DNA from: an uncultured delta proteobacterium
GTDB lineage: Bacteria > Desulfobacterota > Desulfobulbia > Desulfobulbales > Desulfocapsaceae
Reading direction: 5' to 3'
DNA length: 64,000 bases
Assembly: GCA_903875445.1 (NCBI GenBank)
Contig: CAIQWD010000016.1
Span: forward strand, 62,001-126,000
Shown here: positions 1 to 64,000 of the stretch, one piece after another
Numbering within the stretch: position 1 is the first letter of the stretch
Layout of the letters: each line of letters starts with the position of its first letter
The notes under the pieces: generated by a model
What the model saw: the letters and a program-made list of their open reading frames with translations, nothing else
What the model was told of the DNA's origin: nothing
Database searches by the model: none
Program-made: the position numbers and the translations under genes

Positions 1-40
1 GTCTATCAATGAAAAATAATACAGATTCAAGGAGATAAAA

Positions 41-1513
41 ATGGGAGTGAATTACTTTAATACCTTACCGCTGCGTCGGCAGATAGAGGAACTGTCCAAA
101 TGTCGCTTTATGGATGCGGCGGAGTTCGACGGTGTCGAGTCTTTGCAGGGGAAAAAGATCGTCATTGTCGGTTGTGGCGCCCAAGGCCTGAACCAAGGAC
201 TCAATCTGCGCGACAGCGGACTTGACATAACCTATGCCCTGCGGCAGGCGGCAATCACCGGAAAACGCCAGTCGTGGAAGAACGCCACGGAAAATGATTT
301 TGCCGTGGGCACCTACGAAGAGCTTATTCCGTCCGCCGATCTGGTGATCAATCTGACCCCCGACAAGCAGCATACCAACGTCGTTTCAACGATCATGCCG
401 CTGATGAAAAAAGGCGCCTGCCTCTCCTATTCCCACGGTTTCAACATCGTCGAGGAAGGGATGAAGATCCGCGAGGACCTGACGGTCATCATGGTCGCCC
501 CCAAGGCACCCGGCACCGAGGTTCGCCAGGAATACAAGCGGGGCTTCGGCGTACCAACCCTCATCGCCGTGCATGGCGAAAACGATCCGAACGACGAAGG
601 CTGGGATATCGCCAAGGCTTACTGCTGCGCTACCGGTGGCGATAAGGCGGGGGTGCTGGAATCCTCCTTTGTCGCCGAGGTGAAATCGGATCTCATGGGG
701 GAACAAACCATCCTCTGCGGCATGCTGCAGACTGGTTCCCTGCTCTGCTATGACAAGATGGTCGAACAAGGCATCGATGCCGGATATGCGGCAAAGCTCG
801 TGCAGAACGGTTGGGAGGTGATCACCGAATCCCTGAAATTGGGCGGCCTTACGGCAATGATGGACCGACTTTCGAACCCGGCCAAGATCAAGGCTTACAT
901 TCTCGCCGAGGAGTTGAAGAATATTCTCCGGCCGCTTTTTGAAAAACACATGGACGATATTGCCTCCGGCCACTTCTCGAAAACGATGATGGCCGATTGG
1001 GCAAACGACGACGCCAACCTTATGAAATGGCGGAAAGAAACCGGAGAAAGCGCATTTGAACGAGCCCCGGCGACCACTGCCAAAATCGAGGAGCAGGAGT
1101 ATTACGACAAGGGAATTCTTATGATCGCCATGGTTAAGGCCGGGGTGGAACTGGCCTTCGATACCATGGTCAGCTGCGGCATCAAAGAGGAATCGGCGTA
1201 TTACGAATCCCTCCACGAAGTCCCGCTTATTGCCAATACCATTGCCAGAAAGAAACTCTACGAGATGAACGTAGTGATCTCCGACACCGCCGAGTATGGC
1301 AACTATCTTTTTGCCAACGCGGCGGTGCCTTTGCTCAAGGACTTCATGAACACCATCGATACCGATGTCATCGGCAAGGGCTTTGAGCCTTCCGATAACG
1401 GGGTCGATAATCTCGACCTGATTCAGGTGAACGAAGGCATCCGCTACACGGTCATCGAAGGGGTCGGGGAAGAATTACGTTCGCACATGAGCGCTATGAA
1501 ACCGATAATGTAA
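41..1513 (+). CDS. ilvC: Ketol-acid reductoisomerase (class II, long form)
   Basis: Converts 2-acetolactate or 2-aceto-2-hydroxybutyrate to the dihydroxy acids of valine, leucine and isoleucine synthesis, using NADPH and Mg2+, in the cytoplasm. The 490-residue length and the sequence match the long enterobacterial type rather than the common form of about 330 residues. The Rossmann motif [11 protein letters not shown] lies near residues 43-53, and the duplicated all-helical knotted C-terminal region follows (motifs [13 protein letters not shown] and later [16 protein letters not shown]). The ATG has AGGAG about seven bases upstream. A strong hairpin with a T run follows the stop, so the gene ends a transcript; what lies upstream is outside the window. 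Identification is firm. Confidence 0.97.
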
Positions 1514-1550
1514 GGCTATTCCTCCGGTTTTCATGGCCGGAAACACTGCA

Positions 1551-1588
1551 GGGAACCTGGATGATGACTTTTCAGGTTCCCTTTTTTT
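1551..1588 (+). terminator. Rho-independent terminator after ilvC
   Basis: A 9-bp stem GGGAACCTG / CAGGTTCCC with a loop of about 13 nt is followed directly by seven T residues, 38 bases after the ilvC stop. Confidence 0.88.
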
Positions 1589-1706
1589 ATTTTTATGCAC
1601 TTTTTTAAAAAAATTTACCGAACCAAGTCATTTGTTAAGAAAAATGTAAGGACGGGAAGGTATCGTGGGGACAACAACAATGAAGTTGGAGATTGTTGAA
1701 CAAGAT

Positions 1707-1730
1707 ATTGGTTTCCAAACGGAAACCAAT
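1707..1730. promoter_or_regulatory. Perfect inverted repeat upstream of the ComEA-like gene
   Basis: ATTGGTTTCC and GGAAACCAAT are perfect 10-bp arms around AAAC. A second small hairpin GGGGC-atcc-GCCCC follows at 1737-1750. Neither has a T run, so a protein-binding site or structured 5' leader is more likely than a terminator. Function is inferred from position only, about 50 bases before the ATG at 1783. Confidence 0.4.
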
Positions 1731-1782
1731 GGAAGAGGGGCATCCGCCCCATTACAGAAAACCCACATTTTGAGGAGGTTCC

Positions 1783-2175
1783 ATGAAAGCTTTACATTTG
1801 TTACTGGTAACTATTTTTACTTTTTGCTTTAGCCTGCCGGTTCTCTACGGTGATGTTCAGGCGGCAAGCAATAAACAAGAGGTTGTCGCTCCGGTCGATA
1901 ACGCCACCGCACCTCTAATAGTTACCCCGGATGGGAAAAAAAGTTCAACAAGAGCAACGAAAGCAAGCAAAGGCATTCCCAAGGACGTTAATATAAATAC
2001 TGCCGACAAGGCAACACTTATCCTCCTGCCAGGCATCGGACCGGTGACTGCCGAGGCGATTCTCACCTACCGCAAAGATAACGGTAATTTCAAGAGCATC
2101 GATGAACTGAGAAAGGTGAAAGGCATTGGTGAAAAACACCTGGCAAAACTTAAGCCGTTTCTGCAGGTAATTTAG
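1783..2175 (+). CDS. ComEA-like secreted helix-hairpin-helix protein
   Basis: A 130-residue protein with an N-terminal signal peptide or anchor (hydrophobic residues 4-22, possible cleavage near VQA at 26-28), a Lys/Thr/Pro-containing linker, and a tandem helix-hairpin-helix domain from about residue 69 (motifs NINTA, LPGIG at 82-86 and VKGIG at 112-116). This is the DNA-binding domain of ComEA, which captures double-stranded DNA in the periplasm during natural transformation. Short stand-alone ComEA-like proteins are widespread, including in species not known to be competent, so a role in DNA uptake is likely but unproven. It has a strong GAGGAGG ribosome site and no com or pil gene beside it. 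Confidence 0.85.
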   Translation: MKALHLLLVTIFTFCFSLPVLYGDVQAASNKQEVVAPVDNATAPLIVTPDGKKSSTRATKASKGIPKDVNINTADKATLILLPGIGPVTAEAILTYRKDNGNFKSIDELRKVKGIGEKHLAKLKPFLQVI

Positions 2176-2214
2176 ACTTTTAGAAGAGTCCCGTCTCTCG
2201 GGATGAGATCTTCA

Positions 2215-2259
2215 GAGCCGTAGCGAAATTAGAGCTATGTTCTCTTTTCGTTACGGCTC
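2215..2259. terminator. Hairpin between convergent comEA-like and PilZ genes
   Basis: GAGCCGTAGCGAAA (2215-2228) pairs with TTTCGTTACGGCTC (2246-2259), with one G.T wobble, across a 17-nt loop. A smaller stem TCCCG-tctct-CGGGA precedes it. It lies between convergent genes and probably ends transcription from both sides, though no good T run follows on either strand. Confidence 0.6.
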
Positions 2260-2264
2260 ACACT

Positions 2265-2636
2265 CTACTCCTCAAGACTGAGGAGAAAATCCAGTTCTTT
2301 TTCCTGGCGGGGTGTGAGATCCATGAATTCTACCCCGATCTCCAATTCAAAACTCCCGGAAAGATCCGGATGTCCGCTGTTTCTCTCCCAGAGCTTGCGC
2401 ACCATGAGCTGCTTAAGATGAATACCCTTGGCATTGATGATATCCATCGACCATATGGCAGGAAAAGCATGGGGGTAGAGGCAACCGAAGGACAGACCAT
2501 CTCTGCCAATATCCATAATTTTGCCGGTTCCTAGGCCGGTGATGCCAAGAAGATGCACTTCATTGTATCGCTCATTTTTTCTTCGTTCCCTCAAATATGC
2601 GGGACCAAGAGATTCGTGTAGGATAAGCTGATTCAT
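2265..2636 (-). CDS. PilZ domain protein (downstream member of a pair)
   Basis: A 123-residue cytoplasmic protein. The PilZ signature is present: a basic RRKNERY segment near residue 20, then DIGRDGLSFG, matching the RxxxR ... (D/N)xSxxG c-di-GMP binding pattern, although the second motif has DG where S is usual. The start at 2636 is chosen because it has a GGAGGG ribosome site six bases upstream and removes an overlap with the next gene; an upstream in-frame start at 2747 would run into that gene. The protein probably responds to c-di-GMP. No effector domain is fused, so the output is unknown. Confidence 0.75.
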   Translation of the reverse strand: MNQLILHESLGPAYLRERRKNERYNEVHLLGITGLGTGKIMDIGRDGLSFGCLYPHAFPAIWSMDIINAKGIHLKQLMVRKLWERNSGHPDLSGSFELEIGVEFMDLTPRQEKELDFLLSLEE

Positions 2637-2658
2637 TTTTCCCTCCAGAGTGCATGGG

Positions 2659-3084
2659 TTATAAATTTCTTCCTGCAAATCGCTGTCGTTTGCCTTTCGA
2701 CCAGGAGTCCCGAATAACAAAAGGACACTCTTGGGCAAATTCCTCACCCATCGCCATCGGATTTCTGCTTTCGTAGAGGAGCAGAGTTTGTAGCAAGGAA
2801 AAGGTGTTTAAGCCCATTTCGGTGTACCGGATGGCGATTCCGTCCCGCTCCAACCTTATTATTCTACAGGTGAGATTGAGAACAAATGGCCGTTCCGCCC
2901 AACGTTCATTGAGAGTTACGGTGCATCGGCTACCGACTTCATGGCTGAACCGTCCGACTATGAACATTCCGGACAGGCTTATATTTCTTGTCGAATAGAG
3001 CTTGCTGTGACGGTTGTTGAAGGTAACACCAATCATTCGCGAAGAAAATATTCTATCGTTATTTCGTCTGTTTTTTGTCGACAT
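2659..3084 (-). CDS. PilZ domain protein (upstream member of a pair)
   Basis: A 141-residue protein with the PilZ pattern: basic N-terminus RRNNDR (about 6-11), then NISLSGMFI (about 34-42), which fits the (D/N)xSxxG motif, and the following beta-barrel strands. It is expected to bind c-di-GMP. It lies 22 bases upstream of a second PilZ gene on the same strand, so the two are very likely co-transcribed. A G-rich stretch about ten bases before the ATG can serve as ribosome site. The last 30 residues are basic and may be disordered. Target unknown. Confidence 0.78.
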   Translation of the reverse strand: MSTKNRRNNDRIFSSRMIGVTFNNRHSKLYSTRNISLSGMFIVGRFSHEVGSRCTVTLNERWAERPFVLNLTCRIIRLERDGIAIRYTEMGLNTFSLLQTLLLYESRNPMAMGEEFAQECPFVIRDSWSKGKRQRFAGRNL

Positions 3085-3396
3085 GGCTTCATAACCCCCC
3101 AGTTGTCTTTATTGGAAGAGTGCTTCGCCGGAATCTTCTTGTTTAACTATTAGCAAATCTTATGCCATTATTATTTAGATAACCATATTAGGGTGTTACC
3201 TGTATGGTCTCAGAAAATAGGCGGGACAATTGGATCAATTTTTGCTGGATGAGCAAGGGCAAGCGCAGAAAATGCTCAGCGACTCCGAAAGCGGAAAATC
3301 TGCCAGGGAATTCCTTGTTCCATAGAGATGAATCCCGGGTGGATTTTTAAAAAAGAAGAGAAAAACAACCTTATGACAAGGTGAATATTCTGCTCG
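3085..3396. other. Intergenic region between the PilZ pair and the L,D-transpeptidase locus
   Basis: AT-rich spacer on the upstream side of the PilZ genes and the downstream side of the transpeptidase locus. It should hold the PilZ promoter. An imperfect dyad ACCATA...TATGGT surrounds GGTGTTACC near 3182-3209. No gene, tRNA or clear terminator was seen. Confidence 0.4.
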
Positions 3397-4813
3397 CTAC
3401 ATAATTTCATTTTCTATCATCCAGCGGTTTTTCTTATTAATCAGATGCAGTGTTTTTGTTCCACTTGCCTGCAGTTGATCGGATTTGTAGATTTGTTGAA
3501 ACGAAACATCGGCTCCGGTGGATGTCCATTCGATGGCGACATTATGGATTTGGACGGCTATGTATTTGTATTTTTGATTTAAATAAAATTTCTTAGCTCG
3601 CCATTGTTCCCTGTTGAGATTGCTGTTTTTAAAAGAAGGGCTATAACAGTTAATATAGGCATCAATGTCCTTGGACGCCCAGGCTGACCGCCATTTTTCA
3701 ATAAAGGCGAGCAATTCCTCGCCCTTATCGAAAGACGGTTTGGACGGTTTGCTAGTTACAGGTCGGCTGGACTTGGTCTCTGGTTCTTCGGTTTTTGCCA
3801 CGAGGTTGCTGCTTTTAGCGGCAGGGGCAGAAGCTTTTGCCAGGTGCGGATTGGGGGTTTGTGCCGGGGTGTTGGCTTTTGCCGCAAGGTCATGAGTTTT
3901 CACTCCAAGTTCATCGGTTTTCGTTACAAGTTCGTTGCTCTTAGCTGCAAGCTCATTTTTGGTGGGCCGCAAAGCCAGAATGGTGGGAGTGGTATCTTGA
4001 TTCTGGACGGCATAAAGGGTTCTCCAGTTGCCGGTGGGGGCTTGGGTCAGGTAGGCACGTTTGCGCTCATTATATTGGGTAAGTTTATCATCGAAGATTT
4101 TATAACCGATGGAGATGATGATCTGTTTCCCCCCGCTTGAGATATGTGAGGGTCTTGATGTTCTCGATCGGGGTCTTCGCTTGGTTAAAGGAGAGTTTCT
4201 CGAGAACATCGTTAAACCGGGCACTGTTTTTTTCAAGAAGGAGGTTGGTACCGAGCGAGAGTTCCGATTCGCTGTCAAGAACAATGATCGGGACTGTATT
4301 AATAGCAAGATAAGGCGCCAGTTCATCAAGGTCGCTGTTGTTGAGCACTATGCAACCATTGGTGCTGTTCGGGTTAAGTTTCTTGTTGGTGCCGTGAATA
4401 AAAATACCGTCCCCGTGATGTCCCGCATGGTGATCGAACACATTCGGATAGTCGAGATGAAAGGCACGGCTACCAAAAACGGTGATTCGTTTGTCTTCAT
4501 AAATTTCGGTGATATGGTAGATGCCATCGGGTGTCCGCGCATCGCCGCTGGTCTTCTTGGGGCCTGGCTTTTCACCTGTGGCACAGGTGAATTCCTTTAG
4601 CATTTTCAGGCTGTCCTTCTGTTCGAACAGCTTGAGTTTCTGGTATTTTTTCTCGACCACGACAAAATACGAAGGTCCATCGGTGGCATAAAAGAAGAGT
4701 TGTAGATGTCCCTCCGGTTCGGGGGCTTGTGCCTGAGATGCTTCCAGATTTACACAAAGGAGAAATAAGCTGAAAACAAGAGTCAAAATAAAACTATAGC
4801 TATGTGATCTCAT
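3397..4813 (-). pseudogene. Secreted L,D-transpeptidase with NTF2-like C-terminal domain, split by a frameshift
   Basis: The first segment (4813 to about 4134) encodes a signal peptide (residues 1-28) and a YkuD-type L,D-transpeptidase domain with catalytic His140 (IFIHGTN) and Cys154 (STNGCIVL). Such enzymes cross-link peptidoglycan or attach lipoproteins to it. In this frame the protein ends at 4100 after 237 residues. The second segment, in the +1 frame and ending at 3397, continues with KQIIISIGYKIFDD..., a linker of degenerate repeats (ELAAKSN ELVTKTD ELGVKTH DLAAKAN) and a SnoaL/NTF2-like domain (FIEKWRSAWASKDIDAYINCYSPSF). Removing one base from the G6 run (C6 on the + strand, 4129-4134) joins the two into one protein of about 470 residues with the architecture known for this family. 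It could be a recent pseudogene, a phase-variable or slippage gene, or a sequencing error. The catalytic domain is complete either way. Confidence 0.75.
4129..4134 (-). other. G6 homopolymer at the frameshift of the L,D-transpeptidase gene
   Basis: Read on the - strand, CTC AAG CGG GGG GAA ACA leaves the domain frame, while dropping one G gives CTC AAG CGG GGG AAA CAG, which continues into the NTF2-like part. This is the only place where the two frames need to be joined. Confidence 0.65.
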
Positions 4814-5363
4814 AATATGTAATGATAAATATATATATCTGTTAGGTGCCGTCGGGAACGGTGTCCGTATTAGGAAGGTTCGGGTCGATTTTTCTTTGAA
4901 ACATTCTCAAAATTTCGGATTTTATCCTGTATAAGAGGCAAAAGCAATGCTCGTACCGCTTTCTTTCCGCAAAAGCGTATCGTTCTTTCACAATAAAAAA
5001 AGCCGCAGAGAAAAACGGTGCGCTACACGATTGACCAACTTAGCTTATTCCTCGGAATTTGACAAATTCTCTTGGATGGGTCAGAAATAATTTCTCACTT
5101 TTCGAAAAGGTCGATGTTTCGAATCGGCAACAGAAGAGGACCCGGGAGAATTTCCAAGACGGTTGGCGGCAGTCAAACTTTTTTCTTCAAAACCTCAAGG
5201 CATTATCATAGTATCTCTGGAAATCGGATCGTTTTGAAAATGCCTTGCTTGAGGACGGTTTATCGGCTAGTCTTAAAAGAGAAATGGTTCGGTAGTGTAA
5301 ATATTTGTTCGATGAAACGGAGGGATACCTCTATCATACGTCCATGAATTCGGGGAGAGCACG
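4814..5363. other. Divergent intergenic region
   Basis: About 550 bases between the L,D-transpeptidase gene (leftward) and the Cache receptor gene (rightward), so it should hold both promoters. A 91-codon open frame at 5072-5347 on the + strand has no recognisable family, no ribosome site and atypical composition, and I do not regard it as a gene. No RNA gene or repeat was recognised. Confidence 0.4.
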
Positions 5364-6458
5364 ATGGTCGCAGATAAAACAACCGATCGACAAAAGGTGA
5401 GGTTCAAGATCCTTTACCAGATTCTTATAACCATGTTTATAATCGCCCTCATTCCCCTTGGTGGCCTGTGGTATATTAGTATTTACAAGTCCAAACAGGA
5501 ATGGACTGCAAACATCTTTCAAAATCTTGTCAAAAATACCGAGAACCTTACCCGCAGCGTCGATGATTGGACATCAATGAACCTCAGGCTCTTAGAGCAA
5601 AATGCCGCTTTGCCTGCCATTCTTAGCATGGATGCCAAGACACAGGCTCCGGTGCTTAAATCGATTACCACTGCCTACGAATGGATATATCTCGCCCATA
5701 TTATTCTCCCTGATGGCCAGAACCTCGGACGAAGTGACGGTAATCCTCCGATATTTTATGGCGATCGGGAATATTTTCAGCAGGTATTGGGTGGCAAAGC
5801 AACTGGTCAGCAGGTATTGATCGGGAAGACATCCAACAAACCAGCTCTCACTTTGGCCAAGCCGATAAAAGGTGAAGGGGCGAAAAATCTGGGTGTTATA
5901 GCCACTGCCATGACTCTCGAGGATCTGTCGAAAACCATAACCAAAACAAAAATCGGGGAGACCGGCTTTGCCATTTTGCTTGACTATAAGAACCGGCTGG
6001 TCGCCCATGGCAAAGGTGCAATTGCCTCCGAGTTACAGGATTTCAGTTCCCATCCCGCCCTACAGCAGCACAACAGGTTTGATCACGATTCCTTCGTTTT
6101 TGTCGAAGAAGGCAAAAAAATTGTCGCCTATACCCAAAAAACCAATTTGGGTTGGACCCTCATTGTCCAGCAGGATTATCAGGAGGCCTATGCAGCTGCC
6201 GAGGCAGCGCAGAGAAATGCGGTTCTCCTTCTTGTTTTTACTTTGGTAACCGTAACGCTGATTGCCTTTCTGCTGGCCCATCGTCTCAGCACGCCGATTC
6301 GCAATCTGACATCGATTGCCGATGAAATCAGCCGCGGCAATTTAGGTGCCGAGATAAAAGAGACCGGTCGCAGCGACGAGATTGGTGCACTTGCCAGAGC
6401 AATAGAACGGATGGGTGTCAGCATCCAGATGGCGTTTGAAAGACTACGGAAAAGGTAG
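5364..6458 (+). CDS. Membrane sensor with dCache and HAMP domains, no output domain
   Basis: A 364-residue inner-membrane receptor. Transmembrane segment 1 is at about 17-40, a periplasmic double-Cache domain at about 42-280 (motif GDREYFQQVLGGKATGQ and the later IGETGFAILLDYKNRLVAHG), transmembrane segment 2 at about 286-305 and a HAMP domain at about 306-358. It stops right after HAMP: no methyl-accepting, kinase, GGDEF or phosphatase domain follows. Cache domains bind small ligands such as amino or organic acids. The next gene starts six bases after the stop, so the cytoplasmic output probably lies in that partner. The ATG has a weak GGGGAGAGC ribosome site. Confidence 0.85.
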   Translation: MVADKTTDRQKVRFKILYQILITMFIIALIPLGGLWYISIYKSKQEWTANIFQNLVKNTENLTRSVDDWTSMNLRLLEQNAALPAILSMDAKTQAPVLKSITTAYEWIYLAHIILPDGQNLGRSDGNPPIFYGDREYFQQVLGGKATGQQVLIGKTSNKPALTLAKPIKGEGAKNLGVIATAMTLEDLSKTITKTKIGETGFAILLDYKNRLVAHGKGAIASELQDFSSHPALQQHNRFDHDSFVFVEEGKKIVAYTQKTNLGWTLIVQQDYQEAYAAAEAAQRNAVLLLVFTLVTVTLIAFLLAHRLSTPIRNLTSIADEISRGNLGAEIKETGRSDEIGALARAIERMGVSIQMAFERLRKR

Positions 6459-6464
6459 GCAACT

Positions 6465-7013
6465 ATGACTCAGGATTACATTCATTTCTCAGAAATTGTG
6501 GCTGAAATCGGTAGATTATGTAAGCAGAAAGCAACCGGCACCCTGTTCGTTGCCACACGCGACAATCGCAGCGCCCAGATTATGCTCGACAAGGGTGAAA
6601 TTGTTTTTCTCTTCTTTTCCAGCAAACGCGGCCAGGAGGCCCTCGACCTGATGTCGAAGATCAGCGATGGTCGCTATCGATTCCAGGAGGGCGGAGTCGG
6701 TTTGCGGCGCATGCAACTCCCTGCCACCCAGACTATCCTGCATGTTCTCGGCGGTGGTTCGGGGCAGGTCACCTCCCCTGCTCGGGAGCAGGCAGAAAGA
6801 GCTTCGCTTGGCAACGGACTCAGTGCCGAACAAAAAAGCGTTCTTGAAAGCTGTCTGGCCGATTGCATAGGGCCGATGGCTGCCATTATATGTGAGGATA
6901 ATTTTCAGTCCGCAGTCGATTTGCATGCGGCAATAGAGGCGCTGGCTGAGGAAATCCCTTCTCCTGGACAGGCAAAGAAGTTCAGGGAAATGGTCGCTGC
7001 AAAACTCGGTTAA
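6465..7013 (+). CDS. PATAN (DUF4388) domain protein, partner of the Cache-HAMP receptor
   Basis: A 182-residue soluble protein. Residues about 8-75 match the DUF4388/PATAN pattern (SEIVAEIGRLCKQKATGTLF ... LDKGEIVFLFFSSKRGQEAL), found in bacterial signalling proteins next to receiver and roadblock domains. The C-terminal 65 residues (LSAEQKSVLESCLADCIGPM...) resemble the small helical domain often found after PATAN. It is separated from the Cache-HAMP gene by six bases, which implies translation from one mRNA. Inference: it links ligand sensing at the membrane to an unidentified regulator. It has no enzymatic motif. Confidence 0.7.
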   Translation: MTQDYIHFSEIVAEIGRLCKQKATGTLFVATRDNRSAQIMLDKGEIVFLFFSSKRGQEALDLMSKISDGRYRFQEGGVGLRRMQLPATQTILHVLGGGSGQVTSPAREQAERASLGNGLSAEQKSVLESCLADCIGPMAAIICEDNFQSAVDLHAAIEALAEEIPSPGQAKKFREMVAAKLG

Positions 7014-7098
7014 AACATCTCTCCTCACTGCATGGCCGGTCTTGCGCTGAGCATATCACGGCCTGGGGGTGATACGTCTTCATCGTAGTTCTGTCAGT

Positions 7099-8487
7099 TC
7101 ATTGCGGCGCCTCATTTTTCCGTGTTCTGCCGACGGAACAGACAATCCCTATCACTCCCAGCAGGCTGAAAATTGCCATGGCTGCACGCATGGCGGCAAG
7201 AAACAAATGCTTGGTTTCCGGGTTGATTGATTGTTTCCCGAGAAACCAGGCGAGCACTACCGTGATGAGAGTCATTGCCGTCAGCATGCCGATAGTCCGC
7301 ATGGTGGCGATCATGCTGGATGCCATGCCATAATCGGCTCTATTGATACTGGCCATGATTGCGGTAGTATTCGGGGTCGAGAAAAATCCGAATCCCAGTC
7401 CCATGATGATGAGAACGGCAAAGATGAGAAGCATGGAGGATGTGGCACTGATGAAGATGGCGCAGACCATGGCGACGGTACACAGAGCCATGCCGGTGGT
7501 GGCGATGGGAGCCGGGCTGTAAGCATCGGCCAATCGACCGGCGATGGGGGCGCAGAATGCCATGAGCAGTGGCTGGGTGATGAGGATGAAACCGGCAATC
7601 TTAGGCGAGATACCCCTGATGACCTGGAGATAAATGCTGAAAAAGAATGTAATGCCGAACGAGGCGGCATAATTGAGCCAGGTGGCGATATTGCTCAAAG
7701 CAAACACCCTGTTGGCAACGATTTTTTTCAAAGGGAAAATGGGGAATTCGATGGCATTTTCAAAGACCAGAAAGGCGGTCATGACGAGCAAGCCGGAGCC
7801 TGCAAGCCACCTCGCTCCGGGAAAAGACTGCGCCTCAAGGATTCCGACAATGATGCAAAACAAGGCAATAATATAAAGAATCGAGCCGATCCAGTCAAAT
7901 CGTTCCCCTTGGGCTCCAGCCCATTCGCCCTTCAAACGCAGAAGGGCAAAAAGCAGAGCGGTGCATTCAATCGGCACGGCGCTGTAGAAAATCCATCGCC
8001 ATCCGAGGTAATCAATCATCAGTCCTGCCAGCAAAGGGCCGGCCGAGATGCCAAGATACACGGAGGAGACCACAACACCCAAGGCCCTCCCGCGTTCCGC
8101 AGGAGGATAGATGGCAGAGAGGATGGCCAAACTTGAAGAAGTTATCATTGCCGCGCCAATTCCTTGGAAGAAGCGGAAAAATATGAGCAAACCGATGCTC
8201 GGAGCCATGGCCAGGGACAGAGTGGCCGCGGTAATTACAAAGATGCCCGAAAGGAAAATTTTTTTACGACCATGGATATCGGCGTAGCGGCCAATTGGCA
8301 GAAGCAACAAGGCAACCGCCAGGACGTAGACCATCTCGATCAGTCCGAGTTGCACTGCACCAGCGGAAAATTCCTGGCCGATACTTGGCAGAGCGACACC
8401 GATCGCGGAAAACATAAAGGGCGTAAGAAACTGCACGGCAGCGATGACCCAGAGGGTGGCGGTTGGAGATTTAGCGGCACTCGGCAT
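7099..8487 (-). CDS. MFS drug-resistance type exporter (DHA2, 14-TM family)
   Basis: A 462-residue polytopic membrane protein of the major facilitator superfamily. It shows the loop 2-3 signature GRYADIHGRKKIF and the motif C region LGISAGPLLAGLMIDYLGWRWIFY typical of EmrB/QacA-type proton antiporters that export drugs or other organic compounds. The start at 8487 (MPSAAKSPTATLWV) is chosen because the first membrane helix follows at once and AGGGA lies upstream; the open frame extends back to 8772 but would overlap the divergent gene and adds no MFS-like sequence. No adjacent regulator or membrane-fusion protein, so the substrate is unknown. Confidence 0.88.
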   Translation of the reverse strand: MPSAAKSPTATLWVIAAVQFLTPFMFSAIGVALPSIGQEFSAGAVQLGLIEMVYVLAVALLLLPIGRYADIHGRKKIFLSGIFVITAATLSLAMAPSIGLLIFFRFFQGIGAAMITSSSLAILSAIYPPAERGRALGVVVSSVYLGISAGPLLAGLMIDYLGWRWIFYSAVPIECTALLFALLRLKGEWAGAQGERFDWIGSILYIIALFCIIVGILEAQSFPGARWLAGSGLLVMTAFLVFENAIEFPIFPLKKIVANRVFALSNIATWLNYAASFGITFFFSIYLQVIRGISPKIAGFILITQPLLMAFCAPIAGRLADAYSPAPIATTGMALCTVAMVCAIFISATSSMLLIFAVLIIMGLGFGFFSTPNTTAIMASINRADYGMASSMIATMRTIGMLTAMTLITVVLAWFLGKQSINPETKHLFLAAMRAAMAIFSLLGVIGIVCSVGRTRKNEAPQ

Positions 8488-8626
8488 GTTCTTCCCTGTT
8501 GCAGTTCTCTCGAATATTGTCTTTAATGTGCGTCTTGCAAGATGCTGTGATTGTGCCGCATTCTTAGAAATTGCTCGGCCACCTGCCAACAAGTAAATAA
8601 TCGAATTGAGGAAGTACAATATTTCC

Positions 8627-9574
8627 ATGATACGGGCAATACTATCTTTTCTGGCGAGCGTGTTGACTGCAGTGCAGGTTGTCCTCATCCACACCGGGAG
8701 AAAAGGACTGTGCTTCAACGAAGGCTGTGAAATTGTTGACAACATGACCAACATTTCCCCTCTGTACTTCAACGTCGCCGGATTTTTGTTTTTCCAGGCT
8801 CTTTGCTGGTTGTTTTTACTCGGCAGAAACGGTTCCGAATACTGGCATAAATTGGCTCGGCTGTTCCTGCTCGCCGCCCTAGCGGCAGAAGCGGTGCTGG
8901 TATTTTTTCAGCACTCGATCGCCACGGTGTTCTGTTCCTACTGCCTAGTAATTTTAGCAGTTATTGTCCTGTTGAATGGCTGTTGCGGCGTACGCCAATT
9001 GGTTCGCGGGGCGGTGATATTTTTTGCCGTGTTTATTACCTGTTGCAGTCTGCAATTCGGCCCCCCTTCGACCGGCAGGGGAATATCTCTCGACTCAGGG
9101 AGTATGGCAATGGTGAACGGCGAGAAGGGAGGGGACAAACTGTATCTATTTTTTTCTGATTCCTGCAGCCATTGTGAAAAGGTGATTGAGGCCATTGCCG
9201 CCGGCAACCTCTGTGCCATACGTTTCAATCCCATTGAAAAAATTGAAAAAATAGCGGTCCACGATGCGGTCCTGTTTGCAAACTACGATCCACAGGTCAA
9301 CCGCGCTCTGTTGCAAAGCATGTCGATCAATGAGGTACCCATTCTCATGGTGAAGACTGAAGAGGAAACTCGAGTTCTCAAAGGGGAAAAACGTATCAGG
9401 GAATATCTGGAAAAAACTTGCAGGCAAAGCCGCAGCGTCGACTACGGAGGCACCTCAAGGAATATGCCCTCCGGATACTCCTTTTTGCCGGAAATGCAGA
9501 AATCAAAAGAAGACGCCTGCTCACTAGGCACCGACTGCGACACCAATGTGCCACCGACGTCCGCCGGTCAATAA
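8627..9574 (+). CDS. VKOR-like membrane oxidoreductase with thioredoxin-like domain
   Basis: A 315-residue protein. The N-terminal part has about four hydrophobic segments with a loop Cys pair (C29, C34) and a CSYC motif (C103, C106), the pattern of vitamin K epoxide reductase homologues that reoxidise disulfide-forming partners using quinone. A hydrophobic segment at about 127-141 leads to a domain with the thioredoxin-like motif LYLFFSDSCSHC (C180, C183). Such fusions form disulfides in exported proteins. The start at 8627 is preferred over a TTG at 8606 because GAGGAAG lies upstream, though at a long spacing of about 12. The C-terminus carries two more cysteines (CSLGTDC). Divergent from the MFS gene. 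Confidence 0.7.
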   Translation: MIRAILSFLASVLTAVQVVLIHTGRKGLCFNEGCEIVDNMTNISPLYFNVAGFLFFQALCWLFLLGRNGSEYWHKLARLFLLAALAAEAVLVFFQHSIATVFCSYCLVILAVIVLLNGCCGVRQLVRGAVIFFAVFITCCSLQFGPPSTGRGISLDSGSMAMVNGEKGGDKLYLFFSDSCSHCEKVIEAIAAGNLCAIRFNPIEKIEKIAVHDAVLFANYDPQVNRALLQSMSINEVPILMVKTEEETRVLKGEKRIREYLEKTCRQSRSVDYGGTSRNMPSGYSFLPEMQKSKEDACSLGTDCDTNVPPTSAGQ

Positions 9575-9608
9575 CCGGGTGGAGATGAGTTGCAGATATG
9601 GCTCGGTC

Positions 9609-9893
9609 TCATTTTAAGAGATCGGCGATTTCCTCTCTGGTAAGCATTGACCTCGGGGTGAACCTGCGCCGATTGGCAATAACACGTTGATCAAAGTTCT
9701 TTCGCCGGTCGACACCCAACCTTGCCTTGGCCAAAGAACGCAACCAACCATAAAAACCGCGGGAATGTTTTTCTACGGCAGTTCGCCGATCACATCGCCT
9801 TTCGTGGTTGGCGCGGCGATCGGAGATCCTCCGACAGCTGTGCGGCTTCCGTCTTTCCGTTCCATCCCAAAGGTGTTTCTCTGGAGCATTCAT
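9609..9893 (-). CDS. Small Arg-rich protein with repeated (E/D)RR motifs
   Basis: A 94-residue hypothetical protein, very basic, with repeats TERRK, SDRRA, HERRCDRR, VDRRK and ANRRR and a C-terminal acidic helix LTREEIADLLK. There are no membrane segments. The start at 9893 has AGGAAA upstream; an alternative in-frame ATG at 9911 lacks one. RRxxxRR strings of this kind often precede PilZ domains or bind nucleic acid or membrane, but no PilZ domain follows here. I do not recognise a named family. Confidence 0.55.
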   Translation of the reverse strand: MNAPEKHLWDGTERRKPHSCRRISDRRANHERRCDRRTAVEKHSRGFYGWLRSLAKARLGVDRRKNFDQRVIANRRRFTPRSMLTREEIADLLK

Positions 9894-10012
9894 GAAGCTT
9901 TTTTCCTGCATGGTAACTGAAAAAATATTCGTTGATCTGAACGTAACTTACCGGTAGTAAACAATATACACCTGTAGAATAATTTGTGCAACCACCGCCT
10001 TAATGCCTTTTT

Positions 10013-10333
10013 TTACTTTGCCAGATCGATATGAGTTTGCGCCGTGGCTTGAATAACCGCTTCAATGCAGGGCATGAATTGTAGAATACAGGGCACTTTC
10101 AGCCGGTAATACACCTGTTTGCCGCGCTTTTCATCGATCACCACCCCGGCCTGCTTGAGAACGGTGAGATGTTTCGAGACCGTTGAAAAATCGGCGTCGA
10201 TATCCTCGACCAGCTCGCAGACACATTTCTCGCCACCGGCCAATTGCTCAGCCATCCACAAGCGGGTCGGATGGCCCAACGCCTTCAGAACATTTGCTTT
10301 GGCCACGATCAAGGCCTTTTCTTTTGCATTCAT
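10013..10333 (-). CDS. ArsR/SmtB family metalloregulator
   Basis: A 106-residue winged-helix repressor. KALGHPTRLWMAEQL (about 17-31) and the recognition helix DFSTVSKHLTVLKQAGVV (about 49-66) are typical, and CVCEL at 37-41 matches the ELCVCDL thiolate site of arsenite/antimonite sensors. Two further cysteines (C82, C89) lie near the C-terminus. The start at 10333 is supported by GAGGT five bases upstream. No arsenic efflux or arsenate reductase gene lies beside it, so it either represses its own transcript only or acts elsewhere. The upstream gene on the same strand is a large membrane protein 73 bases away. Confidence 0.85.
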   Translation of the reverse strand: MNAKEKALIVAKANVLKALGHPTRLWMAEQLAGGEKCVCELVEDIDADFSTVSKHLTVLKQAGVVIDEKRGKQVYYRLKVPCILQFMPCIEAVIQATAQTHIDLAK

Positions 10334-10406
10334 CGCTACCTCACGCTGTCTTATTTGGCAAAAAACCAAACGTGAATATCAAGAAAAATTGCCTGCCGTG
10401 TGCGAT

Positions 10407-11819
10407 TCAAGGGTGCGGCTTTTTCGCCCGCAGCTGCCACCAACAGACAACCGCCATGCCGACTATCAACGACGCAAGCCAGACCAGACGGCTTTGGTAG
10501 CGATCATGGGGATTGGAAAGCCCCCCGCAGATAAAGGCATTGCCAAGCAGGGCGAGAAACATGAATAACGCCGCCGCCGCCAAATCGTGTCGCCCGGAGC
10601 GTAGACCCCACGCGATGACCAAGAACAGGCAAAGGACGGACAGGTGGGCAACCGGGACATGTATCTGATTCACGGCATCAAGTAACCGTTGAGTAATTTC
10701 GCCTTGCTGCTGGTGCGCTGCATTGAATGCTTTGGCAATGTGTGGTGGCAGGAGGTTGGTGAAAACATTTCTCGTATCATTATGAATTTCCCCCAACTGA
10801 TCACCGGATTTAATTAAGACCATCTGTTCGGCGGTGGCTTGCAAGGCCGACCACGCGACGGCACCAGGATAAGTCTCAATACTGGCCTTGACCAGATATC
10901 CCAATTCGGCGTCGGCGGCTCCGCTCCATTCACCGATATTTCGAAACGCGGAGTTTTTTCCCCAAAGAAATGCATCTCCGGTATTGGGAATACGGTTTTG
11001 TAGATCGCACAGTTTGATGCCGGGGACGGGACAATGCTCGGCCAGCCAACGTTGGGCAATGCCGGCCTGCACCAGTCGCCCGAAAATATAAACAGGGCCC
11101 CCTGGCGTATAGGTCGCCTTGCCCACCAGGACCAGATGGAGCAACGGCATAAGTACCAGACTCGCGGCCACAACCGCCACCGGAGACAGCCAGTTTATGG
11201 GCAGATACCAATTCTGTCTTTGTACAAGTAACCGCGCTACCAGAGTGACCAGCGCCAGTCCAATTGCCAGAGCCATACCGGACATATGTGACATCAATCC
11301 TAAGAGAGTTATCGCCACAAGTCCGACGCGCTCCAACTGCCCCAGCCTGTGCCAACGAAACCCAAGAAGCCAGAGCGCCAGCACCGCAAGAGGCACAAGT
11401 CCATCGGGCATCAATTGGCTAACACACCATGAAATACCGGTCAACAAACTCAAACCTACACAAAAAAATGCCGTGGCTCTTGGCCCCGACGGCAAATCAT
11501 GACAACGCAGCATCAGGTGAATCAACCAGGCGCTGCAGAGCGCTTGCCCCAAAACCGGTCCATAAAAGGACCACCAACCAAATGATGATGCCCAGAGAAA
11601 TAGACCGTAGAACAACGAGCGTCCAGGGGTGAGTTCCATGGTCAGCACCCGGCGTACGTATCCCCCGGTGTCGAAAAAAACCAGAGCGAAACCATTCCAA
11701 AGGGCAGGAGAAAGCAGCGCTGCCACACTGACTGCCAGAGAAATCATCCAGGCGAAACCGGTTGAAAGAGTTGCAGGGCTGGTTGAGAAGGGTGAAAAAG
11801 GTGCCATTCTGGTTGTCAT
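10407..11819 (-). CDS. Polytopic membrane protein, possibly GT-C glycosyltransferase-like
   Basis: A 470-residue protein with about ten or more hydrophobic segments. Near the N-terminus it has FDTGGYVRRVLTMELTPGRSLFYGLFL, an acidic first loop followed by a helix, as in GT-C fold enzymes that use lipid-linked sugars, and near the C-terminus NPHDRYQSRLVWLASL. A soluble loop of about 150 residues (AEHCPVPGIKLCDLQNRIPN...) lies between. These features suggest, without proof, a GT-C type transferase. The start has no clear ribosome site; a second in-frame ATG lies four codons later. It may be co-transcribed with the ArsR gene. Confidence 0.55.
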   Translation of the reverse strand: MTTRMAPFSPFSTSPATLSTGFAWMISLAVSVAALLSPALWNGFALVFFDTGGYVRRVLTMELTPGRSLFYGLFLWASSFGWWSFYGPVLGQALCSAWLIHLMLRCHDLPSGPRATAFFCVGLSLLTGISWCVSQLMPDGLVPLAVLALWLLGFRWHRLGQLERVGLVAITLLGLMSHMSGMALAIGLALVTLVARLLVQRQNWYLPINWLSPVAVVAASLVLMPLLHLVLVGKATYTPGGPVYIFGRLVQAGIAQRWLAEHCPVPGIKLCDLQNRIPNTGDAFLWGKNSAFRNIGEWSGAADAELGYLVKASIETYPGAVAWSALQATAEQMVLIKSGDQLGEIHNDTRNVFTNLLPPHIAKAFNAAHQQQGEITQRLLDAVNQIHVPVAHLSVLCLFLVIAWGLRSGRHDLAAAALFMFLALLGNAFICGGLSNPHDRYQSRLVWLASLIVGMAVVCWWQLRAKKPHP

Positions 11820-12313
11820 CGCATTGTTCTCTTGGATAATCTATTTTCTGGCGTCAAACTTGTATCAGATCGAGGCAATCAACAGTGAAAACGCCTGTTC
11901 TACCGGAAGTGCAGGGGCCTTGAATGGGTATTAGGGTGAAGGAGGAGGAAAAGTAGCTTTGTCGGGAGAGACACAGCTCCCCATAGCCAATCCAACCCTT
12001 GAGGCGGAAAAGCTAGCGTGTCACACCGGTTTTGGCAAGGGTTTTCTTCTTTGCCGACAAACCACAGGGGTCAAGTGCCGTCGCCGAGCTGCACTCCTTA
12101 TGCAAGAACGTTTGCCGGCCGCCTGCTAGTGCTTGCATAGCGACTTCTTTCTAAGGTATACCATATTCAAAGGTTCTTGGAGGTTTACAGGAATGCATAA
12201 GTGCAAAAACAGCTATCAATCCGAAGAATAATCACTTTGACCAAAACCGCAAGAATCTCATCCTCGTCGCTGCCCAAGGCGACACACCAACCATCACAAC
12301 CCATGCAACTGCC
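11820..12313. other. Divergent intergenic region upstream of ppk
   Basis: About 490 bases between the leftward membrane-protein gene and ppk. I saw no convincing Pho box (direct repeats of the CTGTCAT type), no small RNA and no coding frame with a family match. AAGGAGGAGGAAAAG at about 11939-11953 looks like a ribosome site but no gene follows it, so it may be the remnant of a lost reading frame. Confidence 0.35.
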
Positions 12314-14434
12314 ATGAACGAGATCACCCTCCGCGATGTCGATGCCCACGATGCCTACATAAACCGGGAACTCAGCTGGTTGTCTTTTGCCCGGCGGGTT
12401 CTGGAAATCGCCGAGGATCCCGGGCAGCCACTTCTAGAACGGCTCAAGTTCGCTGGAATCATGGGAATGATTCTTGATGAATTTGTGATGAAAAGGATGG
12501 GTGGGCTGCACCAGAAACGCCGGACCAAGCCGCAAAAACTGAGCTACGACGGCCTCACCCCCTGTGAAGAACTGGCTCTCTGTTGGGAAGAACTGCAACG
12601 GCAGATGCGGATCCTCAGCGACCTCTTCGCCGATGTCCTGCGACCGGCACTTGATGCCCAGGGGATACATTTCAAATCCTACGATACACTGGGCAACGAA
12701 GACAAGGAGTTCCTCACCAGACACTTCGAGGCTTCCGTTCTGCCGATTCTCACTCCGCTTGCCGTCGATGCCGCCCATCCGTTCCCTTTCATAAGTAATC
12801 TCAGCTTCAATATCGCCATCGTTATCACCCAGGAGGACGATCGCACTCGTTTTGTCCGCCTGAAGGTGCCGGCCAACCGCAAACGTTGGGTGGCCCTGCC
12901 CGACAATCGCGGCTTTGTCCGTCTTGAAGAGATTATCGCCAACAACCTTCGCCTCCTCTTCCCGAAAGCGGCATCCTTTGCTACCTATTTCTTTCGCGTC
13001 ACCCGGGCAGCCAAAGACAATCCCTGGGATCGTGCCCGTCTTGATGAACTACATACCGAAGATATGGAGCCGGGCAGTATCATCGGCATGGTGACCGCCG
13101 AGCTGAACTTCCGTAAATTTGCAGGCATTGTGAGGCTCGAGGTAAGCGAAGACACCCCGACCGATCTCCGCGCCTGGCTGATTGAACAACTGGATATCGA
13201 TGCCTCGCAGACCATGGCGATTCGCGGCATGCTCGGTTACGGGGATCTGCTCGAACTAAAGATCGACGGCCGCAATGACCTGCGCGATGCCCCGCACATT
13301 CCGAAAACCCACCCAAACCTCAAACATCTCTCCCCCGACGATTGCAATGCATTCTTTGCCGAGATCACGCGCAACGACCTCCTCATCCATCTCCCCTATC
13401 ATGACTTCGACACCTCCATCCTCCGGCTGCTGCAACATGCCGCCACCGACCCGAAGGTTCTGGCGATCAAGCTGACCATCTACCGCACCGCCACCCAGTC
13501 GCCCATCGTCAAGGCGCTGATGGAGGCTGCCAAGCGCGGCAAACAGGTGGCCGTCCTCGTCGAGATCACCGCCCGCTTCGATGAGGCTCCCAACATCGCC
13601 TGGGGAAAACTGCTCGAACAGGCCGGTGCCCATGTGGTCTACGGGATGGAGCAGTTAAAGACCCACGTCAAGCTGGCAATGGTCGTCCGCGAAGAAAGCG
13701 ACGGGATTAAGCGCTACGTGCATATCGGCACCGGCAACTACCACACCGGAACGGCACGACTGTACGGCGATCTGGGGATCATCAGCTGCCACGACAAGTT
13801 GGGCTGGGATGTCAGCCGACTCTTTAATGAACTGACCGGTGCCATTGCCGCCCAGGAATATAACATGCTGCTCGTGGCCCCCCACAACATGCGCGAACGG
13901 TTTATTGCCCTTATCCGCCAGGAGGCCGAGGGCCATAAAGCCGGCAAGCCTTCGGGGATCAAGGCCAAGATGAACCAGCTGCAGGACCGAGAGATCATCC
14001 GCGAACTGTATCTGGCCAGCCAAGCCGGAGTACCGATTTCCCTCAATATCCGCGGCCTGTGCAGTTTGCGGGCCGGCGCACCGGGCCTGTCGGAGACGAT
14101 TCGGGTGTACAGCATCGTCGGTCGCTTTCTCGAACACAGCCGGATCTATCGTTTTGAAAACGGCGGCGACCCGCTTTTCCTCATCGGCTCGGCCGACTGG
14201 ATGAAACGCAATCTCGAGTCGCGGATGGAAACCATCATGCCTGTGGAAAACCCGGAAATAAAAGCTGAACTGGAAAATATTCTTGCGATCTATGAAAGGG
14301 ACAATACCTTCTCCTGGGATATGCAGCCGGACGGCAGCTACCTCCGCCGACAGCCTGGGAAAAACGAAGAACCAATCACGGCACAGCTGTACTTTGCCCA
14401 GCAGCTTCGGTCAATAAAGAATACCTCTGATTGA
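12314..14434 (+). CDS. ppk1: Polyphosphate kinase 1
   Basis: Reversibly transfers the ATP gamma-phosphate to inorganic polyphosphate at the inner membrane or in the cytoplasm. The 706-residue length fits PPK1. Visible family features are the N-terminal YINRELSWLSFARRVLE, the LDEF motif (DEFVMKRMGGL), and the phospholipase-D-like region with the autophosphorylated histidine in YVHIGTGNYHTGTARLYGDLG (His470, equivalent to E. coli His435). The ATG at 12314 has no clear ribosome site, and the true start may differ by a few codons, although the sequence is family-like within 15 residues. No ppx beside it. Confidence 0.95.
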   Translation: MNEITLRDVDAHDAYINRELSWLSFARRVLEIAEDPGQPLLERLKFAGIMGMILDEFVMKRMGGLHQKRRTKPQKLSYDGLTPCEELALCWEELQRQMRILSDLFADVLRPALDAQGIHFKSYDTLGNEDKEFLTRHFEASVLPILTPLAVDAAHPFPFISNLSFNIAIVITQEDDRTRFVRLKVPANRKRWVALPDNRGFVRLEEIIANNLRLLFPKAASFATYFFRVTRAAKDNPWDRARLDELHTEDMEPGSIIGMVTAELNFRKFAGIVRLEVSEDTPTDLRAWLIEQLDIDASQTMAIRGMLGYGDLLELKIDGRNDLRDAPHIPKTHPNLKHLSPDDCNAFFAEITRNDLLIHLPYHDFDTSILRLLQHAATDPKVLAIKLTIYRTATQSPIVKALMEAAKRGKQVAVLVEITARFDEAPNIAWGKLLEQAGAHVVYGMEQLKTHVKLAMVVREESDGIKRYVHIGTGNYHTGTARLYGDLGIISCHDKLGWDVSRLFNELTGAIAAQEYNMLLVAPHNMRERFIALIRQEAEGHKAGKPSGIKAKMNQLQDREIIRELYLASQAGVPISLNIRGLCSLRAGAPGLSETIRVYSIVGRFLEHSRIYRFENGGDPLFLIGSADWMKRNLESRMETIMPVENPEIKAELENILAIYERDNTFSWDMQPDGSYLRRQPGKNEEPITAQLYFAQQLRSIKNTSD

Positions 14435-14513
14435 AATCCGGAACAACTTGGAAAATCTTAGGAAACAATCACTTGAATCACGCTTGTCTCGTCGGCACCA
14501 TCCTCCGCTACCA

Positions 14514-15047
14514 TCAAAACGTAGAGAAAATGGCCGCCTGCAGCATATTGAGGCTGGCATTATGTTCGTATATTCCGGCGTTGGATTGATGATAGTAGAT
14601 ATATTCGAGACCCCAGCCTTTCCCGATGAGAAGCCGTAGACCCAGCTTCGACGCCAGGAAAAATGGCCCACCCAGATCATGCTTGGTGAACTTCGTCTCC
14701 CCGGCCATCAAACCGGCGCCCAAGCCGACAAGGTAATGAATCCTATCGTAGGGTCTGAGGACCAGTTCAGGCATTAAAGAAACCTTCCCAACTTCGGAAT
14801 GTTCAACCTGGCTTTCGCGGATTATCCCTATACCGAGTTCAACAACGGAAGAAACCAGGAGAGTATCGGCAACGATCGTTTTATAGGGCAATGGTTCACG
14901 CACAAACATCTCGTATTGCAGAAGATCGGTATTATCCCACAACTGCCTGGCGCATCCGCCGCCCGCCTCAGTTGCAGCAGCAACCGGGGGTTGGAAAAGG
15001 AAGAGGAAAAAGACAACAATGCCTAACATATATTTTATTGAAACCAT
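14514..15047 (-). CDS. PagL-like outer-membrane lipid A deacylase family protein
   Basis: A 177-residue secreted protein with a signal peptide (1-24, AAA-T) and alternating beta-strand character. The C-terminal motif YYHQSNAGIYEHNASLN corresponds to HxSNAGxxxxNxGxN of the acyloxyacyl hydrolase/PagL family, with the catalytic His and Ser two residues apart. Members remove the 3-O acyl chain of lipid A in the outer membrane. The Glu of the Pseudomonas triad is Asn here, as in many homologues, so activity is uncertain. It lies 28 bases downstream of the EAL-HDOD gene and may share its transcript; it converges with ppk. Confidence 0.65.
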   Translation of the reverse strand: MVSIKYMLGIVVFFLFLFQPPVAAATEAGGGCARQLWDNTDLLQYEMFVREPLPYKTIVADTLLVSSVVELGIGIIRESQVEHSEVGKVSLMPELVLRPYDRIHYLVGLGAGLMAGETKFTKHDLGGPFFLASKLGLRLLIGKGWGLEYIYYHQSNAGIYEHNASLNMLQAAIFSTF

Positions 15048-15075
15048 AATGCGTCACGTCCAATACTATAGGCTC

Positions 15076-16272
15076 CTAAAGAAAGTCCGCCAATCGAACG
15101 GCATTAAGATAAAAATCCTGAATCTTGGCGGCTGATATCTGCAGATCCGTAAGCTGACTTTCGAGGTTCGACCAATCACATCTCTCGAAATATTCTACCA
15201 ATCGAAGATACGGCGCGAGTTTTCCTCTTTTCTTGACCAGTGCGTCGCTCACTTGTGCCGTCAAAGGCAATTGGCCGACAAGATACTCCATTGAATGATC
15301 GAGCATGGCATCGAGCATGGAAAAGAGCCCGAGCATGAAGAATTCACCGCTGTCAATCTTCAGCTCGACGGCAATTTGCTCAAGAAATTTTGCCCGAATA
15401 ATCGATATTCGCAGCAGTTCATCGGGTTTATCGTTAACCAGCCGGCTTGCGGCGATAAGTGAGATGAACATCCGGATCCCCCGTTCTCCGATGTAGGCGA
15501 TAGCCTGTTTAATCGAAGAAATCGGCTGGAGTCTCCCAAAATAGGCGGAATTGAGATAATTGATCAGCTTATAGGAAAGGGACACATCCTGATTGATCAA
15601 ATCCTCAAGTTTCTTGGAATCGATCTCCGTTCGGTTGACTTCGCAGATCAGTTGCATAATCGTCAACTGCGAAGGGGAAATATCCTTATTTTTAAGAATT
15701 TCCGGCTTGGCAAAAAAATAGCCCTGGAAATAATGAAACCCCATAGCCTTCGCTTCCATGAATTCCGCATGGGTTTCAATTTTTTCCGCCAAAAATTCAC
15801 ATTTGTTGCCTTGCATTTGAGAAAGCAGGGTGGCTATTTCTGTTATCGGAGTGAGGCGAAAATCAATTTTGATGATTTGGGCGATTTCAATGAGCGGCTG
15901 CAGGTTGTCGCGGAAGACAAAATCATCCAAGGCCAGGGTGTAGCCCTTTTGGTGCAAGCCCTGGCAGGCGGCGATGACTTCACTCGTCGGCTGCACATCC
16001 TCGAGTATTTCCACCACCACCTGATTTTGGGGGAACAGGGTCGGGGTGCCGCGAAGCAGCAGCTCTTCGGTAAAATTGATAAAAACCATTTTGCCGCCGG
16101 AGATGCGCTCTATCCCCACTGTAAAAAAAGATGAAGACAGGAGGCTGGAGGTCGCCGTCCCTCCGTCGATTCCGGGAAAAGCATTTGCCATACCGGTGCG
16201 AAAAAGCAGTTCATAGGCGAACAATTTCTTGTTTACCTGCAAAATCGGTTGCCGTGCGACAAATACATCCAT
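15076..16272 (-). CDS. EAL-HDOD signalling protein (YuxH type)
   Basis: A 398-residue cytoplasmic protein. Residues about 1-190 form an EAL-like domain that has lost catalytic residues: the EAL signature reads ELLFR, and LALDDF and GFHYFQGYFFAKP are retained. Residues about 195-395 form an HDOD domain (LIMQLICEVNRTE-like start, YKLINYLNSAYFGRLQPISSIKQAI), an HD-like fold without the metal ligands. Proteins of this architecture act as c-di-GMP-related scaffolds in motility, chemotaxis or DNA transfer, and are not expected to hydrolyse c-di-GMP. It starts with the family-typical MDVFVARQPIL. Confidence 0.9.
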   Translation of the reverse strand: MDVFVARQPILQVNKKLFAYELLFRTGMANAFPGIDGGTATSSLLSSSFFTVGIERISGGKMVFINFTEELLLRGTPTLFPQNQVVVEILEDVQPTSEVIAACQGLHQKGYTLALDDFVFRDNLQPLIEIAQIIKIDFRLTPITEIATLLSQMQGNKCEFLAEKIETHAEFMEAKAMGFHYFQGYFFAKPEILKNKDISPSQLTIMQLICEVNRTEIDSKKLEDLINQDVSLSYKLINYLNSAYFGRLQPISSIKQAIAYIGERGIRMFISLIAASRLVNDKPDELLRISIIRAKFLEQIAVELKIDSGEFFMLGLFSMLDAMLDHSMEYLVGQLPLTAQVSDALVKKRGKLAPYLRLVEYFERCDWSNLESQLTDLQISAAKIQDFYLNAVRLADFL

Positions 16273-16486
16273 TGCTGCGCCCCTTTTCTAGCCGGCAAAG
16301 GCGGGGAAAAAAGAAATGCATTCTTGAAAACCGCCAATCTCACAACTGATTATATACGGATTTTTCCCGTAGAGACAAGCCCGGAGTATCTTTTTCCGTT
16401 TCCACTCGCGGCGCTTATCATTGAAGCATGAAAAAGGGCGTGTCCAAAGACTCCAGTTTATCGGAGCCAGGACTACGTCGGGGGGA

Positions 16487-17062
16487 TCAAGCCTTTCCAG
16501 CCACCATATCTTTGCCGAACTGCTCAGCCTTGGCCATCTCGTCGGGCAATCCCAGAACCGCCTTCCTTTTGTCCACTCCTTTCACCAGAAATTCACCGCC
16601 ATACTTAACATCCATGGCGTCGAAGATATACCTGACGGTCAAGATGCTGCAGTCAAAGATCTTCGGGCCCTTGGTGGCCGAGGTGGAGAGAAGGTAGCCT
16701 TTTCGGCCTTCTCCCTGACGAAATCTTTCCTGCAGCAGGTATTTCCGCGACCAACGGGCCTGAAACCGGTCGCCGCAAATCTTGCACTGGGCCGAGAGGG
16801 CGTAAAAATAGACTGGGCTGACCAGGAGTATCCGGTCGGCTTCGTCGGCTGCCTGATAGATATCGGTCATGTCGTCCTTGATAACGCAGTTGCCGGTTTT
16901 CTCACAGCCACCGCAACCCTGGCAGGGCCTGATATTCAGGTCGTTGAGCCGCCGGTATTCAACCGTTCCGCCGCCCTGCTCTACCGCCTCGGCCACTTTG
17001 CGGGCCAGGGTCTCGCTGTTTCCGCCCTTGCGCGGACTTCCCAGTAGCACCAGCAATTTCAT
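16487..17062 (-). CDS. Iron-sulfur flavoprotein / NADPH-dependent FMN reductase family
   Basis: A 191-residue flavodoxin-like protein. The FMN phosphate loop GSPRKGGNSETLA is at residues 8-20. A compact Cys motif PCQGCGGCEKTGNCV (C47, C50, C53, C59) matches the [4Fe-4S] motif of archaeal and clostridial iron-sulfur flavoproteins, and SPVYFYALSAQCK forms the second FMN loop. It probably transfers single electrons between ferredoxin or NAD(P)H and an unknown acceptor, for example in oxidative-stress defence. It is divergent from the glycyl-radical operon and shares its promoter region. Confidence 0.85.
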   Translation of the reverse strand: MKLLVLLGSPRKGGNSETLARKVAEAVEQGGGTVEYRRLNDLNIRPCQGCGGCEKTGNCVIKDDMTDIYQAADEADRILLVSPVYFYALSAQCKICGDRFQARWSRKYLLQERFRQGEGRKGYLLSTSATKGPKIFDCSILTVRYIFDAMDVKYGGEFLVKGVDKRKAVLGLPDEMAKAEQFGKDMVAGKA

Positions 17063-17180
17063 AGCATGTACTCCCGTTCTTCTTTAAGGTCATAGTTTTT
17101 GTTTGCGTTCCTTGAAACGATTAAGAATAGTACCATTTCTGTGAAAAAATCGCAGAAAATCATTTCCTGGAAACCGTAAA

Positions 17181-17203
17181 TAGTATACATATATAGTATA
17201 CAT
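17181..17203. promoter_or_regulatory. Tandem TAGTATACAT sites in the divergent promoter region
   Basis: TAGTATACAT occurs twice (17181-17190 and 17194-17203), 13 bases apart, each centred on the palindrome GTATAC. They lie about 115 bases before the activase gene and about 120 before the flavoprotein start. GTATAC-centred dyads are typical of GntR-family operators; the regulator is not in the window. Confidence 0.5.
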
Positions 17204-17316
17204 TTTTCCCGGTCCCTTTATTTATTGAATCGCCGAGCAGTATGATTTTATTATTCCTCCCCTGTTGAAGTTCTTTTACCCTTGCATAGGAATGAGATTT
17301 ATTGTTATGTAAGAAG

Positions 17317-18228
17317 ATGAATACCCTCTCCTCCAACATATTCGCCATCAAACGTTACGCTCTTCATGATGGCCCGAATATCAGAATGACGCTCTTTTTC
17401 AAAGGTTGTCCGCTCGCCTGCTGGTGGTGTCACAACCCTGAGGGGATAGACTTTTCCTCGAAAATTCTCTTTCTTGCCGAGAAATGCCTGGGCTGCGGCG
17501 AATGTGTTGAGCGCTGCCCGGAGAAAGCCCTGTGCATGACCACAGAGGGCGTGGCTCGCACAGGCGACAAATGCACCTCCTGCGCCACCTGTGTGCAAAC
17601 CTGCCCGGTTCTGGCCCATGAGGCAACCGGAAAGAGTATGAGTGTTGCCGAGATGGTCGCCGAAATCAAAAAAGAACTGCCCTTCTTTGACCAAAGCGGC
17701 GGCGGTATTACCTGCTCGGGCGGTGAACCGCTTTGCCAGCCGGAGAGCCTGCTGGCACTGCTGCAGGCCTGCGGTCGGCTGGGCATACACCGGGCAGTCG
17801 ATACCAGCGGCTTTGCACCGACCGAAACCCTTTTGCAGGTCGCCCATCACACCGAACTTTTTCTCTATGATCTTAAGCACATGGACAGCACTATCCATGA
17901 ACGGTATACCGGCGTTGGCAACGATCTGATCCTTAGTAATCTGAAGACACTTGGCGACAACGGCCATGCCATCAGGATTCGCATCCCCCTTATCGGCGGT
18001 ATCAACGACGATGCAAAAAATATCCGGGCAACGGGCGCCTTTGTCGCCGGGTGCAAGGGAGTGCAGGGCATCGACCTGCTACCCTACCACCCTTCCGCCA
18101 CCGCCAAATATCGCAAGCTCGGTCGCAGGTATGCGGGGGCGGCGCTCCTCGCCCCGACCAAGGAACAGGTGGCCGATACTGTGGAAATATTGAAGAATTA
18201 TATAGTTGATGTCAACATCGGAGGATAG
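17317..18228 (+). CDS. Glycyl-radical enzyme activase (radical SAM, PflA family)
   Basis: A 303-residue S-adenosylmethionine radical enzyme that installs the glycyl radical on the enzyme encoded next. The radical-SAM motif is CPLACWWC (C31, C35, C38). Two ferredoxin-type [4Fe-4S] motifs follow (C57-C60-C63-C67 and C86-C89-C92-C96), the layout of activases for dehydratase-type enzymes rather than PflA itself, which has none. GGGITCSGGEP binds SAM. The start at 17317 is preferred to a TTG at 17302. The stop lies one base before the ATG of the partner gene, so they are co-translated. Confidence 0.93.
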   Translation: MNTLSSNIFAIKRYALHDGPNIRMTLFFKGCPLACWWCHNPEGIDFSSKILFLAEKCLGCGECVERCPEKALCMTTEGVARTGDKCTSCATCVQTCPVLAHEATGKSMSVAEMVAEIKKELPFFDQSGGGITCSGGEPLCQPESLLALLQACGRLGIHRAVDTSGFAPTETLLQVAHHTELFLYDLKHMDSTIHERYTGVGNDLILSNLKTLGDNGHAIRIRIPLIGGINDDAKNIRATGAFVAGCKGVQGIDLLPYHPSATAKYRKLGRRYAGAALLAPTKEQVADTVEILKNYIVDVNIGG

Positions 18229-18229
18229 G

Positions 18230-20590
18230 ATGAACGCTCGAATAAAGAAGCTGCGAACCGAGAGTTTTGAGGCACAGCCAACGATTTCCATAGAACGGGC
18301 TCTTCTCGAAACCGCCTTTTATAAGGAAAATAGCGGCAAATACTCGCTGCCGATCCTGCGTGCCATGTGTTTTCACCACCTCTGCAGCCAGAAGACCATC
18401 TATATCGGCGAAGGCGAACTCCTTGTCGGCGAACGCGGCCCGAAACCGAAGGCCGTTCCGACCTTCCCGGAACTGACCTGTCATAGTGTCGAAGATCTTC
18501 GGATTTTAAACTCGCGCGCCATGGCCAGCTACCGGGTGAGCGAAGAAGACATCCGCCGCTATGAAGAAGAGGTCATCCCCTACTGGCAAGGCCGCTCCAT
18601 GCGCGACCGCATCTTCAGCAATATCCCGGGCGAATGGCGCATCGCCTATGAGGCTGGCCTGTTCACTGAGTTCATGGAACAGCGGGCACCCGGCCATACC
18701 GCCCTCGACGGCACCATCTACCGCATGGGCATGATCGATTTTAAAGAAAAAATTGCCGACCGGATCCGCCGTCTCGATTTCCACAACGACCCGGAGGCCT
18801 CCGACAAAACCGAGCAGCTCCGAGCCATGGCCATTGCCTGCGATGCGATCATGGTTTTCGCCCACCGCCACGCCGACCTGGCCGAAGCCATGGCAGCCGA
18901 AGAAAAGGACCGGCAGCGCCGTGAAGAACTGCAGCGGATAGCGGCAATCTGCCGACGGGTTCCGGCCGAAAAACCGCGTACCCTGTACGAGGCACTGCAG
19001 ATGTACTGGTTCGTCCATCTCGGCACCATTACCGAGCTGAACGGCTGGGACGCCATGACCCCCGGGCACCTCGACCAGCACCTGCTGCCGTTTTACGAGA
19101 AAGATCTGGCCGAAGGAGTTCTTGACCGGGAAACTGCCAAGGAACTCATCAGCTGCCTGTGGATCAAGGTGAACAACCACACCGCTCCGCCAAAGGTCGG
19201 GGTCACCGCCAAGGAAAGCGGCACCTATAACGATTTCACCCAGATCAATCTCGGCGGCCTGAACACGGCCGGGGCCGATGCCTCTAGCGAGGTGTCCTAT
19301 CTTTGCCTTGAGGTCTCCGACGAACTGCACCTCCTGCAGCCCCAGCCGAGCGTCCATATCAGCGGCAAGACGCCGGACCGCTTCCTCAAAGCCGCCACCA
19401 AGGTCATTCGCAAGGGTTACGGTTATCCCTCGGTGTTCAATACCGAGGCAGTGATCATGGAACAGGTGCGGGTCGGCAAGAGTGTCGAAGACGCCCGGGA
19501 GGGCGGGACCAGCGGTTGTATCGAAACCGGTGCCTTCGGCAAGGAGGCCTATATCCTCACCGGCTACTTGAATGTCCCGAAAATCCTCGAAGTCACCCTC
19601 AATAACGGCGTCGATCAACTGACCGGCAAGATGGTCACCATCGCCACCGGCGACCCCATCACCTTCAAGAATTTTGAAGAATTGTACTTAGCCTTTACCC
19701 GGCAGCTGGAATATGTCGTCGATCTGAAGATCCGGGTAAACAACTACATCGAGCGGATGTACAGCAAATATTCTCCCGCCCCTTTTCTCTCGGTGGTCAT
19801 TCATGACTGCATTGAAAAGGGCAAGGACTATTATGACGGCGGTCCACGCTACAACACCAACTACGTCCAGTGCTGCGGTATCGGCACGGTGACCGACAGC
19901 CTGTCGGCGATCAAGGCCCATGTCTTCGATGAAGGTACGATCCCTATGGACAAGTTGCTTTCCGCCCTGCGCAACAATTTCCAGGATAACGAGGCGTTAC
20001 GTTTGCGGCTATGGAACAAAACGCCATTTTTCGGCAACGACGATGATCGTGCCGATGCGATTATGCAGAGGGTTTACGATTCCCTATTTACCGCCATCGA
20101 CGGCAAACCCAATACCAAGGGCACGGTGTACCACCTGAACATGCTGTCCACCACCTGCCACGTCTACTTCGGCAAGATGCTCGGTGCCTCGGCCAACGGC
20201 CGCTTTGCCTGTCTGCCGGAATCGGACGGAACCTCACCCTCGCATGGCGCCGACCGCAACGGCCCGACGGCGGTGATCAAATCGCTCAGCAAGATGGATC
20301 AGTTAAAATCGGGAGGTACTCTCCTCAACCAACGCTTCTTGCCGAGCGTTCTCGCCACCGACCGGGACCTCGACAAACTCGCCGGCCTTATCCGCACCTA
20401 TTTCACCCTCGGCGGCCACCATATCCAGTTCAATGTCGTCGATACCAAGACCCTGCGCACCGCCCAGGAGCATCCGGACGAATATCGCAATTTGCTGGTT
20501 CGAGTCGCCGGCTACAGCGATTATTTCATCGATCTCGACCGCGAACATCAGGAAGAGATCATCAGCCGTACGGAGCAGGAATTGGTATAG
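18230..20590 (+). CDS. hypD: Glycyl-radical enzyme, trans-4-hydroxy-L-proline dehydratase type
   Basis: A 786-residue glycyl-radical enzyme. The thiyl-radical motif is SGCIETGAFGKEAY (Cys430, Glu432) and the glycyl-radical motif RVAGYSDYF (Gly761). From memory of the characterised Clostridioides difficile enzyme (about 789 residues, Cys434, Glu436, Gly765), conserved stretches include PTISIERA, EFMEQRAPGHT, YWFVHLGTITELNGWDA and TLLNQRF. This supports dehydration of trans-4-hydroxy-L-proline to pyrroline-5-carboxylate in the cytoplasm under anoxia. The start at 18230 has GGAGG five bases upstream. No proC gene is adjacent, so the reduction to proline would use a gene elsewhere. A different polyol or sulfonate substrate is less likely but not excluded. 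The symbol hypD is also used for an unrelated hydrogenase protein. Confidence 0.8.
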   Translation: MNARIKKLRTESFEAQPTISIERALLETAFYKENSGKYSLPILRAMCFHHLCSQKTIYIGEGELLVGERGPKPKAVPTFPELTCHSVEDLRILNSRAMASYRVSEEDIRRYEEEVIPYWQGRSMRDRIFSNIPGEWRIAYEAGLFTEFMEQRAPGHTALDGTIYRMGMIDFKEKIADRIRRLDFHNDPEASDKTEQLRAMAIACDAIMVFAHRHADLAEAMAAEEKDRQRREELQRIAAICRRVPAEKPRTLYEALQMYWFVHLGTITELNGWDAMTPGHLDQHLLPFYEKDLAEGVLDRETAKELISCLWIKVNNHTAPPKVGVTAKESGTYNDFTQINLGGLNTAGADASSEVSYLCLEVSDELHLLQPQPSVHISGKTPDRFLKAATKVIRKGYGYPSVFNTEAVIMEQVRVGKSVEDAREGGTSGCIETGAFGKEAYILTGYLNVPKILEVTLNNGVDQLTGKMVTIATGDPITFKNFEELYLAFTRQLEYVVDLKIRVNNYIERMYSKYSPAPFLSVVIHDCIEKGKDYYDGGPRYNTNYVQCCGIGTVTDSLSAIKAHVFDEGTIPMDKLLSALRNNFQDNEALRLRLWNKTPFFGNDDDRADAIMQRVYDSLFTAIDGKPNTKGTVYHLNMLSTTCHVYFGKMLGASANGRFACLPESDGTSPSHGADRNGPTAVIKSLSKMDQLKSGGTLLNQRFLPSVLATDRDLDKLAGLIRTYFTLGGHHIQFNVVDTKTLRTAQEHPDEYRNLLVRVAGYSDYFIDLDREHQEEIISRTEQELV

Positions 20591-20600
20591 AAGGAGTTAA

Positions 20601-20643
20601 AAAGACTACGGCCGAAGGTGAAACACCTTCGGCCGTAGTCTTT
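20601..20643. terminator. Strong bidirectional terminator between hypD-like and aspC-like genes
   Basis: A perfect 20-bp stem, AAAGACTACGGCCGAAGGTG with its complement, around an AAA loop. Its ends give AAA/TTT on both strands, which suits the convergent genes on either side. Confidence 0.85.
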
Positions 20644-20667
20644 CGGCAAACTGTTCTGGCGAAAAGC

Positions 20668-21864
20668 CTAATTTGCTGTTGCCTCGGCAATAGCATCGCA
20701 AACGTAGCCAATATTTGCCTCGGTCAAACCAGCCAGATTGATCCGGCCTCCGGCCACCACGTAGATACTTTTATTGGCCCGCAACCACTGCACGACTTCA
20801 TCCGACAGACCGCTAAAGGAAAACATGCCCCGCTGGCTGGTAATGGAGGAAAAATCGCCCTTCACACCGCGCGCGGCAAGCCCTTCGACCAGTGCCAGCC
20901 GCATCGCCTTAATGCGGTTGCGCATGGCCGCCAGTTCCTGCAGCCACTGCTCGTGCAGTTGCGGGTTGGAGAGGATGGTTGCGACAACCAGTCCGCCATG
21001 GGCCGGCGGGTTGGAATAAATAACCCGGATGGTGGTCTTCAGGTGACTCATCGCCACCGCTGCGTCCGCCGCATTCGGGCTGACAATGGTCAGCGCACCG
21101 GTCCGCTCGTTGTAGAGACCGAAGTTTTTCGAATAGGAACTGGCGATAAAGAAATCGATGCCGGTGGCTGCAAACGCTTCAATCCCGCTTCGATCAGCTT
21201 CGAGCCCTTCACCAAAACCTTGATAGGCAAAATCGAGGAAGGGCACCCAGCCCTTCTCCGCCCCAATGGCGGCGACCTTTCGCCACTCGCCAGGCGTCAG
21301 GTCAACCCCGCTCGGGTTATGGCAGCAGGCGTGTAGCAAGACGATGTCGCCGGCCGGAATCTTCATGAGATCTGCAACCATGGCCGGAAAATCGAGGGCC
21401 CGGCTTGTTGCATCGTAGTAGGCGTATTCCGCCAGGGCGAATCCGGCCGTTGTAAAGACCCCCTTGTGGTTGGCCCAGGTCGGTCTGCTGATCCATACCT
21501 TGGCGCCGGGATAAAATTTTTTCAGCAGATCGCCACCCACCCGCAGGGCTCCGGTACCGCCCGGGGCGTGGGCGGTGGCCGCTCGGCCGCTGACGATGAC
21601 CTCGTGTTTATCGCCGAACAGCAGTTTTTGCACCTCGGCGGCATACAGCGGATCGCCGGAAATGGGTAAATAACTTTTTGTGCCCTCCCGTTCGAGGAGA
21701 ATCTTTTCGGCCGCCTTGACACAGGCAAGGATTGGCGTTTTGCCTGCTTCATCCTTATATACTCCTACTCCCAGATTGACTTTCTGCGGATTCGGGTCAT
21801 TACGAAATGCGTCGGTCAAGCCAAGGATAGAATCGGCGGGTGCTGCTTCAATATTTTGCCACAT
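20668..21864 (-). CDS. aspC: Aspartate/aromatic aminotransferase (AspC/TyrB type)
   Basis: A 398-residue class I aminotransferase that moves an amino group between aspartate or aromatic amino acids and 2-oxoglutarate, with pyridoxal phosphate. The sequence follows E. coli AspC closely: AAPADSILGLTDAFR, NLGVGVYKDEAGKTP, CCHNPSGVDLTP and the PLP lysine in SSYSKNFGLYNER. This enterobacterial-type subgroup is unusual outside Proteobacteria sensu stricto, where the Iab/If types are more common. Start ATG with AGGAAAT upstream. It converges with the glycyl-radical gene, so any metabolic link would be indirect. Confidence 0.92.
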   Translation of the reverse strand: MWQNIEAAPADSILGLTDAFRNDPNPQKVNLGVGVYKDEAGKTPILACVKAAEKILLEREGTKSYLPISGDPLYAAEVQKLLFGDKHEVIVSGRAATAHAPGGTGALRVGGDLLKKFYPGAKVWISRPTWANHKGVFTTAGFALAEYAYYDATSRALDFPAMVADLMKIPAGDIVLLHACCHNPSGVDLTPGEWRKVAAIGAEKGWVPFLDFAYQGFGEGLEADRSGIEAFAATGIDFFIASSYSKNFGLYNERTGALTIVSPNAADAAVAMSHLKTTIRVIYSNPPAHGGLVVATILSNPQLHEQWLQELAAMRNRIKAMRLALVEGLAARGVKGDFSSITSQRGMFSFSGLSDEVVQWLRANKSIYVVAGGRINLAGLTEANIGYVCDAIAEATAN

Positions 21865-22167
21865 AGGTATTTCCTCTTAAAGGGGTCCACAAAAATATGT
21901 AAAATTGCGAGGCGTTAGAATATAAGTATTTCTCAAACCATGTCAACAGGAATGAAAGCGGACAGGCTGGCTCCCGGCGGCACGAGGATAATCTGACAAC
22001 TGCAGCTCCACGGTCGTCAGTACACACAATATCCTTAGGACAAAACACCAAGCGTATTTATCATTTATTCGATAAATCGGTAACTTGATCTTCCGGCAAA
22101 CACATGGTAAAAAAGGTGCCCGGACTTTTATCCTTCGTGATCACCTCAAGTATTGAAAAGAAACCAG
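21865..22167. other. Divergent intergenic region
   Basis: About 300 bases between the aminotransferase and the small Pro-rich membrane protein. It should hold two promoters. No clear operator, RNA gene or repeat was seen. Confidence 0.3.
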
Positions 22168-22656
22168 ATGAAGAAAGCTCTAGCGGGATTATTTGTCGTA
22201 TGTATCGTTATCGTCACCCTTCTTGCCGTGATCAATCTCGCACCCTCCGTTACTCCAAAGAAAAAAAACCACCCACAGGAATCGCCGGCGCAGCCGGTAG
22301 TGGACACAGCGGAGGAAATTATCAACCGCGCAAAACCAGCGCCTGCCCTTGTCCCCATAGAAATAGCCGAGCCTTCGGCTGGCGAAAGCAAGAGTCCGAA
22401 TCTTGTATCGGAACCATCTCCCCCCATGGAAATCGATGCAGACCAGGCGCCAACGACAGGCAAGATACCTCCGCAACCGGCGGCTATAACCAGCAGCCAA
22501 CAGGTCGACAACCAACCGGCACTCTATACCACCGAGAAGCCGTCGGAAGGTTCCGGGCTCCTCACCGATACCACGGAAACAGATGAAAATCAGATAATCG
22601 ACCCACACTCGACCCAGGTTACCGCTGTTCCTCCCAAGCCGGTGAAAAAGCGATAA
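22168..22656 (+). CDS. Small Pro-rich membrane-anchored protein, unknown function
   Basis: A 162-residue hypothetical protein: one N-terminal hydrophobic helix (about 5-24, ALAGLFVVCIVIVTLLAVINL) followed by a Lys-rich patch and a long low-complexity tail rich in Pro, Glu, Thr and Ser, ending KPVKKR. The likely topology is an anchor with a periplasmic, disordered tail. The ATG at 22168 is preferred to a TTG at 22153; the ribosome site is weak. I do not recognise a family. An overlapping frame at 22104-22586 looks like a shadow because it has no hydrophobic start or coherent composition. Confidence 0.5.
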   Translation: MKKALAGLFVVCIVIVTLLAVINLAPSVTPKKKNHPQESPAQPVVDTAEEIINRAKPAPALVPIEIAEPSAGESKSPNLVSEPSPPMEIDADQAPTTGKIPPQPAAITSSQQVDNQPALYTTEKPSEGSGLLTDTTETDENQIIDPHSTQVTAVPPKPVKKR

Positions 22657-22774
22657 CCGGCTCCGCGACTGTACGACCGGCCAAGGAAGCTAAAAACCTT
22701 GAGCCAGCGGTTACCCCCGAAGGCAACTACCCTCTATCGTAACCAAGGCCTCGCCAGTTTCTGGGTGAAGGCTC

Positions 22775-23767
22775 TCAACAGATAGCTTTTGACATCCGCT
22801 GCAATTCCGGTTTCTTGCCGATGGCGACGATAACATCACCGGCACTGAAGGTCTCTCCCGGTCCGGGATTAAAGACCATCTCGCCGGTTATCCTTTTAAT
22901 GGCAACGATGATTACCCCGAATTCCTGACGGAGGTTGCTGCTGACCAGGGTTTTGCCGGTTATCGGCGAACCTTCGGCGATAATTGCCTCCTCCATCTGC
23001 AAACCGAGTTCAGTATGCATCATGGTATGGTCGAGAAAATCGACAACTGTCGGTTTATGCAGGATCTCCGCCATCCTCCTGCCTCCCATCTGATAGGGGC
23101 AGACAACTCGCGAAGCCCCGGCCCGAAGCAACTTGCTTTCATTCTTCACATCCGAGGCCCGGGCAAGAATGAAGATATCAGGGCGCATACCTTTGGCGGA
23201 AAGGGCAATAAAGACGTTATCGGCATCGGAACTGACCGCCGTTACCAGCCCCCTGGCTCTATCCAGTCCGGCGGCTCTCAGTGCCTCATCGGACGTTGCG
23301 TCCATGTTGAGATAGAGTATGCCGTCCGCCTCAAGTAACTCAATACTCGCCGGATCCTGCTCGATCACCACCAGGGGAATTTTGGCGGTTCTTAATTCCG
23401 TGACGATGATATTTCCTATCCGGCCATAGCCGCAAATGATGTAATGATCCCGCAATCCGGCAACCTGTTTCTCCAATTTTCTTCTCCCGAGGACTTTCCT
23501 GAGTTCGCCTTCCACAAAGATGCGGGCGACCTGCCCGAGGGTATAGGTCATGAGGCTGATGCCCAGGACAATGATGATGATGGTGATTACTCTCCCGAGG
23601 TCGGAGAGGGGTTTTATTTCTTGAAAACCAACGGTACTGATGGTGATAAGGGTCATATAGAAGGCATCAAAAGGGCGCATGTCTTCGACAATGACGTAGC
23701 CGCTGGTGCCAAAAACGAAAATACCTACAAGGAGGAAAAGCGAGAGTTTGAGTTTAAAGAAGTCCAT
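22775..23767 (-). CDS. Potassium channel with RCK (TrkA-N/TrkA-C) domains
   Basis: A 330-residue inner-membrane ion channel: two membrane helices (about 7-24 and 60-82) flank a pore loop with the selectivity sequence TVGFQE (45-50), a variant of TVGYGD. A TrkA-N/RCK domain follows (HYIICGYGRIGNIIV at about 108-122), then TrkA-C (about 245-330). MthK-like channels open in response to ligand binding at RCK. The Phe replacement of Tyr and loss of Gly-Asp occur in bacterial homologues, so potassium selectivity is likely but not certain. Confidence 0.9.
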   Translation of the reverse strand: MDFFKLKLSLFLLVGIFVFGTSGYVIVEDMRPFDAFYMTLITISTVGFQEIKPLSDLGRVITIIIIVLGISLMTYTLGQVARIFVEGELRKVLGRRKLEKQVAGLRDHYIICGYGRIGNIIVTELRTAKIPLVVIEQDPASIELLEADGILYLNMDATSDEALRAAGLDRARGLVTAVSSDADNVFIALSAKGMRPDIFILARASDVKNESKLLRAGASRVVCPYQMGGRRMAEILHKPTVVDFLDHTMMHTELGLQMEEAIIAEGSPITGKTLVSSNLRQEFGVIIVAIKRITGEMVFNPGPGETFSAGDVIVAIGKKPELQRMSKAIC

Positions 23768-23961
23768 GGGTCTGTAACTTGGCCATCTCGTTGCAAATTG
23801 ATTTCCGCAAGAGTGACAATCCTAGACCTTATTTACCATGAAAACCCGCGAGGTGCCAGGCCATTCCCACAGAGTCGACAGGAGTGGCCGAACAATGCTT
23901 GCGGCTTTGCAGGACGGCAAAAAGTCCCGCGACACTCCACCAGAGCCAGCCCGCCCGCGTC

Positions 23962-25056
23962 TTAAGCAACCAGATCCACCTGCTGCATAGTAACCACGCG
24001 ACCGCTTTCCATTACCGCAAGACCCGTTTCCCGCACCTGGCCAAGCAGTCCATTCTTGTCATCCTTTAGCGAAAAAGGTGTTTCAATATTGCCAAGGTAT
24101 AAAGCGCCAATGTCAGCCTTGCCAAGTGCTATCAGCTGATCGTTACCTGCACTGTCCTTCGACCAGATGCGTAACTTCGCGTAGATGGCATCTTTTTCAT
24201 CGATCCAATTATCGCCGTTATTGTCATAGGCTCGCAGATCGCCAAAACCGTTGCCGGAAGCAGTACCGAAGAGTTCGCTGCCGTTATTGATCGTTCCGTC
24301 ATTATTTTTATCAAGGGCAAGAAACCCGCTTCCCGGAGCTACAAAGGCTATTTGCTCCTTGGTTCCGTTGGCATCGATATCAAAACTGAAGTCCCGCTGC
24401 GTCAACTGGGTTGCGGCCCCGGAAAAATTCACCACGAGGGGGTCTTTCAGGGCGTCCCCGGCGCGGATGTTGATATTCTGTTCCCTCGAAAACTCCCGGC
24501 TCATGCTGAGGGCCACTGAAAAATCGATGGTCCGGCCATCGGCGGTGGTGATCACCCCGCTGGCGGCAAAGTCGGTTTTCTCGGATTCAGAGTGGGATTG
24601 GTGATAATCATACACCAAGCCGTACCCTGCACTTTCAGGTGCGGCTGCCGGTGCTGCCTCAGCTCCCTGGGCCACCGGCACGCTTGTTGCCGCTTGAGGC
24701 GCCATGACTTTTGCCGGATCGATAACGTGGAATTTGCGACCGGTCAACCGTTCAAAAAGGGCCTGGAGGATTCTCATATTGAGATCGCCGAGCATCTCCT
24801 GATCATCGGAAGAAAGAGCATCGGAAGGTTGAGCCTGGCGACTTTGAACATCTCCCCGGGAGAAAAGAGACACTTGATCCGATATTTGCTTTTGCATCTC
24901 TTTTACCAGATCGAGCACACGGCCTGTTCTGCCGCCTGCTTCGCTTACCTGCAGCTCCCTGCTGTTCTGCCAAACAAGCAGGGATTCACGTTTCTGGTTT
25001 TGTTCTATTGCGGTATTTTTGGAGTACAGTTGGATTGCAGAGTCAGCAATTCTCAT
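23962..25056 (-). CDS. Putative Ca2+-binding protein with EF-hand-like loops
   Basis: A 364-residue protein without an obvious signal peptide. The C-terminal half contains DxNxDG loops: DIDANGTKE (about 227), DKNNDGTINNGSELFG (about 249-264) and DNNGDNWIDEKD (about 277-288). This block, GFLALDKNNDGTINNGSELFG...FGDLRAYDNNGDNWID, recurs in many proteobacterial secreted or surface proteins and should bind calcium. The first 110 residues are helical and Gln/Ser-rich; an Ala/Pro linker follows. Start ATG has GGAGGG nine bases upstream. Export route and role are unknown. Confidence 0.65.
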   Translation of the reverse strand: MRIADSAIQLYSKNTAIEQNQKRESLLVWQNSRELQVSEAGGRTGRVLDLVKEMQKQISDQVSLFSRGDVQSRQAQPSDALSSDDQEMLGDLNMRILQALFERLTGRKFHVIDPAKVMAPQAATSVPVAQGAEAAPAAAPESAGYGLVYDYHQSHSESEKTDFAASGVITTADGRTIDFSVALSMSREFSREQNINIRAGDALKDPLVVNFSGAATQLTQRDFSFDIDANGTKEQIAFVAPGSGFLALDKNNDGTINNGSELFGTASGNGFGDLRAYDNNGDNWIDEKDAIYAKLRIWSKDSAGNDQLIALGKADIGALYLGNIETPFSLKDDKNGLLGQVRETGLAVMESGRVVTMQQVDLVA

Positions 25057-25370
25057 GAGATGGCCCTCCCTGGCTGCTGTTGTCGGATAGAAGCGTGGTT
25101 AAGTCATCCTTGACTTGTGAAAACCGGAATTCGCTCTTATCTGTATCGGTTGCATTTGGTGTGAGTTTAGTACCGTAGAAATTTTTTCTTGTTTTTTAAA
25201 AGAAAAAATTTCGTGAAGGTACTTCCGCCGCCCCCCCTTGTGGGAGCTTAGAAATAAATCAGTTGCGGGCGAAAAATCTTTGCGATAGGATACGGGCGCT
25301 TTTGCTCTATTTCTGCGCATGATATCTTCGTTTGAGAAAAGGTCCCGTTGCCGGGACTCGGTGAAAAATA
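25057..25370. other. Divergent intergenic region with two hairpins
   Basis: About 310 bases between the leftward Ca-binding protein gene and the rightward aspartokinase gene. It holds the large AT-rich hairpin at 25170-25222 and a small one GTCCCG-ttgc-CGGGAC at 25342-25357, 14 bases before the aspartokinase ATG. The latter could affect translation of the aspartokinase. I found no lysine-riboswitch-like pattern. Confidence 0.4.
25170..25222. repeat. Long AT-rich inverted repeat
   Basis: GAAATTTTTTCTT (25178-25190) and AAGAAAAAATTTC (25200-25212) are perfect 13-bp arms around a 9-nt loop. Outside a short internal loop the pairing continues with GTACC / GGTAC (25170-25174 and 25218-25222). Confidence 0.6.
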
Positions 25371-26765
25371 ATGATTGAGAAAAGACTTCGGATAGAAAAA
25401 ATTGGCGGAACCGCCATGTCCCGTTTCGGCGAGGTGCTGCAGAACGTCATCCTCAAGGACAAAAATGATATTTACAACCGAATTTACGTTGTTTCCGCCT
25501 ACTCAGGCATAACCAACGAACTTTTGGAGCATAAGAAAACCGGCCAACCCGGAATCTACCAGAGCTTTGAACAAAATGAAGAATATGAACCGGCGATGAT
25601 CTCCCTGCAGAACAGGCTGTGTGAAATGAACCGCAGTTTCCAGGGCATTGGTCTCGATGTTGCCGCTGCCGACCGGTTTATCTGCGAACGTATCACCTTT
25701 GCCGTCAACATCCTGAAAAGCATGGACAACGTCATTTCGTCAGGCTACGTCAATCGCAGCGAAGTGCTCCTTGCCGCGAGAGAACTTCTTGCCTCCATCG
25801 GCGAGATGCACAGCGCCTTCAACAGCGCCAACATCCTGCAAAACCTCGGATACGACGCCACCTTCGTCGACCTGAGCGGCTGGCAGGACAGGCGGGAACG
25901 AACCATCGATGCCCGAATTCGCCATATTTTCGGGGGCCTTGACCCGTCGAAGACCATCTGCGTTGCCACCGGCTACACCAAGGGCACGGAAGGTATCATG
26001 CGCGAATTTGACCGGGGCTACTCGGAGGTGACTTTCTCGAAAATCGCCGTCCTGCTGAATGCCGGTGAAGCGGTTATTCACAAGGAATATCACCTTTGTT
26101 CCGGCGATCCGGTGATAATCGGCGCGGACAAGGTGCACCCGGTTTGCAACACCAATTTCGATGTTGCCGATCAGTTGGCCGACGTCGGCATGGAGGCTAT
26201 CCACCCCAAGGCCTCAAAACCTCTGGAGACCGCCGGAATCTCCATCAGGGTGATGAATGCCTTTGATCCAAGCCACAGCGGCACTCTGATCACCAAGGAT
26301 TATATCTGCCCGCACTCAAAAACCGAGGTTGTTACCGGTTCCAATGCGGTCACCTGCCTGGAAATTCACGATACCCGGATGGTCGGCGAAGTCGGTTTTG
26401 ACATGAAGATCATGAAGGTTCTGCAGGACCACAACGTCAGCTATATCAACAAGGCCACCAATGCCAATACTATTGACGTCCTGATCGCCGAACGGGACTG
26501 TTCACAGGCCCTGGTCGACGCTATGCGCAAACGTTTCGAGGTGGTCACCACCCAGAATGTGGCCATTGTCTGCGCCATCGGTTCGAATATCGCCAAACCC
26601 GGCATCCTCGCCAAAGCCGCCCAGGCCCTGGCCGATGAAAACATCAATATCCTGTCGGTATCGCAAACCACCAGGCAGACCAATATGCAGTTCACCCTGC
26701 ATCGCGACCATTTTGTCCAGGCCCAACGAGCCCTGCACCGGGCGCTCTGTGAAGAGGCCGACTGA
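25371..26765 (+). CDS. Aspartokinase, ectoine-associated (Ask_Ect-like) subtype
   Basis: A 464-residue kinase forming beta-aspartyl phosphate, the first step of the lysine, threonine, methionine and ectoine pathways. The N-terminus reads EKIGGTAMSRFGEVLQNVIL, and YNRIYVVSAYSGITNELLEHKKTGQPG follows; both are hallmarks of the Ask_Ect group rather than LysC (KFGGTSV). The C-terminal part carries two ACT domains (about 325-460), one with KPGILAKAAQALADENINILSVSQ. No ectABC genes lie beside it. It may therefore serve as the general or an extra aspartokinase, perhaps with altered feedback control. The symbol is left open because of that. Confidence 0.85.
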   Translation: MIEKRLRIEKIGGTAMSRFGEVLQNVILKDKNDIYNRIYVVSAYSGITNELLEHKKTGQPGIYQSFEQNEEYEPAMISLQNRLCEMNRSFQGIGLDVAAADRFICERITFAVNILKSMDNVISSGYVNRSEVLLAARELLASIGEMHSAFNSANILQNLGYDATFVDLSGWQDRRERTIDARIRHIFGGLDPSKTICVATGYTKGTEGIMREFDRGYSEVTFSKIAVLLNAGEAVIHKEYHLCSGDPVIIGADKVHPVCNTNFDVADQLADVGMEAIHPKASKPLETAGISIRVMNAFDPSHSGTLITKDYICPHSKTEVVTGSNAVTCLEIHDTRMVGEVGFDMKIMKVLQDHNVSYINKATNANTIDVLIAERDCSQALVDAMRKRFEVVTTQNVAIVCAIGSNIAKPGILAKAAQALADENINILSVSQTTRQTNMQFTLHRDHFVQAQRALHRALCEEAD

Positions 26766-26776
26766 GCCATAAAAAA

Positions 26777-26809
26777 GGGGGAGGAACCGGAGTCTCCGGT
26801 TCCTCCCCC
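26777..26809 (-). terminator. Terminator of the ACT-domain gene
   Basis: A 14-bp GC-rich stem (GGGGGAGGAACCGG with its complement, loop AGTCT) is preceded on the + strand by six A residues, which become a U run on the - strand transcript. It can also end the convergent aspartokinase transcript. Confidence 0.85.
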
Positions 26810-26833
26810 GCCAAGCTCATACAAGTTCTTTTG

Positions 26834-27337
26834 CTAAACAATATTTACCCGCACATCCTCCGACAGGGTTTCAATCTCCTCGGCAATAATCTCGCCATCC
26901 GCATCAAGGGGAACCGAGAGCGTTAACCGAGCTGAAAAAACCGTGTCGCCGATGCCGTCCATGACGAACCGTTTACATTCCATATCCTCCACCCCGATAT
27001 CCAGATTGGCAAGAATACTGCTGAGATCGCCGGTCAAACCTGGTCTGTCGATGCAGTCTACGACGAATTTGATAATTTTGGTGGCTGCACGGGGAGAGGT
27101 ATTTGGCGGCGCATAAACAAAGCGGAGGCTGGAGAACCTCTCTTCGAGATTCGACTTCAGGGCCTTTTCCAGCCCTTCTTCAACGACGACATTCATTATG
27201 GCGGCAAATTGGCCATCGAGCTTGATTATCTTGCTGGTCAACCATTCCCCGCCTAAACTGCGAGTAGCCTGTGCCAAAACTTTGATGATCCCCGGAATGA
27301 CCGGCCCGTAAACAGTGGTAATAAAATTGCTTTTCAT
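26834..27337 (-). CDS. Tandem ACT-domain protein, GcvR-like
   Basis: A 167-residue cytoplasmic protein with two ACT domains (about 1-75 and 88-167): FITTVYGPVIPGIIKVLAQATRSLGGEWLTS and VVDCIDRPGLTGDLSSILANLDIGVEDM. This is the layout of GcvR, which senses glycine and restrains GcvA in Enterobacteria. There is no DNA-binding domain, so it would act through a partner or as an amino-acid sensor. Ribosome site GGGGAG close to the ATG. No glycine-cleavage genes are near, so the GcvR name describes resemblance only. Confidence 0.75.
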   Translation of the reverse strand: MKSNFITTVYGPVIPGIIKVLAQATRSLGGEWLTSKIIKLDGQFAAIMNVVVEEGLEKALKSNLEERFSSLRFVYAPPNTSPRAATKIIKFVVDCIDRPGLTGDLSSILANLDIGVEDMECKRFVMDGIGDTVFSARLTLSVPLDADGEIIAEEIETLSEDVRVNIV

Positions 27338-27474
27338 ACAGCTCCCCTGTTTTTGCAGAAAACCACCCCATGTGGTCGATCGTCCGCTTTTGCAGCCTGC
27401 AACTTAACACAAAATTTGCGGTAACTCTATCGCCCTTTTTGGAATATTCCGACCGTCCGGTACCAAATAAAAAA

Positions 27475-27504
27475 ACCGCTGCGGCATAAAACTGCCGCAG
27501 CGGT
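27475..27504 (-). terminator. Terminator of the Hdr-fumarate reductase operon
   Basis: A perfect 12-bp stem ACCGCTGCGGCA / TGCCGCAGCGGT with loop TAAAAC. The + strand A run before it gives a U tract for the leftward operon ending at 27555. Confidence 0.88.
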
Positions 27505-27554
27505 TGATCTACGGGGTCGACAAACTGCCCCCGGTGTTTCTTATTTGTCAGCAG

Positions 27555-29231
27555 TTAGCCCATCGACTCGGCAACCGTCCTCGCCTCCGGCCAGCGCCGT
27601 GCGGCGACTTCGTCGGTAGAGTAATCGGGAAGAAGAATAGGTGCTACTGCCGGGCTATCGATCCCAGCCTCGGCAAGTTCTTTTTCAAATTTCACCACAT
27701 GATCAAGGGTCAAGGCCTTCTGTTCCACCCCGGCCTTGACATAGGCGGCGGCATTCTTGCCGGCACGGCGGCCGAAGGTGATAATGTCCTGCAGGCTGTT
27801 ACCCATTAACCGGTTCTCGCCGTGCACCCCGCCGATTGCTTCGCCGGCTGCGTAAAGCCCCGGAACCACGGTCTCGGTATTGCCGTTGATATTGATACCG
27901 CCATTCTGATAGTGCAGGGTCGGATAAACGAGCATCGGCTCCTTGCTGATATCGATGCCATGCCGTTCAAACTGGATAAACTTGGCAGGCAGTTCTTTTT
28001 TGACGCTGCCGGGGCCGTGCAATTCCTCGATCATCGGCGAATCGAGCCAGAGACCGACACGTCCGGTCGGGGTGATGATGCCCTTACCTTTTTCCATGGC
28101 CTCACAAATCAACTCCGCCGACTCGACATCCCGCGGTTCGAGAGGAAAGCAAAACTGCTCTCCGTCGATATTCAACACATGGGCACCAAGACCGCGAACC
28201 TTCTCAGTAATAAGCAGACCAACGTTCTGCTCGGGATAGGCGACGCCGGTCGGATGATACTGGGTCGAATGCAGGTCCTTATTACCGACACCGGCGCGAT
28301 AGGCCATGATCACACCATCCATGGTGGCACCATAGTGGTTGGTGGTGGCGAACCCCTTGATATGCAAACGACCGAAACCACCGGTGGAGATAATCACCGC
28401 CTTGGCCCTGACAATGGAAAACTCTTTGGTCTCCATGTTGTAGAGGATGGCGCCGCCGCATTTACCGTCTTTATCGAGCAAAAGTTCGACCGCCGGGCTG
28501 AACTCAAGGGTAGTGATCTGCTCGCCCCGATTACGGACCTCGTCGCGTACCACCCGCATAATCTCGGCCCCGGTCATATCGCCGGAGGATTGCAGCCGCT
28601 TGCGCGAAGAACCGCCGCAGTGGCGAACAACGGTGCGACCGTCTTCATACTTATTGAAGATCATCCCGAGACTCTCAAGCCAGGCGATGGACAGCGGCGC
28701 ATCGTTGGCCAGCGCCGCCACCAGATCACGCTGATTGGCAAAATGGCCGCCGCCGATGGTATCCATAAAATGATAGTAAGGGGAATCGCATTCATGGGTT
28801 GCCCCCTGAATTCCGCCTTCGGCCATAATGGTATTGGAATCGCCATGGCGCAGCTTGGTGGCGATGATGACCTTGCAGCCACCCTCGGCTGCCATGATCG
28901 CCGCCGAGGTGCCGGCCCCGCCGCCGCCGATCACCAGAACATCGGTGTCGAAATCGATTTTCGTCAGATCAACTTTCTCGGGACGTACCATGGACCGCGA
29001 CTCAAGCAGCTTGGCCACGCCCTCCTGATACACGTCGCCTTTATTCGGGCCGACGGTTACCGTGCGCTTGCCGCTTTCTTGATAATCCGGATGAAATTTC
29101 GACAGGACCTCCGCCCTCTCCTGCATGGAAAGGGCCGGATAGTTTTCATTGCGCCTGGCCATGGCCACCCGAGCCGGACGGGTCGCCTCTACTTTTTTAA
29201 TCAGTTCTTGTAATTCTGGTGTATAAGCCAT
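27555..29231 (-). CDS. Fumarate reductase/succinate dehydrogenase-type flavoprotein subunit
   Basis: A 558-residue FAD protein that should interconvert fumarate and succinate. After an unusual N-terminal extension of about 95 residues comes the dinucleotide-binding motif DVLVIGGGGAGTSAA (97-111). Active-site features include HPTG (326-329), TEKVRG with the proton-relay Arg346, and the FAD-binding ENRLMGNSLQDIITFGRRAG. In FrdA/SdhA the flavin is bound to the His of SHTVAAEGG; here the same place reads SNTIMAEGG (Asn133), so the FAD is predicted to be non-covalent. It is the last gene of an operon with an FeS subunit and HdrB/HdrC-like subunits, as in thiol- or methylmenaquinol-dependent fumarate reductases. 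Relatives with other alpha,beta-unsaturated acid substrates are possible. Confidence 0.85.
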   Translation of the reverse strand: MAYTPELQELIKKVEATRPARVAMARRNENYPALSMQERAEVLSKFHPDYQESGKRTVTVGPNKGDVYQEGVAKLLESRSMVRPEKVDLTKIDFDTDVLVIGGGGAGTSAAIMAAEGGCKVIIATKLRHGDSNTIMAEGGIQGATHECDSPYYHFMDTIGGGHFANQRDLVAALANDAPLSIAWLESLGMIFNKYEDGRTVVRHCGGSSRKRLQSSGDMTGAEIMRVVRDEVRNRGEQITTLEFSPAVELLLDKDGKCGGAILYNMETKEFSIVRAKAVIISTGGFGRLHIKGFATTNHYGATMDGVIMAYRAGVGNKDLHSTQYHPTGVAYPEQNVGLLITEKVRGLGAHVLNIDGEQFCFPLEPRDVESAELICEAMEKGKGIITPTGRVGLWLDSPMIEELHGPGSVKKELPAKFIQFERHGIDISKEPMLVYPTLHYQNGGININGNTETVVPGLYAAGEAIGGVHGENRLMGNSLQDIITFGRRAGKNAAAYVKAGVEQKALTLDHVVKFEKELAEAGIDSPAVAPILLPDYSTDEVAARRWPEARTVAESMG

Positions 29232-29274
29232 TGTTATATCTCCTTAATACGGGAAGAGGATCGATCAGTTTGCA

Positions 29275-30072
29275 TTATAAGTAGCGAGTCTCTTGAGGCT
29301 GCCAGGATCCTCTCTCGGCAAAATCGGGCTCACGCTCACGCTCCACGTATCTTTTTTCCAGTTCCTCTTTGCTCATCGCCGACAGTTCGCCAAGCATCGT
29401 TTCATATTTGCCGCTTTCAATGGCCGCAACTCTTGCCTTCAGATGTTCCGCCTGGGGCAGGATATATTTGCCGTAGACCCGGCGGGCCAGCTGTGCTGCA
29501 TGGTACTGGGGTATTTCTCCCATGCAGCGGCTGGCACACAAACCACACTGAATGCAGTCGAAAGATAGCTTCGCCGCCTTCGCAATGTTGCCCTGTTTGA
29601 GGGCGGAGATGTAGCCAAGAACATCGACATCCATGGGGCAGGCCTTGGTACATTGGTTGCAGGCCACACAACGAAACAATTCCGGATAGAGGGCATGAAT
29701 CGCTTCCGGCAGGCCGCCGATCTCATCAATACTGTAACCGGCACGGTTGGCCGGATAGAACGGGATCTGGGCAAGGTACATGTCGGCTGCGACAACCGTC
29801 TGGCAGGCGAGTCCGAAATGCAGCTTATAATCCCCGGCCATCCGGTATACGGTCGGACAGGCACCGCAGATGCCGCCGCGGCAGCCGGCACCGCGCAGGA
29901 ATTTGAAACCGGCAAATTCCATGGCTTTCATAATGGTCAGGGTTTCCGGCACTTCGTACCTTTTGCCCATGATATAGACCGGGATGGCTTTGGCGCCCTC
30001 CGGCAGAATCGCCCGGTCGCCGGTTGCTACCCTGGGAGCTGTTTTCGTCGTTTTCTGATTTGTTTCACACAT
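29275..30072 (-). CDS. Fumarate reductase-type iron-sulfur subunit
   Basis: A 265-residue electron-transfer subunit. An N-terminal plant-ferredoxin [2Fe-2S] motif is formed by AGCRGGICGACPTVY (C64, C69, C72) and C90. Two ferredoxin motifs follow: CVACNQCTKAC (C135-C145) and CIQCGLCASRC (C173-C183). In ordinary SdhB/FrdB the second and third clusters are [4Fe-4S] and [3Fe-4S]; here both motifs have four Cys. The subunit carries electrons between the HdrB/HdrC-like proteins and the flavoprotein. The gene is 63 bases after the HdrB-like gene and 43 before the flavoprotein gene. No membrane segments. Confidence 0.88.
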   Translation of the reverse strand: MCETNQKTTKTAPRVATGDRAILPEGAKAIPVYIMGKRYEVPETLTIMKAMEFAGFKFLRGAGCRGGICGACPTVYRMAGDYKLHFGLACQTVVAADMYLAQIPFYPANRAGYSIDEIGGLPEAIHALYPELFRCVACNQCTKACPMDVDVLGYISALKQGNIAKAAKLSFDCIQCGLCASRCMGEIPQYHAAQLARRVYGKYILPQAEHLKARVAAIESGKYETMLGELSAMSKEELEKRYVEREREPDFAERGSWQPQETRYL

Positions 30073-30135
30073 GATTCATATCTCCAATAATGCCCGATAA
30101 ATTACATTGCCTGATGTTATCCGGAGCCTTCTTGC

Positions 30136-31020
30136 TTACGCTGCGGCCAAACATTTCTTACTCTGCAACAGTTCAACACTGATCTTGTCGTTCAGTTCGA
30201 AATGACAGATTTCCGTATCAAGCCCCAGGGCCACCGCCAAGAGCTGAGTGAAGTAATAGGTCGGAATATTTTTCTCGATCTTGCCCGCCGCAAGCATCTG
30301 TGGCTGCTGCTTGCCAAGGTTATACTCGCACAGCGGGCAGCTGGTGGCCAAGGCCTCGATACCTGCCCCCGCCGCCAGGTTGAGAATTGCCGCCGCGGCA
30401 CTGTTGGCGCCTGTCGGTGCCCCGAGAACCTGATAGGAGCCGCAACATTTATCGGCGGCGTTAAAGGGCTTGACTGTGGCGCCAAGGGCCTCCAGCATCC
30501 CGGTCATCAAGGCAAAACTGCCGAAGGGTTCAATGCCGACCTCCGCCGGTCGATGCAAAGTGCAGCCGTAATAGGGGGCAATCTGCAAAGCGGTCAGGGG
30601 CACCTTCACCTTGGCCCGCAACGCATCCCAGCCGATCGTCTCCTGCAGGAAGGAAAGGTAGTGGACGACTTCCACCTCTCCGGCGTAGTCTATTTCCTCG
30701 TCCATGAAACGATTGATGGTATCTCGTTTCACCGCATCGTCCTTCATGATCCGATTGGCGCGCGCCAGGGTGTTGTAGCACATTGAGCAAAGGGTCACCA
30801 ACCTGGTTGCCCCCTGCTCCTTGGCCCGCACAAGATTGCGCACCGGCCCCACCTGATGGATCAAATCGTCGGCGGTCAGCGAATGTACTGCCCCGCAACA
30901 GTTCCACCTGTCGATTTCTTGCACCTCGACCCCCAGAGCCTCCAGGGAGGCTATTGCCGCCTGGTCCAGGTTCTTGGCTTTGGTCTTCAAGGTGCAGCCT
31001 GGATAGTAACTGATCTTCAT
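30136..31020 (-). CDS. HdrB/SdhE-like subunit with two CCG domains
   Basis: A 294-residue protein of the heterodisulfide reductase subunit B family. Each half has a cysteine-rich CCG domain: C9, then NCCGAVHS (C41, C42) and CSMC (C78, C81) in the first, and GC, KCCGS and CPLC in the second. In HdrB these cysteines hold two non-cubane [4Fe-4S] clusters that cleave a disulfide; in SdhE and TfrB the same fold feeds fumarate reductase. It follows the HdrC-like gene by eight bases. Inference: it takes electrons from a thiol or quinol and passes them to the FeS subunit. The last 45 residues are not family-typical. Confidence 0.85.
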   Translation of the reverse strand: MKISYYPGCTLKTKAKNLDQAAIASLEALGVEVQEIDRWNCCGAVHSLTADDLIHQVGPVRNLVRAKEQGATRLVTLCSMCYNTLARANRIMKDDAVKRDTINRFMDEEIDYAGEVEVVHYLSFLQETIGWDALRAKVKVPLTALQIAPYYGCTLHRPAEVGIEPFGSFALMTGMLEALGATVKPFNAADKCCGSYQVLGAPTGANSAAAAILNLAAGAGIEALATSCPLCEYNLGKQQPQMLAAGKIEKNIPTYYFTQLLAVALGLDTEICHFELNDKISVELLQSKKCLAAA

Positions 31021-31028
31021 CGCTCTCC

Positions 31029-31436
31029 TTAACTGGTGAATTTTCTAAATCCGGCAACCAAGGCGATCTGCGGCATCTCGGCAATTACTTCCGGAGAAAG
31101 CTCAGACGGCTCAATATGATTATGGCTCTTACGCATTATCTGCTGCCGCAATGCCTCCATGACCTTGGCAATGTCAATGCCTCTGGGACATTTCACGGAA
31201 CAGGCATGGCATGAGGCACACTTCCAATAGGTATTAATATTGGCCAGTTTCTCAACAAGACCAAATTGGGCCATGTGCATAACCTTACGGGGACTGAAAT
31301 CCATCTCCTGGGCCATGGGACACATACCGGTGCAGGTGGCGCACTGCATGCAAACTTTTACACTTTCGCCACTCAGTTCTTTGAGTTTCTCAATCGATTG
31401 CAGCGATTGAGTCCGGGCAGTAATTGTTAATGTCAT
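31029..31436 (-). CDS. HdrC-like ferredoxin subunit
   Basis: A 135-residue protein with two [4Fe-4S] motifs, CMQCATCTGMC (C29-C39) and CASCHACSVKC (C73-C83), the layout of heterodisulfide reductase subunit C. It is the first gene of the four-gene operon. It would wire the HdrB-like subunit to the rest of the complex or to an external donor. No membrane helix is present, so the whole complex looks soluble or peripherally attached. Confidence 0.85.
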   Translation of the reverse strand: MTLTITARTQSLQSIEKLKELSGESVKVCMQCATCTGMCPMAQEMDFSPRKVMHMAQFGLVEKLANINTYWKCASCHACSVKCPRGIDIAKVMEALRQQIMRKSHNHIEPSELSPEVIAEMPQIALVAGFRKFTS

Positions 31437-31784
31437 GTCTCTTCTCTTTGTAGATCCAATAAGTTTGTCCCGCTGTTTAATCCCGATAAACGGGATTCAC
31501 CACAACATTTCCGGCACTATATTTAACAGATTGGAGATTTTTTTCAAGTGCGTTTATATCGTATTATATCAATTTGTTATTTATTGCATATGAATGAAGC
31601 CTCATTTTTTACAGCGTCAATCGGCAAAAATTGGACCCTGCCGGCCAGGGTATGCGAAACAGAAAGGCAATTAATCGCCGAAAGCCACCTTGTTGTTGTC
31701 AACCACTGTTTTGTCGGCTATTGAAGAGAGGATGGGTAATCGTATTTGTTATGATGCTAGCTTTTATCGGAAGGAGAAATACCT
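31437..31784. other. Divergent intergenic region
   Basis: About 350 bases, AT-rich, between the leftward Hdr-fumarate reductase operon and the rightward deacetylase gene. Both promoters should lie here. No operator or RNA gene was recognised. Confidence 0.35.
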
Positions 31785-32624
31785 GTGAGTTCTCTACTCT
31801 TGAGTGTTGACCTGGAAGATGTTCGCGACTGGGTCAAGGATGGCGCCCGCTACCGGGAGGGAGTTCCCGAAAACACCAGGAACTACCTTGAGCAATTCAA
31901 ACGCTGGGGAGTCAGGGCGACTTTTTTTGTGGTCGGCGAGGTGGCTCGGCGGTATCCGTGGTTAATTAAGGAAATTGTCGAGGCCGGGCATGAACTTGCC
32001 TGCCATGGCGATATCCATCTGCAGCTCGATAAACTGACGCCGAAGGGGTTTCGGGCCGATATGCAGCGTAATCTGGCTGCCTTGGAGAACGCCGGAGGCA
32101 AAGGGATTGAGGGCTTTAGGGCTCCGACATTTTCTTTGACGGCGCGAACCGCCTGGGCGCACGAGGTGTTGGCCGATCTCGGTTTTACCTATTCGAGTTC
32201 GGTGCTGCCGGCCGTCAATCCGCTGTACGGGTGGCCTAAATTCGGCAAAGATGCCCGAAAGGTTGCCGGTGGGCTCTGGGAATTACCGGTCACCCTACAT
32301 GGGATTCCCGGCCTGTCGGTGCCCATCGCCGGCGGGGTGTATTTCCGGGTGCTGCCGTTTTTCCTGACAAGGTGGGCAATCGGCAAAAACCTCGGCAAGG
32401 GCCAGCCGGTGATCACCTATTTTCATCCCTATGATATCGACTGCAAACAGGAAAGATTCATGCATCCGGATCTCGGCGACAAGAAATACCTGAACATGCT
32501 CATGTATATCGGACGGGACAAGGTTTTGAAACGGCTGGATATCTTACACCGGTCCTTCCCCTTTCAGGCATATAAGGAGTATGTCAATTATCTTCAGGCG
32601 GGTGCTTCGGGACCGACAAGTTGA
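31785..32624 (+). CDS. Polysaccharide deacetylase (NodB-like)
   Basis: A 279-residue carbohydrate esterase 4-type enzyme. The metal site is visible as SVDLEDVRDW (catalytic Asp and metal Asp near residues 8-11), HELACHGDIH (metal His pair) and GFRAPTFSLT. It resembles the XrtA-cluster type deacetylases with a C-terminal extension that ends in a family-typical YFHPYDID. It probably N-deacetylates a surface or exported glycan. Starts with GTG, with AAGGAG eight bases upstream. Its 3' end overlaps the convergent GT2 gene by 41 bases; the two may serve the same surface glycan. Confidence 0.88.
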   Translation: MSSLLLSVDLEDVRDWVKDGARYREGVPENTRNYLEQFKRWGVRATFFVVGEVARRYPWLIKEIVEAGHELACHGDIHLQLDKLTPKGFRADMQRNLAALENAGGKGIEGFRAPTFSLTARTAWAHEVLADLGFTYSSSVLPAVNPLYGWPKFGKDARKVAGGLWELPVTLHGIPGLSVPIAGGVYFRVLPFFLTRWAIGKNLGKGQPVITYFHPYDIDCKQERFMHPDLGDKKYLNMLMYIGRDKVLKRLDILHRSFPFQAYKEYVNYLQAGASGPTS

Positions 32625-33486
32625 GATTTTTCCTGATCAGGGCCAGTTGTTCGGCAAGAAGCCCGAGGAAGAAGAAGATCAAACCGGTAACAAAGAGTAA
32701 CAAGGTGCCGACCGACACACCGTCGCCACGCAGGAGAATCGGGAGACCCCACAAGGCGCTGAACAGCAGGAAAAAGAGTGCCGGTGGGAAAAAAAGGCGC
32801 ATCGGGTCAAACATCGTCACCACATGAATTATCTCCAAAACCGTATCAAAAGCCGTTTTGATGCTGATGGTCGATGTGCCGGTTTTCCGGGGAACGACGG
32901 TAATAGGGTGTTCGAGCACCAGATGGCGCTGATTAATAAAGATCAGGGTGATGATATCGCTGAGCGCCATGTTGTCCGGGCAGAGATGCAAGTATTGCCT
33001 GACGAGACTCGTTACATAAATCTTCATGCCGGAGTTCAGATCATGGATGGCGATAGGCATAAGCAGACCGGCAATAAAATGAATCAATGCCTTGCCGGTT
33101 TTTCGGTAAAAACTTTCCTTATATTTTTTTCGATTGCCGATAACCATGTCGGCATCATTTTTCTTCAGGACCTCATACAGGGCGGTAACATCCTCGAGCC
33201 GATGCTGGCCGTCGGCATCGATGGTGATAACCAAGGAGGTTTTTGCAGCATTGATACCGGTCTTGATGGTCCCACCGTAACCGCGATTCACCTTGTGGTG
33301 GATGGGGTTGAAGAGAGCCGGTTCGGCATATCGATCAAGGAGTTCGCGGCTCCCGTCCTTGGAGCCGTCGTTGACAATAATCAGTTGGCAGCCGTTCTTG
33401 CGGCAGTACTCCAGCAACTCCGGCAAAAAAGACGATAAGGCCTGTTCTTCATTATAGGCGGGGATGACAATAGTAAGGTCATTCAT
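32584..33486 (-). CDS. Family 2 glycosyltransferase, membrane-anchored (dolichyl-phosphate mannose synthase-like)
   Basis: A 300-residue GT-A fold enzyme. The N-terminus VIPAYNEEQALSSFL, VNDGSKDGS and the metal-binding TIDADGQH define GT2; GNRKKYKESFYRKTGKALIH follows as in DPM1-like enzymes. Two C-terminal membrane helices (about 230-250 and 258-280) anchor it. It should transfer a sugar from a nucleotide to polyprenyl phosphate or a lipid-linked glycan at the inner face of the membrane. No acceptor-specific partner is adjacent. Confidence 0.9.
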   Translation of the reverse strand: MNDLTIVIPAYNEEQALSSFLPELLEYCRKNGCQLIIVNDGSKDGSRELLDRYAEPALFNPIHHKVNRGYGGTIKTGINAAKTSLVITIDADGQHRLEDVTALYEVLKKNDADMVIGNRKKYKESFYRKTGKALIHFIAGLLMPIAIHDLNSGMKIYVTSLVRQYLHLCPDNMALSDIITLIFINQRHLVLEHPITVVPRKTGTSTISIKTAFDTVLEIIHVVTMFDPMRLFFPPALFFLLFSALWGLPILLRGDGVSVGTLLLFVTGLIFFFLGLLAEQLALIRKNLNLSVPKHPPEDN

Positions 33487-33666
33487 ACGAGGTTGCTGAA
33501 GGATGGGGTTGATTGTTGGTTACAGGAGAGAAAACCTGGACTGCCTGTCGAGGCAATAAATGTCATGGTTCGAATGCTTTCGAGTATATAAAGATGTAGA
33601 GCCCTGTCAAGTCAAAATAGGGGGACTTTCCTTGCCCGAGGTTCGCCTCCGTCCGGCGACACGCCG

Positions 33667-34431
33667 TTACGGCAGCGCCTGTGCGACAACGGTTTCGAGA
33701 CTCGATGATAAAATCCAACCTTGACGGTTGGTTTCATCCCTAACATAGGTGAAGGGGCCGTGATTTTTTTGCGGATAGACCAGGCGGCCTTCTTGAATGG
33801 CCCCAACCGAGGTTGCCGATGTGAAGGGAGAGATGAGCAGTCGGGCATCGGCGGCGATCACCACGGCGGGCTTGAACCCCTGAAAGCGGATCACCGTTCC
33901 GGTCACTGCCAGGCAAAACAACAAGATACAGACAATTCTCACTCCGGCGCCGGTCTTGCCTCCCAGGCGGAACTTTACGGTGGCCGCTTGAAAAAAGGTG
34001 AAACCAACCAGCACCAGGAGAGCAAACACTGCCCACTGGTCGAGACTGAGAAAATGGAACAAGCGGTCGGCTCCTGCCGCTTCGCTGACAAAGAGACCAC
34101 TTTCCTTGCGCACCATTTCGAGGTTGCCGATGATGTCCGAATCGGTCGGGGCAAGTCGCAGGGCGCGCTCATAGTTGACAACCGCCAGGCCGATTTTTCC
34201 GGCCTGGGCATAACTATTCGCCAGGTTAAAGAGTACCCCCGAGGAAAAACCGACCGCTGCCGTGAGTTCCTCGTACCGGGCAATGGCCTGTTGATAATCG
34301 CCCCGACTGTAGGCCTCGTTGCCCTGTTGAAAAAGCTGCTCTTCGCCTGCACCTGCCTGACTCAGTGCGCTTCGGCAAAGCAACATGCTTAAGGTTATGA
34401 GGATAATGCAACACAACCTTCGACTCTTCAT
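33667..34431 (-). CDS. batE: BatE-like TPR and SH3 protein
   Basis: A 254-residue exported or membrane protein and last gene of the Bat operon. Signal peptide 1-26, TPR repeats at about 31-100 (FQQGNEAYSRGDYQQAIARYEEL, then LFNLANSYAQAGKIGLAVVNYERALRLAP), two membrane helices (about 133-152 and 166-183) and a C-terminal bacterial SH3-like domain (KNHGPFTYVRDETNRQGWILSSSLE). Bat proteins were linked to aerotolerance in Bacteroides and to virulence in Leptospira. Its ATG overlaps the batD stop by four bases. Exact role unknown. Confidence 0.8.
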   Translation of the reverse strand: MKSRRLCCIILITLSMLLCRSALSQAGAGEEQLFQQGNEAYSRGDYQQAIARYEELTAAVGFSSGVLFNLANSYAQAGKIGLAVVNYERALRLAPTDSDIIGNLEMVRKESGLFVSEAAGADRLFHFLSLDQWAVFALLVLVGFTFFQAATVKFRLGGKTGAGVRIVCILLFCLAVTGTVIRFQGFKPAVVIAADARLLISPFTSATSVGAIQEGRLVYPQKNHGPFTYVRDETNRQGWILSSSLETVVAQALP

Positions 34432-36251
34432 GACAAGCCCTCCAACTCCCTTTTCATTGTCTGCAAATAGTCCTGCATCTTTTCCCGGGACAGGGTCGCC
34501 CCGCCGTAGGCAGCCGCATCGGCGGCGGCAAATATTGCCACCAGCGGCGCGTCCGGCCCGAGCCTGATTTTTAGGCCGGTAAGGCTGATGGCGGTCGGTG
34601 CCATGTTCCAGGACAGGCCCATCTGGTTCTGCATGGCGGTTCTTGCAGATGCAAGAAATTCGCGGCTATTGCCGGAAGCATACGCCTGTTCGACCTGGTT
34701 CAGGTCGCGAATGAGAAGATGGTTTTTTCGTCGTCGCAGTTCCCTTTCCGGATGTTTTGTAAGGTTCAGGCGTCGCAGTTGCCAAAGAAAAAGTGCGGCG
34801 AGGATGAGGACACAGAACGTTACCAGGACGAGGAACCAGCCCTTCGCAAAAAGCGGCACAATCTCCCGGTGAAAATCGCCCATTTGCAGATTAAGGGGCG
34901 CCATTTGCTCAAAACCGCTGCCGGGTTTTGCCGGACTAGCCGGGCTTTGTTGCGGCACCGGGGTATTTTGCGGGAGTGGCGGCGGAGGCTGCACCGCGAC
35001 GCTTTTCGCCAATTTGATGGTGACCGGGGCACTTTTCCTGGTGATATAATCTTTTTTCACCGGGTCGAAATAACTGAAGGAAAGTGTTGGAATTTCGTGC
35101 ACCGCATCGTTTTTGGCGACTACTGCCTGATCGAAGACCTTCGCCCCGGAATAGCTGTTTCCCTGAGGAGTAAACGTTGCCGCCGGGGCATAGGTTTTCC
35201 AGTCGGGGCTGTCGGGAAAGGATGGCGCCTCGACCCGGTCGAAATTGCCGCTGCCGGCAATTTCTATACTCAGTTTCAGCGGCTCGCCGACCTCAAGATC
35301 CTGCCGGTTGGCGGTCACCTTCAAGGTAAAATCGCCGATGGCGCCGCTGAAGTCCTTCGGCTGGCCTGCGACCGGCAGCGGGATGACATTGAAGACTGCC
35401 TCGGGACTGACCACGTCAATCGGTTTGCGCTGGGCGCCACCGAAAAAGCTTTCGAAGAACGGATCATTAAAGGTCGAATCATCGAACATATCTCCACCAA
35501 AAGGTGAGGCCGGCTGCCTTTTCTGAGGGATGAGAAGAGATGCCTCCATGCTGAAGGTGAGGGGGTGTCGACCGGCCTTAATGCCTGCGAGGGTGGTGTC
35601 CCAGGAGAGGACATGATAGGTTGCACCGCCCACCCTTTCCTGGGTCTGGATCGGTTTTTCCCGCAGTTGCGGCATAACCACTCCGTCACCGCGAAGGATC
35701 GGCAAAGAATTGATATCGGCGCGATATTTCTGGTTGAAATAGGCCTTGATCGTGATCGGTACGATTTCCCCCGGGTAATGATCGGCAAGTTTCGGAATGC
35801 GGATGAAGGCCACCTCCTCGGACGAACGCTCCGCCGTTCCTCCTGCGGTGCTACCCTGCGACGAGGTGGCGGTCACCTCAAAACTCATGGCTTTGGTGGA
35901 GGCGGTTTCACCGCCGGCGTTGACCTTTATCGGTGGAATGGTGTAGGTCCCCGGTTTTTGCGCCTGGAGCAGGTAACTGTTGGTAAGAGAGGAGGACATG
36001 CTGCCGTTGATGATGTTGATCCGGCTGGACTGGCCTCGGTTTTGAAAGCTGATTCCGGCGATTTCCGGCAACTCGATGGTCGAGATGCGGCTGGCACCGT
36101 TCACCGTAATGGTCAGCATGGCCCCTTGATCCACCGGGAAGGAGAGATGGCTGAGAGAGGCCTCAAGGGTGATATCCGCCCGGACTTCGCCACCGCAACA
36201 AAGGATGACCAGACAGACCAGGAGATATAAAGATTTGTGTGCTTGTTGCAT
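34428..36251 (-). CDS. batD: BatD-like oxygen-tolerance protein
   Basis: A 607-residue secreted, membrane-anchored protein: signal peptide 1-25, a series of beta-sandwich domains, and one C-terminal membrane helix (GWFLVLVTFCVLILAALFLW, about 475-494) before a basic cytoplasmic tail of about 110 residues. Typical BatD motifs include ITLEASLSHLSFPVDQGAMLTI and GSGNFDRVEAPSFPDSPDWKTY. It probably presents a large periplasmic region to the VWA proteins BatA and BatB. A Pro/Gln-rich stretch precedes the helix. The start overlaps the batB/C stop by one base. Confidence 0.88.
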   Translation of the reverse strand: MQQAHKSLYLLVCLVILCCGGEVRADITLEASLSHLSFPVDQGAMLTITVNGASRISTIELPEIAGISFQNRGQSSRINIINGSMSSSLTNSYLLQAQKPGTYTIPPIKVNAGGETASTKAMSFEVTATSSQGSTAGGTAERSSEEVAFIRIPKLADHYPGEIVPITIKAYFNQKYRADINSLPILRGDGVVMPQLREKPIQTQERVGGATYHVLSWDTTLAGIKAGRHPLTFSMEASLLIPQKRQPASPFGGDMFDDSTFNDPFFESFFGGAQRKPIDVVSPEAVFNVIPLPVAGQPKDFSGAIGDFTLKVTANRQDLEVGEPLKLSIEIAGSGNFDRVEAPSFPDSPDWKTYAPAATFTPQGNSYSGAKVFDQAVVAKNDAVHEIPTLSFSYFDPVKKDYITRKSAPVTIKLAKSVAVQPPPPLPQNTPVPQQSPASPAKPGSGFEQMAPLNLQMGDFHREIVPLFAKGWFLVLVTFCVLILAALFLWQLRRLNLTKHPERELRRRKNHLLIRDLNQVEQAYASGNSREFLASARTAMQNQMGLSWNMAPTAISLTGLKIRLGPDAPLVAIFAAADAAAYGGATLSREKMQDYLQTMKRELEGLS

Positions 36252-38194
36252 TACCAGTCCCTGTCGATTTCTTTCTCTTGAGCCCTTTGACCCGCGGGCA
36301 CAAAATTCAGGTTACCCTCTTCGTTCTTCAAGGCATTGAGCAGTCGCTCCGCCTCTTCCTTGGTCATCTTGCCAAGCTGTTGGCGTATCGCATCCGCCGC
36401 CTGTTCTTCTTTCTTGCCCCGGTCTTGTGCTTGTTCGCTTCCGGTCGGCTGCTCTTTTGCCTCTTCCGGTTGTTCTTCTCCGGGTTGTTTTCCGGCTTTA
36501 TTTTCATCCCCTTTATCACTTTGCTGTTTGCCCTGCTGTTCATGCGACTGTTTGCCGGCGTTCGCCTGATCGGAGCCGTCTTTTTGTCCCTTTTTCTGTC
36601 CCTCGTCTTTCTTATCGCTGTCTTTTTCCTTTTGCTGCTCGTCCTGCCCGCTTTGCTTTTCCTGTTTCTCCTTCTCAAGCTGCTTTTCCAGCTCCTCCAA
36701 CTGTTTGCTGACGATGCTTTTATTAACCTCTGCATCGGCATCGGCCGGATCGAGTTGCAGCGCCGAATTCAGGGAATTCAGGGCCTGTCGCCACTGGCCT
36801 GCCGCCGCTTTTGGATCTGCCTGACGAACCTCAGCACCTTTCTGATAATAGCTGTTTCCCCGGTTATAGTAGGCCTTTTTCTGGAGGTCAATCTTGTCGC
36901 TTTTTAAAGCCCCGCCAAATGCCGCGATGGAATCATCAAACATGTTGTTTTTGTAGGCGGCGGCCCCGAAATTATACATCAGGAGCGGGTCGTCCGGCTT
37001 CTCCGCCAACTTTTTCCGGTAGTACTCGGAGGCCTGCAGGTAATCGCCGCGCTTGTAGGCCTCTTCCCCTTCAGAAGCGTAACCATTGCTTGAACAACAT
37101 GCCACAAGAAGGAAGACGAGGACGAGGGCCTTGCCGGCCCGTGTCCATTTCAATCTGCCGAGCAGCGATTTGACAAAAGGCAGGAGGGGTACGGTCAGCG
37201 CCACTTTCCTTTCGCCGATGAGCAGCTCGACAACGAGGAAGATGGCGGCCAGGGCTAAAGGCCATTCGAATCTCTCGACCGGAACCTTGTGGCGGCGTTC
37301 CGCCAGTTCCTCCTTGGGGATCAGTGCCAGCTTTTGTTGATAGATGCTCTCCAGGCCTTCGCCCGCCGGTCCGAGAGGGACATAGAGGCCGCCGCTTTTT
37401 TCGGCAATTTGCGTGAGCGTCGCCGCATCGAGACGGGAGGTGACGAAATTGCCGGCCCGGTCTTTGACAAACCCCTGGCCACTTCCGGTCTTGATGGGGA
37501 TGAGTTCGCCCTGGCTGGTGCCTACACCTACGGTATAGATGGTTAAGCCCTGTTTGGCGGCGGCCTCGGCCGCCTGGACAGCATCGCCCTGGAGATTTTC
37601 ACCGTCGGTGAGAATGATGAGAATCTTATGATTGGCCGCATTGTCGAGGGTCTGCACGGCCCGGTCGATGACCGCCGCAATATTGGTGCCACCCAAGGGA
37701 ATGAGTTCGGTATTGACCGCCGACAGGGAGTGGAGAAAGGCATCGTAATCGATGGTCAGCGGGCACATGAGGTAGGCGCTGCCGGCAAACGGCATAAGGC
37801 CCACCCGATCGCCTTCACGTTTCTGGACGAAGTCAAGAATTGCAAGGGTAGCCCGTTGCAGGCGGTTGGGTTTGATATCTTCGGCCAGCATGCTTTTCGA
37901 GGTATCGAGGGCAAAGAGGAGGTCGATTCCTTTGCGCTTCACCTCTACCCACTGGTAGCCGACCTGCGGCCTGGCAAGCGCCACAAAACAGAGCAACACG
38001 GCAACGAGAACCAGCAGTTTTTTCAGATGGCGCCTGGTGGCGGAGATATTGCCGGTGAGGCGGCTGAGAAGCTGCCGGGCAACAAATTTTTCCAGGTTGG
38101 CCTGGCGTTTTCGTGCCAGGGTGCGAAAGAAAAAAAACAGTCCGAGACAGACGCCAAAGCCGACTATGAGCCAGAGAGGTTGCGACAAATCCAT
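36251..38194 (-). CDS. batB: BatB-BatC fusion: VWA domain plus TPR
   Basis: A 647-residue membrane protein. N-terminal helices (about 8-23 and 55-70) bracket a basic segment; a von Willebrand A domain follows with the MIDAS motif LDTSKS (about 91-96) and TNIAAVIDRAVQTL. After another helix comes a second helix and TPR motifs (YKRGDYLQASEYYRKKLAEKP, LMYNFGAAAYKNNMFDDSIAAFGGAL). The last 150 residues are a Lys/Glu/Gln-rich low-complexity coil. Bacteroides encodes the VWA and TPR parts as separate batB and batC genes; here they are one frame with no sign of a frameshift. Confidence 0.85.
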   Translation of the reverse strand: MDLSQPLWLIVGFGVCLGLFFFFRTLARKRQANLEKFVARQLLSRLTGNISATRRHLKKLLVLVAVLLCFVALARPQVGYQWVEVKRKGIDLLFALDTSKSMLAEDIKPNRLQRATLAILDFVQKREGDRVGLMPFAGSAYLMCPLTIDYDAFLHSLSAVNTELIPLGGTNIAAVIDRAVQTLDNAANHKILIILTDGENLQGDAVQAAEAAAKQGLTIYTVGVGTSQGELIPIKTGSGQGFVKDRAGNFVTSRLDAATLTQIAEKSGGLYVPLGPAGEGLESIYQQKLALIPKEELAERRHKVPVERFEWPLALAAIFLVVELLIGERKVALTVPLLPFVKSLLGRLKWTRAGKALVLVFLLVACCSSNGYASEGEEAYKRGDYLQASEYYRKKLAEKPDDPLLMYNFGAAAYKNNMFDDSIAAFGGALKSDKIDLQKKAYYNRGNSYYQKGAEVRQADPKAAAGQWRQALNSLNSALQLDPADADAEVNKSIVSKQLEELEKQLEKEKQEKQSGQDEQQKEKDSDKKDEGQKKGQKDGSDQANAGKQSHEQQGKQQSDKGDENKAGKQPGEEQPEEAKEQPTGSEQAQDRGKKEEQAADAIRQQLGKMTKEEAERLLNALKNEEGNLNFVPAGQRAQEKEIDRDW

Positions 38195-38208
38195 AGGGTT
38201 CCTCGGGG

Positions 38209-39195
38209 TTAAGGCAGTCTTTTACGGGTTGAAAAAATCTCAAAGCCGAGGAGGAGCAGGGCGATACCGATCAGGTAGGGGAAGAGTTCCCGGTATTCCT
38301 CGAATTTTTTAATGGTCTTGGTAGTTGTCTCCATGCTGTTGATTGCGTCGTAGATCTTGGTGAGCGACGCCGTATCGGTCGCCCGGAAATAGACGGCCCC
38401 GGTTTTTTCCGCCACTTTGGTGAGGGTGTCTTCATCGATATCGACCTTGGCCCGGATGAGCCTTCGTCGCCCGAAGGAATCGGTTACCGGCAGGGGTGCC
38501 TCGCCCCTGGTTCCGGCACCGATGGTGTAAACCTTGATGCCTAGAGTTTCCGCGGCCTCGGCGGCAATCAGCGGCCCTACGTTCCCGGCATTATTCATGC
38601 CGTCGGTAAGAAGGATAAGCAGCCGTGATTTCGATTTCTGGTCGCGCAGATGGTTGATACCGCTGCCGATCGCCGAACCGATGGCGGTGCCGTCCTCGAC
38701 CATGTCGACACTTAAGGATTCCAATCTCTTCCGTAACCAGTCATGATCGAGGGTTAAGGGGCTGACCAGATAGGGGCGACCGGCAAAGGCCAAGAGACCG
38801 ATCCGGTCGCTCGGGCGCTGGTCGATGAATTCATCCACCACCTTCTTGACCACCGCAAGGCGGCTGGCCGGTTTGCCGCCCAGGGTGAAATCCAAGGACT
38901 CCATGGAACCGGAGACATCGACGACCAAGAGGAGATCAATGCCGCTGGCCTTGATCTCGGCAGTAGTATTCCCTTGCTGCGGTCTGGCGAGGGCAAGAAC
39001 GAGGAGGGCAAGAACGGCCAGGCGCACAAGGAGGAGGAGGGAACCTGGTCGCGCTTTTCTTGCCCCAGCCAGAGTCGCAGCAAGGGACGTTGAGGAAAAC
39101 AGCAATGCCGGAGCAGCCCCGCGCCGGCCGTGCAGCAGGGCCAGAAGGGGCAACAGGGCGAGAAACCACAGCAGCTGCGGATGAAGAAATCTCAT
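38209..39195 (-). CDS. batA: BatA-like VWA membrane protein
   Basis: A 328-residue protein. Two N-terminal helices (about 5-20 and 50-68) precede a von Willebrand A domain with an intact MIDAS (VVDVSGSM, about 91-98; later DGMNNAG), and a C-terminal membrane helix (LFPYLIGIALLLLGFEIF). MIDAS domains hold Mg2+ and bind partner proteins; MoxR ATPases are thought to remodel VWA proteins. Its ATG overlaps the stop of the DUF4381 gene by four bases. Confidence 0.88.
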   Translation of the reverse strand: MRFLHPQLLWFLALLPLLALLHGRRGAAPALLFSSTSLAATLAGARKARPGSLLLLVRLAVLALLVLALARPQQGNTTAEIKASGIDLLLVVDVSGSMESLDFTLGGKPASRLAVVKKVVDEFIDQRPSDRIGLLAFAGRPYLVSPLTLDHDWLRKRLESLSVDMVEDGTAIGSAIGSGINHLRDQKSKSRLLILLTDGMNNAGNVGPLIAAEAAETLGIKVYTIGAGTRGEAPLPVTDSFGRRRLIRAKVDIDEDTLTKVAEKTGAVYFRATDTASLTKIYDAINSMETTTKTIKKFEEYRELFPYLIGIALLLLGFEIFSTRKRLP

Positions 39196-39827
39196 GACCG
39201 GCCTCCGGGTGGTTCAACTTCCGGTCGGGTACCGGTAATAAAAGTGCGTACCGCTTCTTCCATCTGCAGCATATGACGTTCATCGGCAACCAGATGGGCG
39301 AATTTGGCCATATCGGCTTGCTCCAGGCAGGCCCGCAGTGCCGCCCGGTGCTCGACCAGAGGGGCGTGGTCGGCATCCTTCAGGCCGGCGAAAAACTCCC
39401 GGGTCGTTTGCCGGGTCGAACGGAGGGCAAAGCGCAATTCGATATAGCGGCGGAGGATCTGAGCGGCCACATCCATATAGAGCAGATTTTGTCCGCCACT
39501 CAGTAACTGCCGCGCCTCGGCCAGCTCGATAAGGGCCTTGTCCCAGGGAGCAAGGGCCGGTGGCTGCGGCTTTTTCCGCCTTTTCAGGAAGTAAATAAGC
39601 AGGGCCAACAGCACGAGGGCGAGGATCGCTACTGCCGTCGGCATCAGGTAGGGCGGGTATTCGGCCGTCGGCAGAGGACCATGAATGTCGTGCAAGGTCT
39701 CGGTTTGCTTTGCTGCCTGTTGCCGCGGACCATTTTGCAGGGTCAAGGCGTCTGCACCCGGCTCACCGGCGAGGACGGCCTGCGCCGTAAACAACAACAG
39801 GGGTTGCAGGAGGATGGGCCGTCTCAT
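39192..39827 (-). CDS. DUF4381-type membrane protein of the Bat operon
   Basis: A 211-residue protein with a signal peptide or first helix (1-20), a periplasmic segment, one membrane helix (YLMPTAVAILALVLLALLIYFL, about 60-81), a basic stop-transfer KRRKKPQ and a helical cytoplasmic domain (AAQILRRYIELRFALRSTRQTTREFF). This is the pattern of DUF4381 proteins, which sit between DUF58 and BatA genes in MoxR operons. Function unknown. It overlaps both neighbours by four bases, so translation is coupled. Confidence 0.8.
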   Translation of the reverse strand: MRRPILLQPLLLFTAQAVLAGEPGADALTLQNGPRQQAAKQTETLHDIHGPLPTAEYPPYLMPTAVAILALVLLALLIYFLKRRKKPQPPALAPWDKALIELAEARQLLSGGQNLLYMDVAAQILRRYIELRFALRSTRQTTREFFAGLKDADHAPLVEHRAALRACLEQADMAKFAHLVADERHMLQMEEAVRTFITGTRPEVEPPGGRS

Positions 39828-40735
39828 GTCGCCCTCCCCTGCCGTATTTTAAAAAAATTCAGCAGCGACGGGAGATAGGAGGTATCGGTGAGCAGATCGA
39901 GCAGGTCGATGCCGATTGCCCGGATGACCTTCTGCAGGCTCTTCTGCCGTTCCCTGGCCATCGCCTTGTAGTGTCGCCTGACTTCGGCATCGGCGGTATT
40001 CAGCTCAACCTGTTGGCCGCTTTCAGCGTCCTCCAGGGTCAGCCAGCCGACGTCGGGGAGTTCGAATTCCCGGGGGTCGGAGACAATGACCGTAATCAGG
40101 TCGTGCCGCCGGTTACTGATCTGCAGCTTGGGCCGCAACTCTTGCAGGGCAGAGTCAAAATCGCCGGGCAGGCAAAAATCGGAGATAAGAAAGGCCACGC
40201 ATTTTCTCTTGATCACCCGGTTGGTGAAATCAAGAGGTGCCGCAAGATTCGTCTTCCTCCCCTGCCCCCGGAAATAAAGGATCTCGCGGATAAGGCGAAG
40301 AATATGACCGCGCCCTTTCTTCGGCGGAATATACAGTTCGACAACATCGGTAAACAGCACCAATCCCACCTTGTCGTTATTGCGAACCGCCGAAAAGGCC
40401 AGCACCGACCCCACCTCGGCCATCAGTTCCCGCTTCGAGCTGTTGGCCGAACCGAAATCGCCGGAACCGCTGATATCGATCATCAGCATGATGGTCAATT
40501 CCCGCTCTTCCGTGAATTTCTTGATATGGGGGATGCCGGTGCGGGCGGTGACATTCCAGTCGATGCTGCGGATATCGTCGCCGGGCACGTATTCGCGAAC
40601 CTCGTCAAAGTTCATGCCCCGACCCTTGAAGACCGACTGGTAACTGCCGGCCAGGCTGTCGTTGACCAGCCGCTTGGTCCGCACCTCGATCTGCCGGACC
40701 TTCTTCAGGATTTCTCGGGTAAGTTGCACATCCAT
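39824..40735 (-). CDS. DUF58 domain protein
   Basis: A 303-residue cytoplasmic protein, a partner of MoxR ATPases. The DUF58 signature is FDEVREYVPGDDIRSIDWNVTARTG (about 43-67); a degenerate VWA-like region follows with MIDISGSGDFG (about 85-95). DUF58 proteins with VWA-like folds are thought to be MoxR clients or adaptors. Second gene of the operon, 17 bases after the MoxR gene. Confidence 0.9.
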   Translation of the reverse strand: MDVQLTREILKKVRQIEVRTKRLVNDSLAGSYQSVFKGRGMNFDEVREYVPGDDIRSIDWNVTARTGIPHIKKFTEERELTIMLMIDISGSGDFGSANSSKRELMAEVGSVLAFSAVRNNDKVGLVLFTDVVELYIPPKKGRGHILRLIREILYFRGQGRKTNLAAPLDFTNRVIKRKCVAFLISDFCLPGDFDSALQELRPKLQISNRRHDLITVIVSDPREFELPDVGWLTLEDAESGQQVELNTADAEVRRHYKAMARERQKSLQKVIRAIGIDLLDLLTDTSYLPSLLNFFKIRQGRAT

Positions 40736-40752
40736 GGTCGTTTTACCGCCTC

Positions 40753-41823
40753 TTAAGGGACTGGTACCGTATCGAGGATCTTTCTGATGATATCCTCGCT
40801 GCTGATACCCTCGGCCTCGGCCTCGTAGCTGATGCGCAGGCGATGGCGCATGACGTCCAGGGCCGCCGCCTTGACATCGTCCGGGGTGACATAGCCCCGG
40901 CCGGCAAGAAAAGCGAGGCAGCGGGAAACCACCTTGAGATTGATAGTCGCTCGTGGTGAGGCGCCGGTTTCAATGTACTGCTGCAGCTCAAGTTGATAAT
41001 TCTGCGGCTCACGGGTGGCGTAGACTAAAGAGACGATATAGTCCTTGATCTTGCCATCCATATAGATAGTGTTGACGATCTTTCGCGCCGCCAGGATGTC
41101 GAACGGGTGGGCGACCGGGGTAACCTCTATCTCCGCATCGGTCCGTTCGAAGTTGTCGAGGATGCGTCTCTCCTCGACGCGACTCGGATAACTGACCACC
41201 ACCTTGAGCATAAAACGGTCGACCTGAGCCTCCGGCAAGGGGTAGGTGCCTTCCTGTTCAATAGGGTTCTGGGTCGCCAGCACCAGAAACAGCTCGGGCA
41301 GGGGGAAACTCTGGGTGCCGATGGTTACCTGCTTTTCCTGCATGGCTTCAAGGAGGGCCGACTGCACCTTGGCCGGCGCCCGGTTGATCTCGTCGGCGAG
41401 GATGAGGGAGGAGAAGATCGGGCCCTTTTTCACCTCGAAACTGGTCTCCCGCGGATTGTAAATCTCCGTGCCGATAATGTCGGCAGGCAGCATGTCCGGG
41501 GTGAACTGGATCCTCCGGAAGTCGGTCTGGATTGCCGCCGCGAGCGTCTTGACTGCCAGCGTCTTGGCCAGACCGGGCAGCCCTTCAAGGAGAATATGAC
41601 CGCCGGACAGCAGGCTGATCAACAGTCGCTCAATGAGATGCTCCTGGCCAATGATGACCTTGCCGAGTTCGTATTTGAGCGGGGCGATCCATCCGGAACT
41701 CTGGCCGACGGCCTCGTTGATCCTTTGAATCGAGGTAAAGACGTCGGCGGAGGGGGAAGAGCCATTCGAACCGGCAGGAGAAGCGTCCGGCAGGGCGATG
41801 ACACGGGGTAATTTATCGAGCAT
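40753..41823 (-). CDS. MoxR-family AAA+ ATPase
   Basis: A 356-residue AAA+ chaperone-like ATPase and first gene of the Bat operon. Walker A is EGLPGLAKT, Walker B LILADEINRAPAKVQSALLEAMQE, sensor 1 VLATQNPIEQEGTYPLPEAQVDRFM. MoxR proteins assemble or activate complexes that contain VWA proteins, here BatA and BatB, and need ATP hydrolysis. The first 40 residues are a low-conservation extension. The region upstream holds a perfect palindrome that may be its operator. Confidence 0.95.
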   Translation of the reverse strand: MLDKLPRVIALPDASPAGSNGSSPSADVFTSIQRINEAVGQSSGWIAPLKYELGKVIIGQEHLIERLLISLLSGGHILLEGLPGLAKTLAVKTLAAAIQTDFRRIQFTPDMLPADIIGTEIYNPRETSFEVKKGPIFSSLILADEINRAPAKVQSALLEAMQEKQVTIGTQSFPLPELFLVLATQNPIEQEGTYPLPEAQVDRFMLKVVVSYPSRVEERRILDNFERTDAEIEVTPVAHPFDILAARKIVNTIYMDGKIKDYIVSLVYATREPQNYQLELQQYIETGASPRATINLKVVSRCLAFLAGRGYVTPDDVKAAALDVMRHRLRISYEAEAEGISSEDIIRKILDTVPVP

Positions 41824-41974
41824 AAATGTTCCTCAAACCTGGAATGAATGGATATATGGCTAGACAGCACATGGTCTCGATCCGGCAGGGGCAAAACTGA
41901 TGAAAACCCCCGCCTCGGGATAACCGGACTCTTAAAGGTTGATAATAACCAGCCAACATTGCTATAGTCTTACA

Positions 41975-42000
41975 TGAACATTACAATGCTGTAATGTTCA
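41975..42000. promoter_or_regulatory. Perfect 26-bp palindrome, candidate operator of the Bat operon
   Basis: TGAACATTACA and TGTAATGTTCA are perfect 11-bp arms around ATGC. It lies about 150 bases before the moxR ATG and 210 before the NAGS-like start. The short spacer and absence of a T run point to a dimeric regulator site rather than a terminator. Confidence 0.6.
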
Positions 42001-42099
42001 CAAAACTATCGTTCGGTAGTATTCTTTTAAATGTGTCTGCCTTACGAATAAGCCATCGTTTAACAATAAGGAATCTGTTTCAATGTCATGTACGGCATA

Positions 42100-42152
42100 A
42101 GGGGCCGTAAAGAAATAGTGAACATAGTATGAGTTATTTCTTAACGGCCCCT
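42100..42152. promoter_or_regulatory. Long stem-loop in the 5' region of the NAGS-like gene
   Basis: AGGGGCCGTAAAGAAATA (42100-42117) pairs with TATTTCTTAACGGCCCCT (42135-42152), 17 of 18 positions, across a 17-nt loop. It ends about 55 bases before the ATG at 42209. It could be a leader structure, an operator or a small repeat element. Confidence 0.5.
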
Positions 42153-42208
42153 AATTTCGCCAATATCTTTTGTTTCTTAACAATCGCCAACCACCCGCCC
42201 AGCTACCC

Positions 42209-43237
42209 ATGCCGCAACTTTATTTAGACGAATACGCCAGACATCTTGCCGGTCGCAGGGTATGCATCGCCTGTCGGGAAGGCATCCTGCGCGATCATTT
42301 CGGCGAGATTGTCGCCGACATTAAATTTCTCATGCGCATGAACGTTGCTACCAGTCTCTTTCACAATCTCCCCAATCGCTTCGCCAATCAGAAGCTGTTG
42401 ACCGAGCTTGAGAAAAAACTGCCGGCCACCAACTTCGTCCGTGTCGCACCGGAACTCGATTTCTACGAGGCGGTGCTCAGTCACCCCGACAGCATAGATA
42501 AGCTCATCTTTCTTGAGCGCCGCTATCTCATGGACCGGCAGGGCAAAAAAATCAACGCTCTCACCACCGGGCGGGTACTTGAGTCCCTGGCCCATTTTGG
42601 CGATCTTATCGGCAATGTCAATTTCAAGGATGCGATGAAAAGGATCTGCGCCAAGATCGAGGCGGGGACCTGCGACCGGGTGCATATCCTGCCGGCGGGC
42701 AAGGACACCATCAAACACGAACTCTTCACCGTGGAAGGTTCGGGGACGATGATTGCCAATAACTTTATTGAGGAATTCCGACAGGTGCACACCGATGAAG
42801 AGGTGGCCATAGTCTTTCGCATTTTGACCAGCTACAAGCGAGCCGGTTTTCTCAAGCCGCGCAGCAAGGAGTATCTGAACCGCAACCGCGAGCATTTTTT
42901 TATTACCGCCATCGACGGTATCGTGGTTGGTTGCGTCGAGCAGAAGGTAATCGATGCCCAGACGGTGGAGCTGGGGGCACTGGCCATTTCCACCCGTTTT
43001 CTCAAGCAGCGGGTGGGGGTGTACACGGTGAATGCCTTTATCCGCACCATGCTGGCACTGGGCTATCGTCGTTTTATCTCACTTACCGGCAATCCCAGGC
43101 TGCAGACTCTTTTTAAGCAACTGGACTTTGTCGAGGAGAGCCCGAGCGAATACAGCCGCCGGCAGAGTGAAAGCCCAGGGGTTCCAATGTTTTATAAAGC
43201 GGTGGAGGATACCGATGAAACGTCGAGATACATTTGA
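42209..43237 (+). CDS. N-acetylglutamate synthase-like protein (reduced amino-acid-kinase part plus GNAT)
   Basis: A 342-residue protein. HELFTVEGSGTMIANNFIEEFRQ in the middle resembles the ELFT(x)xGxGT(M/L)I link between the kinase-like and acetyltransferase parts of N-acetylglutamate synthases. The C-terminal GNAT domain contains VELGALAISTRFLKQRVGVYTVNAFI, the acetyl-CoA binding strand and helix. The N-terminal 170 residues are too short for a full amino-acid-kinase domain and lack its GGxxxN motifs, so that part is degenerate or different. It may make N-acetylglutamate for arginine synthesis, but argB-argH lie 13 kb away. The start is uncertain: a TTG at 42170 is also in frame and neither has a clear ribosome site. 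Confidence 0.6.
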   Translation: MPQLYLDEYARHLAGRRVCIACREGILRDHFGEIVADIKFLMRMNVATSLFHNLPNRFANQKLLTELEKKLPATNFVRVAPELDFYEAVLSHPDSIDKLIFLERRYLMDRQGKKINALTTGRVLESLAHFGDLIGNVNFKDAMKRICAKIEAGTCDRVHILPAGKDTIKHELFTVEGSGTMIANNFIEEFRQVHTDEEVAIVFRILTSYKRAGFLKPRSKEYLNRNREHFFITAIDGIVVGCVEQKVIDAQTVELGALAISTRFLKQRVGVYTVNAFIRTMLALGYRRFISLTGNPRLQTLFKQLDFVEESPSEYSRRQSESPGVPMFYKAVEDTDETSRYI

Positions 43238-44723
43238 GGATGCCGAAACAATCAAGATATGTCAGGGGGGCATCGATTATCAAGGCATCGTGAAACATAT
43301 CAATGATGGCATAGTGATTATCCGGGAAGGAATTATCATCTTCGCCAACAATGCCTTTTATGAAATCTCCCGAAAGACACCGGAACAGGTTATCAAATCG
43401 GATTTCTCCAATTTTATCGCTGCAAAGGATCAAGAAAAAGTAGCTGCATACTGCACAAGCCGGTTCTTCAACGAAGAACTTTCCGACCGGATAGAGTTCC
43501 ACATGCCACGCGAGGATGGGGATGCAGTTATCGAAATGAAGAGCAGAGTCGTGGAGTGCGGGGGTGCCCCCGGACTGCTCGGCGCCTTGACCGATATTAC
43601 CGAACGGCGGCGGACGAGGATCGAATTACAGCGGGTCAAGGAACGACTCGAAAGCATCCTCCACGCCATGAATGAGGCCATAGTCTCTATGTCACCGAAC
43701 GGCTACAAGATACTGGCAATCAATCCGGCAGTCGAGGCACTCTATGGAATTCCGATAAGGGATTTCACCACCGGGGCTAAGCATGTCATGGATTTTGTTC
43801 ATCCGGATGACATTGAAAAGGTTAGGAAATTTTACGATAATCTCCCTGAGGTGGAATTCGATCAGGCACAGTACAGGATTATCAGCCACAACAAGAAAGT
43901 CAAATGGGTTCTTGATGAAGGGCACGTAGTCTATGCAAGAGGCGGTGCGACACGCAGGATTGATCACGTAATCAAGGATATCACAGAGGAGAAGAAGGCA
44001 ATCGATGCCCTCAGACAGAGCGAGGCCAAATACAAGGATTTTTTCAATTCGACGAGTGATATGGCCTTTGCCATCTCTCCCGAAGGAGTATTTATCGATA
44101 TCAACGATGCCGGTCTCAAGTTTTTAGGTTTTGACAATAAGGAGGAGGCGTTGGCCAACAATGTCAGAGATTTCTATGTCGATGTCGCCGAGAGAACTGA
44201 ACTTATTAAAGAGATCTACGGGAAAGGCCATGTTGTCGGCAGGCAGGTAAAATTCAAAAACAAAAAGGGAGAGCCCTTTGAGGTAGCCATTACTGCCCGC
44301 GCTAAAATGGATGATTCGGGACATATTCTCTACCATGAGGGTATCGTCCATAACATAAGCAAGGCCCTGGAAGGCCAAAGAAACAGAGTACTTCGCAACG
44401 CCGCCGGGGGTATGTGCCATTACCTCAACACGCATCTGATGCAACTCAATGGGGCGCAGACATTCATGATGGAAGACATGATCTCCCTCGATCAACTTAT
44501 CAAGGTATTCGTCCAGGGGGAAAACCCTCAGGTGGCCATCTTGGAAATCAATAAGGTCATGAAATCAATACGCTCCTTCCACCAGAGCATCAGCAATGCC
44601 TACGAAAGAATTTCCGAGGTGACCAAAGCCTTTAACCAGGCTTTTGTTTATAAAGAGGAACCCTACTCCACCGAAACCATTCTGGACATTTTTAAATCCT
44701 ATGGATACAAAGGGGACGAATAA
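43215..44723 (+). CDS. Triple-PAS signalling protein with HisKA-like end but no ATPase domain
   Basis: A 502-residue cytoplasmic protein. Three PAS domains are seen at about 18-130, 137-258 and 268-390 (for example HINDGIVIIREGIIIFANNAFYEISRKTPEQV, MNEAIVSMSPNGYKILAINPAVEALYG, FNSTSDMAFAISPEGVFIDINDAGL), with PAC ends DITERR and DITEEKK. The next segment, RNAAGGMCHYLNTHLMQLNGAQTFM with His402, resembles the dimerisation/phospho-acceptor helix of hybrid kinases (GGIAHDFNN), but the protein ends without an HATPase domain. It could be phosphorylated by another kinase or act by dimerisation. The start at 43215 has GGAGG six bases upstream and overlaps the NAGS-like stop by 23 bases, so translation is coupled. 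Confidence 0.8.
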   Translation: MKRRDTFEDAETIKICQGGIDYQGIVKHINDGIVIIREGIIIFANNAFYEISRKTPEQVIKSDFSNFIAAKDQEKVAAYCTSRFFNEELSDRIEFHMPREDGDAVIEMKSRVVECGGAPGLLGALTDITERRRTRIELQRVKERLESILHAMNEAIVSMSPNGYKILAINPAVEALYGIPIRDFTTGAKHVMDFVHPDDIEKVRKFYDNLPEVEFDQAQYRIISHNKKVKWVLDEGHVVYARGGATRRIDHVIKDITEEKKAIDALRQSEAKYKDFFNSTSDMAFAISPEGVFIDINDAGLKFLGFDNKEEALANNVRDFYVDVAERTELIKEIYGKGHVVGRQVKFKNKKGEPFEVAITARAKMDDSGHILYHEGIVHNISKALEGQRNRVLRNAAGGMCHYLNTHLMQLNGAQTFMMEDMISLDQLIKVFVQGENPQVAILEINKVMKSIRSFHQSISNAYERISEVTKAFNQAFVYKEEPYSTETILDIFKSYGYKGDE

Positions 44724-44907
44724 AGAAAACAGCGCCGATTCGGCCACTTGGGATTCAAACAAAAGGAATCATTACCGATCCATCCGGTCACTCGCAACAT
44801 GTCGCAATGGGGGGCGACAACGAACAGCGGGCAATGGAGAGGGCTCGGGAGATGATCGATTTGGAACTTGCCATGATAACGCAAGCGTAGAACATTATTG
44901 AAATGTA

Positions 44908-44935
44908 TTGACAGTTGTGAAGGGTGTGTTATTTC
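44908..44935 (+). promoter_or_regulatory. Possible sigma-70-type promoter for the PhzE-type gene
   Basis: TTGACA (44908-44913) is a perfect -35 match; TATTTC (44930-44935) after a 16-base spacer is a weak -10. A start near 44942 would give a leader of about 285 bases including the Trp-rich frame and the terminator. Position makes this plausible; the -10 is poor. Confidence 0.35.
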
Positions 44936-44996
44936 TACGGTTGGTGATGAAAATGTGTTTTCCTTTACCCAACCAAACAAGACAGCTGGACAAACC

Positions 44997-45080
44997 ATGA
45001 CAAGTGATTGCCGACAGAACCGGTGGTGCAGCGCCTCTCCTTGGCGCAGCTGGCGCATAGAGCTATTCCGGAGTCGGTAG
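44997..45080 (+). CDS. Candidate Trp-rich leader peptide (27 residues)
   Basis: ATG at 44997 begins a frame ending TAG at 45078-45080, with Trp at residues 10, 16 and 19 and seven Arg. The central sequence is NRWCSASPWRSWRIELF. It lies just before a terminator and then a gene of the anthranilate synthase superfamily, the arrangement of a trp attenuator. The Trp codons are not adjacent, as they usually are in trpL, and the ribosome site is weak, so this remains a hypothesis. Confidence 0.4.
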   Translation: MTSDCRQNRWCSASPWRSWRIELFRSR

Positions 45081-45105
45081 CATTTCAGGCTGAAACCCCC
45101 ATTTC

Positions 45106-45146
45106 AAAAAGCCCCGCAAACCTTCTCCAGGTTTGACGGGGTTTTT
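45106..45146 (+). terminator. Terminator/attenuator upstream of the PhzE-type gene
   Basis: AAAAAGCCCCGCAAACC (45106-45122) pairs with GGTTTGACGGGGTTTTT (45130-45146), with one bulged A, and ends in five T. AAACCCC at 45093-45099 could instead pair with GGGGTTT at 45138-45144, a possible competing fold. It is about 380 bases after the previous gene but only 82 before the next start, which favours an attenuator over a plain gene terminator. Confidence 0.7.
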
Positions 45147-45227
45147 CATTTCCAGCAACAGCTGTTCAGAGAAGAGCCCTCCAAGCCTGGCAAGAGCCTG
45201 CCGGGCATAACTTCAGGAGAGCGACGA

Positions 45228-47120
45228 ATGAACAGTGTGATTGCCGAAATTCTCTCGGGCAGGAGAGCTTTCTGCCTTATTCAGAGACAGGACAGCGAGG
45301 AGATCCTCGTTCTTTTCGGGCAACCAGGACAATATGAGTATCTTACCGATATTCCGAGAAAATATGGTCATGGCGGCGACCGACGGTGCTACGACAGCAT
45401 CAGCATCATCCCCTTTTGTCAGATAAAAGAGCGCGGTTTCGAGGTTCATGACGAGGGAGAAAAGATCCGCACCATTGTGGTCGAAATGCAGACCACTCTC
45501 TTCAAAAAGGACCTGTTGCGCCTCTTGCCGGATCGACCCATCCACCTTTTTGGCGATATAGAATACGACACAACCGAGGCGGAATACGCAGAAATTATCC
45601 GGCGGGTGGTGACTGACGAGATCGGCGAGGGCGAGGGAGCGAACTTTGTCATTCCGCGAAACGGCTGCGGTTGCATCGGCGGTTTTACCCTCGCTTCAGC
45701 TTGGAGTCTCTTCACTACCCTGGTGCGGGAGGATTACGGCACCTACTGGAAATATCTCTTCTACGATAGCACGCGTTTTTTTATCGGTTCGACACCGGAG
45801 CGTCATCTGCTGGTGGAAAGGGGCCGCGTCAAAATGAACCCGATCAGCGGCACCTTTCGCAAGGGTACCTCCTATGAATGCCGCCGGCATTTCAAAGAGG
45901 AACTACTGGGTTTTCTGAGCGACCCCAAGGAGATCAACGAACTCTTCATGGTGGTAGATGAGGAACTGAAGATGATGGCCCGGATGTGCAGAACGGGCGG
46001 GTCAATCGTCGGACCGCTGTTGAAAGAGATGTCCCAGCTCATCCATTCCGAATACATCCTCTCCGGGAACAGTGACCGGAATATCTTGGAACTCTTTCGG
46101 GAATCGATGTTTGCCGCCACGGTGGTCGGCAGCCCCGTCGAAAACGCTTGCCGGATAATCAAGAAATATGGACGGGCGTCGAGACGCTATTACGGCAGCG
46201 CCCTTATGCTGATAGGAAGAGACCCGGACGGCAGCGACTATCTCGATTCGCCCATTACCATCCGGACTCTTGAAATCGAGCCCACCGGAGTTTTCCATTT
46301 CAGTACCGGGGCAACTCTGGTCAAGGACTCGGTACCGGCGGAAGAGGTGCGCGAAACCGCCGCGAAATCGAGAGCCATTCTCCACCCCCTTTGCGGCAAA
46401 TCCGGCGGCCAGGTATCGCCGCCGATGCTGCCGATGCTTGCCAACGACGACGACATCGTCGAAGCCCTGCACCAACGCAACCAAGATTTATCGAACTTCT
46501 GGTTTTTTCGCCAGGATCAAACCGGCACAAGCAGGACGGGTTTTGCCCATATCTCCGTCACCATGATCGATAACGGCGATGATTTTATCCATATGCTTCG
46601 CCACCTCTGTAATTCACTGGGGATGCGAACTACGGTCATAGCTTACAACGACTACGAAGTCACCAAAGACCGAGCGGCCATCACCCTGCTTGGGCCGGGG
46701 CCGGGCAACCCGAACAACGGTGCGGATGATAAGATTCGTAAAAATATGGCGATTGCCAGGGCTTTGCTTGCCTTGGGGAAAAAGTCTCTGTTCATCTGCC
46801 TCGGCCACCAGATTCTTTGTCGCTGCCTGGGTTATCCGGTGCGGCGCAAGGAAAAGCCGTTGCAGGGCTCGCAAGTGGAAATCAACCTCTTTGGAATACG
46901 GGAGAAGGTCGGTTTTTATAACACCTTTGCCGCCTGGCAACCTGCTGCTTCGCCTTACGAATTGGCCACCCTCGACGGGCTGGAAGAACTGGCCGCTATC
47001 CGGAGCGAAAATTTCATCGGCTACCAGTTCCATCCGGAATCGATCCTCACCAAAAACGGCCAGACAATTCTGTGTCGGTCGATTGAGCATCTCATGGCGG
47101 GGATGTCGGGGCGGAGGTGA
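45228..47120 (+). CDS. Fused anthranilate synthase-family enzyme, PhzE (ADIC synthase) type
   Basis: A 630-residue fusion of a chorismate-binding synthase (about 1-400) and a class I glutamine amidotransferase (about 435-625). It resembles PhzE of phenazine producers, which makes 2-amino-2-desoxyisochorismate: IPFCQIKERGFEVHDEG, EYAEIIRRVVTDEIGEGEGANFVI, KMNPISGTFR, ELFMVVDEELKMMARMC and the GFYNTFAA stretch. The amidotransferase triad is Cys524 (CLGHQ), His602 and Glu604 (FHPES). No other phz or trp gene is in the window. It could be an ADIC synthase of an unknown pathway or an anthranilate synthase; the Trp-rich leader frame favours the second, the sequence type the first. Ribosome site AGGAGAG lies close to the ATG. 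Confidence 0.82.
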   Translation: MNSVIAEILSGRRAFCLIQRQDSEEILVLFGQPGQYEYLTDIPRKYGHGGDRRCYDSISIIPFCQIKERGFEVHDEGEKIRTIVVEMQTTLFKKDLLRLLPDRPIHLFGDIEYDTTEAEYAEIIRRVVTDEIGEGEGANFVIPRNGCGCIGGFTLASAWSLFTTLVREDYGTYWKYLFYDSTRFFIGSTPERHLLVERGRVKMNPISGTFRKGTSYECRRHFKEELLGFLSDPKEINELFMVVDEELKMMARMCRTGGSIVGPLLKEMSQLIHSEYILSGNSDRNILELFRESMFAATVVGSPVENACRIIKKYGRASRRYYGSALMLIGRDPDGSDYLDSPITIRTLEIEPTGVFHFSTGATLVKDSVPAEEVRETAAKSRAILHPLCGKSGGQVSPPMLPMLANDDDIVEALHQRNQDLSNFWFFRQDQTGTSRTGFAHISVTMIDNGDDFIHMLRHLCNSLGMRTTVIAYNDYEVTKDRAAITLLGPGPGNPNNGADDKIRKNMAIARALLALGKKSLFICLGHQILCRCLGYPVRRKEKPLQGSQVEINLFGIREKVGFYNTFAAWQPAASPYELATLDGLEELAAIRSENFIGYQFHPESILTKNGQTILCRSIEHLMAGMSGRR

Positions 47121-47248
47121 TTTTTTTCCTCTACTATCTATTGAAAAAACGGCCAAAGGTGGTAGGTAACGGACAATGATGAGGAAACAGTCCGGGTAAA
47201 TGATCCGGGCATCAAAGAAGAGTATGTCATGCTCTATTCGGAGATATT

Positions 47249-47785
47249 GTGGAAGATCAAAAAATTACAAAAGTACTCATTTCCGAGGAAGAGGTGCGCG
47301 AGACGGTGGCACGCCTTGGCGCCGATATTACCGCCCATTATCTCGGGATTACCAAGGAATTGATGGTCATCGGCCTGTTGCGGGGTTCCTTTATTTTTAT
47401 GGCGGATCTGGTACGGCAAATCAAAATTCCCCTGGTGGTCGATTTCATGACCGTTTCCAGTTACGGCGATGGCACGATAAGTAGTGGAGATGTCAAGGTT
47501 GTCATGGATCTCGACTCGTCCATAGAGGGCCGGGACGTACTCCTGGTCGAGGACATTGTCGATACCGGTCGGACCTTCAGCAAGGTGATTCGCATGATGC
47601 ACAACCGCAATCCCCGCACCCTGAAAACCTGCACCTTTTTAAATAAGCCGGGGGCCAGACTGGTTGATATCCAGCTCGATTTTTGCGGGGTGGATATCCC
47701 CAATGAATTTGCCGTCGGCTATGGTCTTGACTATGCCCAAGGCTATCGAAATCTCCCCTATGTCGGGGTACTGAAGCCGGACTGA
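47249..47785 (+). CDS. hpt: Hypoxanthine phosphoribosyltransferase
   Basis: A 178-residue purine-salvage enzyme that makes IMP or GMP from the base and PRPP. The PRPP loop is VLLVEDIVDTGRTF (about 96-109), the N-terminal KVLISEEEV is typical of Hpt, and LLRGSFIFMADLVRQI carries the PPi loop. Start GTG at 47249 with GGAG about six bases before it. It is 128 bases after the PhzE-type gene and convergent with dctM. Confidence 0.95.
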   Translation: MEDQKITKVLISEEEVRETVARLGADITAHYLGITKELMVIGLLRGSFIFMADLVRQIKIPLVVDFMTVSSYGDGTISSGDVKVVMDLDSSIEGRDVLLVEDIVDTGRTFSKVIRMMHNRNPRTLKTCTFLNKPGARLVDIQLDFCGVDIPNEFAVGYGLDYAQGYRNLPYVGVLKPD

Positions 47786-47799
47786 GAGTCAGCCTGACC

Positions 47800-49062
47800 T
47801 CAACCCAGCAGGTGGATCAACACCGTGCTCAACCAGGGAAAATAGGTGATGATCAGCAGGGTGATGAGCAAAATACCGTTAAATGGCAGGGTTGAATAAA
47901 AGAGCTCGGTTATCGGCCGTTCGAACCGGTACGAGGCGAGGAAGAGGTCCATGCCTATGGGTGGAAGGCAGTAACCAATCTGCAGATTGGTGAGAAAGAT
48001 GATCCCCAAGTGGATGGGATCGACACCATAGCCTAGGGCAATCGGCAGGATGAGGGGGACGATCAGGACTAGGGCGGAAAAGATATTGAGCATTGCCCCG
48101 ACAAGGAGCAAAAAGACGTTTAGCAGCAGCAGAAAAGTGTACTTGTCATGGATATATAGTTGAAGGAATTCGAAGAATCGGGTTGGCACTTCCTGATCGA
48201 TCAGGAAGTTGGTGGAAGCCATGGAGGCGGCGAGAACCACCAGAATCCCGCCGAACATTACCATGGACTTGCTCATAACCAAGGGCAGCTGTTTCAATGG
48301 GATATCCCGGTGGACAAGCACTTCCACCGCCAGGGCGTAGAAGGCGGTTACCGCCGCCGCCTCACCGGGCACGAAGATGCCGCCGTAGATGCCGCCGAGC
48401 AGGATAATCGGCAGGGGCAATTCCCAGGCGATGACGTGCAAGCCCTGCAGTATTTCTTTGGCGCTGTACACCGGTCTCGCTTGGCGTGGTGGGCTTTTTT
48501 TCAAGGAATAGCCGATGAGCAGGACAAGCATCAGGATACCGGGCAGGATTCCCGCGAGAAAGAGATGGTCGATTCTTACTTCGGCAATCACGCCGAACAG
48601 GATGAGGGGTAAACTGGGCGGGAAAAGCAGCCCGAGGCTGCCGCACGAGGTGATGAGTCCCATGGAAAACCTTTCCGGGTATCCCTCCTCAAGAAGTGCC
48701 GGCAACAGCAGCCCGCCGAGGGCGAAGATGGTTATCCCGGAAGCCCCGGTGAAGGCGGTGAAAACTGCACAGACGAGTAGAGTGACGACGGCGAGACCGC
48801 CCGGCAGCCAGCCGAGGAAAATCCTGGAAAAATGGAGCATCCGGATCGGAGTCTTGCTCTCCGAGAGCAGGACTCCGGTAAAAATAAAGAGCGGCAGGGA
48901 TACCAGCAGCGGGCTATCGGCCAGCCGCGCCATTTCGATGATGACGACGGAGATATCGATATCCGCAGAGTAAAAGGAAATCAGTGCCAGGGCACCGAAA
49001 ACCAGGAACAATGGCGACCTGAACAGCGCAAGAAGAAGGATGATGATTTTCAGGACGTTCAT
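47800..49062 (-). CDS. TRAP transporter large permease (DctM)
   Basis: A 420-residue inner-membrane protein with about 11-12 helices, the channel-forming subunit of a tripartite ATP-independent periplasmic transporter, driven by a Na+ or H+ gradient. DctM features include PLFIFTGVLLSESKTPIRMLHFSRIFLGWLPGGLAVVTLLVCAVFTAFTGASGIT and the end motif LTNLQIGYCLPPIGMDLFLA. Last gene of the operon, 20 bases after dctQ. With this type the substrate is usually an organic acid, but the T-component points to a distinct subgroup. Confidence 0.92.
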   Translation of the reverse strand: MNVLKIIILLLALFRSPLFLVFGALALISFYSADIDISVVIIEMARLADSPLLVSLPLFIFTGVLLSESKTPIRMLHFSRIFLGWLPGGLAVVTLLVCAVFTAFTGASGITIFALGGLLLPALLEEGYPERFSMGLITSCGSLGLLFPPSLPLILFGVIAEVRIDHLFLAGILPGILMLVLLIGYSLKKSPPRQARPVYSAKEILQGLHVIAWELPLPIILLGGIYGGIFVPGEAAAVTAFYALAVEVLVHRDIPLKQLPLVMSKSMVMFGGILVVLAASMASTNFLIDQEVPTRFFEFLQLYIHDKYTFLLLLNVFLLLVGAMLNIFSALVLIVPLILPIALGYGVDPIHLGIIFLTNLQIGYCLPPIGMDLFLASYRFERPITELFYSTLPFNGILLITLLIITYFPWLSTVLIHLLG

Positions 49063-49082
49063 GAATGTTTACGAATCTCTTG

Positions 49083-49589
49083 TTAGTCCTTGGTGAGGAG
49101 GTTTCTGCCCTGCATGACGAACAGCAGGATATATTTGATGGTCATCAGGCCAAAGGATAAAGGGAAGATCGCATTCCAGAACCAGAGCGGCAATGTCAGA
49201 GGACCTTCACCGCCGGCTTCGATTTCGCCGCGCAGAAAGAGCCACCCTGCCCAGGTCAGTCCTGCCGAGGCCAGGATGCAGAAGAAATGGGTGAGGAGCG
49301 CAAGCCAAGGATCGATTGCGGGGGGCAGCCGGCCCCCGGTAAGGTCGAGGGCGATGTGTTTGCCCTGCGAGGTGGCGGAAACTGCGCCTATCAGCCCGCA
49401 CCATAGCACCAGATAGCGCAGGAGCGGATCGATCCACAGCAAACCGCTGGAATAAAAGTACCGCAAGAAAATTTGCACACAGGCGAGGATGATCATCGCC
49501 GCCAGCAGCAGGCAGAGCAGTTTCTCTTCAACCGTATCGAGAATGGCCAATACCTTGTTGCCATGAAATAAAGTTGCAGGATTGGTCAA
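49083..49589 (-). CDS. TRAP transporter small permease (DctQ)
   Basis: A 168-residue membrane protein with four helices. KLLCLLLAAMIILACVQIFLRYF and LLWIDPLLRYLVLWCGLIGAVSATSQGKHIALDLT are typical of DctQ, which pairs with DctM. Its start overlaps the dctP stop by four bases. Confidence 0.88.
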   Translation of the reverse strand: MTNPATLFHGNKVLAILDTVEEKLLCLLLAAMIILACVQIFLRYFYSSGLLWIDPLLRYLVLWCGLIGAVSATSQGKHIALDLTGGRLPPAIDPWLALLTHFFCILASAGLTWAGWLFLRGEIEAGGEGPLTLPLWFWNAIFPLSFGLMTIKYILLFVMQGRNLLTKD

Positions 49590-50614
49590 TTGGTTTTTCC
49601 CCCTGCCGTTTTCTTTCGATATTCCCCGAGCAGGTCGATCGTCTGGTCGTAGATGGCCTTGGACAGGGAATCGGGGATAAGCCGGTTTACCGCCAGCTCT
49701 CTTTTTTCTCGCAACACCTGCGCCGTTTTCTCGTCAAATTTCTCGAATTGCGTGCCACGGTCAAGCATCACCCGCCGCGATTCCTTATTACTTTCCCGGG
49801 TTTTCTTCAGAAGAATCGGGAAGTGCACCGCCGCCGCCGCATGTATCACCTGTCGGTGCGCCTCGGAAAGGGCGGCAAATTTTTTCCCGTCGAGGGCAAA
49901 GACCCCATAGGCATAGCCGTACGGCGCGTCGATTACGTACTTGGCCTTAGTGAACCACTGCAGGACGATGGCGCCGTAAAAAGAATTATAGACCGTCTCG
50001 ATCAGGCCGCTTTGCAGAGATGATAGAACGTCGGGGATGGACAGTTGGATGGGCGTGATCCCCAAGGCCATGAGGTAGTTCTCGGAAATCGGGTCACCGG
50101 ACGGACTCCAGTTCTTTGACTGTTGCAGCTGTTCGAGGGTACTGATAGGCTTCGTCGACATGGCATAGATGAAGCCTACTTCGGTCAAGGCGATGCACTC
50201 CAACTCCTTTTCCCGAAATCGCTCCTTGAAGGTGGGAAGCAGCCCTTCTTTAACGAAATCCACCTCTTCATAGGATTCAAAGAGAGAGGGGATGGCCATA
50301 ACTCTGAAGTCCGGGACGACTGTGGCAATCCCGGTCATGGTGAAGCCGCCGCCATGCAATTGCCCAACCCGCATCTTGCGGAACATTGCCTGGTCGTCAC
50401 CCATGACGCCGCCGGGATAGATCCGGAAACCGACCTCGCCGCCGGTTTTTTCGCTCACTTCCTTGGCAAAATTCTCGAATTGTTCTACCCAGACCGACCC
50501 GGCCGGGGCAAGACTGGCAATTTTAAAGAGATGTTGAGGGGCGGCCTGGAGCCCTTGGCAGTTGCCGATGAGGACCAGAACCGTGCAGATGATCAGAGTG
50601 GTTACGCGTTGCAT
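49586..50614 (-). CDS. TRAP transporter solute-binding protein (DctP/TatP)
   Basis: A 342-residue periplasmic binding protein with a signal peptide (1-24, cleavage after LQA). It shows FKIASLAPAGSVWVEQFENFAKEVSEKTGGEVGFRIYPGGVMGDD at the N-terminus, as in DctP proteins, but lacks the conserved carboxylate-binding Arg context, reading WSPSGDPISENYLMALGITP where most have a R-x-P/G motif. The T-component beside it suggests the TatP type, whose ligands may be hydrophobic. Ribosome site GGAGACC close to the ATG. Confidence 0.9.
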   Translation of the reverse strand: MQRVTTLIICTVLVLIGNCQGLQAAPQHLFKIASLAPAGSVWVEQFENFAKEVSEKTGGEVGFRIYPGGVMGDDQAMFRKMRVGQLHGGGFTMTGIATVVPDFRVMAIPSLFESYEEVDFVKEGLLPTFKERFREKELECIALTEVGFIYAMSTKPISTLEQLQQSKNWSPSGDPISENYLMALGITPIQLSIPDVLSSLQSGLIETVYNSFYGAIVLQWFTKAKYVIDAPYGYAYGVFALDGKKFAALSEAHRQVIHAAAAVHFPILLKKTRESNKESRRVMLDRGTQFEKFDEKTAQVLREKRELAVNRLIPDSLSKAIYDQTIDLLGEYRKKTAGGKTN

Positions 50615-50652
50615 GGGGTCTCCGGGAAATACGTACTCATAGGTAAGTGGTA

Positions 50653-51519
50653 CTATTCTTGGAAATAATTTTCTGCCAACAGTCTTTTGGCCCGGTTGAC
50701 GGCAATCCGGTTGCTGAGACCGAATTCCGGCGCACTGTCCAGCGGGAAGGCCAAAACCTCCTGCAGCAGGCGGTCATGCAGCTCACGGTTCATGGTCATC
50801 CTGGCCAGGGTCGCGGCATAGGTGCTCTGGGTAAGAAGAAACCGCCTTTTGGAGATGGCCAGAGCTTTTTCAAAGTGGCCGGCACTGAGATCAGGTCTGC
50901 CACCGAGCATCTCCGGTTTGGCGGCATAATAGGCCCCGAAGAAGAGATGAATGCTGCCGCCCTGGAAAGATTCGTCGAGTTCCAGGAGTCTGGCCATGAT
51001 CTTTTCGATCAGGACGATATCGGCGATCGCTTCCGGGGAGCCTTTCTGGCGTAGAACCCAGGTCAACCAACCGGAGGCTCCCCAAAATACCTCGGGAACA
51101 TCGCCGGCCGCAAGTTTTGCAAGATTTTTATCAAACCCGAAATCGCCTCCTTTGCTGTCAAGAGGCAACAAGGGCCGGAGGAGTCTTTGTCCGTAATACC
51201 GGGCCTTGGCAGCCATGGCGTCGATTCGTTGGTTGGTGCCGCCGCATTCTTCGAGAGCGGTGGCATAGGCGCTGTAGGATTCTGTTGCGATCAACAGAAG
51301 GTCTTGGCTTTCAGGGGAAGAGACGAGCATACTGTCAAGCATCAGCAGGTAGGCGGGGGCGCCTTCGCAGACCAACTCTATGTCCTGCTGTTGCTGGAGG
51401 TTGCCGATGGCCGGCTTTATCACCGTGCCGGTAATGAGGCTTGCACAGGAGGATAAACCGCAGCAAAGACAAACAAGCCCGACAAGGGGCAAGAACGATG
51501 GAAATGGTCGGGCGGACAT
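50653..51519 (-). CDS. TRAP transporter T-component lipoprotein (TatT family)
   Basis: A 288-residue lipoprotein with lipobox LSSC (Cys25), first gene of the TRAP operon. Its helical body has TPR-like repeats (for example GAYYAAKPEMLGGRPDLSAGHFEKALAIS) and the family-typical end LSNRIAVNRAKRLLAENY. In Treponema, TatT forms a trimer with hydrophobic channels and docks the binding protein TatP; it is thought to pass on hydrophobic ligands. The start at 51519 has GGGAG eight bases upstream and puts the signal peptide at the N-terminus; the longer open frame from 51633 does not. Confidence 0.85.
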   Translation of the reverse strand: MSARPFPSFLPLVGLVCLCCGLSSCASLITGTVIKPAIGNLQQQQDIELVCEGAPAYLLMLDSMLVSSPESQDLLLIATESYSAYATALEECGGTNQRIDAMAAKARYYGQRLLRPLLPLDSKGGDFGFDKNLAKLAAGDVPEVFWGASGWLTWVLRQKGSPEAIADIVLIEKIMARLLELDESFQGGSIHLFFGAYYAAKPEMLGGRPDLSAGHFEKALAISKRRFLLTQSTYAATLARMTMNRELHDRLLQEVLAFPLDSAPEFGLSNRIAVNRAKRLLAENYFQE

Positions 51520-51566
51520 AGTGATCTCCCTTTGACAGGGCCGGTTATTGGGTAAACCAAGAAGAA

Positions 51567-51600
51567 GCCCATTGCCGATAGGGTCGTATCGGCAATGGGC
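51567..51600 (-). terminator. Hairpin after the Cys/Met-repeat lipoprotein gene
   Basis: A perfect 14-bp stem GCCCATTGCCGATA / TATCGGCAATGGGC with a six-base loop, 17 bases after the stop of the lipoprotein gene. The following - strand sequence TTCTTCTTGG is only moderately T-rich. Confidence 0.65.
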
Positions 51601-51616
51601 AATGGCTGAAAACCCT

Positions 51617-52411
51617 TTACTGTTGTGGTGCAAGAGTCTTGGGAACAGCTTGGTTCATTGCGTCAATGGCTTTTTGAGTGGCAACGACCAGCTGCTTGGT
51701 TACCAGTACCATATCGTTGGTTGCCTCCGCCATTTTCTGCACTGCGGTGGCAAGATCATCTTCAGACTCTTCCACTATCCGGGCTTGTGCTGCTACTTGG
51801 TCGGATGCTTCGGTTTGCCGGGATGGTTCGAGGCCGGGATTATCCATCGGTACGGGTTGCATTGCAAAGACACGACCACAGGGCATCATTATAAAATCTT
51901 CCTCTTCTGCCGCCGGCCCTTTGTCACCCATCATCGGACACGGGGGAACTTGCTGTTTCAGGCAGGGGGCATTTGTCGGCACACCATGCTTTTCGAACAT
52001 GCAGCCACAGGGCATGACGACGATATTTTCTTCATCCGGCTGGGTCAGTTCGACGGCGCCCTGCCGCGCAGCCATCATCTTGCACGGTTTTTGTTGTTGC
52101 TCGATGGCCACTTCGTCGGCCTTTTGTTCCTCAACCACCTGGGGCTGTTGGCTGACCTCGGCTACCGGTTGAGAAGGTGGCACGGTGGCCAGTTGTACCG
52201 GTTGCCGGCTGTCAACGGCTGCAGCCACCGGTTGTTTGCCGGTTTCTTTCGCTGGCACCGCTTGTGTCGGTTGCTCCGGCTGGAGCGGTTTTTCAACACT
52301 GCTGTGAACTGCCTGCCCTTTTTTGTCTTCTGTTTTTTTGGAATTGTCCGGACCGCAACCATAAACAACAAGAAGATAACAGGTAATTAAGGCTATAAAA
52401 GCGTATTTCAT
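51617..52411 (-). CDS. Lipoprotein with a two-copy Cys/Met-rich repeat, unknown function
   Basis: A 264-residue lipoprotein (lipobox VYGC, Cys19). Residues 25-108 are a Pro/Gln/Val-rich disordered stretch. Two similar units follow: PCKMM...DEENIVVMPCGCMFEKHGVP (109-145) and PCPMM...EEDFIMMPCGRVFAMQPVP (157-188), that is PCxMM, about 20 variable residues with an acidic patch, then (I/V)(V/M)MPCGxxF and VP. The C-terminal 65 residues form a coiled-coil-like helix (EDDLATAVQKMAEATNDMVLVTKQLV). Closely spaced Cys and Met could bind a soft metal such as copper, or form disulfides. I know no family with this repeat. Ribosome site GGGGAG upstream. Confidence 0.65.
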   Translation of the reverse strand: MKYAFIALITCYLLVVYGCGPDNSKKTEDKKGQAVHSSVEKPLQPEQPTQAVPAKETGKQPVAAAVDSRQPVQLATVPPSQPVAEVSQQPQVVEEQKADEVAIEQQQKPCKMMAARQGAVELTQPDEENIVVMPCGCMFEKHGVPTNAPCLKQQVPPCPMMGDKGPAAEEEDFIMMPCGRVFAMQPVPMDNPGLEPSRQTEASDQVAAQARIVEESEDDLATAVQKMAEATNDMVLVTKQLVVATQKAIDAMNQAVPKTLAPQQ

Positions 52412-52499
52412 CGTTTCAATCTCCCCTTCAAAAATAATTCAAGTAAGGCACACTTTTCCTGGCGGGAAAAAATATCCGCCGAAAAAAGCTCGTGCCGAA

Positions 52500-53954
52500 C
52501 TACCTCGCGTGTCGGCGATGTTTTACCGGAAGAATCTTTAATTGTTCCCTATATTTAGCCACTGTTCTCCGGGCTATTTTGATATTTTTCTCGGCGAGTT
52601 TTTCGGAAATGACGTTATCGCTGAGGGGGTCATTCCTGTCTTCTTCCTGGATCATTTTTCTAATCAGGGTCTTGATCGATTCAGCGGCCATGTCGTCTTC
52701 ACCCTCGCGGGCAATGGCGGTTGAGAAGAAATACTTCAGTTCATAGATGCCCTGCGGGGTGTGCACATATTTATTGGAAGTGACCCGGCTGACCGTCGAT
52801 TCGTGCATCTCGATATCGTCGGCGACGTCTTTGAGGATAAGCGGTTTCAGATAGGCTGATCCGCGTTCGAAGAAGTCGTACTGAAAGCGGAGAATACTCT
52901 CCATGACCTTATAGATGGTGCGCTGTCGCTGATACAGCGACTTGATAAACCAGTCGGCGTTTTTCAGTTTGTCCTGAATGTACTGGCGAGACTCCTTGGC
53001 GAGGTTTTTTTCATTTTTCAGCATCTCCTGATACAGCGACGACAGTTTCAGGCGGGGAATGTCGTCGTCGTTCAATTGGATGACATATTCCTCATCTACT
53101 TTGCGAACATAGACATCCGGAACGACGTAGTTGGTGATGTCGGTGGCGTAGGGCAGACCGGGAAACGGGGTCAGTTCGGCGATGATATAATTGATGGCCC
53201 GTTCCAGCTCCGGCTTTTTCCGCCCGGTTTCCTTGGCAAGGGCTTTGTAGTTGCGGGTCTCCAAGAGCGGCAGGTGGTGCAGGACGATCTCTGCGGCAAG
53301 GCTGTCCTTCTTGCCGAGACGTTCCAGCTGCAGATAGAGGGATTCGCTGACATTGCGCGCACCGATGCCCGGCGGGTCGAGTTCCTGGATGACCTCGAGA
53401 AGATATTCGGCATCGTCACGTTCACATCCTGTCTCGGCAATGACTCTCTCCAGTTCTACCTCAAGAAAACCGTAGCGGTTGAGGTTACCGACAATAAACT
53501 GGGCGATTTCCCACTCCTTGGCATCCAGGTTGCTGTGTGCCAGCTGCCAGTGCAGGTAGGCTGAAAGTCCTGGTTTTTCGGAGATAAAATCAAATTGCGA
53601 GGGGGCGTCGGCGGGAGGGGTTTCGTGGGCAAAAGAGAAATTGGAGTCAAAATTGTTGGCGTAGTCTTCCCAGTTAATTTCCGCCAAACCTTCCGAAACC
53701 TTTACCGTTTCGGTAATGTCCGGTTCCATGGGAATGGATTTTTCCTCAATTGTTGAGGACAGGGAAAAATGGGTCTCAAGGCTTTCCGGGGTTGTAAGAT
53801 CTTCTTCAAGCGCCGGATTCTGTTCTATTTCCGCCTGGAGGGCGTCGGAGAGCTCAAGCCTGTTCAATTGCAGGAGTTTTATGGCCTGTCGCAACTGCTG
53901 CGTCATCACCAGTTTCTGAGTGAGCTTAAGCTGTTGTCTGAGTTCGAGGGCCAT
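52500..53954 (-). CDS. rpoN: RNA polymerase sigma-54 factor
   Basis: A 484-residue sigma factor that needs AAA+ enhancer-binding proteins to open promoters of the -24/-12 type. The N-terminal activator-interacting region is LRQQLKLTQKLVMTQQLRQAIKLLQL, the core-binding and HTH regions follow, and the RpoN box ARRTVAKYRE is intact near the C-terminus. It starts six bases after lptB, an arrangement common in Proteobacteria. The usual downstream hpf and ptsN genes are missing; a lipoprotein gene is there instead. Confidence 0.97.
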   Translation of the reverse strand: MALELRQQLKLTQKLVMTQQLRQAIKLLQLNRLELSDALQAEIEQNPALEEDLTTPESLETHFSLSSTIEEKSIPMEPDITETVKVSEGLAEINWEDYANNFDSNFSFAHETPPADAPSQFDFISEKPGLSAYLHWQLAHSNLDAKEWEIAQFIVGNLNRYGFLEVELERVIAETGCERDDAEYLLEVIQELDPPGIGARNVSESLYLQLERLGKKDSLAAEIVLHHLPLLETRNYKALAKETGRKKPELERAINYIIAELTPFPGLPYATDITNYVVPDVYVRKVDEEYVIQLNDDDIPRLKLSSLYQEMLKNEKNLAKESRQYIQDKLKNADWFIKSLYQRQRTIYKVMESILRFQYDFFERGSAYLKPLILKDVADDIEMHESTVSRVTSNKYVHTPQGIYELKYFFSTAIAREGEDDMAAESIKTLIRKMIQEEDRNDPLSDNVISEKLAEKNIKIARRTVAKYREQLKILPVKHRRHAR

Positions 53955-53960
53955 AAAAAA

Positions 53961-54683
53961 TCACATGCGAAAGTTTTCCCCGAGATACATTTTCCGGGCG
54001 ACTTCACTCTCAATTATATCGTCGGCGACACCGCTGGTGAGCACCTGTCCTGCGTTCATGATATAGGCGAAGTCACAGACTTGCAAAGTTTCTCGGACGT
54101 TATGATCGGAAATAAGGATGCCCAGCCCTTTTTCTTTTAATTTAAAGATTATTTTTTGCAGCTCGATAACCGCAAGCGGGTCAATTCCGGCAAAGGGTTC
54201 ATCAAGGAGGATGAATTTTGGCCGGGTTGACAGGGCGCGCATGATCTCCACTCTCCGACGTTCCCCGCCGGAGAGTGCATGGCCTTTATTTTGGCGGAGA
54301 TGTTCAATCCCGAGGTCGTCCATCAGTTCGTCAATCCGGCTGTTGATCTCGTTTTTTGGGAGCCCCAGCGGCTCCAGAATAATTCGGACGTTTTCCTCCA
54401 CCGTTAGCTTTTTGAAGACCGATGGTTCCTGGGCCAGATAGGTAATGCCCTTGAGGGCTCTTTTATGAATGGGCAGGTTGGTTATCGTCTCTCCGGCCAA
54501 AAGGATATTTCCTCGGTCCGGGCGGATAAAGCCGGCAATACAGTAAAAGGTGGTTGTCTTACCGGCACCGTTTGGTCCGAGGAGGCCGACCACAACACCG
54601 GGTTGGACTTGCAGGCTTACGCCGTCGACAACCGTCCTGGTACCGTAGCGTTTAACAATGTTTCGTGTTTCAAGTATCGACAT
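53961..54683 (-). CDS. lptB: LPS export ABC transporter ATPase
   Basis: A 240-residue ATPase that powers LptFG and LptC to extract lipopolysaccharide from the inner membrane. Walker A GPNGAGKTT (about 35-43), the signature LSGGERRRVEIMRAL, Walker B FILLDEPFAGIDPLAV and the H-loop ISDHNVRET are all present. LptB proteins characteristically have FIRPDRGNILL and the closing YLGENFRM. It lies between lptA (9 bases) and rpoN (6 bases). Confidence 0.96.
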   Translation of the reverse strand: MSILETRNIVKRYGTRTVVDGVSLQVQPGVVVGLLGPNGAGKTTTFYCIAGFIRPDRGNILLAGETITNLPIHKRALKGITYLAQEPSVFKKLTVEENVRIILEPLGLPKNEINSRIDELMDDLGIEHLRQNKGHALSGGERRRVEIMRALSTRPKFILLDEPFAGIDPLAVIELQKIIFKLKEKGLGILISDHNVRETLQVCDFAYIMNAGQVLTSGVADDIIESEVARKMYLGENFRM

Positions 54684-54692
54684 GGGGTTGGG

Positions 54693-55277
54693 CTATTTCT
54701 GCAGGATGGTCATGTTGACCCGGGAAGGTTTTTTCTTACCGCCATCGGTTTGGCCAGCGGTGGTCGCCTTGCTGCCGCCGATGACTTCGGAACGGCCTTC
54801 ATCCAAATAATAAATGATCTTTTCGCCGCTGACCATATTCTGGCCCTGCCATGCTTTGGCGTTATCGGTAAGTATAACCTGTCTCTCTTTGGAGAGATAG
54901 TCCATTTTTTTGGAGGTCCCCAGCCATTCCCCCCGGGTGACTTCAACATTGCCGATACAGATCAATTTTTCCACCTGCTGGGTGCTTTTCTTTTCTACCT
55001 GCTGCGTCGGTTTCTTGTTGTCCTTCTGATTGCCTGTACCTTCCAGAGTTTTATAAAAAACAGTCATCTCGTCGGAACGAATGCGTACATCGCCCTGTTT
55101 GGCATCGACATCCCCAGTGAAAACAACCGTATTGCTCTTCTCGATGGAGGTCATGTGGTTGGCTTCGACCTGAATTGGGGCATCGGCAGCAGCAGGGGCG
55201 TCCACCACCTGGCCGTTGACTGCAAAAAAAACGATAAAGAGCATGCTGAACAACAATGATCGGTCACTTAATTTCAT
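54693..55277 (-). CDS. lptA: LPS transport periplasmic protein LptA (OstA-like)
   Basis: A 194-residue periplasmic protein that forms the bridge for lipopolysaccharide. After a signal peptide (1-29) comes the OstA-like jelly-roll sequence: PIQVEANHMTSIEKSNTVVFTGDVDAKQGDVRIRSDEMTVFY and LICIGNVEVTRGEWLGTSKKMDYLSKERQVILTDNAKAWQGQNMVSGEKIIYYLDEGRSEV. The start at 55277 has GGAGGG upstream. A direct repeat, QQVEKKSTQQVEK, interrupts the strands at about residue 95. lptC, which often precedes lptA, is absent here. Confidence 0.9.
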   Translation of the reverse strand: MKLSDRSLLFSMLFIVFFAVNGQVVDAPAAADAPIQVEANHMTSIEKSNTVVFTGDVDAKQGDVRIRSDEMTVFYKTLEGTGNQKDNKKPTQQVEKKSTQQVEKLICIGNVEVTRGEWLGTSKKMDYLSKERQVILTDNAKAWQGQNMVSGEKIIYYLDEGRSEVIGGSKATTAGQTDGGKKKPSRVNMTILQK

Positions 55278-55511
55278 CTTGACCCTCCATTTGTAGAGAT
55301 AATAGTCGTAGCCTGTGTTTTTACCGAGCCCATCGTAGCGTAAAGGTTCGCAAATGTAAAGCCATGGTATGGGGCGACAGAACAAAGAGTGCTTTACTTA
55401 CCGCATGTGAGCCAGTACAATACGGCCAGATTCCGGGCCTTGCAACGAGGCCTTAGTTGATTGAAATTACGATACAATATAAGGATTGAACGGGTGATAG
55501 GAAGAGTTGCC

Positions 55512-56414
55512 ATGGTAAAAACCGTCGAAGAGAGTATCGAAAAGGCCAAAGTGCTTATTGAAGCCTTGCCCTATATGCAGGAATTCAGACATAAAACCAT
55601 CGTCATAAAATATGGCGGCCATGCCATGGTCGATGAGCATCTGAAGAGACAGTTTGCCCTTGATGTCATTCTCCTCAAACAGATCGGCATCAATCCGGTC
55701 ATCGTCCATGGCGGTGGCCCGCAGATCAACAACCTGCTCGACCGCCTCGGGATAAAGCCCAGTTATGTCCAGGGGATGCGGGTCACCGACGGGGAAACCA
55801 TGGACGTGGTCGAGATGGTGCTCGTCGGCCAAGTGAACAAACAGATCGTCGGCCTGATCAACCATTGCGGCGGCAAGGCGGTCGGACTTTCCGGTCGGGA
55901 CGGAGATCTGGTCTGCGCTAAAAAACTCAAGGTGAAACGCAAAAAGGGCGACGAGGCGATGGACGAGGCCCCGCCGGAACTTATCGATGTCGGAAGGGTC
56001 GGACAGGTGACCAAGATCAATATCGGGGTGCTGGAAAGCCTCAGCCGCAACGATTTTATCCCGGTTATCGCCCCGGTCGGCGTGGGCGAAGATGGCCAGG
56101 CGTTCAATATCAATGCCGATCTGGTTGCCGGGGCTATCGCCGGGGCTCTGGCAGCGGAAAAAATGATCCTCCTGACCGATGTGCCCGGTGTGAAAAATAA
56201 GGTCGGTAATCTGATTTCCACCCTGCCCCGAAATGAACTGGAAGGGTTGATCGACGACGGCACCATCGCCGGCGGCATGATCCCCAAGGTGCGCTGCTGC
56301 GCAGAGGCCCTGCGCCGCGGCGTGGCCAAGACCTGTATCGTCGATGGCAGAGTGGAACATTCAATTTTGTTGGAAATGTTTACCCGGGAAGGGGTGGGAA
56401 CGGAGATATTTTGA
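55512..56414 (+). CDS. argB: Acetylglutamate kinase
   Basis: A 300-residue amino-acid kinase for the second step of arginine synthesis. KYGGHAMVD (about 32-40) and VHGGGPQIN (about 67-75) bind ATP and substrate, and [20 protein letters not shown] closes the fold in the style of ArgB. The N-terminal helix ([17 protein letters not shown]) is the type found in hexameric, arginine-inhibited enzymes, so feedback control is likely. Start ATG at 55512 with GGAAGAG upstream; a TTG at 55461 is less likely. Stop overlaps the argD start. Confidence 0.96.
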
Positions 56415-57616
56415 TGGACAAGTGTAAAAACATGGAATGGAAGGAACGGGGAGACAAGGTATTTATCGGCACCTATGCCAGATATCCGGCGGCGATGATT
56501 AAAGGGGCCGGCTGTCGTCTCACCGATGCCGACGGTAAAGAATACCTCGACTTTTTGTCGGGCATCGCCGTCTGCGCCCTCGGCCACTGCCATCCACTGG
56601 TGACCGAGGCCATCCGGCGGCAGGCGGGTGAACTTGTTCACGTCTCCAACCTCTATTACACCGAACCGCAGATACGCCTTGGCGAACTGCTCACCGGCAA
56701 TTCCTTTGGAGAAAGGATTTTTCTTGCCAACAGCGGCGCCGAGGCCAACGAGGCGGCGATCAAGCTGGCGCGGATTTATTCCGGCGAAGGCCGCTATCAG
56801 GTGATCAGTCTTTCCGGCTCCTTCCACGGCCGAACCCTGGCCACCGTAGCGGCGACCGGTCAGCCGAAATTCCACAAAGGTTTCGAGCCATTGCCGGAAG
56901 GTTTTTTGCACGCCCCCTTCGGTGACCTTGCAGCTCTTGCGGCGATGATCACCGACCGTACCTGTGCGATTCTCTGCGAACCCCTGCAGGGCGAGGGCGG
57001 GGTACGGCCGCTTCCCCACGAATATCTCCAGGGAATTAAAAAATTATGCGATCAACACCGGCTGTTGCTCATTTTCGATGAGATTCAGACCGGGCTTGGG
57101 CGAACAGGCACCCTCTTTGCCTACGAGCAGTTAGGGATCACGCCGGATATCCTGACCATGGCCAAGGCCCTCGGCAACGGTCTACCGATCGGGGCGATGA
57201 TGACCCGCGCCGACATCGCCGCCGCCTTCACCCCCGGCAGCCACGCCTCCACCTTCGGCGGCAACCCGGTGGCTTCGGCCGCCGCTGTGGCGGTCCTTTC
57301 GGTCATGCTGGCCGATGGCTTTCTCCCCGAGGTGCAACGCAAAGGTGCCTATTTTCATGGGCAACTGGCACGACTCGCCGAGCGTTTTCCGGCTATTATC
57401 GGCTCGGTCCGAGGCATGGGCCTCTTGCTTGGTGCGGTGCTCACCGAACAGGGTGTAACGCATGGGCAAACGATTGTCACTAAGATGTTCGACCAGGGCT
57501 TTCTCATGAACTTTGCCGGCAATGTGGCTTTGCGTTTTGTCCCGCCGCTGATCGTTTCAACCGAAGAGATCGACACCCTCATTGCCGCCCTTGGCGAGGT
57601 GTTGGCCGAGCTTTAA
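56414..57616 (+). CDS. argD: Acetylornithine aminotransferase
   Basis: A 400-residue class III PLP aminotransferase that makes N-acetylornithine from the semialdehyde and glutamate. DFLSGIAVCALGHCHP, NSGAEANEAAIKLAR, FDEIQTGLGRTG and the PLP lysine in MAKALGNGLPIGAMM are diagnostic. The start ATG overlaps the argB TGA by one base, with GGAG upstream. The homologous succinyl-DAP transaminase of lysine synthesis is often the same enzyme. Confidence 0.95.
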   Translation: MDKCKNMEWKERGDKVFIGTYARYPAAMIKGAGCRLTDADGKEYLDFLSGIAVCALGHCHPLVTEAIRRQAGELVHVSNLYYTEPQIRLGELLTGNSFGERIFLANSGAEANEAAIKLARIYSGEGRYQVISLSGSFHGRTLATVAATGQPKFHKGFEPLPEGFLHAPFGDLAALAAMITDRTCAILCEPLQGEGGVRPLPHEYLQGIKKLCDQHRLLLIFDEIQTGLGRTGTLFAYEQLGITPDILTMAKALGNGLPIGAMMTRADIAAAFTPGSHASTFGGNPVASAAAVAVLSVMLADGFLPEVQRKGAYFHGQLARLAERFPAIIGSVRGMGLLLGAVLTEQGVTHGQTIVTKMFDQGFLMNFAGNVALRFVPPLIVSTEEIDTLIAALGEVLAEL

Positions 57617-57792
57617 AGGACGACTCAACGTGAAAAAAGCGGCAGAGCCAAAGAGATGCGGGGGAAATGTTTTGCAAATCACCTCTCTTTTATGTAATGA
57701 TAACATCTTTCTCCCCTGAATATGGCAGGTACGGACTGATGCGGGGAGGTAATTGAAGGGATTGTTCCCCACTTTGTTTAGAGGTGCACAGC

Positions 57793-58704
57793 GTGCCGAA
57801 GCATTTCAGATCATTACAGGAATTTACTAAATTAGAGTTGCTGGGTCTTATCGGCCGGGCAATCGAACTGAAAAAAGAGAAAAAGGTCGGCAAGATTCAT
57901 CAGCAATTGATGGGCAAAACTATCGGTCTAATTTTTGAAAAACCGTCGACCAGAACCCGCGTTTCCTTCGAGGCGGCCATGTACGGTCTCGGCGGGCAGG
58001 TGATTTTTCTGTCCGGTCGCGATACCCAGCTGGCCAGGTCGGAGCCGCTCAAGGATATGTCCCGGGTCATGTCCCGCTATGTCGACGGCATGGTGGTCCG
58101 GACCTTCGGTCAGGAGGTGGTCGAGGAACTGGCCGCCTACGCCACCGTTCCGGTGATCAATGCCCTGACCGATCTGCATCATCCCTGTCAGGTGCTGAGC
58201 GATATTATGACGGTCATCGAGAAAAAAGGACCGATAGAGCCCCTGCGCATCGCCTGGGTGGGGGATGGCAATAATATGGCCAATTCTTGGATACAGGCCG
58301 CCGGGATACTCGGTTTCGAACTGACCCTGGCTTGTCCGCAAGGCTACGAACCAGACCAGGAGATCCTGACAGAAAGTCGAAAAAGAGCGAGCAAGCCGAT
58401 CACCCTCATCGAGGATCCGGTGGCGGCGGTTCATGGCGCCGACGTCATCAACGTCGATGTCTGGGCCTCCATGGGCAAAGAGGACGAGCAGGAGGAAAGG
58501 CTGCGGGTTTTCAGCCGTTTCCAACTGAACCGTGAACTGCTCGCCAAAGCCCCGACCGACTGTGTGGTGCTGCATTGTCTGCCCGCCCATCGCGGCGAGG
58601 AGATAACCGACGAGGTTCTCGAATCGGCGCAGTGCATAGCCTTTGATCAGGCGGAAAATAAGATGCATATCCACAAGGCGATACTTGAAAGCCTGATCGG
58701 ATAA
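57793..58704 (+). CDS. argF: Ornithine carbamoyltransferase
   Basis: A 303-residue transferase making citrulline from ornithine and carbamoyl phosphate. Carbamoyl phosphate binding motif STRTRVSFEAAMYGLGG (about 50-66), HHPCQVLSD (about 130-138) and HCLPAHRGEEITDEVLES (about 260-277) are intact. GTG at 57793 is favoured because AGAGG lies eight bases before it; a GTG at 57784 is also in frame. A gap of 176 bases after argD may hold a second promoter but no clear signal is seen. Confidence 0.96.
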   Translation: MPKHFRSLQEFTKLELLGLIGRAIELKKEKKVGKIHQQLMGKTIGLIFEKPSTRTRVSFEAAMYGLGGQVIFLSGRDTQLARSEPLKDMSRVMSRYVDGMVVRTFGQEVVEELAAYATVPVINALTDLHHPCQVLSDIMTVIEKKGPIEPLRIAWVGDGNNMANSWIQAAGILGFELTLACPQGYEPDQEILTESRKRASKPITLIEDPVAAVHGADVINVDVWASMGKEDEQEERLRVFSRFQLNRELLAKAPTDCVVLHCLPAHRGEEITDEVLESAQCIAFDQAENKMHIHKAILESLIG

Positions 58705-58755
58705 AACTGTTCATTTTTTTGCAAGAGAAAGAATATTCTTTGTTGAGGTTTCTTT

Positions 58756-59961
58756 ATGAGTGTTAACAAGATTGTCCTCGCCTACTCCGGCGGTCTCGAT
58801 ACCTCGGTAATTCTGAAATGGCTGGCCGAGGAGTATAAATGTTCGGTCATTGCCTATTCCGCCGATATCGGCCAGGAAGAAGACTGGGATGCGGTGCGGA
58901 AAAAAGGTCTTGCCACCGGCGCCGAAAAAGTCATTGTCTCCGACCTGAAAAAGGTCTTTGTCGAAGAGTATATTTTCCCGGCCTTCCGTGCCAATGCCAT
59001 CTACGAAGGCTCGTATCTGCTCGGCACCTCGCTCGCCAGACCCCTCATCGCCAAGGAACAGGTGCGTATTGCCTTGGCCGAGGGCGCAGACGCAGTGAGT
59101 CATGGCGCAACCGGCAAAGGCAACGATCAGGTGCGCTTCGAACTGGGCTATATCGCCCTGGCCCCGAGCCTTAAGATCATTGCCCCCTGGCGGATCTGGA
59201 GTCTTAATTCGCGGCAGAAACTGGTGGAATTCGCTAAAGAACACAAGATCCCGGTACCGGTCACCAAGGAGAAGCCCTACAGCTCCGACGAGAATCTGCT
59301 GCATATCAGCTTTGAAGGCGGCATCCTTGAAGATCCCTGGAACGAACCGGACGAGGCGATGTTCAAATTGACCGTCGCCCCAGAAAAGGCGCCGGATATA
59401 CCGACCTACCTGGAGATCACCTTTGCCGGCGGCAATCCCGTGGCTCTGAACGGGGTCGCGATGGAACCGCTAGCCCTCTTCACCGAGCTTAACCGGCTCG
59501 GCGGGGCCAACGGAATCGGCCGCCTCGACCTGGTGGAAAACCGCTTTGTCGGTATGAAGTCACACGGCGTCTACGAGACCCCGGGGGGGGTCATCCTGCG
59601 TATCGCCCATCGTGATCTCGAAACCATCACCCTGGACCGCGAGGTCTTGCGTATCCGCGACTCTTTGACACCGCGCTATGCCGAATTGATTTACAACGGT
59701 TTCTGGTTCTCTCCGGAACGCGAGCTGTTGCAAAAGACCATGGATGAGACCCAGAAGACGGTGAGCGGCGTGGTCCGCCTGAAACTCTATAAGGGCAATT
59801 GCACTCCTGTGGGCCGCAAGTCCGAGCAGTCCCTGTACCAGGTGAATTTTGCCACCTTTGAAGAGGACAATGTTTACGACCAGGGCGATGCCACCGGATT
59901 CATCCGACTCCATGGTCTGCGTTTGAAGATCAATGCCCTGCAGGGCAGATGCAGCAAATAG
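58756..59961 (+). CDS. argG: Argininosuccinate synthase
   Basis: A 401-residue ligase that joins citrulline and aspartate with ATP. The N-terminal pyrophosphatase loop [15 protein letters not shown] (about 9-23), [14 protein letters not shown] and [14 protein letters not shown] are diagnostic of type 1 ArgG. It lies 51 bases after argF and seven before argH in the same operon. The ATG has TTGAGGTTTC upstream. Confidence 0.97.
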
Positions 59962-59968
59962 GACATCT

Positions 59969-61375
59969 ATGACTGAGCAAAAAAAGAGCGGATCGGCAAA
60001 GTTGTGGGGTGGGCGGTTCGCTGAAGGGACCGCCGCCTCGGTGGAGGCCTTTACCGCCTCCATCCACTATGACTATCGACTCTATAAATACGACATCGCC
60101 GGCAGCAAGGCCCATGCTGCCATGCTGGCCGCAAGCGGCATACTCTCCCGGGAAGAGCTTACGGCAATTACCGACGGTCTTACGACAATCGAGGTGGAGA
60201 TAACCGAAGGCACCTTTCATTTCAGACGAGAACTCGAAGATATTCATATGAATATCGAAAAGGCCCTGGTTGAGCGCATCGGTCCGGCGGGGGCGAAGCT
60301 GCATAGCGGTCGCAGCAGAAACGATCAGGTTGCCCTCGACTTCAAACTCTATCTGCGCGATCAGTGCGACGAGGTCATCACCCTCTTGGACGGTATTCGC
60401 CGGGCCTTCGTAAGGCTTGCGAGAAAATACCTTGGCAAGATCATGCCCGGCTATACCCATCTGCAACGGGCGCAACCGGTGCAGATAGCCCACCATCTGC
60501 TGGCCTACTACGAAATGTTCGGCAGGGATCGGGAACGGATGGTCGATTGTCGCAAGCGCCTCAATCTCTGCCCCCTCGGATGCGCGGCTCTGGCCGGCAC
60601 CGGGCTGCCGATCGATCGACAGCAGGTTGCCGAAAGCCTCGGCTTTGCCGGAGTCACCGCCAACTCCATGGATACCTCGGGCGATCGAGATTTTGCCATC
60701 GAGTTCACCAGTGGTTGCACGATGATCCAGCTGCATCTCTCCAGATTGTCCGAGGAACTGGTCCTCTGGTCCAGCCAGGAATTCGATTTTGTCAATATCT
60801 CCGACAAGTTCTGCACCGGTTCGTCGATCATGCCGCAGAAGAAAAATCCGGATATTCCCGAACTTATCAGAGGCAAAAGTGGGCGGGTCGTCGGCAGCTT
60901 GATGGCCCTCATCACCCTGGTCAAAGGCTTGCCCCTTACCTATAACCGCGACCTCCAGGAGGATAAAGAGCCGGTCTTCGATGCCGTCGATACGATCAGC
61001 GCATGCCTTGCCATCATGGCCGAATTGCTCGAAAATCTCACCTTCAAAACGGAACGGATGGCGGCGGCGACACAGAAGGGCTGCATGACGGCTACCGACC
61101 TTGCCGACTACCTCGTCCTGAAAAATGTGCCCTTCCGCGAGGCCCATGGTATTGTCGGCAGAGCAGTTGCCTATTGTCTTGAGAAGGGCTGTGAACTGCC
61201 GGATCTCAGCATCGCCGAGTTGGGCCGGTTTTCCGAGACGATCGGCAAGGATGTCTATGAAGTGTTGAGTGTCGAAGGATCGGTCAACAGCCGGATATCC
61301 ACAGGAGGAACCGGTATACAGAGAGTCGAAGAAGCATTGCTGGCAGCGGAAAAACAACTGGGGATTGGACAATGA
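59969..61375 (+). CDS. argH: Argininosuccinate lyase
   Basis: A 468-residue lyase of the fumarase superfamily that releases arginine and fumarate. KLWGGRFAEGT at the start, SGRSRNDQVALDFKLYLR, HLQRAQPVQIAHH and the signature GSSIMPQKKNPDIPELIRG are present. The start at 59969 is fixed by the family-typical N-terminus and AGGACA upstream. The TGA overlaps the ATG of the next lipoprotein gene by four bases, so the operon continues. Confidence 0.97.
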   Translation: MTEQKKSGSAKLWGGRFAEGTAASVEAFTASIHYDYRLYKYDIAGSKAHAAMLAASGILSREELTAITDGLTTIEVEITEGTFHFRRELEDIHMNIEKALVERIGPAGAKLHSGRSRNDQVALDFKLYLRDQCDEVITLLDGIRRAFVRLARKYLGKIMPGYTHLQRAQPVQIAHHLLAYYEMFGRDRERMVDCRKRLNLCPLGCAALAGTGLPIDRQQVAESLGFAGVTANSMDTSGDRDFAIEFTSGCTMIQLHLSRLSEELVLWSSQEFDFVNISDKFCTGSSIMPQKKNPDIPELIRGKSGRVVGSLMALITLVKGLPLTYNRDLQEDKEPVFDAVDTISACLAIMAELLENLTFKTERMAAATQKGCMTATDLADYLVLKNVPFREAHGIVGRAVAYCLEKGCELPDLSIAELGRFSETIGKDVYEVLSVEGSVNSRISTGGTGIQRVEEALLAAEKQLGIGQ

Positions 61376-62427
61376 AAAATAGATGCTTGGTGCGGGTGAT
61401 GGGCGTTTTCTTTCTTGGCGCCTCGATTCTTCTGGCGGGTGGCTGCGGTTTTAAAAACAAACCGGTGCCGCCTGCAAGTGTTGTCCCCCAGGCAATTGAG
61501 GATCTGCGCTATACGGTGAACGACAAAGGGGTACAACTTACCTGGTCATATCCAGTTAAGACCCTTAAGGGCTCGGCACTCGATGATATCTCTTCCTTTG
61601 AATTATTCCGGGCGGAAATCCCTCTTGAGGATTATTGCGGCACCTGTCCCGTACCATTTTTACAACCGATTACGGTAGATGGAGGCGCACCGCTGGACGG
61701 CAAGGTTAGACGAAAAGTTACCTATGATTCCAATTTGTTACGCCCAGGTAATAAGTATTTTTTCAAGGTTCGCTCCCGTAACAGCTGGTTTGCCGACAGT
61801 GCCGACTCCAATATCATAACCTTTGTTTGGTTCGCCCCTGCGGCGGCGACCGAAAAAGTGACAGCGGTCCCTGGAGATCGCCAGATTTCCCTCACCTGGC
61901 TACCGGTGGCACTGAAGACCGCCGGCACGGATATGGCAGTTAAATACCAGGTGCTGCGAAGTCCTGACGGCAAGGATTTCGCCAAGATCGGCGACCCGCT
62001 GAGTGCAACCAGCTATCTTGACCGCCAGGTGACCAACGGCCAAAAATATGTGTATTCCGTCCAGACTTTATCGGAATATAAGAACGAGTTGGCACAAGGC
62101 GGAATAAGTAAAGAAGTAACGGCCACCTCAATCAACCTGACTCCGCCGCTTACGCCGACCGGAGTGACGACAGTGCGGACCGACGCCGGCATCAAGATCT
62201 TCTGGGACCGCAGCGATGCCCCGGATCTCGCCGGATATACCATCTATCGCCGAACAGCTGAACAGGACAGCTATGAGATCCTCGGCAAAGTGGAACCGAT
62301 TTATAATCTCTTTGTTGACACCAAGGCGGATGAGGGCGTACGCTACTATTATGCGATTACCGCTTTTGATGGGGCAACACCCGCCAACGAGAGCAGTAAG
62401 TCGAAAGAAGCCACGATCAGGAATTAG
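61372..62427 (+). CDS. Lipoprotein with fibronectin type III domains
   Basis: A 351-residue lipoprotein with signal peptide and lipobox LAGGC (Cys25), followed by GFKNKPVPPASVVPQAIEDL. The CGxKxxPxPP start resembles the short lipoproteins encoded between argH and the lysine genes in many Proteobacteria. Three fibronectin III-like domains follow at about 41-150, 155-255 and 258-350 (GVQLTWSYPVK, RQISLTWLPVALK, GIKIFWDRSDAPDLAGYTIYRR). The first ten codons are coupled to argH by a four-base overlap. It is probably an outer-membrane or periplasmic adhesion or assembly protein; its link to amino-acid synthesis is only positional. Confidence 0.8.
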   Translation: MKNRCLVRVMGVFFLGASILLAGGCGFKNKPVPPASVVPQAIEDLRYTVNDKGVQLTWSYPVKTLKGSALDDISSFELFRAEIPLEDYCGTCPVPFLQPITVDGGAPLDGKVRRKVTYDSNLLRPGNKYFFKVRSRNSWFADSADSNIITFVWFAPAAATEKVTAVPGDRQISLTWLPVALKTAGTDMAVKYQVLRSPDGKDFAKIGDPLSATSYLDRQVTNGQKYVYSVQTLSEYKNELAQGGISKEVTATSINLTPPLTPTGVTTVRTDAGIKIFWDRSDAPDLAGYTIYRRTAEQDSYEILGKVEPIYNLFVDTKADEGVRYYYAITAFDGATPANESSKSKEATIRN

Positions 62428-62462
62428 GCGCTGGAACAAAACCATTGTGGTGCTGCAAACCC

Positions 62463-62495
62463 GCCCTCCCGCCGCAATGTATGCGGTAGGGGGGC
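62463..62495 (+). terminator. Hairpin between the FN3 lipoprotein gene and dapF
   Basis: GCCCTCCCGCCGCA (62463-62476) pairs with TGCGGTAGGGGGGC (62482-62495), with two wobbles and one mismatch. It is followed by GCTGTTGTCTTG rather than a T run, so it may only reduce read-through into dapF. Confidence 0.45.
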
Positions 62496-62556
62496 GCTGT
62501 TGTCTTGATGAATGTGAGTAGCTCATGTACAATGAAAAAGAGCAGGAGCAAAAAAC

Positions 62557-63393
62557 ATGATAGCTTTCCCCATTCCTTTTGAAAAAATGAACGGAACCGG
62601 CAACGATTTCGTTATCATCGACAACCGTAGTCTCTGTATCCCTCTCTCGGAACAGGCTGATTTGGCACGAAAAATCTGTCGGCGGATGTTTTCCGTGGGC
62701 GCGGACGGCCTGATTTTGATCGAAAAATCGACGGTCGCCGACTTCGCCTGGAACTTTTATAATGCCGACGGCTCGGTTGCCGAGATGTGCGGCAACGGCT
62801 CGCGATGCGTGGCACGGTTTGCCTATCGGCACGGAATTGCCGGCAAGAAGATGAAATTTGCGACGCTTGCGGGAATCATCGAGGCGGAAATTGGCGAGAA
62901 AGAGGCGGTGGTAAAGGTGAAGATGACCACTCCGCACGATTTTCGCCTCGGGCTTTGCCTCTTGGTCGGAGATGAAGAAAGAACGGTCGGCTATGTCGAT
63001 ACCGGGGTACCGCATGCGGTGCTCTTTGTCGATAATGACGACATTCCGGTCACAACCTGGGGACGGGCGATGCGCTTTCACCGGATATTCGAACCGAAAG
63101 GGACCAACGCCAACTTCGTCAGGGTGTTGCCCGACGGTCGCCTGAAGGTGCGCACCTATGAACGGGGGGTCGAGGCCGAGACCATGGCCTGCGGCACCGG
63201 TGTGGTCGCCTCGGCACTGTTTGCGGCGATACAAAAGGGTATGAAATCACCCGTCGAGGTTATTACCTCCGGCGGGGAAATGTTGACGATACTGTTTGAT
63301 TTATACGATGGGCCGGTGGCGGACAACGTTTTCCTACAGGGACCTACCAGGCTGGTTTGTACCGGGAACTTGACCGCTGAAGCGCTGCTCTGA
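62557..63393 (+). CDS. dapF: Diaminopimelate epimerase
   Basis: A 278-residue epimerase that makes meso-diaminopimelate for lysine and peptidoglycan. FEKMNGTGNDFVIID (about 8-22), the first catalytic Cys in EMCGNGSRCVARF and the second in MACGTGVVASA are intact. AGGAG lies eight bases before the ATG. It follows the lipoprotein gene by 130 bases and precedes dapA by 48. Confidence 0.97.
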   Translation: MIAFPIPFEKMNGTGNDFVIIDNRSLCIPLSEQADLARKICRRMFSVGADGLILIEKSTVADFAWNFYNADGSVAEMCGNGSRCVARFAYRHGIAGKKMKFATLAGIIEAEIGEKEAVVKVKMTTPHDFRLGLCLLVGDEERTVGYVDTGVPHAVLFVDNDDIPVTTWGRAMRFHRIFEPKGTNANFVRVLPDGRLKVRTYERGVEAETMACGTGVVASALFAAIQKGMKSPVEVITSGGEMLTILFDLYDGPVADNVFLQGPTRLVCTGNLTAEALL

Positions 63394-63441
63394 TGGATCG
63401 TGCAGATAATCATAGTGCAAAATTAGGATCGGGAGGAGTTA

Positions 63442-64000
63442 TGGAAAAATTTCACGGAGCGCTTGTTGCACTTGTCACCCCGTTTCGAAACGGTCGGTTG
63501 GACGAACAGGGGCTGATTGACCTTATAGAGATGCAAATCGCCGGCGGCACCCACGGGATCGTGCCCTGCGGCACCACCGGGGAGTCGGCCACGATCGGAT
63601 TCGACGAGCATAAACGGGTCATCGATCTGACCGTCAAGACGGTGGGCGGCCGGGTGCCGGTGGTCGCCGGCACCGGGGCCAACAACACCCTGGAGGCAAT
63701 CGAGCTTACCGAAAGCGCCAAAGAGAGCGGCGCCGATGCGGTACTGTCGGTGGTACCCTACTACAACAAACCGAGTCAGGAGGGGCTGTATCTGCATTTC
63801 CGGGAGATTGCCGAAAAAGTCGATATCCCGATGTTTCTCTACAACGTGCCGGGTCGGACAGTGGTAAACATGCTGCCGGAAACCGTCGCCCGTCTGGCGG
63901 AAATCGATAATATCATCGGCATCAAGGAAGCTTCGGGCAGCCTTGAGCAGATCTCCGATGTCATTCGCCGCTGTCCCAAGGATTTCATCGTTCTATCCGG
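63442..64000 (+). CDS. dapA: 4-hydroxy-tetrahydrodipicolinate synthase (partial, runs off the window)
   Basis: The first 186 codons of a (beta/alpha)8 aldolase that condenses pyruvate and aspartate semialdehyde. MEKFHGALVALVTPFRNGRLDEQGL, GGTHGIVPCGTTGESATI, VVPYYNKPSQEGLYLHF, FLYNVPGRT and the Schiff-base lysine in IGIKEASG are seen. GGGAGGAG lies directly upstream of the ATG. The C-terminal third lies beyond position 64000. Confidence 0.96.

Follow-up and report, generated by a model that had tools for sequence, protein, structure and literature searches.

The position of a gene for a PhzE-like fusion protein behind a short reading frame with Trp codons raises the question of which product such an enzyme makes and how it came to stand under apparent tryptophan control. 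The gene lies in the window, i.e. the whole 64,000-nucleotide stretch analysed here (contig CAIQWD010000016.1, positions 62,001 to 126,000), from an uncultured member of the Desulfocapsaceae (Desulfobulbales). The original prediction, made from the sequence alone, had left two answers: a PhzE-type enzyme working as anthranilate synthase, or an ADIC-derived product made under tryptophan control. The 27-codon frame, its three TGG codons, the terminator and the start of the fused gene were all recovered where it had placed them (Table 1). Most probably, a classical ribosome-mediated attenuator controls an anthranilate synthase that stands alone and is a TrpE-TrpG type fusion, PhzE-like and of the Streptomyces kind.

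Table 1. Features of the leader region and the fused gene (positions within the window).
Feature	Position	Strand	Remarks
Possible sigma-70-type promoter, TTGACA-16 nt-TATTTC	44908..44935	+	Putative, read by eye; weak -10
Leader peptide ORF, 27 codons	44997..45080	+	Reads MTSDCRQNRWCSASPWRSWRIELFRSR, then stop; Trp codons 10, 16 and 19 are TGG at 45024, 45042 and 45051
Region 1	45009..45028	+	Forms the 1:2 helix (anti-antiterminator) with region 2; fold and duplex predictions
Region 2	45069..45092	+	Overlaps leader stop codon; core 45070-45078 GGAGTCGGT
Region 3	45106..45128	+	Rising arm and loop of terminator; core 45120-45128 ACCTTCTCC, partner of region 2
Intrinsic terminator (3:4 hairpin) and T run	45106..45146	+	AAAAAGCCCCGCAAACC-TTCTC-CAGGTTTGACGGGGTTTTT; -23.4 kcal/mol; 1-nt bulge
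Gene for putative fused anthranilate synthase (PhzE fold family)	45228..47120	+	630 aa; Pfam domains, model scores, tree

The protein combines a chorismate-binding domain (aa 157-380) with a class-I glutaminase domain (aa 446-618; Pfam Chorismate_bind and GATase). Its nearest solved structure is PhzE (3R74, E 1e-122), with TrpE entries far behind at about 1e-13 or weaker, which bears out the earlier impression of a protein nearer to PhzE than to TrpE; the MNPISGT active-site sequence is likewise shared with PhzE. Furthermore, the protein does not reach the cut-off of any of the listed NCBIfam models for TrpE, PabB and isochorismate synthase, and the domain search returned no match to Anth_synt_I_N. 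The parallel drawn at the outset with the fused TrpE(G) of rhizobia is apt for regulation, as fusion order and trp attenuation are shared, but not for the protein, which scores 114.8 against a curated cut-off of 739.15 for TIGR01815 (TrpE-clade3) and thus belongs to a different subfamily.

The fused gene is apparently monocistronic. No biosynthetic genes adjoining it were recognised in the window or at three further loci (L002, L004, L005), and the three loci compared have no neighbour genes in common. The earlier observation that the window holds no phz or trp partner is valid for the gene families searched for, since trpD, trpB, isochorismatase genes and further chorismate-binding genes were found on other contigs only. 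A separate trpE was found in the genome, in a trpE-trpG-trpD-trpC cluster behind rpsT on contig C40; trpB lies on contig C79, and a gene that reads as a PabB-type fusion on contig C21 (the names trpG, trpC, rpsT and PabB being read from the sequences and not taken from the family scan). No Trp-rich leader was seen before the canonical trpEGDC (G000 C40; L091 6250-7100), which follows an apparent rpsT and its terminator, so that regulation seems to differ between the two anthranilate synthases.

Within the family, 13 of 93 genomes carry the fused gene, as do 9 of the 194 genomes sampled from the order, while canonical trpE is present in 52 of the 54 good genomes of the family, including those of all carriers of the fused gene but one. 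Given these low counts and a canonical trpE in nearly all carriers, the fused gene is an additional copy kept by only some genomes, a distribution that both horizontal spread and repeated loss fit. The exception, G605 (genome 87% complete), is the sole carrier in the family for which no canonical trpE was matched, and may reflect a gap in the genome or the use of the fused enzyme as sole anthranilate synthase. Homologues rank from Desulfobulbales (53-76% identity) through single FCPU426 and Rhodospirillaceae records to Nocardioidaceae and other Actinomycetota (about 40%), and the phylum-wide search returned no further lineages. The patchiness, together with the canonical trpE of nearly all carriers, would also suit an anthranilate synthase that feeds a non-tryptophan pathway (such as one to a quinolone or to an anthranilate derivative that is secreted) and merely senses tryptophan; such a role is unlikely, however, with no biosynthetic neighbours recognised at the four loci and with Trp attenuation, which would follow the need for tryptophan and not that for a secondary product.

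The affiliation of the enzyme was assessed in a 55-sequence maximum-likelihood tree, which includes the WWW-leader relatives of Kitasatospora and Streptacidiphilus, leaves out the assayed Streptomyces protein and, being midpoint-rooted with no outgroup, does not show the direction of descent. All 15 phz-type (PhzD-linked) sequences split from the window protein (support 100/98), which thus stands outside the PhzE clade and falls inside a Desulfobulbales clade (100/98) adjoining FCPU426, Rhodospirillaceae and Nocardioidaceae relatives; the WWW-leader Streptomycetaceae relatives share a side with the phz clade under the midpoint root. Fused domains, likeness to PhzE and a place outside the PhzD-linked clade are among the features expected of a Streptomyces-type fused anthranilate synthase.

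At the level of single residues, 95/95 non-phz homologues, the window protein included, have Pro at position 348 (numbered as in B. lata PhzE), against Ala in 14/14 phz-type sequences; the position is a clade marker only. Ser217, Ser368 and Thr369 of the chorismate shell are said to set PhzE apart from anthranilate synthase (PMC5906492); the window protein has Ser, Ala and Thr at these positions, and since Ala at 368 is equally found in most enzymes of phz clusters, the three residues do not discriminate within the family. Ser368/Ala, tried as a marker of anthranilate versus ADIC formation, looked perfect with one PhzE but failed on inclusion of phz-type homologues from plasmids. According to PMC5958127, sequence gives no explanation for why PhzE goes no further than ADIC.

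An alternative in which a PhzE-type ADIC synthase under Trp attenuation supplies the precursor of an undescribed ADIC-derived product in these sulfate-reducer relatives would account for PhzE as the best solved relative and for the shared active-site motif, and would remove the apparent redundancy of a second anthranilate synthase beside the separate trpE; it is nonetheless unlikely, with the protein outside the PhzD-linked clade, with no PhzD-like isochorismatase in the genome or neighbourhood, and with anthranilate the better fit to Trp control. Two isochorismatase-fold proteins are present in the genome and neither is near PhzD, the best match reaching 20-35% local identity (E about 1e-6) as against 42-61% for the PhzD neighbours of phz-type genes. 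Likewise, the lack of common neighbours at the three loci stands against the annotated plasmid PhzE-type genes, most of which adjoin an isochorismatase gene (L106 has other phz genes with no isochorismatase listed, and annotation is lacking for L116 and L118). On an Agrobacterium plasmid (L109 3953-5902), the annotated neighbours of a PhzE-type gene are oxidoreductases and dehydrogenases, and neither PhzD nor any phz gene is among them. Of the two options raised initially, an ADIC-derived product is thus left without positive support, whereas a PhzE-type protein acting as anthranilate synthase agrees with the position outside the phenazine clade and with the leaders of actinobacterial homologues described below. 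Phylogeny and genome content therefore point to anthranilate, rather than ADIC, as the probable product.

The regulatory part of the proposal draws on comparison of leaders. At 14/14 other Desulfobulbales loci with upstream sequence, a leader with the W-R-x-W motif stands before a terminator, so that both the Trp codons and the covarying terminator are kept among relatives; the sole Desulfobulbales locus without a leader, L088, has a sequence that starts at the contig start. The leaders are 23-33 codons long and vary in the residues N-terminal to W-R-x-W, with 27-39 nt from the last Trp of the motif to the stop codon and 25-38 nt from the stop codon to the terminator. Within the motif, the Trp residues are constant, while Arg is encoded by different codons and the residue in the middle differs between leaders. 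The Trp codons of the window are spaced and not adjacent, and the L002 and L003 leaders have only two. All 15 leaders (window and 14 loci) therefore present the short ORF with clustered Trp codons of a ribosome-mediated trp attenuator. In every leader (window, L002-L005, L084-L087, L090, L096-L100), an Arg codon (CGN, in several synonyms) stands 3' of the first Trp of the motif; E. coli TrpL has WWR, with Arg likewise behind Trp.

Folding of the leader region is stronger than that of all 200 shuffles (z -3.9). A strong ribosome-binding site is not obvious by eye at the leader ORF, which is presumably translated. The promoter consensus scan gave no match on the strand of the leader; a TTGAC box is found upstream of the leader in L083, L084, L086, L087 and L089 as well. 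No Rfam family matched the leader region, and the one candidate considered, RybB (E 0.34), does not reach its gathering score and resembles terminators in general. A genome pattern search for TGGCGNNNNTGGC was too unspecific to use.

The evidence for the terminator is comparative, because the generic terminator scan found no match on the strand of the fused gene, probably owing to a bulge and an interrupted T run that lie outside its pattern. Across 14 sequences, the stem has 18 double-change cells against 5.9 in shuffles, with both sides changed in 6 of 15 pairs and a covariation score of 0.349 versus 0.203 in shuffles; 94.3% of cells are paired, a value that drops to 15-62% in slid controls. 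Hairpin, T run and covariation thus make up the conserved intrinsic terminator that a trp attenuator carries 5' of its structural gene.

The alternative pairings are conserved too. The 2:3 duplex is predicted in all 15 leaders, with a mean of -11.5 for native arms, -9.9 for arms swapped between species and -3.9 for other pieces of the same leaders; in the swap test, 78 of 20000 permutations were as low with all leaders and 186 of 20000 with nine representatives. The pairing of the window has a 2-nt internal mismatch, and in several species arms from other species pair equally well. The 1:2 duplex was also found in all leaders (native -14.9 versus swapped -13.5), providing the pause or anti-antiterminator helix of a trp attenuator, with a weaker swap test (362 of 20000 as low for all 15 leaders, 1375 of 20000 for the nine representatives). 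When the ribosome was modelled on the window by masking, a position at W10 or W19 left the 2:3 helix in place before region 4 exists, while a ribosome on the stop codon abolished it; with a stall at W16, the minimum-free-energy fold lacks the helix, as region 1 then lies upstream of the ribosome and is still free to pair. The W10 and W19 stalls and the conservation of the duplex correspond to a mutually exclusive antiterminator freed by stalling. In full-length folds of the window, the terminator prevails in every ribosome state, and attenuation must therefore be kinetic, as in E. coli.

The order typical of a trp attenuator, recognised in the original prediction, is hence well supported by leaders, terminator covariation and 2:3 pairing. 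A chance or relic arrangement, in which the terminator of the upstream PAS gene happens to follow a random small ORF, would suit the empty standard scans and the inconspicuous ribosome-binding site, but is scarcely credible with leader, Trp codons, spacing and terminator kept at the 14 other loci, with upstream genes that differ between loci where looked at, and with stem covariation and 2:3 pairing above controls.

Under the attenuator reading, plentiful charged tRNA-Trp would bring the ribosome to the leader stop codon, where it would cover region 2, permit the 3:4 terminator and keep the gene off. Uncharged tRNA-Trp would cause a stall at the Trp codons that masks region 1, so that regions 2 and 3 could pair, no terminator would form and the synthase would be made; an untranslated leader would allow 1:2 pairing and permit termination. 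The fused enzyme would then supply anthranilate as reserve capacity beside the unattenuated trpEGDC. Both the catalysis and the regulation of the fused gene, including the response of termination to tryptophan and the physiological role as reserve, are what we infer from sequence. The helix logic (1:2, 2:3, 3:4) and the placing of region 2 at the leader stop codon are those of the E. coli trp attenuator; unlike in E. coli, a single, apparently monocistronic gene is controlled, and in several leaders part of region 1 precedes the Trp codons.

A precedent that the original prediction missed is available in Streptomyces, which already combines trp attenuation with a PhzE-like fusion that has anthranilate synthase activity. 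The trpE of S. lividans is monocistronic and has trpL1, MFAHSTRNWWWTAHPAAH, in front of it (PMC8079986), and for S. venezuelae, experimental evidence of control through a trp attenuator (Lin et al. 1998, as cited in PMC4833913) and a fused anthranilate synthase (Ashenafi 2015, as cited in PMC5958127) are on record. A simple ORF scan, run with no control, found WW/WWW leaders before homologues in Kitasatospora, Streptacidiphilus, Kineococcus, Kutzneria and Aeromicrobium, and none before most Nocardioides homologues. The Streptomyces fused enzyme and these actinobacterial homologues are taken by us to be one family, also on account of the shared fusion and leader. As in S. venezuelae and S. lividans, an apparently monocistronic PhzE-like fusion stands behind a Trp leader peptide and a terminator in the window; the differences from Streptomyces are a W-R-x-W leader in place of WWW, an extra copy beside trpEGDC, and about 40% identity to the actinobacterial homologues. 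From PhzE, with which it shares the domain fusion and MNPISGT, the protein differs in its separate clade, the lack of PhzD or phz neighbours, Pro348 for Ala and the presence of a Trp attenuator. Because the Streptomyces fused enzyme, and not PhzE, is the apt comparison, the surprise of a PhzE-type enzyme under Trp control is largely gone.

What is known, therefore, is the mechanism and the enzyme type, both studied in Streptomyces; what appears to be new is the occurrence in Desulfobulbales, where a literature search, with most subscription journals outside its scope, found no earlier report of trp attenuation. In the tree, which has no outgroup root, the PhzE clade adjoins fused anthranilate synthases of actinobacteria that carry attenuators (Kutzneria, Kitasatospora, Kineococcus); PhzE may descend from an enzyme under Trp control, and this adjacency provides a lead on the origin of ADIC synthase from tryptophan enzymes. 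For the Desulfobulbales, the covarying set of leaders allows attenuation to be tested within the order. The best reading of the gene is that of an accessory, patchily distributed anthranilate synthase induced by Trp starvation, which may be dispensable for tryptophan synthesis given the separate trpEGDC. The attenuator-controlled fused anthranilate synthase would thereby be extended from Streptomyces to the Desulfobulbales, as a patchy extra copy beside an unattenuated trp cluster.
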